From contig CANGHG010000006.1 in NCBI GenBank assembly GCA_947453645.1, forward strand, positions 1 to 35,943: DNA of 35,943 nucleotides, in the 5' to 3' direction. The translations under genes and the position numbers were made by a program. Within the stretch, counting starts at the first letter, position 1. Each line of letters starts with the position of its first letter. The notes beneath the pieces are model-generated. The model was given only the letters and a program-made list of their open reading frames with translations, had not been told where the DNA came from and made no database searches. Of this stretch, positions 1 to 35,943 are shown one piece after another. This DNA is from Comamonadaceae bacterium. GTDB taxonomy: Bacteria > Pseudomonadota > Gammaproteobacteria > Burkholderiales > Burkholderiaceae_C.

Positions 1-1221
1 CTGCAACTTTGGACCGTTTGGCGTCAAGCCCAGCAAACACTGGCCAATGCGCGCTTGGCACAAGACCATTTGCAGCAAGAGCGAGAGCGACTGAGTTGGC
101 AAATTGGCGAGGTGGACAAACTCTCGCCCCAAGCCCACGAATGGGAAGAGCTCAACGCCCAGCACAGCCGACTCTCCAACGCCCAGGCTCTGATGGACGC
201 GGCCCAAACCGCCTTGCATCACCTGCAAGAAGACGGCAGCGGTGCCACGGTGACCTTGGTGCATGCGCAAAACGCCCTGATGGACCAAGCCGCCATAGAG
301 CCTGAATTTCAAACGCTGGCCGACCAATTGGCGTCGGCCCTGGCGCAAGCCGAAGACGTGGCGCACAGCTTGCAAGCTTGGCTGCGCCGCGCCGACTTGG
401 ACCCGCAAGGTCTGGCCGAGCTCGACGCCCGACTTAGCTTGTGGGTGTCGCTGGCTCGCCGTTACAAACGCACCCCCGTGGAGTTGCCCGAGTTGCATGT
501 GAGTTGGCAAGACGAATTGCGTCGACTCGATGCTGCCGCTGACTTGGCTGCACTTGAAAGCCAAGCGCAAGCCGCTCACAAAGCTTATGTCGCGGAGGCT
601 CGCAAGCTCAGCAAAGCCCGCGGCTTGGCCGCACCCAAATTGGCAGCCAGCATCACCCAGGCCATGCAAGCACTAGGAATGCAAGGCGGTCGTTTCGAGG
701 TGAGTTTGGACACCTTGTCCGAACCCGCCAGCCATGGTCTGGAGGAGGTTCAGTTCTTGGTGGCTGGGCATGCTGGGAGCACGCCACGCCCTGTGGGCAA
801 AGTGGCGTCTGGCGGCGAGTTGTCCCGCATCGCACTGGCCATTGCAGTCACCACCAGCCAGTTGGGCGAGGCGCAAACCCTCATCTTTGACGAGGTGGAC
901 TCTGGTGTGGGCGGTGCTGTCGCTGAGACCGTGGGCAGACTCATGAAGCAACTCGGCAGAGACCGGCAGGTTTTGGCGGTGACTCATTTGCCCCAGGTGG
1001 CAGCTTGCGCCGATCACCACTGGGTGGTGTCCAAGCAAAGCGACAAAACAGGCAGTTTCAGCGCCGTTCAAGAAGTCGTGGGCGAGCAGCGGGTGAGTGA
1101 AATTGCCCGCATGTTGGGCGGCGAACGTCTCTCAGACACCACCCATGCCCATGCGCGCGAAATGCTCAGCACCATGGCCGCCGTAGCGCCCAAGAGCAAA
1201 ACCAAGGGCAGCAAGGCATGA
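1..1221 (+). CDS. recN: DNA repair protein RecN (5' truncated)
   Basis: This is the C-terminal two thirds or so of RecN, an SMC-like ATPase that acts in the cytoplasm in recombinational repair of double-strand breaks. The reading frame is open from the first base, so the start lies outside the window. The left part is a glutamine- and alanine-rich coiled-coil arm. The right part carries the ABC signature [14 protein letters not shown], the Walker B stretch [13 protein letters not shown] and the switch region [17 protein letters not shown], in the order expected of RecN. The last bases overlap the rapZ start as ATGA, so the two genes are probably translationally coupled. Family assignment is firm; only the missing N-terminal Walker A half is unseen. 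Confidence 0.96.
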
Positions 1222-2084
1222 AACGTGAACTGGTGCTGATCACCGGCATGGCGGGCTCTGGCAAGTCCATCGCTTTGCATGCCCTGGAAGACGCTGGTTA
1301 TTACTGCGTGGACAACCTGCCACCCGAATTGCTTTTGCCTTTTGTGCAGTTGGAAGACCAGAAAGAGGAAACCCGCGTGGCCATCGCCATGGACGTACGC
1401 AGCGCCAATGCGCTCCACATGGTGCCTGCCCAACTGGCTCAATTGCGCAACCAAGACGTGCATGTGCGTTTGCTGTTTTTGGACGCCAACACCGACACCT
1501 TGCTGCACCGTTTTTCTGAAACACGGCGCAACCACCCGCTGTCCCATGGCTCGCAGGATGGCGCTCATTCGGCCCGTGATTTGGTGGCCGCCATCGAGCT
1601 TGAACGCCAACTCCTGGCCGATTTGCGCGAAGAGTCGCACATCATCGACACCAGTTTGCTCAGAGCGTCCAAGCTGCAAAGTTACATCCATGCTTTGGTG
1701 TCAGCCCCCAGCGCCCAGCTGACCCTGATGTTCGAGTCCTTTGCCTTCAAACGCGGCATTCCGGTGCATGCCGACTTTGTGTTCGATGTGCGCATGTTGC
1801 CCAACCCGCATTACGAAACCGCCTTGCGCCCACTCACTGGACGTGATCAAGCGGTGGCTGAGTGGCTGCAATCCCAAGCGCCAGTGAATGCCATGGCGCA
1901 GCAAATTGCCACTTTTCTGGACGAATGGCTGCCCTCCCTGAACAACGATCACCGAAGTTACGTCACCGTGGCCATTGGCTGTACAGGTGGACAGCACCGT
2001 TCGGTGTTTTTGGTAGAGGATTTGCATCGCAGATTCAGCGCAAATTGGGTAAGCCTCAAGCGCCACCGCGAACTCGACCTTTAA
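1218..2084 (+). CDS. rapZ: RNase adapter protein RapZ (nucleotide-binding, YvcJ family)
   Basis: RapZ-family proteins bind nucleotides; in E. coli RapZ delivers the small RNA GlmZ to RNase E and so controls glucosamine-6-phosphate synthase. The 288-residue protein has the usual family length. It shows a Walker A motif GMAGSGKS at residues 10-17, the following VDNLPPELL segment, and the conserved C-terminal block [16 protein letters not shown]. The start overlaps the recN stop as ATGA. Its stop codon overlaps the mutY stop on the other strand within a TTAA palindrome, leaving no room for a terminator between the two genes. Whether a GlmZ-like RNA partner exists here cannot be seen; the family call is secure, the exact role in a betaproteobacterium is less so. 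Confidence 0.95.
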
Positions 2085-3106
2085 CTGGGCTGCTGCTCCA
2101 GCAGTTGTCGAACCGGCTTGGGCAAACCCATGGCAGGCCAAGCTTTGGCGCTGTACCAAGCACCCTCGCCCAATTTCACAGGCTCGTCTAGCTTGAGTCG
2201 AACCGGGTGCAAGTGCAAGTCTTTGTGGGTCAGCACATGCACAAATGCAGTTTCAAACTGCAACAGTGCTTGCAACCGCGCAGGCAGGGCAGTTCGCAAG
2301 GCCTCTTCGCTGTCGAACAACGCTTGGGTGAACAAGCTGCCCCAAACCCCCTTGCTGGGCCGTTGCTGCAACCACACTTCCCCGGCGTCAGTTTGGGCAC
2401 ACAAAAGCCAAAGCGACTGAGCGCTGCGTTTGAGCTTGCGGGTTTTCACAGGATAGTGCTCAGGACGACCCTCTTTCAAAGCCACACAGTCCTCGCGCAT
2501 GGGGCAGCGCGGGCAATCGGGCTTGCGGTGGGTGCACAGGGTGGCACCCAGGTCCATCAGGCCTTGGGTGTAGCGTGGCATGTCGGCAGTTGTCGCGGGC
2601 AGGCTGGCCGTCGCCAGTTGTTTCAGTTGCTTCTCATGTGCCAGCACCGACAAATCGTGGTCAAACCCGTGGAATCGGCTCAGCACCCGTTTCACATTGC
2701 CATCCAAAATAGCCTCGCGCGCCGCAAAACACAGCGAGGCAATGGCTGCCGCCGTGGAGGGGCCAATGCCTGGCAGGCTTTGCAATTGCGCCATGCTGGA
2801 AGGAAACTGCCCTTGAAACTCGGCCGCGACCCGCTGAGCACACAGGTGCAAGTTGCGGGCGCGGCTGTAATAACCCAAGCCACTCCAAAGGCCCATCACC
2901 TCGTCCTGACTGGCTGCGGCCAGGTCGCTCACCGTGGGAAAGCGAACCAAAAACCGTTGGTAATAGCCCATGACCGTGCTCACCTGGGTCTGCTGCAACA
3001 TGATTTCTGACAACCATACGCGGTAAGGATCGCGGCTGATTTGCCAAGGCAAGTCGTGCCGCCCATGGACTTCTTGCCATTGCACCAATCGTTTGGCAAA
3101 GGACAT
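2081..3106 (-). CDS. mutY: A/G-specific adenine DNA glycosylase MutY
   Basis: MutY removes adenine mispaired with 8-oxoguanine. The protein shows the N-terminal helix-hairpin-helix glycosylase domain ([26 protein letters not shown]), the catalytic-region motif [13 protein letters not shown], and a [4Fe-4S] loop with spacing C-X6-C-X2-C-X5-C ([17 protein letters not shown]). A C-terminal NUDIX-like 8-oxoG recognition domain follows. I place the start at the ATG giving MSFAKRL, about 341 residues, just after the mutM stop. An ATG 21 bases further upstream (MPKALKPM, at 3127) overlaps the mutM end and is also possible; neither has a clear ribosome-binding site. It lies downstream of mutM on the same strand, so two enzymes of the 8-oxoguanine (GO) system are probably co-transcribed. 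Confidence 0.95.
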
Positions 3107-3111
3107 GGGCT

Positions 3112-3927
3112 TCAAGGCTTTTGGCATCTGGGGCAATAAAACGTGGAACGCTGGCCTTGAACCAAACGTTTGATGGCACCACTGCATGAGCGACACGGCT
3201 CGCCTGCTCTGTCGTACACCATGGCTTCGAGTTGAAAGTAGCCGTTTTGTCCCTGCGCATTGGAAAAGTCCCGCAAGCTGCTGCCACCTTGCGCCACGGC
3301 CCGGGCCAGCACTTGGCGAATGGCTTGGTGCAAACGCAAAGCCCGAGGCTGGCTGATGTTGGCCGCCCGAGTAGTGGGACGGATGCCCGCCAAAAACAAG
3401 GCTTCGCTGGCGTAAATATTCCCAACGCCCACCACCAATTCGCCAGCCAATAGCACTTGTTTGATGGGTGATTGGCGTTTTTTCAAGCCTTGGAAAAACA
3501 CCAGCGGATCAAAGCCATCTTCCAAAGGCTCCACGCCCAAATGCCCCAGCAACTTCACAGCACGCGGGTCTTGCTGGTCCTCAGCGTAAACCACCGCGCC
3601 AAAACGGCGTGGGTCGTGCAGCCGCAGCAAGCCATGGCTGGTGTTCAAGTCGAAGTGGTCGTGTTTGCCCGCCGCCGCAACTGCGGGGCCAAAGGACAGT
3701 GAGCCCGACATGCCCAAATGCACCAGCAGCAGGCCATGGTCCAAATCAATCAACAGGTATTTGCCGCGCCTGCGCACAGCTCGCACCTGACGGCCCACCA
3801 GGGCTTGAACCTCCAAGCCCAAAGGCCAGCGCAAAGGCTTGCCCAGACTGGCGTGCAGGATGCGAGCGCCAGCAATGGCGGAGGCAAAACTCAATCGGGT
3901 GACTTCAACCTCGGGTAATTCAGGCAT
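3112..3927 (-). CDS. mutM: Formamidopyrimidine-DNA glycosylase MutM (Fpg)
   Basis: MutM excises 8-oxoguanine and ring-opened purines and cleaves the DNA backbone. The start is set by the enzyme chemistry: the catalytic nucleophile is the proline right after the initiator methionine, so the protein must begin MPELPEVEV, which excludes the in-frame codons upstream (to 3960). The protein is 271 residues, the normal length. It ends in the expected zinc finger, C-X2-C-X16-C-X2-C (CRSC ... CPRC), preceded by the QGGSSLRDF segment typical of the H2TH region. The mutY start lies within a few bases of its end. A 40-bp gap separates it from the divergently read TPR gene, so both promoters must lie in or near that gap. 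Confidence 0.97.
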
Positions 3928-3967
3928 GGCAAACGCTTTATAAGACGCTGGCATTATCATTCTGCGG

Positions 3968-5734
3968 ATGACCTACCCATTACGCCCCTTGCTTTCGCCC
4001 GCATCCCGTTTGGGAATCGCTTCTTGCATGTTCGTCTTGCTGCTGAGCGCAAACGCTTGGGCACAGGGGGCGGCCAGCGAACCTGAAGCGCCCAAGCCCG
4101 AAGTCATCAACAACTCCAAGATGAGTGCCGAATTGATGATGCTCATCATGGCGGCCGAAATGCAAGTCTCTCAAGGCGAGTCAGGCGCGGCCTACTCCCT
4201 CTTGTTGGAAGCGGCGAAAAAAAGTGGCGACGAGCAACTCTTCAAACGCGCCGTGGACATTGCCTTGGGTGCTCGCTCGGGCACGTCTGCACTGGAAGCA
4301 GCCAAAGCTTGGAAACAGGCTCACCCCAAGTCCAGGGAAGCCAACCGGTATGTGTTGCAAATCCATGTGGGCCTTAACCAATTGCCCGAAAGCATGATGC
4401 CGCTGCGTCAAGACATCGTCTTGGCCCCTGAGGCCGAGCAGTCCAAAACCATCCACGCCATTGTTCAGGTTTACGCGCAGGTGCGAGACCGCGAACTCGC
4501 TACTGCGGTGGTCGAGCAGGCCTTGGTCCCTTTTGCTGAAAAACCGGCCACCACAACCGCCAGTTGGACCACCATTGGTCGCATGCGCTTGGCCTCCAAA
4601 AAACTTCCCGAGGCGCTAGAGGCTGCAAAAAAAGCTTTGGCGCGCGACAACAAAGCGGTTGAACCTGGCATGCTGGCACTGGAACTGTTTTCCATGGGCG
4701 TGGCCGAGGCAGAAGAACTGCTGCTGCAGAACTTGACCACCTCGGACGCCAGCATTCCCTTGCGCTTGTCCTATGCCCGCGTTTTGATTGACAACCAGCG
4801 CAACAAAGACGCGAGCACCCAGCTTGAATTTCTGATCCAAAATGCCCCCGCTTTCAGCGAGGCTTGGCTTTTGCAAGCCGCCCTGCTGATTGATGCGGGC
4901 AATGACGAAGACGCCCAAAAAGACCTGCTGCGCTTTGTCGACATGGAAAAAAACAAAGAAGACGGCAGAGGTTTGTCACAGGCTTATTTGATGCTGTCGC
5001 AAATTGCCTTGCGCCAGAAAAAGACTGCTGAGTCTGAAAGCTGGCTCAACAAAATTGACGACCCCGACACCTTGGCCCAAGTGCAGGTGCAACGCGCTAA
5101 TTTGCTGGCCAGCAAAGGTGAGATGGCCAAAGCACGCAAGTTGATTCAACAATTGCCCACCAACACCTTGCAAGCCCAGCGAGTGCGCCTGCAAGCCGAG
5201 GTCAAGTTGCTGCGCGACTACAAACAATTTGAGCAGGCCTACCAGGTGCTGTTGGCTGCCAGCAAAGCCACACCAGACGACTTGGACTTGCGCTATGAAG
5301 TGGCCATGATGGCCGAGAAACTCAACCGCATGGACGAGATGGAAAGAATTTTGCGCGGCGTCATTGAGGCCAAGCCCGATTTCCAACACGCCTACAACGC
5401 CTTGGGCTTTGCCTTGGCCGATCGCAACATTCGTCTCAAAGAAGCGCGTGAACTCATCGTCACTGCCTTGGAGTTTTCTCCCGAAGACCCCATGATCACC
5501 GACAGCTTGGGCTGGGTGGAGTTCCGCATGGGCAACAAGGTGGCGGCTTTGGCCATTTTGGAGCGTGCCTACGAGAGCAAGAACGACCCTGAAATTGGCA
5601 CTCACTTGGGCGAGGTGCACTGGAGTTTGGGACAGCGTGACAAGGCACTCAAAATTTGGCGAGACGCCAAAAAAGTGGCACCAAACAATGAAATCTTGCT
5701 TGAAACCCTCAAACGCTTGAAAGTCAAACTTTGA
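3968..5734 (+). CDS. Exported tetratricopeptide-repeat protein
   Basis: This is a 588-residue protein with an N-terminal signal peptide (hydrophobic stretch [19 protein letters not shown], likely cleavage after AWA). The rest is alpha-helical and alanine/leucine-rich, with TPR-like units. The clearest are near residues 300-345 ([21 protein letters not shown]) and 445-570, where [12 protein letters not shown] and [12 protein letters not shown] match the paired TPR consensus. TPR arrays are protein-binding scaffolds, and the location should be periplasm or membrane-attached. It overlaps the lolB start by 4 bases, suggesting an operon with lolB and ispE. That neighbourhood hints at a role in envelope or lipoprotein biogenesis, but this is inference. 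No partner can be named from sequence. Confidence 0.88.
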
Positions 5735-6243
5735 ACTTGTCCAGGCGCTGGGGGCTGTGGGCCTGCTTTGCTGGGCTTGTCAGTCTCTCGGGGTGCGCCA
5801 TGTTGTCCAGCACCCCCCTCCAGCCAGCCTTGCAGCAATTGGGCCATTGGCAAGGGCGCTTGAGCCTCAAAGTCATTCAAGAGCCACCCGAGCAATTCAC
5901 TGCCAATTTCGAAATCAACGGTCGCCCCGAGCAAGGCGAACTGGCTTTGTACTCACCGATTGGCACCACCTTGGCGGTGGCACGCTGGAGCCCTGACGGC
6001 GCTCAGTTGTTACAGGGCCAAAAAGTGCAGTCTTTTGTCTCGGTGCAGGCCATGACCCAACAACTGACTGGCAACAGCCTGCCGCTTCCCCAACTCCTGG
6101 CTTGGTTGGACCAAGATGGCGCCGATTTGCCTGGCTGGACTTTGACATCCGAAAACACGCCCAACAACCGACGGGTGTTTGCCAAGCGTCAAACGCCGCT
6201 GCCTTTGCTCGAGCTCACCCTGGTGATCGACCCTCGCCCCTGA
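5731..6243 (+). CDS. lolB: Outer-membrane lipoprotein insertion protein LolB
   Basis: LolB receives lipoproteins from the periplasmic carrier LolA and inserts them into the outer membrane; it is itself a lipoprotein. The N-terminus has a lipoprotein signal with lipobox LSGC (lipidated cysteine at residue 22). The body shows LolB-like segments: the HWQGRLSLKV strand, FEINGRPEQGELALYSPIGTT and LPLPQLLAWL. At 170 residues it is shorter than E. coli LolB (about 207). The start is a TTG overlapping the TGA of the TPR gene (TTGA), so initiation probably depends on coupling to upstream translation. ispE follows after 10 bases. The location between a TPR gene and ispE is typical of betaproteobacterial lolB. 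Confidence 0.88.
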   Translation: MNLSRRWGLWACFAGLVSLSGCAMLSSTPLQPALQQLGHWQGRLSLKVIQEPPEQFTANFEINGRPEQGELALYSPIGTTLAVARWSPDGAQLLQGQKVQSFVSVQAMTQQLTGNSLPLPQLLAWLDQDGADLPGWTLTSENTPNNRRVFAKRQTPLPLLELTLVIDPRP

Positions 6244-6253
6244 CATCGCTTTC

Positions 6254-7114
6254 ATGAAGTCGCTGCACAACGTCCCCGCCCCTGCCAAATTGAATTTGTT
6301 CCTGCACATCAACGGGCAGCGCGCGGATGGCTACCACCTGCTGCAGTCGGTGTTCATGCTGCTGGATTGGTGGGATGTGTTGCACTTTGATTTGCGCGAG
6401 GATGGACAGATCCAACGCGTGGACCTGACCGTCCCTCTCCCCGAAAACGACTTGTGCATGCAAGCCGCGCACGCCCTGAAAGAGGCCTCGGGCACGCCCT
6501 TGGGGGCCTTGATTCAAGTCGACAAACGCCTGCCTGCCCAAGCAGGCCTGGGCGGTGGCTCATCCGACGCCGCTACGTGTTTGCTGGCCTTGAACCGGCT
6601 GTGGAAACTGAATTGGCCCTTGTCGCGCCTGCATCCGCTGGCCGTGAAATTGGGTGCCGATGTGCCCTTTTTCCTGCGTGGCCGCAACGCCTGGGCGCAA
6701 GGCATTGGTGAAGATTTACAACCCGTCGATTTGCCCTCAGCACACTTTGCGGTGCTCAAACCCGATGTGGGTTTGGATACTGGCTTGATTTTCAGAGACG
6801 CCGCCCTGAAAAGGGACACTTCTCCTGCTACAATTTCCGACTTTGTTGCACAGCCATTCGCCTTTGGGCGTAACGACTTGCAAGCAGTTGCCCAAAGGCT
6901 TTGCCCTCAGGTGTCCCAAGCGCTCGCTTGGCTTGAATACCAAGGTTTACAGCCCCGGATGACTGGTTCAGGCAGTGCGGTGTTTGCCCTTGTTGGTACG
7001 GACGTGGTTTTACCCAAACCGCCCCCAGGCTGGCAGTTGCGAATGTGCAGCAATTTGGAGATTCATCCTCTGGCTGGGTGGGTCTTCAGCGACAATTTGC
7101 AGGAGACTTGTTGA
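6254..7114 (+). CDS. ispE: 4-diphosphocytidyl-2-C-methyl-D-erythritol kinase IspE
   Basis: IspE phosphorylates CDP-methylerythritol in the non-mevalonate (MEP) isoprenoid pathway. It is a GHMP-family kinase of 286 residues, the standard size. Visible motifs are the N-terminal substrate segment PAPAKLNLFLHI, with RADGYHLLQSVF next to it; the ATP loop PAQAGLGGGSSDAAT near residues 94-108; and the C-terminal MTGSGSAVFAL motif. It sits between lolB and tRNA-Gln/prs, the usual arrangement in beta- and gammaproteobacteria. A promoter-like sequence lies inside the gene (6806-6834) and points toward the tRNA and prs. Confidence 0.97.
   Translation: MKSLHNVPAPAKLNLFLHINGQRADGYHLLQSVFMLLDWWDVLHFDLREDGQIQRVDLTVPLPENDLCMQAAHALKEASGTPLGALIQVDKRLPAQAGLGGGSSDAATCLLALNRLWKLNWPLSRLHPLAVKLGADVPFFLRGRNAWAQGIGEDLQPVDLPSAHFAVLKPDVGLDTGLIFRDAALKRDTSPATISDFVAQPFAFGRNDLQAVAQRLCPQVSQALAWLEYQGLQPRMTGSGSAVFALVGTDVVLPKPPPGWQLRMCSNLEIHPLAGWVFSDNLQETC
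6806..6834 (+). promoter_or_regulatory. Candidate internal promoter within ispE for tRNA-Gln/prs
   Basis: CTGAAA at 6806-6811 is separated by 17 bases from TACAAT at 6829-6834. The -10 hexamer is preceded by TGC, giving the extended -10 form TGCTACAAT. This is a good sigma-70 match and reads toward tRNA-Gln (7133) and prs. It lies inside coding DNA, so chance is possible; there is no transcript evidence here. Confidence 0.42.
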
Positions 7115-7132
7115 AAAACAGGTTTCCCGTGT

Positions 7133-7209
7133 AGGGGAGTCGCCAAGTTGGTTAAGGCACTGGATTTTGATTCCAGCATGCGAAGGTTCGAATCCTTCTT
7201 CCCCTGCCA
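7133..7209 (+). tRNA. glnX-like tRNA-Gln(UUG): tRNA-Gln (anticodon UUG)
   Basis: A full cloverleaf can be folded by eye. The acceptor stem is AGGGGAG with TTCCCCT (one G-T pair at the seventh position). The anticodon stem is CTGGA/TCCAG around the loop TTTTGAT, which gives anticodon TTG. The T-arm is GAAGG-TTCGAAT-CCTTC, followed by discriminator G and an encoded CCA. The total is 77 bases. It starts 18 bases after the ispE stop and lies 89 bases before prs, the known order in this bacterial group. Confidence 0.97.
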
Positions 7210-7233
7210 CCCTTTTGCTTTGCTCTCAAGTGG

Positions 7234-7280
7234 CAAGGGTTTGCGGTTCAGTACCGTGAACCGTTGCCCTTTGTTTTTTA
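7234..7280 (+). terminator. Strong intrinsic terminator/attenuator hairpin before prs
   Basis: A long inverted repeat (CAAGGGTTTGCGGTTCA at 7234-7250 against TGAACCGTTGCCCTTTG at 7257-7273, loop GTACCG, internal mismatches) is followed by a run of six T. It fits a rho-independent terminator for the tRNA transcript. It ends only 18 bases before the prs start codon, so any prs transcript from upstream must read through it. It could therefore act as an attenuator. Confidence 0.75.
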
Positions 7281-7298
7281 TAACTTCAGGTCGTCATC

Positions 7299-8273
7299 AT
7301 GTCGCACCCCCAACCGGATTTCATGGTTTTCACCGGCAACGCCAATCCTGGCTTGGCTGCTGAAATTGCGGGACATTTGGGCATTGGCCTTGGGGCCGCT
7401 GAAGTGGGCCGTTTCTCCGATGGTGAGGTCACGGTCGAAATCAAACAAAACGTGCGCGCCCGCGACGTCTTCGTGGTGCAGTCCACCTGCAACCCCACCA
7501 ACGAAAACCTGATGGAACTGCTGATCATGGTGGACGCCCTCAAACGGGCCTCTGCCGAGCGCATCAGCGCGGTCATCCCCTACTTTGGTTATGCCCGTCA
7601 AGACCGCCGTCCCCGCTCCTCACGCGTGCCCATTTCCGCCAAGTTGGTGGCCGATTTGCTGCAAACCGTGGGTGTGGACCGCGTGCTCACCATGGACTTG
7701 CATGCCGACCAAATACAAGGTTTTTTCAACATTCCTGTCGACAACATCTACGCTTCTCCCGTGCTCTTGGGTGACTTGCGACTCAAAAGCTACGACGATC
7801 TGATTGTGGTGTCCCCCGATGTGGGTGGTGTGGTGCGCGCACGCGCCTTGGCCAAACAGCTCAACTGCGACCTGGCCATCATCGACAAGCGCCGTCCCAA
7901 AGCCAATGTGAGCGAAGTCATGCATGTCATCGGTGAAATCGACGGCCGCAACTGCGTGATCATGGACGACATGATCGACACCGCTGGCACCTTGGTCAAA
8001 GCCGCCGAAGTGCTCAAAGAGCGTGGTGCCAAAAAGGTTTACGCCTATTGCACCCACCCCATTTTTTCTGGCCCCGCCATCGAACGCATCTCGGGTGGCG
8101 CTGCACTGGACGAGGTGGTAGTGACCAACACCATCCCCTTGAGCGCCGAAGCCGCGCAATGTCAAAAAATTCGCCAACTCTCCGTGGCACCGCTGATCGC
8201 TGAAACCATCCAGCGCATCTCCAAAGGAGAGTCGGTCATGAGTTTGTTCTCCGACCAAGACCAGCTGTTCTGA
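7299..8273 (+). CDS. prs: Ribose-phosphate pyrophosphokinase (PRPP synthetase)
   Basis: Prs makes PRPP from ribose-5-phosphate and ATP for purine, pyrimidine, histidine, tryptophan and NAD synthesis. The 324-residue protein matches class I enzymes throughout: [10 protein letters not shown] at the N-terminus, the [18 protein letters not shown] region, the flexible ATP loop [15 protein letters not shown], the metal-binding [24 protein letters not shown], and the PRPP-binding loop [13 protein letters not shown]. The ATG start is preceded by a weak AGG. A terminator-like hairpin lies immediately upstream and a weaker one follows the gene, before rplY. Confidence 0.98.
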
Positions 8274-8301
8274 GCTGATCGACGTGGGGGAGCAATGTGT
8301 T

Positions 8302-8323
8302 GGGGCGGTTTTCGCCCCGTTTT
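8302..8323 (+). terminator. Short terminator-like hairpin between prs and rplY
   Basis: GGGGCG, loop GTTTT, CGCCCC, then GTTTT. It is a compact G+C-rich stem with only a short T tract, so it is probably a weak or partial terminator for prs. It leaves 47 bases to the rplY start. Confidence 0.5.
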
Positions 8324-8370
8324 GAAACCGAAGTCACACTGGTCGCGGTGGACTTCTTTTGGAGATTGAT

Positions 8371-8997
8371 ATGAAATTTGTCGCTTTTGAGCGCACCAAG
8401 CAGGGAACGGGTGCGAGCCGCCGTCTGCGCATCACCGGTCGTACGCCCGGTATTGTTTATGGCGGTAAAGCCCATGAGCCCCAATCCATTGAACTCGACC
8501 ACAACGCACTGTGGCACGCCCTGAAAAAAGAAGCGTTCCACGCTTCGATTTTGGAGATGGAATTCAACGGCAAAACATCCAAAGTGTTGTTGCGCGACGT
8601 GCAATACCACCCGTTCAAGCAACTCGTCTTGCACATCGACTTCCAACGCGTGGAAGCCGACACCATGTTGCACATGAAAGTGCCACTCCACTACAGCGGT
8701 CAAGAAAACTCGCCTGCTGTGAAAGTGGATGCTTGCTTGGTCAACCCCGTGATCACCGAACTCGAAATCGCTTGCTTGCCAGCCGATTTGCCCGAATTCA
8801 TCGCGGTTGACTTGAGCGATCTGAAAAAAGGCCATTCACTGCATGTGAACGACATCACCCTGCCCAAAGGCGTCAAAGCCGTGGTGCATGGCAAAAACAA
8901 CCCCGTGTTGGTCAGCGTGGTGTCTGTGGCTGAAGAAGCTGCTCCTGAAGCTGCTGCACCTGCTGCGGCACCCGCCAAAGGCAAAGGCAAGAAGTAA
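8371..8997 (+). CDS. rplY: 50S ribosomal protein L25 (general stress protein Ctc type)
   Basis: L25 binds 5S rRNA in the large ribosomal subunit. This is the long Ctc-type form of 208 residues: an N-terminal L25 domain ([37 protein letters not shown]), the C-terminal TL5-like beta domain, and a flexible tail rich in alanine, proline and lysine. I chose the ATG at 8371 because GGAG lies 8 bases upstream; the in-frame TTG at 8359 has no such signal. A clear rho-independent terminator follows. The position between prs and pth is standard for Burkholderiales. Confidence 0.97.
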
Positions 8998-9016
8998 TTC
9001 TTCGCCTCGGTCTGTG

Positions 9017-9044
9017 AAAAGCCCGCTGTCAGCGGGCTTTTTTT
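9017..9044 (+). terminator. Rho-independent terminator after rplY
   Basis: AGCCCGCT (9020-9027), loop GTC, AGCGGGCT (9031-9038), followed by a T run; upstream A residues extend the stem. This is a textbook terminator 20 bases after the rplY stop, so pth needs its own promoter. Confidence 0.93.
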
Positions 9045-9065
9045 CGTCCATGCGAGGCCTCTATT

Positions 9066-9361
9066 GTCATTGCGAGGCCGCAGGCCGAAGCAATCCCCCT
9101 TGCCCCCACCCCGAACTGGGGGCGCATTTTGCTGCTCTTTCGCTCACAAAATGGCCCCCAGTCCGAGTGGTGGCCAGAGATGTTGGCGCAGGCAATCTGA
9201 CGAACAGAGTGATGGTCTTGGGGCACGTCTGGCTGCAAGGTCCCGACACGGCGGTCGGGCCGACTCGAACGTTGCCTCGAAGAGGCGGTGAGAGGCGACT
9301 GAGCCGCCGGGGTGGGACTCGGACGGCAGGATGGCTTCGTCGCTGTGCCCCTCGCCATGAC
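9066..9361. repeat. MITE/REP-like structured intergenic element with inverted ends
   Basis: The 385-bp gap between rplY and pth holds no convincing gene but is highly structured. Its left end, GTCATTGCGAGG...CCGAAGCAATCC (9066-9096), is an imperfect inverted copy of its right end, GGATGGCTTCGTCG...CTCGCCATGAC (9329-9361). Inside, 9112-9131 pairs with 9147-9166 (arm CTGGGGGC...CATTTTG), and GCCTCGAAGAGGC forms a small perfect hairpin. The GTCATTGCGAGG / GAAGCAATCC type of end sequence is familiar to me from dispersed intergenic repeats in many bacteria. No transposase is present, so it would be a non-autonomous element or a structured RNA. Its right end is 21 bases from the pth start. Confidence 0.65.
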
Positions 9362-9382
9362 GGGCGTTGGATAATGCCCGGC

Positions 9383-10063
9383 ATGATCAAACTGTTTGTC
9401 GGCCTGGGCAACCCGGGCGCTGAGTACGAGGACACCCGACACAACGCCGGGTTTTGGTTCATTGATCAACTCGCCCAGCAACTCAAAGTGCAGTTGCAGC
9501 CCGACAAAAACTACCACGGCTGGGTGGCTCGCACCATGCTGCACGGCGAAACCATCTGGCTCTTGAAACCCGCCACCTTCATGAATTTGTCGGGCAAGTC
9601 GGTGGGCGCGTTGGCGCGGTTTTTCAAAATAGACCCCGCGCAAATCCTGGTGGCACACGATGAACTTGACGTGGTGCCAGGTGAAGCCAAGCTCAAGCTG
9701 GGTGGCAGCCACGCGGGGCACAACGGCTTGCGCGACATCCACGCCCACCTCGGCACCGACGCTTATTGGCGGCTGCGCTTAGGCATTGGCCACCCAGGTG
9801 TCAAGTCGGAAGTACTTCACTGGGTTTTGAAGAAGCCTGCACCAGAACAGCGAAAAGTGATTGACACTTGCATCGACAGAAGCCTGGCCGCCGTAGCCTT
9901 GATGGTGAGCGGCGACATGGTGAAAGCCACCCAACAGGTGCACACCAGCAAGCCGCCCAGGCCCAAACCGCCAAGACCGGCGGCGGCCTCTCCAACCAAG
10001 GAAGGCGATCTGCATGAAACACCTAACCACCCTGCCCCAGGCGCTGACACTCGGCCTGCTTAG
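9383..10063 (+). CDS. pth: Peptidyl-tRNA hydrolase
   Basis: Pth frees tRNA from peptidyl-tRNAs that drop off the ribosome. The start is placed at the ATG giving [12 protein letters not shown], the family's usual N-terminus; an in-frame ATG nine bases earlier is possible. The much longer open frame reaching back into rplY is accidental. Catalytic segments are present: [15 protein letters not shown] (active-site Asn and His), [10 protein letters not shown], and [11 protein letters not shown]...[12 protein letters not shown]. The core ends near residue 190. A proline/lysine/arginine-rich tail of roughly 35 residues follows, making 226 residues in all. The last 50 bases overlap the next gene in another frame. 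Confidence 0.95.
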
Positions 10064-10313
10064 CCTTTGCCTGGCCTCGCCAATCGGCGCGTTGGCCAAA
10101 ACCAAAACCGCGCCGCCGCCGTTGCAATGCGAACGTGATGGCAAGTTGCAAGCCTGTGACGATCAGCCTGAAGTAGCCAAACCCAAGAAAGGCGTGGCGT
10201 TCAAAGCACAGGCCACAGACGGTGCTGGCATGACCGACAAGCCAGCCAAGAAGTCCAAGAAAAAGAGCAAAAAATCCGCCAATAAGAAAGCCAAGCGCAG
10301 CGTGGCTGAATAA
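10014..10313 (+). CDS. Small lysine-rich exported protein of unknown function
   Basis: I do not recognise a named family. The 99-residue product starts with a signal peptide (hydrophobic [18 protein letters not shown], probable cleavage after ALA). Two cysteines flank a short segment ([10 protein letters not shown]), and the C-terminus is extremely basic ([20 protein letters not shown]). It overlaps the end of pth by 50 bases, but an AAGGAAGG ribosome-binding site about 8 bases before its ATG supports real translation. The basic tail could bind nucleic acid, anionic polymers or the envelope; that is only a guess. The ferredoxin gene ends 6 bases away on the other strand. Confidence 0.72.
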
Positions 10314-10319
10314 GCGGGC

Positions 10320-10592
<273 letters not shown>

Positions 10593-11087
10593 TTACTGGC
10601 GGGCACTGGCGCTGGCCTTCATGTACTTCAGCACGCAGGGCGAGACAAACTGCGCCACATCGCCGCCCAGGGTGGCCACCTCGCGCACCAAGGTGCTGGA
10701 GATGCATTGGTGCACATCCAGGGTGTTCAAGAACACCGAGTCGATATGCGGCGCCAAGCGACGGTTCATGCCTGCGAGTTGAAACTCGTAGTCAAAGTCG
10801 GTCATGGAGCGGATGCCACGCACCATGGTGTGGGCACCGATGGATTGGGCAAAGTCAATCACCAGGCCTTCAAAGGTGTGGACTCGCACATTCGGGCTAT
10901 CGGCCAAGGCTTGGCGGGTCATGTCCACCCGCTCGTCCAGGGTGAACATGGTTTTCTTGTGATGGGCGCGTGCCACGGCAATCACCACCTGGTCGAACAT
11001 GCGTGCGGCGCGGCGCACGATGTCCTCGTGCCCCAAGGTGATGGGGTCGAAGGTGCCTGGATAAATGGCGATCACGGGCTTGGTCAT
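10593..11087 (-). CDS. coaD: Pantetheine-phosphate adenylyltransferase
   Basis: CoaD adenylates 4'-phosphopantetheine to dephospho-CoA, the penultimate step of coenzyme A synthesis. The 164-residue protein is of normal length when started at MTKPVIAIYPGTFDPIT; codons upstream encode no family sequence. It carries the nucleotidyltransferase motif TLGH (GTFDPITLGHEDI), the conserved RGIRSMTDFDYEFQLAGMNR block, and the C-terminal ISSTLVREVA motif that contacts ATP. It lies between rsmD and the ferredoxin gene on the minus strand; rsmD-coaD is a classic adjacent pair. Confidence 0.97.
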   Translation of the reverse strand: MTKPVIAIYPGTFDPITLGHEDIVRRAARMFDQVVIAVARAHHKKTMFTLDERVDMTRQALADSPNVRVHTFEGLVIDFAQSIGAHTMVRGIRSMTDFDYEFQLAGMNRRLAPHIDSVFLNTLDVHQCISSTLVREVATLGGDVAQFVSPCVLKYMKASASARQ

Positions 11088-11118
11088 GGCAAAAGCCTTG
11101 TTCGAGGAGGTCGGCGGA

Positions 11119-11679
11119 TTATGCCGCCCTCTGCAGCAAATGGGCGTGGACCGCACCTGCCTTCAAATGCTTGTGGAGTTGCCAACCTAGCAGCTGCAAA
11201 GCCTCGGCAGACCAGGCTTTGCCAGCTTCCAAGTAAACGAAACCGCTGTCTTTGATGCAGGCCTGAGCAGCGGCGAGCATGCGGTCATATTGGGGGAAAT
11301 CGTAGGGCGGGTCGAGGAACACCAGGTCCAAGCTGTGCGGCGCTTGTTGGCGCAGCAAGGCCAGGCCATCGCCGCGTTGAACCCGAATTTGGGTGGCCCC
11401 GAGTTTGGCTTGGCTTTTGGTCATGGCCTCCACGCAGTGGCTGTTGGATTCGCACATCACCACCGAGGCAGCGCCGCGTGAGGCTGCCTCAAAGCCCAAT
11501 GCGCCTGTGCCTGCGAAAGCGTCCACACATTGCCAGCCACTCAGGTCTTGGCCCAGCCAGTTGAACAAGGTTTCCCGCACACGGTCCGGGGTGGGCCGCA
11601 CATCGGCGATTTTGGCCAAAGGCAGCTTGCTGCGCTTCCACTGACCGCCAATGATGCGCACCTCACCAGGCGTTTTCAT
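11119..11679 (-). CDS. rsmD: 16S rRNA (guanine(966)-N(2))-methyltransferase RsmD
   Basis: RsmD methylates G966 of 16S rRNA. The start giving MKTPGEVRIIGGQWKR yields 186 residues, matching the family. It overlaps the stop of the upstream M16 peptidase gene as ATGA. Motifs are the RNA-contacting RPTPDRVRETLFNWL, the SAM-binding VDAFAGTGALGFEAASRGA and the catalytic LDPPYDFPQYD. The longer open frame to 11817 is overlap with the peptidase gene and is not needed. It forms an operon-like run with the two peptidases upstream and coaD downstream. Confidence 0.96.
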   Translation of the reverse strand: MKTPGEVRIIGGQWKRSKLPLAKIADVRPTPDRVRETLFNWLGQDLSGWQCVDAFAGTGALGFEAASRGAASVVMCESNSHCVEAMTKSQAKLGATQIRVQRGDGLALLRQQAPHSLDLVFLDPPYDFPQYDRMLAAAQACIKDSGFVYLEAGKAWSAEALQLLGWQLHKHLKAGAVHAHLLQRAA

Positions 11680-12998
11680 GGCTGGCCCCCTAGGATGACG
11701 GTCACCATGCGCTCGGGTTGCAGGTTGCGGGCAAAGGCCTGCTGAATGTCTTTGGCCGTGAGCTTGTCCACTTGCGCGGTCCAAGTGTCCAGATAGTCCA
11801 GCGGCAGGTCGTACCAAGCGATGTTGCTCAGGTTGTCCATCAGCTTGCGGTTGCTGTCCAAGCGCAGCGCAAAGCCGCCAATCAGGAAGTCTTTGGCGGC
11901 TTTCACTTCCTTGTCGGTGGGGCCGTTTTTCACAAACTCGGCCACCACCTCTTGGGCTACTGTCACCGCTTGCTGGGCTTGGTCGGGGCGGGTTTGCAGG
12001 CCCACGGTGAAGGCGCCTGCATGCTGACCCGGCGAAAAATAGCTGTAAACGCTGTAACTCAAGCCTCGCTTTTCACGCACCTGCTCGGTCAAGCGGGACA
12101 CAAAACCGCCGCCGCCCAACACATAGTTGCCCACGGTCAGCGCCAAAAAATCGGGGTTTTTGCGCGCAATTCCAGGCTGGCCGATGAACACATGGGCCTG
12201 GGCCGACTCGAAGGGCAGCTGGATCTTGACGGGCTGGGTTAGTGCTTGCACCTCTGCAACCCCAATAGGGACAGTGCAAGATGGTCTGGCTGGCAATCCT
12301 GCCAGCAATTGCATTACCCGGGCTTGGGCCTGTGCTCGGTTGAGCGCCCCCACGATGCTCACCTTGGCCAGGCAAGGCTGCAAATAGGTGGCGTGGAACT
12401 GCGCCATCTGCTGGGTGTCGATGGCTTGCAGGCTCTTGTCGTCGGGTTGAGCGCCATAAGGGTGGTCGCCAAACACGGCCTGGTTGTAGGCCTTGGTCGC
12501 CACATTGGCTGGTTTGGTGTTGGCCTCTTGGATGCTGGCCCTCCAGCGTTCACGCTCGCTTTGCCAGACATGTTCGGAGAAGCTGGGATGGGCCAACTGG
12601 CGGGCTGCCAGGCTGATGGCCGCGTCCAGCAATTCGGGGCGGGTGAGGCTGCGCAAGCTCAGGCTCATGCGGTCGGCGGTGGAACTGGCCGTCACTGATG
12701 CGCCCAAATCGGCCCAGGCCTCGCCCAAGGCGTTTTCGTCCATGGCGGGTAAGCCATCGCTGGCCTTGACGCCCTTGCCCATCATGAAGGCAGTGGCACT
12801 GGACAAGCCGCTGTGTCCCACGCCGTCACGGCGTGAGCCGGCATCGAATTCAAGTTGCAAATCGACCATGGGCAGGCCAGGCACCTCGATCAAATACACC
12901 TGGGCACCGTTGTCCATGGTCCAGTGTTGAATCGGCAAGCCCGCTTGGGCCGACAGCCAAAACGAGAGCCCCAAGGCCAAAGAGATGAAGCGTTTCAT
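11676..12998 (-). CDS. M16-family peptidase homologue lacking the zinc motif (exported)
   Basis: This 440-residue insulinase-fold protein has a signal peptide (ISLALGLSFWLSAQA). At the place of the catalytic HxxEH motif it reads HSGLS (residues 62-66), so the zinc ligands are mostly missing and it is probably not catalytic by itself. It keeps the C-terminal-domain signature GGGFVSRLTEQVREKRGLSYSVYSYF, with the Arg/Tyr pair that contacts substrate. The gene directly upstream encodes a full HxxEH partner, and the two overlap by ATGA. This fits a heterodimeric periplasmic M16B protease similar to mitochondrial processing peptidase, with this as the non-catalytic subunit. The substrate is unknown. 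Confidence 0.93.
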   Translation of the reverse strand: MKRFISLALGLSFWLSAQAGLPIQHWTMDNGAQVYLIEVPGLPMVDLQLEFDAGSRRDGVGHSGLSSATAFMMGKGVKASDGLPAMDENALGEAWADLGASVTASSTADRMSLSLRSLTRPELLDAAISLAARQLAHPSFSEHVWQSERERWRASIQEANTKPANVATKAYNQAVFGDHPYGAQPDDKSLQAIDTQQMAQFHATYLQPCLAKVSIVGALNRAQAQARVMQLLAGLPARPSCTVPIGVAEVQALTQPVKIQLPFESAQAHVFIGQPGIARKNPDFLALTVGNYVLGGGGFVSRLTEQVREKRGLSYSVYSYFSPGQHAGAFTVGLQTRPDQAQQAVTVAQEVVAEFVKNGPTDKEVKAAKDFLIGGFALRLDSNRKLMDNLSNIAWYDLPLDYLDTWTAQVDKLTAKDIQQAFARNLQPERMVTVILGGQP

Positions 12999-14431
12999 CG
13001 TGCACCCTCCCCCATGTGTCGTGCACCAGGCAAGGGTTTGCGCAGTGCGGGTCTGGGGCCTGATTGAGGGATCAAGGTGGCCACAGTCAGGTTGTCATCA
13101 CCAAAATAGGTTTTGGCCACTTGTTGCACCTGGGCAGGGGTGACAGCCACCAGTTTGTCGATGAACAAATCGGGGGCGTTCAAGGGCAAGCCTTCCACCC
13201 AATGGCTGCCCAATTCACGCGCTTGGTTGAACAAGGAGTCACGCTGGTAAACGCTGGCGGCCAGCCACTGGGCCTTGACCCGTTTCATCTCGGCCTCGCT
13301 CACGCCTTCTTGGGCGATTCGGGCCAGCTGGGCGCGCAAAGCGGCTTCAAGTTGCTCGGTGGTTTTCCCTTTGGCAGGCACGCCCTCCAAGGTGAACACC
13401 TGGGGACCTCGGCCATTCAAGCCGTTGGAGGCACCCGCGCTGTCGGCCAGGCGGTCTGCGCCTTGGGTGAGGGCACGGTCCAGCCTCGCCCCGCTGTAGC
13501 CGTCGAGCACCGCGGACAGCATGGTCAAGGCCAAGGCGTCATGGTTGCTGGGCGAGTCGTCAAAGGCGGTGAAGCCCGGCACCTTCCAAGACAAGACCAC
13601 ATAAGCTTGCTCGGCGGGCGCCTTGACTTGCAATCGGCGTGTGCCGGTTTGGACTGGTTCGAGTTGCGGTTTGCGTGGCGGCACCGGGGCCGCTTGGATC
13701 ACGCCGTAATACTGATCGGCCCAAGCTTTGACCTGCTTGACGTCCACATCGCCGACCACCACCACCGCGGCATTGGCAGGCACATACCAGCGCTTGTAAA
13801 AGTCGCGGGCGTCTTGCGGCGTCATGGCGTCCAAGTCGTTCATCCAACCCACCACGGGGCGGCGGTAAGGCGATGCGGTGAACTGGGTGGCGTTGAGTTG
13901 CTCGTAAAGCATCATGCGCGGCACGTCCTCGGTGCGCATGCGGCGCTCCTCTTTCACCACCTCAAGCTCTCGCTTGAATTCGTCGTCTGGCCACTGGTTG
14001 TGGGCGAAACGATCGGCTTCGAGCTCCATCACATCGCGCAAGCGCGACGCTGGTATTTGCTGGTAATAGCCGGTGTAGTCTTTGTTGGTGAAGGCGTTTT
14101 CGCGTCCACCCAGCGCCGCCACACGACGGGAAAATTCACCCGGCTTGAGCTTGGCCGAACCCTTGAACAGCATGTGCTCCAGCACATGGGCCACGCCAGT
14201 GACGCCATCCACTTCGTCCATCGAGCCCACCTTCACCCACAGCATGTGCACGGCGGTGGGGGCGCGGGCGTCGGCCTTGACGATCAGGGTCATGCCATTT
14301 TTCAAGGTGAATTGCTGCACCTCTTGCGCTGCAACACCTTGGGCGGCAACAGCCTGCATGGCAAAGGCAGCCAAACAGCAAAGGATGGCACCAAGCCACT
14401 GGCGCTGAAAGACGGGATAAGGGGGTTTCAT
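12995..14431 (-). CDS. M16-family zinc metallopeptidase (catalytic subunit, exported)
   Basis: This 478-residue protein begins with a signal peptide (AILCCLAAFAMQAVAA). It carries the inverted zinc motif HVLEH at residues 82-86, and the third ligand is in the conserved ELEVVKEERR segment about 76 residues later. The conserved GGRENAFTNKDYTGYYQQ stretch between them is typical of M16B enzymes. It should act in the periplasm on peptides or small unfolded proteins. The stop overlaps the start of the inactive partner (ATGA), implying balanced synthesis of both subunits. It is read divergently from ftsY across a 62-bp gap. Confidence 0.95.
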   Translation of the reverse strand: MKPPYPVFQRQWLGAILCCLAAFAMQAVAAQGVAAQEVQQFTLKNGMTLIVKADARAPTAVHMLWVKVGSMDEVDGVTGVAHVLEHMLFKGSAKLKPGEFSRRVAALGGRENAFTNKDYTGYYQQIPASRLRDVMELEADRFAHNQWPDDEFKRELEVVKEERRMRTEDVPRMMLYEQLNATQFTASPYRRPVVGWMNDLDAMTPQDARDFYKRWYVPANAAVVVVGDVDVKQVKAWADQYYGVIQAAPVPPRKPQLEPVQTGTRRLQVKAPAEQAYVVLSWKVPGFTAFDDSPSNHDALALTMLSAVLDGYSGARLDRALTQGADRLADSAGASNGLNGRGPQVFTLEGVPAKGKTTEQLEAALRAQLARIAQEGVSEAEMKRVKAQWLAASVYQRDSLFNQARELGSHWVEGLPLNAPDLFIDKLVAVTPAQVQQVAKTYFGDDNLTVATLIPQSGPRPALRKPLPGARHMGEGAR

Positions 14432-14493
14432 AGAATGGGCCAGGAACAGGCCTGCGGTTTGCAGGCTGTCTGCATTCTAGAAACCTCCCGCCC

Positions 14494-15483
14494 ATGTTCA
14501 GCATCTTCAAGCGAAAAACCCCTTCAGCGCCGCCTCCTCCCAGCAACCAGGCGGCCCAAGTGGCGAGCCAAAGCTGGTTGGGCCGATTGCGCAGTGGCTT
14601 GCAACGCACGGGCAGCAGCATCGCCGGGGTGTTTGGTGGCAAGGTCATTGATGACGCCTTGTACGAAGAACTCGAATCCGCCTTGCTGATGGCCGACGCG
14701 GGCATGGCCGCCACCCAGCATGTGCTCAAAGCCTTGAAGCAAGCCGTGAAAGAACACGGCAGCCAAGACCCCAGTCAGGTCAAAGCCCTGCTGGTCCAGG
14801 TGTTGGCTGATTTGCTGCGCCCACTGGAAGGCCGCATCCGATTGGATCAGCACCAACCCACGGTCATCATGGTGGCAGGTGTCAATGGGGCGGGCAAAAC
14901 CACCTCCATTGGTAAGCTCACCCGCCACCTGAGCGACGCGGGCGCCAGCGTGTTGCTAGCGGCCGCCGACACCTTCCGCGCAGCGGCCAAAGAGCAGCTC
15001 TTGGTTTGGGCCGACCGCAACAGCGTGGACATCGTCAGCCAAGACCAAGGCGACCCTGCTGCGGTGAGTTTTGACGCGGTGACCGCTGGGCGTGCCCGTG
15101 GCAAGGACGTGGTCTTGGTGGACACCGCAGGCCGTTTGCCCACCCAGTTGCACCTCATGGAAGAGCTGAAAAAAATCAAGCGTGTGGTGCAAAAGGCCGA
15201 TGCCAGCGCACCCCACGAGGTGCTGCTGGTGATCGACGGCAACACCGGTCAAAACGCCCTCGCCCAAGTGAAAGCCTTTGACGACACCTTGGGGCTGACC
15301 GGCCTGATCGTCACCAAACTCGACGGCACGGCCAAAGGCGGTGTGCTCGCGGCCATTGCCCTGTGGGCCGCGCAACGCAGCGCCGACCAGGCCTTGGCGG
15401 TGTATTTCATTGGCATTGGCGAACAACTCGAAGACCTGCAAGCCTTCAGCGCCGATGAATTTGCCCAAGCCCTGATTGCTTGA
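14494..15483 (+). CDS. ftsY: Signal recognition particle receptor FtsY
   Basis: FtsY is the membrane-associated GTPase that docks SRP-ribosome complexes at the SecYEG translocon. The 329-residue protein has a very short A domain (about 30 residues, basic at the start and proline-rich), an N domain, and the G domain. The G domain contains GVNGAGKTTSIGKL (G1, about residues 129-142), LAAADTFRAAAKEQL, VLVDTAGRLPTQ (G3), and TKLDGTAKGGV (G4). The short acidic region contrasts with E. coli FtsY (about 500 residues) but is usual in betaproteobacteria. It is divergent from the M16 pair, an arrangement conserved in Burkholderiales. Confidence 0.97.
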   Translation: MFSIFKRKTPSAPPPPSNQAAQVASQSWLGRLRSGLQRTGSSIAGVFGGKVIDDALYEELESALLMADAGMAATQHVLKALKQAVKEHGSQDPSQVKALLVQVLADLLRPLEGRIRLDQHQPTVIMVAGVNGAGKTTSIGKLTRHLSDAGASVLLAAADTFRAAAKEQLLVWADRNSVDIVSQDQGDPAAVSFDAVTAGRARGKDVVLVDTAGRLPTQLHLMEELKKIKRVVQKADASAPHEVLLVIDGNTGQNALAQVKAFDDTLGLTGLIVTKLDGTAKGGVLAAIALWAAQRSADQALAVYFIGIGEQLEDLQAFSADEFAQALIA

Positions 15484-15499
15484 ACCCGAAAGGCTGCCC

Positions 15500-15952
15500 A
15501 TGGACGACCTCACCCCCCACACCGAACCCCGCCGCATCGACCAGCTGCTGGACCATTACGGCTACAGCCACCAACACCCGGTGAACGAGCGCATCCATTT
15601 CTTGGCCATTCCGCTCATCATGCTCACCCTCATTGGGCTGATGTTTGAGATCCACCCCGCCGTGGCCTATGTGTTTTTGGCGGCCAGTATGGTGTACTAC
15701 CTGCGTTTGTCCCTGGTGTTTGCAGCAGTCATGGCGGCTTGGACCGCGCTCATGCTGATGTTGGTATTTGCCATGGGAGAGCATCGATTGCTGATCTGCG
15801 TGACCGTGTTTGTAGGCGCTTGGGTGCTGCAATTCATCGGCCACCAACTCGAGGGCAAAAAACCCTCGTTCTTTGAGGATGTGCAATACCTCTGGGTGGG
15901 GCCACTGTTTGTGCTGCGCCCACTGCTTCTTCGCTTCAAACTCACTTGGTAA
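15500..15952 (+). CDS. Mpo1-like (DUF962) integral membrane protein
   Basis: This 150-residue membrane protein matches the DUF962/Mpo1-like family. In yeast, Mpo1 is an Fe(II)-dependent dioxygenase for alpha-oxidation of 2-hydroxy fatty acids. Visible family motifs are HYGYSHQHPVNERIHFLAIP, with clustered histidines near the N-terminus, and QFIGHQLEGKKPSFFEDVQY near the C-terminus. Three to four hydrophobic segments lie between or after them. I chose the ATG at 15500, which has an AAAGG about 8 bases upstream, rather than a TTG overlapping ftsY. The enzyme activity in bacteria is inferred from the family only. It sits 16 bases after ftsY and 4 bases before the Old Yellow Enzyme gene. Confidence 0.9.
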   Translation: MDDLTPHTEPRRIDQLLDHYGYSHQHPVNERIHFLAIPLIMLTLIGLMFEIHPAVAYVFLAASMVYYLRLSLVFAAVMAAWTALMLMLVFAMGEHRLLICVTVFVGAWVLQFIGHQLEGKKPSFFEDVQYLWVGPLFVLRPLLLRFKLTW

Positions 15953-15956
15953 ACCC

Positions 15957-17036
15957 ATGACAGACAAACTTTTTCAGCCGGTTCAAATCGGCGATATGTA
16001 CTTGGCCAACCGCGTGGTCATGGCCCCGCTCACCCGCTGCCGCGCCGACGAGCCTGCGGGCGACCTGCCTGGCAGCGCCATGAACATCGAGTACTACCGC
16101 CAACGCAGCAACGCAGGTCTGATCATCAGCGAGGGCACCCAAATATCGCCTGTGGGCAAGGGCTACATGGCCACGCCTGGCATTTACTCAGAGGCGCAAG
16201 TTCAAGGCTGGCAGCCCATCACCCAGGCGGTGCACCAGGCAGGCTCCAAGATCGTGGCGCAAATTTGGCACGTGGGTCGCATCAGCCACCCCGACCTCAC
16301 AGGCGGCGCCACACCCGTGGCGCCGTCCGCCGTGGCAGCCAAAGTGTCGGCCTACACCCGCAATGGCAAACAACAAGCGTCCGTGCCCCATGCCTTGAGC
16401 CTGGATGAGATCAAGGCAGTGGTGGGCCAGTTTCGCCAAGCCGCTGCCAATGCCATTCGGGCCGGTTTTGACGGTGTGGAAATTCACGGGGCCAACGGCT
16501 ATTTGGTCGACCAGTTTTTGCGCGACGGCAGCAACCACCGCACCGACGCCTATGGCGGCTCGCCTGAGAACCGCTGCCGTTTTGCCTTGGAAGTGGTGGA
16601 CGCGGTGGTGGCCGAAATTGGCGCGGGCCGCGTGGGCATTCGCTTGTCGCCTGTCACCCCCGCCAACGACGCCCATGGCTCGGACCCGCAAGTGGTGTTT
16701 GGTCATTTGGTGGAGCAACTCAACCAACGCGGCATCGCCTTCATTCACTTCATCGAGGGCAGCACTGGCGGCCCGCGGGACCTGACGGGCTTTGACTTCG
16801 CCTGGGCTCGCCGCACCTTCAAGGGGGCTTACATTGCCAACAACGGCTATGACCGCCAAATGGCCATGGATGCGGTGGACCACGACCAGGCCGATGCCGT
16901 GGCGTTTGGGCGGCTCTACATTGCCAACCCCGACCTGGTGCAACGCCTTAAAACCAATGCTCCGCTGAACACGCCCAACCCCAAAACCTTTTACGCGCCG
17001 GGCCCTGAGGGCTATACCGACTACCCCAGCCTTTGA
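15957..17036 (+). CDS. Old Yellow Enzyme family ene-reductase (NADH:flavin oxidoreductase)
   Basis: This FMN-dependent TIM-barrel reductase has 359 residues, typical of NemA/OYE proteins that reduce activated alkenes, N-ethylmaleimide or nitrate esters. The start MTDKLFQPVQIGDMYLANR is the family N-terminus; the upstream extension overlaps the preceding gene. Recognisable segments are RVVMAPLTRCRA, IISEGTQISP, QIWHVGRISHPD, FDGVEIHGANGYLVDQFLRD (active site), SNHRTDAYGGSPENRCRF, and the C-terminal phosphate-binding VAFGRLYIANPDL. The physiological substrate cannot be told from sequence. It is spaced 3-4 bases from both neighbours, so probably lies in one transcription unit with them. Confidence 0.94.
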   Translation: MTDKLFQPVQIGDMYLANRVVMAPLTRCRADEPAGDLPGSAMNIEYYRQRSNAGLIISEGTQISPVGKGYMATPGIYSEAQVQGWQPITQAVHQAGSKIVAQIWHVGRISHPDLTGGATPVAPSAVAAKVSAYTRNGKQQASVPHALSLDEIKAVVGQFRQAAANAIRAGFDGVEIHGANGYLVDQFLRDGSNHRTDAYGGSPENRCRFALEVVDAVVAEIGAGRVGIRLSPVTPANDAHGSDPQVVFGHLVEQLNQRGIAFIHFIEGSTGGPRDLTGFDFAWARRTFKGAYIANNGYDRQMAMDAVDHDQADAVAFGRLYIANPDLVQRLKTNAPLNTPNPKTFYAPGPEGYTDYPSL

Positions 17037-17039
17037 CAG

Positions 17040-17588
17040 ATGACTGACACCAAAACCCACCCCCGCAACCACGGCATCTTGTCGGAAGAAACCCACCAAC
17101 TCAATCTGCTGAGACAACACCGGCGCATGCACCGACTGCGCCAACCGGTGGTGGTGCGGCCGTTCCCATTGGCCGAAGTTGCCGAGGGGCCTGTCATTTC
17201 GCGCGGCCAGCGTTTGGCAGATTGGGTGGCGTCCACCATTGGATCTTGGCGGTTCATCATCATTCAAAGCTCAGCCATCGCGGTTTGGATCACGGGCAAT
17301 GTGCTGGCCGGGGAAAGTGCATGGGACCCTTACCCCTTCATTCTGTTGAACCTGTTGCTGTCGTTTCAGGCAGCCTACACAGCCCCCGCCATCATGATGA
17401 GCCAGAACCGGCAATCGGAGTTGGACAGGAAACACGCTGAAAATGACTATGAAATCAATGTCAAAGCGGAGTTGGAAATTGAACTGCTGCACGACAAGAT
17501 CGACATCTTGAAAGAACAAGAACTGTTGAATTTGACCGAAGCCATCAAGGTATTGACAGCCAAGGTAGAGGCTTTGTCGCCCAAATAA
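17040..17588 (+). CDS. DUF1003 family membrane protein
   Basis: This 182-residue protein belongs to the DUF1003 family, whose function is not established. An N-terminal soluble, arginine- and histidine-rich segment is followed by ADWVASTIGSWRFIIIQSSAIAVWI, the family's hallmark first membrane helix region. A second hydrophobic segment (FILLNLLLSFQAAYTAPAIMMSQNR) carries the conserved APxIMMSQNR end. The C-terminal ~50 residues are charged and look like a coiled coil. The start is 3 bases after the previous stop. The next gene, rpoH, is separated by 100 bases that contain its own operator. Confidence 0.9.
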   Translation: MTDTKTHPRNHGILSEETHQLNLLRQHRRMHRLRQPVVVRPFPLAEVAEGPVISRGQRLADWVASTIGSWRFIIIQSSAIAVWITGNVLAGESAWDPYPFILLNLLLSFQAAYTAPAIMMSQNRQSELDRKHAENDYEINVKAELEIELLHDKIDILKEQELLNLTEAIKVLTAKVEALSPK

Positions 17589-17625
17589 TATCCATACAAA
17601 TCTGCTGTTAAATTGCGCTAGATCA

Positions 17626-17652
17626 TTAGCACTCTAAACACCTGAGTGCTAA
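17626..17652 (+). promoter_or_regulatory. Perfect CIRCE operator (HrcA binding site) upstream of rpoH
   Basis: TTAGCACTC-N9-GAGTGCTAA is an exact match to the CIRCE consensus, with both 9-base arms intact and the canonical 9-base spacer. It lies 36 bases before the chosen rpoH start, a usual place for HrcA repression. HrcA is the heat-sensitive repressor of groESL/dnaK-type genes. A TTAGCA-N18-TAATAT promoter-like pair overlaps the site (17626-17655), but that match is weak. Confidence 0.95.
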
Positions 17653-17676
17653 TATAGGGTTGTTACTGACATGGAT

Positions 17677-17681
17677 AGGAG
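17677..17681 (+). promoter_or_regulatory. Shine-Dalgarno sequence deciding the rpoH start
   Basis: AGGAG lies 7 bases before the ATG at 17689. This favours that codon over the in-frame ATG at 17671, which precedes the Shine-Dalgarno itself. Confidence 0.85.
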
Positions 17682-17688
17682 CCCATTG

Positions 17689-18633
17689 ATGACAACACTG
17701 ATGCTTTCAACACCTTCTGCCACCCCAGTTGCGGCCAATCCTTGGGCTTTGCTGCCCCCATTGGGCAACTTGGACGCCTATATTTCAGCGGTCAACCGCT
17801 TGCCCATGCTGACCCATGAGCAAGAGCAGGAATTTGCCAAAAAACTCAAAGAAAACAACGACTTGGAAGCGGCCGGCAAGCTGATTTTGTCGCACCTGCG
17901 GCTGGTGGTCGCCATTTCCCGCCAATACGCGGGCTACGGCCTGCCCCAAGGCGACCTGATTCAAGAAGGCAATGTCGGCCTGATGAAGGCGGTCAAGCGC
18001 TTTGACCCCGACCATGGCGTGCGCTTGGTGAGCTACGCCATGCACTGGATCAAGGCTGAAATCCACGAATACATCATCAAAAATTGGCGCATGGTCAAGT
18101 TGGCAACGACCAAGGCGCAACGCAAACTGTTCTTCAACCTGCGCTCCATGAAGCAAGGCTTTCGTGCCGATGCTGGCGAAGACCACAACACCTTGACCCG
18201 TGACAGCTTGAGCGACGCTCAAATTGACAGCGTGGCCAAAGAACTCAATGTCAAGCGGGAAGAAGTCATCGAGATGGAAGCTCGCATGGCCGGCGGCGAT
18301 GTGCTGCTCGACCCCAGCCCCAGCGATGACGGCGAGGACGCATTCGGCCCTATTGCTTATTTGTCAGACTTGCACCATGAGCCCACGGCCATGATCGAGG
18401 CGCATCAACGCGAAGTGCTCTCCAGTGATGGCATCACACAGGCGCTGGAGGTGCTTGACCCACGCAGCCGTCGCATCGTGGAAGAGCGCTGGCTCAAGGT
18501 GAACGACGACAACTCGGGCGGCATGACATTGCACGAATTGGCCGCCGAATATGGGGTGAGCGCCGAGCGGATTCGACAAATTGAAGCGTCCGCCATGAAA
18601 AAAATGAAGGCCGCCTTGTTGGAATTCGCTTAA
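17689..18633 (+). CDS. rpoH: RNA polymerase heat-shock sigma factor RpoH (sigma-32)
   Basis: RpoH directs RNA polymerase to heat-shock promoters. The 314-residue protein shows region 2 (LILSHLRLVVAISRQYAGYG, DLIQEGNVGLMKAVKRFDP, VRLVSYAMHWIKAEIHEYI), then the diagnostic RpoH box QRKLFFNLR, and region 4.2 with the helix-turn-helix LHELAAEYGVSAERIRQIE. The start at 17689 is supported by AGGAG seven bases upstream. A perfect CIRCE operator precedes it, implying HrcA control of transcription. The stop overlaps the SCO1 stop on the opposite strand within TTAA, so the two transcripts must run into each other. It is the last gene of the plus-strand block. Confidence 0.97.
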   Translation: MTTLMLSTPSATPVAANPWALLPPLGNLDAYISAVNRLPMLTHEQEQEFAKKLKENNDLEAAGKLILSHLRLVVAISRQYAGYGLPQGDLIQEGNVGLMKAVKRFDPDHGVRLVSYAMHWIKAEIHEYIIKNWRMVKLATTKAQRKLFFNLRSMKQGFRADAGEDHNTLTRDSLSDAQIDSVAKELNVKREEVIEMEARMAGGDVLLDPSPSDDGEDAFGPIAYLSDLHHEPTAMIEAHQREVLSSDGITQALEVLDPRSRRIVEERWLKVNDDNSGGMTLHELAAEYGVSAERIRQIEASAMKKMKAALLEFA

Positions 18634-19211
18634 TTCAACAACTTGGCAATGTCTTGGGCCATGGCCTGGGGCCCAAGACCATAGCGGGCATACAAGCGCA
18701 CCCGACCTTCGGTGTCATACACATAGGTACCCGCTTGGTGGTCCATGGTGTAACTGGTGGGCGTGGCCCCTGCCACCTTTTTGTAATAGACCTTGAAGCT
18801 TTTGGCCAAAGCGGGCAACTCCTCTAGCGATGGCACCAGTGCCAAAAATGCTGGGTCGAAATGGCCCATATAGGCTTTGAGCAACTCGGGCGTGTCGCGC
18901 TCGGGGTCAACCGTGATGAAGATGGCTTGCAACTGCTTGCCCTTGTCACCTAAAGATTTTTTCACCTGTACCCACTCGGTCAGCGTGGTTGGGCAAAAGT
19001 CGGGGCACTGGGTGTAACCAAAGAAGACCACCACCACCTTGCCTTTGAAATCGGCCATGGTGCGCAACTGCCCGTTGTGGTCTTTGACTTCAAAGCCCTG
19101 GGCGTAATCAGCACCAGTCAAATCAATCGAATTGAACTTGGGCTTGTCAGGCGAACACGCCATGCAACACACCAACAAGGCCAAGGACAAACAGCGGCTC
19201 AAGCAAGTCAT
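18630..19211 (-). CDS. SCO1/SenC family copper chaperone (lipoprotein-like)
   Basis: SCO proteins deliver copper to, or reduce, the CuA site of cytochrome c oxidase subunit II. The protein has a thioredoxin fold with the copper-binding C-X3-C (CPDFC, residues 69-73) and the distal histidine in YTMDH (residue 158), plus the [12 protein letters not shown] and [11 protein letters not shown] blocks. The N-terminus is a signal sequence ending in several cysteines (VCCMAC), probably a lipoprotein anchor with an atypical lipobox. The ATG at 19211 overlaps the ctaB stop (ATGA); a GTG at 19223 is an alternative. It is the last gene of the oxidase/heme A cluster. Confidence 0.95.
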
Positions 19212-20110
19212 GCAGCACCCCACAGGTAATGGTCAATCAACAAGGCCGCAAACAACAGGCTCAAGTGGTAGAGAGAGAACCTAAAAGTTTTGCGGGCCAA
19301 CTCGTCTGAGTAGTTGCGCCACAAAGCCCAGGCATAGCCGCAAAACATCAGGCTCAAGATGACAGCACTCACCAGGTAAAACCAGCCACTCATGCGGTAG
19401 ATGAAGGGCATGAGGCAAGCGGCCAAGAGCACAAAGGTGTAGAGCAAAATTTGCAGCCGGGTGAACTCGTTGCCGTGCGTCACAGGCAACATGGGCAAGC
19501 CCGATTTGCGATAGTCCTCCACCCGGTACAAGGCCAAGGCCCAAAAATGCGGCGGGGTCCACAAGAAGATGATGAGGAACAAAATCAGTGCCTCTGGGCC
19601 CACCTCTCCGGTGATGGCCGCCCAGCCCAGCACGGGCGGCATGGCACCCGATGCGCCACCGATCACGATGTTTTGTGGCGTGAGGGGTTTCAAAATGACG
19701 GTGTAAATGACGGCGTAGCCCACGAACGTGGCGAATGTGAGCCACATGGTGAGGGGGTTGACCCAGACATACAAAATGAACGAGCCCAACAGGCACAAGA
19801 TGGCCGAGAACAACAAGGTGTCTCGGTCACTCAATTCACCTTTGGCCGTGGGTCGCCATGAGGTGCGCTTCATGCGGGCATCAATGGCTTTTTCCACAAT
19901 GCAGTTGAAAGCGGCAGCGGCACCCGACACCAACCAAATGCCCAAACACGCAATGGCACCCAAACGCAGCTCGGCCCAAGAAGGCACGCCAGGCACGGCC
20001 AACACCATGCCAATCAGGGCGCAAAACACGATGAGCTGAATCACCCTGGGTTTGGTCAAGGCGTTGAACTGCTGCCAACGCACGGGCAAGTACTGGGCTA
20101 TAGACGTCAT
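19208..20110 (-). CDS. ctaB: Protoheme IX farnesyltransferase (heme O synthase)
   Basis: CtaB converts heme B to heme O, the first step toward heme A. The 300-residue protein starts [23 protein letters not shown]. The ATG overlaps the ctaA stop (ATGA), and the longer frame upstream is only ctaA shadow. It is a UbiA-family prenyltransferase with the substrate-binding motif [21 protein letters not shown] (N-x3-D-x-x-M-x-R-T core) and a second aspartate-rich loop, [19 protein letters not shown]. About nine hydrophobic segments are visible. It sits between ctaA and sco, as expected for a heme A and copper supply module. Confidence 0.96.
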
Positions 20111-21240
20111 AACAAGGGCCTGGAAAAAGTGGCGGCAATTTGCCTGGGGTGTTGGGCTTGGGTGGTGCCCAAGGTCCAACTGAGCAAGACCAACATGGAC
20201 ACGGCGGCACCCGTGTGCAATAAGGCAGCCAACATGGGCCAACCCAACACGGCGTTGGAAATGCCTGTGATGAACTGCAACAAGACCAAGGCCAACAAGC
20301 CCCAGCCCATGTGAGACAAGCCATGCTTGAGCCAAGACCATGCGGTGGCGATCAGCAGCAATGCTGCCAAGACGGCATGCCAACGGTGGACAAAGTGAAT
20401 GGCGGTCAAGGCCGCAAATGGCAGAGGTTGCCCTTGGGCGTCCACGCCCAGGTGTCGCCAGAGTTCAAAAGCTTTGCTGAAATCCATCTCGGGCCACCAA
20501 TGTTGTTGGCACTGAGGGTAGGTGTCGCAAGCCAGCACGGCGTAGTTGCTGCTGACCCAAGCACCTAGCAAGATTTGAAATACCAGCACCAAGGCGGTGA
20601 TCAGGGTCAAGCCATACACCGCGGTGGGAATGGCCCGGCGTTCTTCGGTCCACGGCGAGTGACGTTGACGCACCAGTTGCAAGGTCAGCAAGACAGCCAA
20701 CAACATGCCGCCCAACAAATGCATGCTGACGATGGCGGGGAACAATTTCATGGTCACGGTGAATGCGCCAAAAGCACCTTGCACACACACCCAGATGAGG
20801 GTGAGCGTGGGCCAGCCCCAAAAACTCCGCTCGGTGCGCCATGAAAACACAGCCAATGTGAGGATCAGCACACCCACGGTCATGGCCAGATAGCGGTGGA
20901 TCATTTCAATCCAGGCTTTGCTCCAAGTCACAGGCCCGGTGGGCATGGCGGTTTGCGCGGTGTCAATCGACGCTTGCGCGCCCACTGGACTGGCGTGGCC
21001 ATAACAACCTGGCCAATCGGGGCAGCCCAAACCAGAGTCGGTCAACCGGGTGAACGAGCCGAACAAAACCAAATCAAAGGTGAGGAACAAGGTGAGCAAG
21101 GTGAGTTGACGCACACGCTGAGGCACTTGGGCATGACGGTGCTTGAGCCATACCCAAGACAGTGGACCCATGGCCAACACCAAGGCCAGCATCAATAGTT
21201 TGATGATCGGGCCTAGGTTGAAGAGTTCGACATCGCTCAT
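20107..21240 (-). CDS. ctaA: Heme A synthase (COX15/CtaA family)
   Basis: CtaA oxidises heme O to heme A for the aa3 oxidase. The 377-residue membrane protein begins [16 protein letters not shown]; upstream codons in the frame run into the preceding intergenic bases and are unlikely. Conserved features are [21 protein letters not shown] (with the two periplasmic cysteines), EMIHRYLAM and [13 protein letters not shown] (heme-ligand histidines), and a second cysteine pair, CDTYPQC. About eight membrane helices are visible. Its stop overlaps the ctaB start, and only 4 bases separate it from the SCO-like gene upstream. Confidence 0.96.
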
Positions 21241-21244
21241 GATG

Positions 21245-21940
21245 TCATCGACCGGGTTGATCCCAGGACACCGATGCACGCAGCAGTCGCTCCCAATCGC
21301 GGCGCAGCTGCGGCGCTTGCTCAGGCGTGAGCTTGGCTGGGAAGCGCATCATCCAGTCGCCATGCGGGTCCACCAAATACAAATGGTCCGACACTGCTTG
21401 TCCATCTGCAGGGCTGAGCCAAGCGTGAATTTGCGGCTGTGGCAGGCGAAGCACCAAGGCTTCAGTCAAGCCAGAGACGAGTTGAGGGTCCACAGGCGCA
21501 TCGTCAGACACCAACCACAGCCAATCGGTGCGGTCTTTTTCACGACCCAAGGCTGCGCGAATTTGACGTTGCAAATACAGGTTTTGTTGGCAATCGGCAT
21601 TGCAAACTGCTGGTGCCACGCTGACCAGCAGCCACTGGCCTTGCAAACTCGTCATGGGCACAGGCTTGCCTTGCAGGTCGATGGCTGACACATCGGGCAA
21701 GTGCTTCACGGGTTGAATGAGTTCACCAAAGCTGCGCACGCTGCTGGGGCGCAACACATAGAAAGTGAAGTAGGACGCCACCACCGGGGCTGCACAAATC
21801 AACATCACCAGCAACATGCGCAAGCGACCCATGGCGGTGCGACGGGCGTCTTCATCGGCCACTGCACCAGGCTCTGGCAGGTCATATACCGTCAAGCCCA
21901 ATGCATGAGGTTCAATTTGGTCAGTGGTGTTGTCTTGCAT
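21245..21940 (-). CDS. SCO-like thioredoxin-fold membrane protein of the oxidase cluster
   Basis: This 231-residue protein has one N-terminal membrane anchor (about residues 41-62) and a periplasmic domain. The domain resembles a thioredoxin/SCO fold: SLQGQWLLVSVAPAVCNADC gives a C-X3-C pair at residues 113 and 117, as in SCO copper chaperones, and DHLYLVDPHGDW follows, with a histidine at 186. The rest is poorly conserved relative to true SCO proteins. In Burkholderiales an otherwise unnamed protein of this kind regularly lies between SURF1 and ctaA, so a role in copper delivery or thiol chemistry for the oxidase is likely but unproven. It overlaps the end of the SURF1 gene by 20 bases. Confidence 0.85.
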   Translation of the reverse strand: MQDNTTDQIEPHALGLTVYDLPEPGAVADEDARRTAMGRLRMLLVMLICAAPVVASYFTFYVLRPSSVRSFGELIQPVKHLPDVSAIDLQGKPVPMTSLQGQWLLVSVAPAVCNADCQQNLYLQRQIRAALGREKDRTDWLWLVSDDAPVDPQLVSGLTEALVLRLPQPQIHAWLSPADGQAVSDHLYLVDPHGDWMMRFPAKLTPEQAPQLRRDWERLLRASVSWDQPGR

Positions 21941-22682
21941 GTCGAGTTGGTTGAATCCATTGAAACCACAGGTACAGACCTGCGATCAGAGCGCTCAGCG
22001 CGAACCATTGAAAAGCATAGCCATTGTTTTTGTCAGCACTTTGTGCAATGACTGGCCAGTCACGGCGCAAGCCATCACTGTCTTGGCCTGTTTGAATGAC
22101 CACGGCAGAGACATTGTCGTTGACCAACGCTTGCATTTGGGCTAAGTCCAAATTGGCCTGTATGCGGGGCTGATTTGCAGTGGGCTCGGTGCTGGCGAGT
22201 TCCACCATGTGCGACAGTGGTGCGGCGATGCGCCCAGCCACTTGCACCTCACCACCTGGCGTTTGCACCTCTGGTGCTTTGAGGGCGTCTCGTGAATCCC
22301 GCTGCACCCAACCTCGCTGCACCCAGACCACTTGACCTGGCGACCAACGCAGTGGCGTCATGACCCAAAACCCCGCTTGCCCGTGGTGATTGCGGTTGTC
22401 CAAATACACCGTCTTGTCAGGCAACCACTGACCTTGCAAGACCACGGGGCTATGCACCTGCGCCCATCGTTCGGGATGCGCCAAGGCCTGTGCGGCATTC
22501 AAAGGCGCTTGCTGGGCTTGGGCTTCAATTTGCGCCTGCAGGGCCAGTTTGTCCTCGGCACGTGAGAGCTGCCAGATGCCCAGCCTGAAAGTGATGGCCA
22601 CGCCCAAGACAGCCGCCATGGTGACGACCCATGTGCGCCAACGGGATTTGCTGGATGCAGGAGGTGTGGCGTTGGAAGTCAC
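21921..22682 (-). CDS. SURF1 family cytochrome oxidase assembly protein
   Basis: SURF1 helps insert heme A into oxidase subunit I. The 253-residue protein has the family topology: an N-terminal membrane helix (VVTMAAVLGVAITFRLGIWQL, with the conserved GxWQ), a large periplasmic domain, and a C-terminal helix (YAFQWFALSALIAGLYLWF). Conserved pieces include NRNHHGQAGFWVMTPL and VWVQRGWVQRD. The apparent start is GTG with no clear ribosome-binding site; a later ATG (about residue 22) would cut into the first helix. It is divergent from the twin-transmembrane gene, with 15 bases between the two starts. Confidence 0.93.
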   Translation of the reverse strand: MTSNATPPASSKSRWRTWVVTMAAVLGVAITFRLGIWQLSRAEDKLALQAQIEAQAQQAPLNAAQALAHPERWAQVHSPVVLQGQWLPDKTVYLDNRNHHGQAGFWVMTPLRWSPGQVVWVQRGWVQRDSRDALKAPEVQTPGGEVQVAGRIAAPLSHMVELASTEPTANQPRIQANLDLAQMQALVNDNVSAVVIQTGQDSDGLRRDWPVIAQSADKNNGYAFQWFALSALIAGLYLWFQWIQPTRHARQHH

Positions 22683-22697
22683 TGGATAATCAAGCCC

Positions 22698-22925
22698 ATG
22701 AAAATATTGATTGCATTCGCGTTCTTAGGGGTACTGGCTGCCTTGGCCACTGCATTTTTATTCATGATGCGTGGTGACGCCGAAGGCGCCCCCAAAACCA
22801 GCCGCATGATGCGGGCCTTGGCTTTTCGGGTGGGCATCTCCATTGTGCTGTTCTTGTTCATCTTGGCCAGTTGGAAGATGGGATGGTTGCAACCCACAGG
22901 CATACCGCTCACCCCTGCACCCTGA
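22698..22925 (+). CDS. Twin-transmembrane small protein (DUF2909)
   Basis: This 75-residue membrane protein has two hydrophobic helices (about residues 2-24 and 46-64) joined by a basic loop containing SRMMRALAFRVGIS, the DUF2909 signature. DUF2909 proteins are found with cytochrome c oxidase genes in beta- and gammaproteobacteria, which suggests an assembly or stability role, but the function is not established. It is the only plus-strand gene in the oxidase locus and faces ctaE, with a bidirectional terminator between them. Confidence 0.9.
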   Translation: MKILIAFAFLGVLAALATAFLFMMRGDAEGAPKTSRMMRALAFRVGISIVLFLFILASWKMGWLQPTGIPLTPAP

Positions 22926-22945
22926 AGCCAGCCAACACCATTGAA

Positions 22946-22969
22946 AAAGGGCCGCATGAGCGGCCCTTT
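22946..22969. terminator. Bidirectional rho-independent terminator
   Basis: AAAGGGCCGC, loop ATGA, GCGGCCCTTT: a perfect 10-bp stem with A-rich and T-rich flanks on both sides. It lies between the convergent DUF2909 gene (ends 22925) and ctaE (ends 22986) and can serve both. Confidence 0.9.
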
Positions 22970-22985
22970 GTCGTGAAGCGATGCA

Positions 22986-23867
22986 TCAAAGCCAGTAGAC
23001 CAGGATGTACAGGCCCAGCCAGACCACGTCCACAAAGTGCCAGTACCAAGCAGCACCTTCGAAACCGAAGTGGTTGTCAGCAGTGAAATGGCCTTTTTGC
23101 AAACGCAAGGTCATGAAGAACAACATCAACATGCCCACAAACACGTGAAAGCCATGAAAGCCGGTCAGCATGAAGAAGGTAGAACCATACATGCCAGAGG
23201 TCAATTTGAGGTTCAGCTCGTGATAAGCATGGAAATATTCATAGCCTTGAACCGTCAAAAAGGTCAGGCCCAACAAGACGGTGATCCACATGAACTGGAT
23301 GGTTTTGGCACGCTGATTTTCAAGCAATGCGTGGTGAGCAATGGTGAGCGTGACACCAGAGCTCAACAACAAGGCGGTGTTGATGGTGGGCAACCAAAAC
23401 GGTGTCATGGTTTGGAAAGGCTCGATGATGCCAGCAGGAGAAGCTGTGATGCCAGCGGCCACACTGGGCCAAACGGCTTTGAAGTCAGGCCACAACAAGG
23501 CGTTTTCGGCATTCCCCAACGCAGGCACTGAGTGCACACGGGCCCACCACAAGGCGGAGAAGAATGCGCCGAAGAACATCACTTCAGAGAAGATGAACCA
23601 GCTCATGCTCCAGCGGAAGGACAACTCGATCTTGCGACCGTATTGACCTGATTCACTCTCATGAATGGCGTCACTGAACCACTGGAACAGCACGAACAAC
23701 CAAATGGCCAAACCTGCAAACAGGGAATATTTGCCCCAGCTCGCATCGTTCATCCACTGGCTGGCACCCAGAATGACAAAAAACAAACCCAAGGCCGCGG
23801 ACGCTGGATGGCGTGAGGGTTCTGGGACATAGTAGTAAGGCTTCACGCCATGGGATGTGCTGCTCAT
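22986..23867 (-). CDS. ctaE: Cytochrome c oxidase subunit III
   Basis: This is subunit III of the aa3 oxidase, 293 residues with seven hydrophobic helices. The start MSSTSHGVKPYYYVPEPSRHP is supported by AAGGAG eight bases upstream. Family features include FRWSMSWFIFSEVMFFGAFF, WLPTINTALLLSSGVTLTIAHHALL, FTVQGYEYFHAYHELNLKL-like sequence in helix V, GSTFFMLTGFHGFHV and the terminal WYWHFVDVVWLGLYILVYWL. Subunit III stabilises subunit I and supplies protons. It is followed by the bidirectional terminator, which ends the ctaC-D-G-E half of the locus. Confidence 0.97.
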   Translation of the reverse strand: MSSTSHGVKPYYYVPEPSRHPASAALGLFFVILGASQWMNDASWGKYSLFAGLAIWLFVLFQWFSDAIHESESGQYGRKIELSFRWSMSWFIFSEVMFFGAFFSALWWARVHSVPALGNAENALLWPDFKAVWPSVAAGITASPAGIIEPFQTMTPFWLPTINTALLLSSGVTLTIAHHALLENQRAKTIQFMWITVLLGLTFLTVQGYEYFHAYHELNLKLTSGMYGSTFFMLTGFHGFHVFVGMLMLFFMTLRLQKGHFTADNHFGFEGAAWYWHFVDVVWLGLYILVYWL

Positions 23868-23880
23868 CTCTCGACTCCTT

Positions 23881-24105
23881 TTATTTCGCAACCACCAGGT
23901 TGACAACGACGATCAACCCGATCACAAACAACAAACCTGCCGCCAAACCCACACCCAAGATATGCAAAGGGGTGATGTGGGACAAGTCTTCTTGAAATTC
24001 ACTGTTTTTCCGAATGCCGATGAACGACCAGGACACGGCCACGATGGAACGCCAAAACGGGCGCTTGACCACCACAGGGGAATCCACAGTCGTTGGCTCG
24101 CTCAT
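23881..24105 (-). CDS. DUF2970 small membrane protein
   Basis: This 74-residue protein has one C-terminal membrane helix (ILGVGLAAGLLFVIGLIVVVNLVV). The conserved amphipathic segment RPFWRSIVAVSWSFIGIRKNSEFQED defines DUF2970. The gene is characteristically placed between ctaG and ctaE in betaproteobacterial oxidase operons. The function is unknown, but the fixed location argues for a part in oxidase biogenesis. Its start overlaps the ctaG stop (ATGA), and ctaE follows after 13 bases. Confidence 0.93.
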   Translation of the reverse strand: MSEPTTVDSPVVVKRPFWRSIVAVSWSFIGIRKNSEFQEDLSHITPLHILGVGLAAGLLFVIGLIVVVNLVVAK

Positions 24106-24710
24106 ACACCGACCCCGACGGCCGTCAAGCCAGACACCTTGCTGCCTGGGGCTGCAGGTGTTTTGCTACCCACCTCGAAGAAGGTGTAGGACAAGGTGAT
24201 GGTGTTCACGTTTTTAGCCAATTTGGGATCAATCACAAACACCACGGGCCACTGCTTTTTCTCGCCAGGTGCCAAGGTGTATTGGTTGAAGCAAAAGCAC
24301 TCCAGCTTGTTGAAATGCGCGGCCGCTTCACGCGGTGCATAGCTGGGGATGGCTTGAGCCGACATGGTGCGGTCTTGCACGTTTTGGAACTCGTACATGA
24401 CCGTGGTCATTTCACCAGGATGAACTTGCACCGAATTTTGCATGGGCTTGAACTGCCAGGGACCACGCGCATTGGTGTCGAACTCGACCGTGATGGTGCG
24501 GCTGACGTCAATTTGCGTGTTGTCGGCTTTGGCCAAGCGGGCGTTACCCGAACCCGGCAATTCCTTTTCACCCAAGGCCAAGATATTCACCCCAGTGGCT
24601 TCACATATGGCCAAGTACATGGGCACCAAGGCATATCCAAAACCGAACATACCAAGCGCCACCACCGCCAGCTTTCGCAGCATCAACAAATTGTTTTGGC
24701 GCAATCCCAT
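24102..24710 (-). CDS. ctaG: Cytochrome c oxidase assembly protein CtaG (Cox11)
   Basis: Cox11/CtaG delivers copper to the CuB site of subunit I. The 202-residue protein has one N-terminal membrane anchor (LAVVALGMFGFGYALVPMY), then a periplasmic immunoglobulin-like domain with VEFDTNARGPWQFKP and the copper-binding CFCF motif (LECFCFNQYTLAPGE). All are diagnostic. It lies 28 bases downstream of ctaD and overlaps the DUF2970 start. The gap to ctaD is too small for the short extra assembly ORF found there in some relatives. Confidence 0.96.
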   Translation of the reverse strand: MGLRQNNLLMLRKLAVVALGMFGFGYALVPMYLAICEATGVNILALGEKELPGSGNARLAKADNTQIDVSRTITVEFDTNARGPWQFKPMQNSVQVHPGEMTTVMYEFQNVQDRTMSAQAIPSYAPREAAAHFNKLECFCFNQYTLAPGEKKQWPVVFVIDPKLAKNVNTITLSYTFFEVGSKTPAAPGSKVSGLTAVGVGV

Positions 24711-24738
24711 GGGTGGCGGCTTTGAAGTTCAGCAGGGC

Positions 24739-26367
24739 TTAGGCAACGATGCGTGTGGCATCGGCATTGAGCTTGGGCGGATTTTCAAAGGTGTGGAAAG
24801 GTGCGGGTGAAGGCACTTCCCATTCCAAACCTTCAGCAGCTTCCCAAGGACGTTGGGGAGCAGGTGCGCCTTGACCACGCATGGTGGGCAACACGACGAA
24901 GAAGAAGAAGTACACCTGGGCGAAACCGAATGCGAATGCACCCACTGAAGCCAATGCATTGAAGTCGGCAAACTGCATCGGGTAGTCGGCATAGCGACGG
25001 GGCATGCCAGCCAGACCCAAGAAGTGCATGGGGAAGAAAGTGACGTTGAAGGAAATGAGCGTCCACCAGAAGTGGATCTTGCCGCGTGTTTCGTTGTACA
25101 TCACACCAGTCCACTTGGGTGACCAGTAGTAGTAGCCTGCGAACATGGTGAACAAAGAACCTGCCACCAACACGTAGTGGAAGTGGGCCACGACATAGTA
25201 GCCGTCTTGCAATTGCAAGTCGATGGGCGCCATGGACAAGATGAGACCGGTGAAGCCCCCCATGGTGAACACGAAGATGAAACCCACTGCAAACAACATG
25301 GGGGTTTCAAAGCTCATGGAACCTTTCCACATGGTGGCGACCCAGTTGAACACCTTCACGCCTGTGGGCACGGAGATGAGCATGGTGGCGTACATGAAGA
25401 ACAACTGACCAGTCACGGGCATGCCTGTGGTGTACATGTGATGAGCCCACACGATGAACGACAGGATGGCAATGGACGACGTGGCGTAAACCATGGAGGC
25501 GTAGCCAAACAGTTTTTTACGTGAGAAGGCGGGCACGATCTGGCTGATGATGCCGAAAGCCGGCAAGATCATGATGTAAACCTCGGGGTGACCGAAGAAC
25601 CAGAAAATGTGCTGGAACATGACGGGGTCACCACCAGCGGCGGGGTTGAAGAAGGTGGTGCCGAAATGACGATCGGTCAACACCATGGTGATGGCACCAG
25701 CCAACACAGGCATCACAGCGATCAGCAAATAAGCGGTGATCAACCAAGTCCACACGAACATGGGCATCTTCATCAATGTCATGCCAGGGGCACGCATGTT
25801 GAGAATGGTCACGATGATGTTGATGGAACCCATGATGGAGCTGGCACCCAACAAGTGCAGCGCCAAAATACCGGCGTCCATGGAGGGACCCATTTGCAGG
25901 TTCAGCGGCGCGTAAATCGTCCAACCGGTTGCAGGGGCACCACCGGGCATGAAGAACGAAGTCGAGAGCATGACAGCCGCAGGAATCATTAACCAGAAGC
26001 TGAAGTTGTTCATGCGTGCAAAAGCCATGTCGGAAGCACCAATTTGCAAAGGAATCATCCAGTTGGCGAAACCCACGAAGGCCGGCATGATGGCGCCGAA
26101 CACCATGATCAGGCCGTGCATGGTGGTGAGTTGGTTGAACAACTCTGGATTGACGATTTGCAAACCAGGTTTGAACAATTCAGCGCGAATCAACAGCGCC
26201 AAAATGCCGCCAACGATCAGCATGGTGAAAGCGAACAGCAAATACAAAGTACCGATGTCTTTGTGGTTGGTGGCAAACACCCAACGGCGCCAGCCGTGAG
26301 GTGCACCGTGATGGTCGTCATGCCCGTGGGAGGCTCCGTGGCCGTGTGAATCGAGAACTGCGCTCAT
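24739..26367 (-). CDS. ctaD: Cytochrome c oxidase subunit I (heme a/a3-CuB)
   Basis: This is the catalytic subunit of an aa3-type proton-pumping oxidase: 542 residues with twelve hydrophobic helices. Ligand motifs are seen in order: MHGLIMVFG (heme a His), FWFFGHPEVYIMILPAFG (CuB His cross-linked to Tyr), WAHHMYTTG (CuB His pair) and VAHFHYVLVAG (heme a3 and heme a His). The N-terminal tail is unusually histidine-rich (HGHGASHGHDDHHGAPHG), possibly a metal-buffering segment. An AAGGAAC lies just upstream of the ATG. It follows ctaC by 25 bases. Confidence 0.98.
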   Translation of the reverse strand: MSAVLDSHGHGASHGHDDHHGAPHGWRRWVFATNHKDIGTLYLLFAFTMLIVGGILALLIRAELFKPGLQIVNPELFNQLTTMHGLIMVFGAIMPAFVGFANWMIPLQIGASDMAFARMNNFSFWLMIPAAVMLSTSFFMPGGAPATGWTIYAPLNLQMGPSMDAGILALHLLGASSIMGSINIIVTILNMRAPGMTLMKMPMFVWTWLITAYLLIAVMPVLAGAITMVLTDRHFGTTFFNPAAGGDPVMFQHIFWFFGHPEVYIMILPAFGIISQIVPAFSRKKLFGYASMVYATSSIAILSFIVWAHHMYTTGMPVTGQLFFMYATMLISVPTGVKVFNWVATMWKGSMSFETPMLFAVGFIFVFTMGGFTGLILSMAPIDLQLQDGYYVVAHFHYVLVAGSLFTMFAGYYYWSPKWTGVMYNETRGKIHFWWTLISFNVTFFPMHFLGLAGMPRRYADYPMQFADFNALASVGAFAFGFAQVYFFFFVVLPTMRGQGAPAPQRPWEAAEGLEWEVPSPAPFHTFENPPKLNADATRIVA

Positions 26368-26392
26368 GGTTGTTCCTTAGATTTCAATGGGT

Positions 26393-27559
26393 TTACTGAC
26401 GAGCCGCGTGCACATCGGCGGGCTGCACCAATTGGCCAGTTTTGTTCGACCAGTTGTTTTTGGTGAAGCTGATCACAGCAGCGATTTCAGTGTCGCTGAG
26501 TTGCTTCCAAGATGGCATGGCCAGGTTGTTTTGACCATTGAGCAACACTTTGATTTGCTTGGTTTTGTCGGCGTCGAGCACCACGGCAGCGCCATCCAAA
26601 GGTTTGATGGGGCCCATGCCTTTGCCGTTGGCTTGGTGACAAGCTTGGCAATTGGCGGTGTAGATCTTCTCGCCTTTTTGGGTCAATTCAGCCAAGGTCC
26701 ACACCTTGCTGGGGTCGTCTTGCTTGGCCGCCAGTTTTTTGTTTTGGTCAGCCACCCAAGCGGTGTAGTCTTCTGCACTCACCACTTTCACGTGGATGGG
26801 CATGTAAGCGTGCTCTTTGCCACACAACTCTTGGCATTGGCCGTGGAAGTCGCCGGTTTTCTCAGCGCGGAACCAGGTGTCACGCACAAAGCCGGGGATC
26901 GCGTCTTGCTTGATGCCAAAAGAGTTGACCGCGAATGAGTGAATCACGTCGTTGGAAGTGGTGATGATGCGGATTTTTTTGCCAACGGGTACCACCAGGG
27001 GGTTGTCCACTTTCAACAAGTAGTCGTCTGTGGGTTCGGGCTTGCCGCTGTCCGACATGGCGCGCTGTTGAGCGTCCAAGCTGGAGATGAAACCAATGCC
27101 TTCACCTTCACCTTTGATGTAGTCGTAACCCCAACGCCATTGGTAGCCAGTGGCCTTGATGGTGAGGTCTGCATTGGAAGTGTCTTTGCTGGCAACCACG
27201 GCTTTGGTGGCGGGCAATGCCATCAAGATCACGATGATGAAAGGCACGATGGTCCATGCGATTTCAACTTTGACCGATTCGTGAAAGTTGGCGGGCTGAT
27301 GACCCACGGATTTGCGGTGTTTCCAAATGGAATAGAACATCACGCCAAAAACGGCCACGAAAATCACCGTACAGACGATCAACATGAACCAATGCAGCCA
27401 AACTTGCTCTTCGGCCACCTTGGTGACGGGGGGGTGCAAATTCAGTTGGTTGACCGCAGGGCCGCCCGGCAAATCGTTCACAGCCCAAGCTGCGGTCGCA
27501 CCGAAGGCAAACAAGGCCAAGCACGCTGTTTCCAATTTTTTGTAAATGTTGTTCATCAT
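26393..27559 (-). CDS. ctaC: Cytochrome c oxidase subunit II with fused cytochrome c domain
   Basis: This 388-residue subunit has a signal peptide, two membrane helices (about residues 56-76 and 101-121) and the CuA domain. The CuA ligands are all visible: H207, C242, E244, C246, H250 and M253 (CQELCGKEHAYM). A C-terminal class I cytochrome c follows, with heme site CQACH at residues 304-308 and a likely methionine ligand in NLAMPSW. The fusion gives the subunit its own electron entry heme (caa3-like). It is first in the operon, preceded by an 87-bp gap with a candidate extended -10 promoter. Confidence 0.97.
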   Translation of the reverse strand: MMNNIYKKLETACLALFAFGATAAWAVNDLPGGPAVNQLNLHPPVTKVAEEQVWLHWFMLIVCTVIFVAVFGVMFYSIWKHRKSVGHQPANFHESVKVEIAWTIVPFIIVILMALPATKAVVASKDTSNADLTIKATGYQWRWGYDYIKGEGEGIGFISSLDAQQRAMSDSGKPEPTDDYLLKVDNPLVVPVGKKIRIITTSNDVIHSFAVNSFGIKQDAIPGFVRDTWFRAEKTGDFHGQCQELCGKEHAYMPIHVKVVSAEDYTAWVADQNKKLAAKQDDPSKVWTLAELTQKGEKIYTANCQACHQANGKGMGPIKPLDGAAVVLDADKTKQIKVLLNGQNNLAMPSWKQLSDTEIAAVISFTKNNWSNKTGQLVQPADVHAARQ

Positions 27560-27604
27560 GGTTGTGTAGATTCAACAGAAAAAGTCTAGCCGCTAAACCG
27601 TGGA

Positions 27605-27613
27605 ATTGTAGCA
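27605..27613 (-). promoter_or_regulatory. Candidate extended -10 promoter for the ctaC operon
   Basis: Read on the minus strand this is TGCTACAAT, a TGn-extended -10 box, about 45 bases before the ctaC start. No convincing -35 at 16-18 bases was found, which is tolerated by extended -10 promoters. It is the best candidate in the 27560-27646 gap. Confidence 0.42.
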
Positions 27614-27646
27614 ACCAAAGTTTGAGAGACGCCTGACAAGAAGCTT

Positions 27647-28561
27647 TCAACTTGTGGATTTGACCAGCATGGCTTTCATGTCCTGCAGGCTGACCTCTGT
27701 TTGGGGTTTCACGGGGGTGCGGCGCTGGGCCTTGAAAGCATGGCCGTAGACCACCTCGAAAGTCAATGCCAATCGGCCCCCGTGCGCGGCTGAGGACAGT
27801 TGATGCGCCAGCGCCTGATGCAATTGGGATAGCCAGCGTCGACCTCGAAGACCCGCAAACCGCTGGGGGCTTAAATTGCGACCCAAGCTGCGCAAATCTT
27901 GCAAAAGTTCTTGTGGCGAAGCGTAGGTCAGGGTGATGCGCTCCATGTCCATGATGGGAGAGGCAAACCCCGCTTGTAACAACATGTCGCCCCAGTCGTG
28001 CATGTCCGTGAAGGCATGGTGGGGCGCATCCCAACCCAAATCAGCATAAACCTGCCGCAATTCAACCAAGCTGTCGGGGCCTAAACAGGAAAACATGACA
28101 AAGCCCTGGTCGTTCAGGCTGTTGGCCCATTGCTGCATCCAATGCTGGGGTTGGGCTTGCAAGTGCAAGCCCATATTGGACCAAAGCATGTCTGCGGGTT
28201 CGCCCACTTGCAGCGCAAAACGGCGATGGGGCGCAAGCCAGCGACGCCACCAAGGCTGCTTCAGGGCTTTGGCGGCCCACCGTAAATCAGCCTCCATGGC
28301 TTGAATCACGCTGCTTTGAGCCTGGGAATAGCGCTGTTCAAGCAAGGCCTGAGAAGCCAAGCCGCCAACAAGGGCTTCCCAATTCACCCAATGATGAACT
28401 GCCTGGCGAATCAGGGGCAGGCGCGAGGCCATGCGTTGGGCCACCTCGTTGTGCAACCAGGGCGGCCCTTGGCGGCGGAGTTTGCCACCCAGATGCAGCG
28501 CGGCCACTGGGTCCAGCGGTGGCAAGGGTTCACCGGCATCTGGTGAATGGTTCGCACTCAT
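27647..28561 (-). CDS. BioC-like methyltransferase homologue with degenerate SAM motif
   Basis: This 304-residue protein resembles BioC-type methyltransferases by its later segments: DMLWSNMGLHLQ, FSCLGPDSLVELRQVYADLGW, FTDMHDWGDMLLQAGFASPIMDME, and LRSLGRNLSPQRFAGLRGR near the C-terminus. BioC masks malonyl-ACP by methylation to start biotin synthesis. The usual glycine-rich SAM motif I is absent: the corresponding stretch (about residues 57-70) reads HHWVNWEALVGGLA. The protein may bind cofactor differently or have lost activity. No other bio gene is in the window. It is divergent from comF with 29 bases between starts. Confidence 0.78.
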   Translation of the reverse strand: MSANHSPDAGEPLPPLDPVAALHLGGKLRRQGPPWLHNEVAQRMASRLPLIRQAVHHWVNWEALVGGLASQALLEQRYSQAQSSVIQAMEADLRWAAKALKQPWWRRWLAPHRRFALQVGEPADMLWSNMGLHLQAQPQHWMQQWANSLNDQGFVMFSCLGPDSLVELRQVYADLGWDAPHHAFTDMHDWGDMLLQAGFASPIMDMERITLTYASPQELLQDLRSLGRNLSPQRFAGLRGRRWLSQLHQALAHQLSSAAHGGRLALTFEVVYGHAFKAQRRTPVKPQTEVSLQDMKAMLVKSTS

Positions 28562-28590
28562 AAGCTTGGTTTGTTTTTTACATTGCAGAC

Positions 28591-29322
28591 ATGCAACTCA
28601 TGGCCAAAGCATACCGAAGCCTCAGCCTCAGGACTTTGCCGAGTCTGTGCCGCATTTGCGAGCAATGGAATTCAGCAGCCATTTGCAATGCTTGCCGCAG
28701 ACTGCACATCCGCCAACAAGCGCGCTGTTGTCGCTGCGCCCTGCCCAGCAACACCGTCGTTTGTGCCGAATGTGAAAGTCATCCCCCACTTTGGCAACGC
28801 TGCGCTGCGGCCTTGCCCTACGCCGAGCCTTGGCGCAGTCTCATTGCGGACTACAAGTTCAATGGACACCTGGGGTTGGTGCGCTTTTGGGGCGAGTGCT
28901 TGCGCCAACGGGCGGCTGAAATGGGCATGCTCGAGCAGGTTGAGCTTGTCGTGCCCGTACCCTTGTCGCAGGCGCGATTACGAGAGCGGGGGTTCAACCA
29001 ATCGCTGATCTTGGCCAAGGCCTTGACTCATCCGCAGGTGCTGCCCGAGGGCCTGCTTCGGCTCAGAGACACCCAGCCCCAAGCCAACTTGCCGCGCCAA
29101 GAACGTCTGAACAACTTGGCCCACGCCATCGCTTGCAACCCCCGCCACGTGCAAGATTTTCAACAACGCCATGTGCTGCTGGTGGACGACGTCATGACCA
29201 CGGGCAGCACCTTGCAAGCTTGCACCCAGGCTTTGCTGCAAGTGGGCGTGCAGCAAGTGCATGTGTTGGTACTGGCCCGAGCCGACGGTCGTCAAGCGCC
29301 ACAATCAGACCCTGCCCACTGA
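28591..29322 (+). CDS. ComF family phosphoribosyltransferase-like protein
   Basis: ComF-family proteins are needed for DNA uptake in competent bacteria, and the GntX relatives for gluconate or DNA use. The 243-residue protein has an N-terminal cysteine-rich zinc-ribbon-like part (CRICEQ, CNACRR, CCRC, CAEC). The body is a type I phosphoribosyltransferase fold, with YKFNGHLGLVRFWGE, VPVPLSQARLRERGFNQ and the PRPP loop VLLVDDVMTTGST. No good ribosome-binding site precedes the ATG, and a second ATG nine bases on is an alternative. trmL follows after 8 bases. Confidence 0.92.
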   Translation: MQLMAKAYRSLSLRTLPSLCRICEQWNSAAICNACRRLHIRQQARCCRCALPSNTVVCAECESHPPLWQRCAAALPYAEPWRSLIADYKFNGHLGLVRFWGECLRQRAAEMGMLEQVELVVPVPLSQARLRERGFNQSLILAKALTHPQVLPEGLLRLRDTQPQANLPRQERLNNLAHAIACNPRHVQDFQQRHVLLVDDVMTTGSTLQACTQALLQVGVQQVHVLVLARADGRQAPQSDPAH

Positions 29323-29330
29323 CCACGCCC

Positions 29331-29801
29331 ATGTTCAACATCGTCCTTGTTCACCCTGAAATACCGCCCAACACGGGCAACGTCATCCGCCTGGCGGCCA
29401 ACACGGGTTGCGCCCTGCACCTCATTGAACCCCTGGGTTTTTCCATGGAAGACAAGCAAATGCGCCGCGCGGGTTTGGACTACCGGGAGTACGCCACGGT
29501 GAAGCGGCACCCCAGTTGGGCCGAATTTGTTAGCCTAGAGCGGCCAGCGCTTGACCGCTGCTTTGCACTCACCACCCACGGCCAACAGTCGCCTTACGGC
29601 TTGCAGTTTCAAGCTGGCGACTGGTTGGTGTTTGGCTCTGAAACCAGCGGTTTGCCCGCCGATGTGCGCGCTTTTTTCCCAGAGCTACAAAAAATGCGCC
29701 TGCCCATGCTGGAGGGGCAGCGCAGCTTGAATTTGTCCAACGCCGTGGCCATCACGGTGTATGAAGCCTGGCGGCAACTCGGCTTTGCACCGCCGCCCTG
29801 A
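29331..29801 (+). CDS. trmL: tRNA (cytidine(34)-2'-O)-methyltransferase TrmL
   Basis: TrmL methylates the wobble ribose of tRNA-Leu isoacceptors. It is a 156-residue SPOUT enzyme, the normal compact size, starting MFNIVLVHPEIPPNTGNVIRL. The trefoil-knot motifs are visible: PNTGNVIRLAANTGC, LVFGSETSGLP, and LNLSNAVAITVYEAWRQ. The larger frame upstream overlaps comF and is not used. It lies 8 bases after comF and faces the MaoC gene with only 20 bases between stops. Confidence 0.96.
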   Translation: MFNIVLVHPEIPPNTGNVIRLAANTGCALHLIEPLGFSMEDKQMRRAGLDYREYATVKRHPSWAEFVSLERPALDRCFALTTHGQQSPYGLQFQAGDWLVFGSETSGLPADVRAFFPELQKMRLPMLEGQRSLNLSNAVAITVYEAWRQLGFAPPP

Positions 29802-29821
29802 ACCTCGCTTTATGTCTCGCT

Positions 29822-30280
29822 TTAAGCGTATTGGCGAACCAGCGACTCGGCGATGCAAACGGGCTTGTCAGCGCCCTCGCACTCCACCGTGACACGCCAA
29901 GTCATCTGAACCCCTTCGGGCTCAATGGGCTCGCAAGCCAACAGGTGCATGTGCCCTCGCAAGCGACTGCCCACAGGCACAGGGGCGGTGAAGCGCACCT
30001 TGTTCAAACCGTAATTGATGCCCATGCGGGTTTGCTTGACCTCAAAGGCCGTGGCAAACATGGCGGGAAGCAAGGACAGCGTGAGAAAACCATGGGCAAT
30101 GGGAGTGCCAAAGGGCCCGGCTTTTGCTTTCTCAGCGTCGGTGTGAATCCACTGGTGGTCCAAGGTAGCCTGGGCAAACTGGTTGATTTGCGCCTGGCTG
30201 ATGGTCAGCCAATCACTCACCGCTACGTCCTGGCCCACATGCGCCGCCACATCGGCAAAGCTGTCAAATGTTTTTTTCAT
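29822..30280 (-). CDS. MaoC family (R)-specific enoyl-CoA hydratase-like protein
   Basis: This 152-residue single hot-dog domain has the R-hydratase motif: the catalytic Asp/His pair lies in DHQWIHTDAEKA followed by PFGTPIAHGFLTLSL. It also has the NYGLNKVRF strand seen in PhaJ/NodN-type proteins. Such enzymes hydrate trans-2-enoyl-CoA to (R)-3-hydroxyacyl-CoA, linking beta-oxidation to polyhydroxyalkanoate synthesis or serving other acyl-CoA pathways. Substrate length cannot be read here. It is transcribed divergently from the ferredoxin-NADP reductase across a 116-bp gap and stands alone on its strand. Confidence 0.92.
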   Translation of the reverse strand: MKKTFDSFADVAAHVGQDVAVSDWLTISQAQINQFAQATLDHQWIHTDAEKAKAGPFGTPIAHGFLTLSLLPAMFATAFEVKQTRMGINYGLNKVRFTAPVPVGSRLRGHMHLLACEPIEPEGVQMTWRVTVECEGADKPVCIAESLVRQYA

Positions 30281-30396
30281 GGGGGCAAATGTCGTTCAAA
30301 GACTGGCCAGCGTCAATCCTGCGGGGGACAGTTGGGCCAGGAAAGGGTTCTGGCCTCACCTAAAATCGGGGTTTTCACTTAAACCAAAGCCCCGCC

Positions 30397-31170
30397 ATGA
30401 GCGCTTTTCACGAAGAAACCGTTTTGACCGTCCACCACTGGACCGACCGCCTGTTCAGCTTCACCACCACCCGGGACCAGGCGCTGCGGTTTTCCAACGG
30501 CCACTTCACCATGATTGGCCTCAAAGTGAATGACAAGCCCTTGCTGCGTGCCTACAGCATCGTCAGTGCCAACTACGAAGAGCACCTCGAATTCCTGAGC
30601 ATCAAGGTGCAAGACGGCCCCCTCACCTCACGGCTGCAGCACATCCAGGTGGGCGACAAAATCATCGTGGGCCGCAAGCCCACGGGCACCTTGTTGATCG
30701 ACTATTTGCTGCCTGGCAAAAACCTCTATCTATTAGGCACAGGCACGGGCATGGCTCCTTATATGAGCATCGTCCGCGACCCCGAAACCTACGAGCGCTT
30801 TGAAAAAGTGATTTTGGTGCACGGTGTGCGCGAAGTGAAAGAACTGGCCTACCACGACTACCTCACGCAAGAACTGCCCCAGCACGAGCTCTTGGGCGAG
30901 ATGGTCAGCGCCCAAATGCTGTACTACCCCACGGTCACCCGCGAGCCTTTTCGCAACCAAGGGCGCATCAACGACTTGGTGGAGAGTGGCAAGTTGTTTG
31001 CCGACTTGGGCTTGCCCAACTTGAACCCCGAAACTGACCGCGTCATGCTGTGTGGCAGCCCGCAAATGCTGAAAAGCCTGAAAACCTTGTTGGAAGAACG
31101 TCACTTCAAAGAAGGCAACACCACCACCCCAGGTGACTTTGTGGTTGAGCGGGCGTTTGTGGAGCAGTGA
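30397..31170 (+). CDS. fpr: Ferredoxin-NADP(+) reductase
   Basis: This bacterial-type Fpr (257 residues) is an FAD enzyme that exchanges electrons between NADP(H) and ferredoxin or flavodoxin. Motifs seen are the FAD-binding RAYSIVSANYEEHLEF, VGRKPTGTLLIDYLLPG, the NADP-binding LLGTGTGMAPYMSIVRD, and MLCGSPQMLKSL. The C-terminus FVVERAFVEQ aligns with the ERAFVEK end of subclass I bacterial enzymes, but with Gln replacing the last Lys. The YfhL-type ferredoxin at 10320-10583 is a possible but unproven partner. It is the last G+C-rich housekeeping gene before the catabolic cluster. Confidence 0.95.
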   Translation: MSAFHEETVLTVHHWTDRLFSFTTTRDQALRFSNGHFTMIGLKVNDKPLLRAYSIVSANYEEHLEFLSIKVQDGPLTSRLQHIQVGDKIIVGRKPTGTLLIDYLLPGKNLYLLGTGTGMAPYMSIVRDPETYERFEKVILVHGVREVKELAYHDYLTQELPQHELLGEMVSAQMLYYPTVTREPFRNQGRINDLVESGKLFADLGLPNLNPETDRVMLCGSPQMLKSLKTLLEERHFKEGNTTTPGDFVVERAFVEQ

Positions 31171-31172
31171 AG

Positions 31173-31209
31173 TGGTTTGAACCTGGTTCAATGCTGAACA
31201 GGTAAACCA
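31173..31209. repeat. Imperfect hairpin at the fpr/pcaJ convergent junction
   Basis: TGGTTT, ACCT and GTTCA (31173-31190) pair with TGAAC, AGGT and AAACCA (31195-31209) around loop ATGC: 15 base pairs with two small bulges. It overlaps the pcaJ stop. There is no T tract on either side, so it is not a classic terminator; it may slow polymerase or protect 3' ends. Confidence 0.5.
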
Positions 31210-31832
31210 ATCAACTGTTCAAGTTCAGGCAGCGACAGACCTGGTACCAGATCGATCAGCCTCAAGCCAGCGGGTGTGCACTCAAGGGTTGCCAAATCCG
31301 AATAAATTCTTTTGACACAGCCAATGGCCGTCAAGGGGTAAGCGCAGTTTGGAACCACTTTGCTTTCGCCATTCTTGGTTAACAAATCCATCATGACCCA
31401 TGTTTGCTTGGCACCGATGGCCAAATCCATCGCACCGCCAACTGCAGGGATGGAACCTGGTTCGCCCGTACTCCAATTGGCCAAATCACCAGTGGCCGAG
31501 ACTTGGAATGCGCCCAACACGCAAATGTCGAGATGCCCACCGCGCATCATGGCAAAGCTGTCGGCGTGGTGGAAAAAAGATCCGCCCGCCAAAAGACTCA
31601 CCGGTTGTTTGCCTGCATTGATGAGGTCAAAGTCCTCTTGCGCTTTGGCAGGTGCAGGGCCCATGCCCAAAATGCCATTTTCACTGTGCAACACCACTTC
31701 AGCATCTTTGGGAATGTGGTTGGCAACCAGAGTGGGCTGGCCAATGCCCAGGTTGACATAGGCTCCATCGAAAATGTCTTGCGCCACTCGCTTGGCGAGT
31801 TCGTCCTTGCTGCGTTTTTGGTAAGTGTTCAT
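31188..31832 (-). CDS. pcaJ: 3-oxoadipate CoA-transferase subunit B-like
   Basis: This is the beta subunit of a family I CoA-transferase, 214 residues from MNTYQKRSKDELAKRVA. The catalytic glutamate sits in the SENG motif (VVLHSENGILGMGP). NLGIGQPTLVANHI, GGSFFHHADSFAMMRGG and CVLGAFQVSATGDLANWSTG are typical of PcaJ/ScoB. Together with PcaI it would move CoA from succinyl-CoA to 3-oxoadipate, but the same fold acts on other 3-oxo acids, so the substrate is inferred from the adjacent ring-cleavage dioxygenase. A codon 33 bases further upstream overlaps pcaI and is a less likely start. Confidence 0.9.
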   Translation of the reverse strand: MNTYQKRSKDELAKRVAQDIFDGAYVNLGIGQPTLVANHIPKDAEVVLHSENGILGMGPAPAKAQEDFDLINAGKQPVSLLAGGSFFHHADSFAMMRGGHLDICVLGAFQVSATGDLANWSTGEPGSIPAVGGAMDLAIGAKQTWVMMDLLTKNGESKVVPNCAYPLTAIGCVKRIYSDLATLECTPAGLRLIDLVPGLSLPELEQLIGLPVQH

Positions 31833-31845
31833 GGGTAATGACGGT

Positions 31846-32559
31846 TTATACGGCTTTGAAACCACCGCCCTTGGTGGCTACGTGGTCAATTTTGACTATC
31901 TTGGACACATGGATGCCAGGTGTCACCACTGTTTCAGGGTCGATGGCACCCACAGGCACGATGTCATGAACCGTGGCCACGGTCCACCTCGCTGCTGTGG
32001 CCATCACTGGCCCAAAATTGCGAGCAGCTTTCCTGTATAGCAAGTTCCCCCAGCGATCACCCAGCTCAGCCTTGATCAGCGCCACATCACCATGTATGGG
32101 GTACTCCAGCACGTGGTTTTTACCGTTGATCACACGCGTTTCCTTGGGGCTGCCGTCTTGGTTTTTAGCCAATTCAGTACCAAACCCTGTAGGTGTGAAG
32201 AAAGCGCCAATGCCAGCGCCAGCCGCACGCAATCGTTCAGCCAAATTGCCCTGGGGAACCAGTTCCAACTCGATTTTTTTGGAGCGGTACAGTTCATCGA
32301 ACACATGGGAATCTGTTTGCCTTGGGAAGCTGCAAATGATTTTGTTCACACGTCCTGTTTTCAGCAGAGCAGCAAGACCTGTGTCACCATTGCCAGCGTT
32401 GTTATTGACCACCGTCAAGTCACGAGCACCTTGCGCGATCAATCCCTCAATGAGTTCGTTCGGAATGCCTGCAGTGCCAAACCCGCCGATCAGCACAGTC
32501 GAGCCATCCTTGATTGGGGCTAGCGCTTCTTGAATAGAAATTGCAATTTTGTTAATCAT
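31846..32559 (-). CDS. pcaI: 3-oxoadipate CoA-transferase subunit A-like
   Basis: This is the alpha subunit of the same family I CoA-transferase, 237 residues. The signature VLIGGFGTAGIPNELIEGL near the N-terminus, the NNAGNGDTGLAALL stretch and the ERLRAAGAGIGAFFTPTGFGTELA block are diagnostic. A strong GAGGTG lies about 6 bases before the ATG. pcaJ begins 13 bases downstream; the two subunits act as a heterodimer or heterotetramer. The gene lies 27 bases after the intradiol dioxygenase gene, supporting a shared pathway that ends at acetyl-CoA and succinyl-CoA. Confidence 0.92.
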   Translation of the reverse strand: MINKIAISIQEALAPIKDGSTVLIGGFGTAGIPNELIEGLIAQGARDLTVVNNNAGNGDTGLAALLKTGRVNKIICSFPRQTDSHVFDELYRSKKIELELVPQGNLAERLRAAGAGIGAFFTPTGFGTELAKNQDGSPKETRVINGKNHVLEYPIHGDVALIKAELGDRWGNLLYRKAARNFGPVMATAARWTVATVHDIVPVGAIDPETVVTPGIHVSKIVKIDHVATKGGGFKAV

Positions 32560-32586
32560 TTTTCACCTCAAACGTCGAATCAAGGT

Positions 32587-33408
32587 TCAACTTGATGCAT
32601 TCAAAACAAAATCAAAATTCAATATCGTCATGCCATCTTTGCCAGCAATCCAATCGGCAATGAGTGAATCCTTCACGCCAAAGACAGGATCGGATTGCAA
32701 GTGGGGATCGCCTTTCTTGAATACATGGGTGATCAGCGTTTCATAGCCATCGGCCTTGATCATGAAGTGAAGGTGCGCTGGTCTCCATGGAGATCTTTTC
32801 GTGGCCTCCAGCAGGGTGCCAACAGGACCATCCATGGGAATGGGATAGGCCTCAGCCACAATGGATTTGAAATTGAACGTACCGTCCGCCCTGCTGTGCA
32901 ACACGCCTCGTGCTTGAGCATGTTTCAAGTGGTCCTTTTGAACATCGTAAAAACCTTCATCATCTGCTTGCCACACGTCAATGACGGCATTTGAAATGGG
33001 TTGCCCATCGCTGTTTTTCACTGTGCCTTGAACCACACAGGCTTTTCCACTCGCGCCATTTGAAACATCGTCGCCATTTTCATAATGAGGCGCATCGTGA
33101 ACGTAAAAGGGTCCAAAGACCGTTGACTCGGTGCATGCTTTTGGCCTGTCATTGTTCATGCTCACGGTCAACATCGACAAACCTAAAACATCGCTGAGCA
33201 AAATGAATTCTTGACGTTTGTCATCACACTTCTGGCCCACAGCCGTTAGGAATTCCAAGCCTCGGAACCATTCAGCTTCTGTCAATTGGACGTCTTGCGC
33301 AAAAGCATGCAAATGCTTGACCAAGGAAGTCAGGATGTGTTTGAGACGGGGATCTTGGGTCTGAGAAAAACTTTCAACCGCAGATGCAGTCACGGGATGG
33401 ATGTTCAT
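32587..33408 (-). CDS. Intradiol ring-cleavage dioxygenase, probably hydroxyquinol 1,2-dioxygenase
   Basis: This Fe(III) enzyme opens a catechol-type ring between two hydroxyls. The 273-residue protein has the N-terminal helical dimerisation domain (residues about 20-95) and the beta-sandwich core. Four iron ligands can be placed: Tyr in DDEGFYDVQ, Tyr in EAYPIPMDGPVG, and two His in WRPAHLHFMI. The STVFGPFYVHDAP segment and overall layout look closer to hydroxyquinol 1,2-dioxygenases than to catechol enzymes, but substrate choice by eye is uncertain. Hydroxyquinol cleavage gives maleylacetate, which needs a reductase not present in this window before the CoA-transferase can act. It overlaps the Dabb gene by ATGA. 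Confidence 0.85.
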   Translation of the reverse strand: MNIHPVTASAVESFSQTQDPRLKHILTSLVKHLHAFAQDVQLTEAEWFRGLEFLTAVGQKCDDKRQEFILLSDVLGLSMLTVSMNNDRPKACTESTVFGPFYVHDAPHYENGDDVSNGASGKACVVQGTVKNSDGQPISNAVIDVWQADDEGFYDVQKDHLKHAQARGVLHSRADGTFNFKSIVAEAYPIPMDGPVGTLLEATKRSPWRPAHLHFMIKADGYETLITHVFKKGDPHLQSDPVFGVKDSLIADWIAGKDGMTILNFDFVLNASS

Positions 33409-33758
33409 ATCGCTTCTTTCAATGAAGGTGATTCGTCAAGGTCTATTTCAAAGTCAAGCTGACCACGGTCGAGTCGCATCGGTCCAACCAATCGTTTGAT
33501 GTCCAGGTGCATGGGGTGAGTCTGATAGGACTCCAAAAATGCAACTGCTTTGAAAACCATGTACACGGAAACATCCCATGCATCAGGATGGTCAATGCAA
33601 TTTTGACCGACTTCAAGCTTCAACAAACCTTCAACCTCGTTTTTCATGGCCTGAAAGGCTTCAATGATTTTGTTGGCCTGCGTTTTTTTAACCTCGACAG
33701 TGTTGCCATTCAACTTCCAAAATACCAAGTGGACGATGGGATTTGCTTGAGCCATCAT
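33405..33758 (-). CDS. Dabb (stress-responsive A/B barrel) domain protein
   Basis: This 117-residue dimeric ferredoxin-fold protein matches the Dabb family: IVHLVFWKLNG at the start, a helix with KIIEAFQAMKNEVEGLLKLEVGQN, WDVSVYMVFKAVAFLESYQTHPMHLDIKRLV at the end. Some members are enzymes (plant olivetolic acid cyclase), while most are uncharacterised. The start is the ATG that overlaps the livM stop (ATGA), and the end overlaps the dioxygenase start (ATGA). This tight coupling on both sides implies that it works in the same catabolic route, perhaps on the ring-cleavage substrate or product. That is inference from position. Confidence 0.88.
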   Translation of the reverse strand: MMAQANPIVHLVFWKLNGNTVEVKKTQANKIIEAFQAMKNEVEGLLKLEVGQNCIDHPDAWDVSVYMVFKAVAFLESYQTHPMHLDIKRLVGPMRLDRGQLDFEIDLDESPSLKEAI

Positions 33759-34756
33759 GGACGACCTGAGATTTGCAGTTTGCGTGCAACAGGGAACAAG
33801 CTGATGTCCCATCGCTGCTGCACATAGCCCCACAGTCCTTGCTTGAAATAGATGGTGGTGAAGATGGCCAGCAGTCCCAGACCAATCAGATACCAGGTTC
33901 CAAAGTCACTGAAGAACTTGTTCAATCCCCAAAAAATCAATGCACCAATGATGGGGCCTTCTATTCGTCCAATGCCCCCAATGACCACCATGAAAATGGC
34001 GAAAGCGGTCCAGTTGACACTGAAGGCCGCATCGGGGCTGATGCGCAAATTACCCACGAAATACAAAGCACCCGCCAAGCCTGCGCCCATGGCGGCGACC
34101 ACATAAACAGCCAATTTCATTCGGCCGACCGCAACGCCTTGCGATTGGGCTGCTGTTTCGTTGTCCCGAATGGCCAGTAAAGCCAAGCCTTGTTTGCTTC
34201 GTAAAAAAACATACACCAAGCCGATGGACATCACGACACAAGCCAATGCCATCCAATAGGTGGTGGATTCCCTGGTGGCTTTGTCAATACCGCGCAAAGC
34301 AGTCAAAGACGTGCCTGAACCACCACCCACCCATTGAACATTGGCAATGCTCAGCCTGACCACTTCTGAAATCACCCATGACCCAATTGCAAAATACCCG
34401 CCTTGAAGTCTGAAAGCCACCCATGAAATGGGGATGGAAAGCAAGCCAGCGACCAATGCACCAATCAAGATGGCAATGAATGGATTGACGCCTGCAAAAT
34501 TGCCACAAATCAACATCACATAACCACCCAGGCCAAAAAAGACTTGCTGCCCAATGGAGACCATGCCGCCATAACCAGCCAACAAGTTCCACATCATGGC
34601 AAAAATAAAGTAGCAGGCTATCTCTACAAAATCTCGCATCCAACTGGATTCACCCCACATGGGCAATGTGGCGGCGACCAACAGCGTCAAGCCCATGACC
34701 ATGAAAAAACCTGAACTGGTGGATGAACTGCGAATGACTTTGAATGAGGTTTGCAT
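33755..34756 (-). CDS. livM: Branched-chain amino acid-type ABC transporter permease LivM
   Basis: This is the second membrane permease of a HAAT (Liv) importer. The protein is 333 residues from the ATG at 34756; a TTG four codons upstream, right after the livH stop, is the alternative. Family segments are NLLAGYGGMVSIGQQVFFGLGGY, YFAIGSWVISEVVRL, LALLAIRDNETAAQSQGV (the EAA-like cytoplasmic loop that meets the ATPases) and MVVIGGIGRIEGPIIGALIFW. About nine hydrophobic helices are seen. Liv-type systems often import aromatic acids next to their catabolic genes, which fits this cluster. Confidence 0.94.
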   Translation of the reverse strand: MQTSFKVIRSSSTSSGFFMVMGLTLLVAATLPMWGESSWMRDFVEIACYFIFAMMWNLLAGYGGMVSIGQQVFFGLGGYVMLICGNFAGVNPFIAILIGALVAGLLSIPISWVAFRLQGGYFAIGSWVISEVVRLSIANVQWVGGGSGTSLTALRGIDKATRESTTYWMALACVVMSIGLVYVFLRSKQGLALLAIRDNETAAQSQGVAVGRMKLAVYVVAAMGAGLAGALYFVGNLRISPDAAFSVNWTAFAIFMVVIGGIGRIEGPIIGALIFWGLNKFFSDFGTWYLIGLGLLAIFTTIYFKQGLWGYVQQRWDISLFPVARKLQISGRP

Positions 34757-34768
34757 GTTGTTCAACAA

Positions 34769-35623
34769 TCAGCCACGTGTTTTGGGGAACAAGCCTTGTG
34801 GGCGAACAATCAAAATGACCAAGAACATCATGTGCCCACACCAAATGCCCCAACCTGGGTCCCATCGAAAACCGATTTGTTGAGCGACACCCAACAGCAT
34901 CGCACCTGCCAAAGTTCCCCAAAAACTGCCCATGCCGCCAATGATGACGGCTTCAAAGGCAAACAGTAAAAGCAATGGGCCATCTGATGGAGACACTGTG
35001 GTTCTCATGCCTTGCAAGGTGCCGGAGATGGAGATGAAAACGAAGGCCAATCCAGTGGCGTAGGCATAGACTTGACGTGAATTCAACCCCATGAGCTCAG
35101 CAATTTCAGGATCGTCTGAGACGGCTCGAAAGGATCTTCCAATATTGGTGCTTTTGAACAACCACTGCAAAAAGAATGTGCCAAACAAGGCCAAGGCCAA
35201 GATGAGCATAGGCAATAGTCCAACAGAGATGTCGTCTGATAAGGCAAAACCAAGCGTATTGAAGCCGTCAGTTTCAATCGCTTTAGGGTCTGCTGAAAAA
35301 ATCTCAAGCAAAAAATTCTGAGTGACGATGGACAAACCAAATGTGACCACCAACGAGGGCAGAGGATCTTTACCCAATGTGCCGTTCAAGACATAGCGCT
35401 GCAGGCCAAATCCCAACACCCAAGCCAAAGGCAAGGTGAGCAACAAGGACTGCAAGGGTGACAAACCGCTGGACACCAAGGACAAACTTGCAAATGACCC
35501 TAGGATGATGAAATCACCATGGGCGGTATTCGTCAGTCGCATCACGCCGAACATGAGTGACAGGCCCAATGCAAACAAGCCGTAAAGACCGCCCAAAAGA
35601 ATGCCTTGAATGAGAGTTTCCAT
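34769..35623 (-). CDS. livH: Branched-chain amino acid-type ABC transporter permease LivH
   Basis: This is the first membrane permease of the Liv-type importer, 284 residues starting METLIQGILLGGLYGLFALGLSL; sequence upstream in the frame overlaps livF and does not fit. Conserved blocks are FGVMRLTNTAHGDFIILG, FRAVSDDPEIAELMGLNSRQVYAYATGLAF (cytoplasmic coupling loop) and EAVIIGGMGSFWGTLAGAMLLGV. It starts 2 bases after the livF stop and is followed directly by livM. The substrate-binding protein is not in the window. Confidence 0.94.
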   Translation of the reverse strand: METLIQGILLGGLYGLFALGLSLMFGVMRLTNTAHGDFIILGSFASLSLVSSGLSPLQSLLLTLPLAWVLGFGLQRYVLNGTLGKDPLPSLVVTFGLSIVTQNFLLEIFSADPKAIETDGFNTLGFALSDDISVGLLPMLILALALFGTFFLQWLFKSTNIGRSFRAVSDDPEIAELMGLNSRQVYAYATGLAFVFISISGTLQGMRTTVSPSDGPLLLLFAFEAVIIGGMGSFWGTLAGAMLLGVAQQIGFRWDPGWGIWCGHMMFLVILIVRPQGLFPKTRG

Positions 35624-35625
35624 GT

Positions 35626-35943
35626 TCAAACGCCAAAATAAGCTTGGCTTATTTCTTGATTGGTCAAACTTTGCGATTCGCCATGCAAAGAGACAACACC
35701 CTCTTGAAAACAATACAGGCGGTTAGACACCAATTTAGACATCGCCACATCCTGTTCAACAATCACGACCGTCATTCCTTCGGACGTGATCTCTGGCATT
35801 GCGCTGTAAATCTCCTTGATGACAATGGGTGCCAAACCGAGTGAGAGTTCATCGCACAGCAACACCTCGGGGTTACTCATCAGCGCCCGACCAATGGCCA
35901 CCATTTGCTGCTGACCGCCTGACAGTGAGGTGCTGGGCAAAGA
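35626..35943 (-). CDS. livF: ABC transporter ATP-binding protein LivF (truncated by window edge)
   Basis: Only the C-terminal ~105 residues are present; the frame is open to the last base. The ABC signature LSGGQQQMVAIGRAL, Walker B LLCDELSLGLAP, and the switch motif VIVEQDV are all visible in correct order. ELSLGLAP is the LivF version, which distinguishes it from LivG. Its stop lies 2 bases before livH. The missing N-terminus and probably livG and livK lie beyond the right edge. Confidence 0.93.
   Translation of the reverse strand, partial: SLPSTSLSGGQQQMVAIGRALMSNPEVLLCDELSLGLAPIVIKEIYSAMPEITSEGMTVVIVEQDVAMSKLVSNRLYCFQEGVVSLHGESQSLTNQEISQAYFGV

Follow-up and report, generated by a model that had tools for sequence, protein, structure and literature searches.

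Predicted HrcA control of the sigma-32 gene rpoH through a CIRCE operator overlapping a conserved promoter element in a Comamonadaceae bacterium

Control of rpoH, the gene of the heat-shock sigma factor sigma-32, relies in E. coli on an RNA thermometer and on protein stability, and an E. coli genome searched as a control gave no match to PF01628, the profile of the repressor HrcA. HrcA activity in other bacteria requires GroEL, and the repressor is inactivated there either when GroEL is titrated away or because HrcA itself is heat-labile. Its operator, CIRCE, has been proposed to act in some Bacillus transcripts as a hairpin affecting mRNA stability or translation. A 2003 survey by Permina and Gelfand, which by its title is said to treat both regulons in beta- and gammaproteobacteria, is suspected to report CIRCE before rpoH in some of these taxa. 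In the part of the literature available to us, this arrangement is printed for Geobacter sulfurreducens, where a CIRCE before rpoH is listed at −51 with HrcA as the predicted regulator (Rodionov et al. 2004, PMC545781, Table 8); the original prediction for the DNA studied here was thus right to caution that the link may not be new. In the literature searched, including the accessible parts of PMC3135505, PMC3989490 and PMC1978210, we found no report of CIRCE upstream of rpoH in a beta- or gammaproteobacterium, which is no proof of its absence.

The window, by which we mean the whole analysed stretch of 35,943 nucleotides, is one whole contig of a Comamonadaceae bacterium and carries at positions 17626–17652 (no strand assigned) the exact inverted repeat TTAGCACTC-N9-GAGTGCTAA, a predicted HrcA binding site conserved before rpoH. 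The element reads TTAGCACTC-TAAACACCT-GAGTGCTAA and spans 27 bases with 0 mismatches to the 9-9-9 inverted repeat. At up to three mismatches it was the only CIRCE match in the window, and also the sole match in the whole assembly (1.59 Mb, 116 contigs, 69% complete). None of 100 dinucleotide-shuffled windows contained a CIRCE match, and a reversed-pattern control gave 19 matches with at most three mismatches in ~154 Mb from 61 genomes of the genus (0.12 per Mb), which corresponds to a chance expectation of ~7e-5 per 540-base stretch.

The gene behind the operator was confirmed as rpoH by the score of its reading frame (17671–18633) against the RpoH equivalog profile TIGR02392, 391.8 bits at a cut-off of 323.1. 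A ribosome-binding site, AGGAG, lies on the forward strand at 17677–17681, 7 bases before the ATG at 17689, and the first ATG of the frame, at 17671, would give a longer reading that has no such site. Because AGGAG serves the ATG at 17689, sigma-32 is a protein of 314 amino acids encoded at 17689–18633 on the forward strand, and the 36-base distance (17653–17688) originally given between an exact CIRCE and rpoH is right. Upstream on the same strand lies a gene for a DUF1003 protein (17040–17588). The downstream gene, at 18630–19223, points the other way, so that rpoH is probably transcribed alone. The CIRCE element stays with rpoH across relatives although the upstream genes differ; in one of them (G047) the neighbour of rpoH is an ftsY-like gene, named by eye, and not a DUF1003 gene.

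A search of related Comamonadaceae for CIRCE before rpoH had been proposed together with the original prediction. An rpoH query against the genome collection yielded, as the best 80 named loci among the matches listed, sequences from Limnohabitans, Comamonas, Acidovorax, Rhodoferax, Curvibacter, Diaphorobacter, Ramlibacter, Polaromonas and other relatives. CIRCE was present within 350 bases upstream of rpoH in 78 of these 80 Comamonadaceae-type loci; the two loci without it (L051 and L106) are at contig ends and have 12 and 2 upstream bases, respectively. When 30 rpoH loci from a 61-genome sample of the genus, a set that partly overlaps the named one, were added to these best 80, CIRCE was found in 107 of 110 loci, with all three misses at contig ends. 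The element was exact in 95 of the 107, differed by one mismatch in 11 and by two in one. Three loci bore the titles Bordetella parapertussis, Polynucleobacter and Singulisphaera (L057, L066 and L115); their RpoH proteins are 76–85% identical to that of the window, as in Comamonadaceae, and these are probably mislabelled assemblies.

A second short palindrome, GGTTAACC, was seen with its start 15 to 29 bases before CIRCE in 10 loci (L027, L030, L031, L032, L036, L041, L056, L057, L058 and L123), amounting to 7 of the 90 unique Comamonadaceae-type sequences among the matches listed, and in none of 81 order or 67 class sequences. Its confinement to those seven led us to reject it as part of the general design; it is possibly the site of another regulator.

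Alignment of the upstream regions on CIRCE showed that the 9-base spacer and the flanks vary but the letters of the arms hardly do, and revealed a conserved extended −10 element running out of the operator. In the window this element, TGC-TAATAT (TGCTAATAT), occupies 17647–17655 on the forward strand and is likely to belong to the main rpoH promoter; the closing letters of the right CIRCE arm serve as its first letters. The corresponding pattern TGCTAANAT (TGC-TAA-N-AT) was present in all 107 Comamonadaceae-type loci with CIRCE, the named ones being from the best 80 among the matches listed, and the A and T of the −10 that lie outside the palindrome were invariant in the 90 unique sequences of this type (again among the matches listed). 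In 81 unique order sequences from outside the family the −10 was less strict, with the A at 83% and the last T at 99%. A possible weak −35, TTAGCA (17626–17631, forward strand), agrees at 4 of 6 positions with an 18-base spacer, and lies inside the left arm of CIRCE, where it is inseparable from the operator. The promoter-like pair originally described over the operator thus stood in its −10 half, which was detected solely through CIRCE-anchored conservation, while the −35 is weak at best and a strict sigma-70 scan of 17300–18000 returned no promoter. From the position of the −10, transcription is predicted to start 7 bases after it, at 17662 on the forward strand, which would give rpoH a 5′ leader of ~27 nt and leave CIRCE outside the transcript. 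The element thus sits at a heat-shock gene promoter, as far as that promoter can be read from sequence, overlapping its conserved −10. Since the right arm of CIRCE runs into the conserved extended −10, HrcA and RNA polymerase should compete for the same DNA, and a block of polymerase by HrcA is to be expected.

The placement of the −10 bears directly on another reading, in which the palindrome is kept as a 5′ hairpin of the rpoH mRNA that acts on stability or translation, or because it contributes to an RNA thermometer. CIRCE is able to form a stem, and rpoH of E. coli has a thermometer. However, an invariant −10 that overlaps the right arm should put CIRCE upstream of the transcript start, and the near fixation of the arm letters goes beyond what mere pairing would call for. 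Moreover, RNA made up of the predicted leader and the early coding part (17662–17760 and 17662–17930) folded no better than shuffled sequences (z of −0.04 and +1.34), and no Rfam match was found in 17400–18100 at E values up to 1. We therefore regard the hairpin as very improbable and retain the reading of CIRCE as a DNA operator.

Many relatives carry a further promoter-like pair at the operator. Upstream of CIRCE, GGAACT was found in 31 of the 90 unique Comamonadaceae-type sequences among the matches listed, 28 times at −12, and in 26 of 82 order sequences, 22 times at −16 or −17; shuffling the upstream bases of these two sets lowered the count to ~1 on average, with a maximum of 5. The class set had GGAACT in 25 of 67 sequences, at −16 or −17 in 16 of them. 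GGAACT followed 15–18 bases on by TCNNA occurred in 28 of the 90 Comamonadaceae-type sequences (among the matches listed) and in 25 of the 82 order sequences, compared to a mean of 0.2 and a maximum of 2 in shuffles. We take this pair to resemble the consensus of RpoE-type (sigma-E) promoters, and by the look of these sequences many relatives have a promoter of the sigma-E type that overlaps CIRCE and has its −10 inside it. Examples come from Comamonas, Diaphorobacter and Acidovorax (L059, L062, L083 and L125); positions 17600–17625 of the window hold no GGAAC. A −35 of the GGAAC type upstream of CIRCE was found neither in the window nor in any of the 29 genus loci, the window included, compared to 32 of the 78 named loci (from the best 80 among the matches listed); the looser GAAC was present in 1 of the 29 genus loci against 41 of those 78. 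Judged from the genus loci nearest to that of the window, the genus seems to have dropped the sigma-E input and kept the operator. For Bordetella bronchiseptica, in vitro transcription by SigE of fam, the homologue of rpoH, has been reported (PMC3490749).

The original prediction depended on hrcA being present in this genome, and here the outcome was divided. Taken literally, the gene is missing, as a PF01628 profile search of the assembly produced 0 matches. But groES was also not found there (PF00166), so that the absence of a gene from an assembly that is 69% complete means little. The window starts inside recN, whose 3′ part (1–1221, forward strand) is cut by the contig end, and the first bases of the contig align 1.70–1.72 kb from the hrcA match in four relatives (G014, G013, G047 and G015). 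G015 has a divergent hrcA followed by nadK and then recN, so that nadK and the beginning of recN lie in between; hrcA was identified by PF01628, nadK and recN by eye. Probably, hrcA fell off at the contig edge, and its presence in this genome is inferred from the relatives. Of the 61 genomes in the genus sample, 56 have hrcA, among them all 26 high-quality ones.

These data also weigh on the view that CIRCE is a relic of a lineage that has lost hrcA, with the site decaying or kept by chance. That no hrcA was found in the incomplete assembly is what such a relic would predict. Opposed to it are the exactness of the site in the window, the presence of hrcA in every high-quality genome of the genus, and the four relatives that carry hrcA just past the homologue of the contig edge.

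Three genomes of the genus (G047, G049 and G057; 1–2 contigs, 100% complete) had two CIRCE elements each at up to three mismatches, one before rpoH and the other 82–83 bases before groES, where groES and groEL were named by eye. At hrcA itself, 12 loci of 11 genomes of the genus, some truncated at contig ends, had no CIRCE within four mismatches. From these sequences, the HrcA regulon of the genus looks like rpoH plus groESL.

Across the order, presence of the site went with presence of the regulator. We read the region upstream of rpoH in a sample of 100 genomes from 51 families (anonymous codes), in which rpoH was detected in 97 (E 1e-60) and hrcA in 89; the three genomes with no rpoH match (G066, G090 and G105) were dropped, and of the two rpoH genes of G107 only the first was counted. 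CIRCE with at most three mismatches preceded rpoH in 82 of 86 genomes with hrcA and in 2 of 11 without it, and the latter two (G000 and G112) have a completeness of 69% and 84%. When at least 90% completeness was required, the contrast was 81 of 84 with hrcA against 0 of 9 without (Fisher p ~2e-10, ignoring relatedness). Even at four mismatches no CIRCE was found before rpoH in these nine genomes, which belong to families f4, f20, f35, f41, f42 and f45. This failure of the site to persist where hrcA is gone further opposes the relic, to which we accordingly give very little credence, and loss in company with the gene of a DNA-binding repressor likewise speaks against the mRNA hairpin. At least two of the losses look independent, because G113 (f4) and G094 (f35) lack hrcA and CIRCE and their family mates have both. 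In G094 (L180), GGAACTTT and a TAAAAT −10 are retained, with an eroded palindrome left between them, and G161 (L312), also without hrcA, contains by eye an eroded CIRCE remnant between retained promoter elements. To judge from these letters, both remnants are operator decay after repressor loss. The exceptions with hrcA were three genomes with a 4-mismatch CIRCE (G069, G086 and G133) and G145, with no good CIRCE at rpoH and with a broken hrcA fragment containing an internal stop.

A class sample extended this pattern. It comprised 114 genomes, 102 of them with rpoH (E 1e-50), and the stretches were taken from 68 previously unread genomes with hrcA and from 11 of 32 previously unread genomes without it. 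CIRCE (at most four mismatches) preceded rpoH in 63 of 69 stretches, that is, in 63 of the 68 genomes with hrcA, and in 4 of the 11 without (Fisher p ~7e-5, ignoring relatedness). Three of these four are 62, 73 and 81% complete, bringing to five the incomplete assemblies with CIRCE and no detected hrcA (G000, G112, G164, G258 and G197). The fourth, G253 (L308), is 99% complete and has a one-mismatch CIRCE before rpoH with no hrcA match; it may represent a recent loss of hrcA, an overlooked gene or another binder. Conversely, five class genomes with hrcA had no CIRCE match at rpoH (G231, G271, G185, G196 and G172); by eye, G271 (L277) carries a CIRCE-like element with an 8-base spacer before rpoH, and only the right arm is left in G196. 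Two genomes have two rpoH genes, with CIRCE at both in G107 (L221 and L223) and at one in G191 (L279 and L294).

From a phylum sample of 60 genomes, we read the 28 for which loci were returned, using the best rpoH match where there were several. Thirteen of these belong to the same class, and four of the thirteen were also in the class sample; CIRCE was present in all 3 that have hrcA and in none of the 10 that lack it. No CIRCE was found at the rpoH read in 15 genomes of other classes, 14 of which carry hrcA; therefore, possession of hrcA is not by itself enough for the link. The HrcA–rpoH connection looks characteristic of this class, to which the printed Geobacter case has to be added. The original prediction included neither this reach across order and class in the samples read nor the sigma-E-type promoter that many relatives, but not the window, have over the operator.

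The pairing of CIRCE with rpoH, so regular among sampled relatives that have kept HrcA, is almost certainly real. Taken together, conservation of the element, its disappearance along with hrcA and its overlap with the promoter strongly support HrcA control of rpoH as originally predicted, and we consider it very probable that CIRCE before rpoH is a functional HrcA operator that represses rpoH transcription. HrcA bound to CIRCE would cover the extended −10 and any −35 and would thereby exclude RNA polymerase; at normal temperature rpoH and groESL would both be repressed. Heat or protein-folding stress would inactivate HrcA and derepress rpoH along with groESL, the sigma-32 produced would switch on its own regulon, and newly made GroEL would bring HrcA back into action and so complete the circuit. 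We infer binding, repression, release by heat and GroEL feedback at rpoH. A weaker version of this scheme holds that HrcA does bind, yet rpoH is controlled mainly by other means, such as protein stability, a thermometer or a further promoter, which would make the wiring in series a minor factor for the sigma-32 level. This would resemble E. coli, where sigma-32 control is largely post-transcriptional, but tight conservation and loss together with hrcA over many families imply a selected effect, and we hold a merely minor contribution to be rather unlikely, though a serious possibility.

If, as the samples suggest, most relatives with hrcA place HrcA over sigma-32, the repressor-type (Bacillus) and sigma-type (E. 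coli) modes of heat-shock control do not exclude each other as the textbook division has it. In many proteobacteria both circuits would then run in series, with GroEL, acting via HrcA, helping to set the level of sigma-32 mRNA, and sigma-E-type and housekeeping promoters placed over one operator would make that operator a point where envelope stress and cytoplasmic stress meet. We lean towards the view that the HrcA-free scheme of E. coli is a derived exception that arose at each loss of hrcA, and that the lineage of the window kept CIRCE and the housekeeping promoter and lost the sigma-E input.

Compared with known systems, the locus shares its operator and its repressor family (PF01628) with the HrcA/CIRCE systems of Bacillus and others. 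The Bacillus-type targets are groESL and dnaK, whereas here the target is a sigma-factor gene, which places the repressor above a second regulon. As in E. coli-type control, a sigma-E-type promoter appears at rpoH in many relatives; the window has none. As far as the consulted part of the survey goes (PMC545781), Geobacter sulfurreducens has the same exact TTAGCACTC-N9-GAGTGCTAA before rpoH, with groESL as the constant target. It differs in being a deltaproteobacterium, a single one of the genomes studied being listed with the CIRCE–rpoH pair, and in carrying CIRCE at hrcA-grpE-dnaK-dnaJ, in contrast to the 12 hrcA loci of the genus of the window. The kind of link is therefore already known, and what may be new is its loss together with hrcA across the sampled class and the double promoter at the operator.
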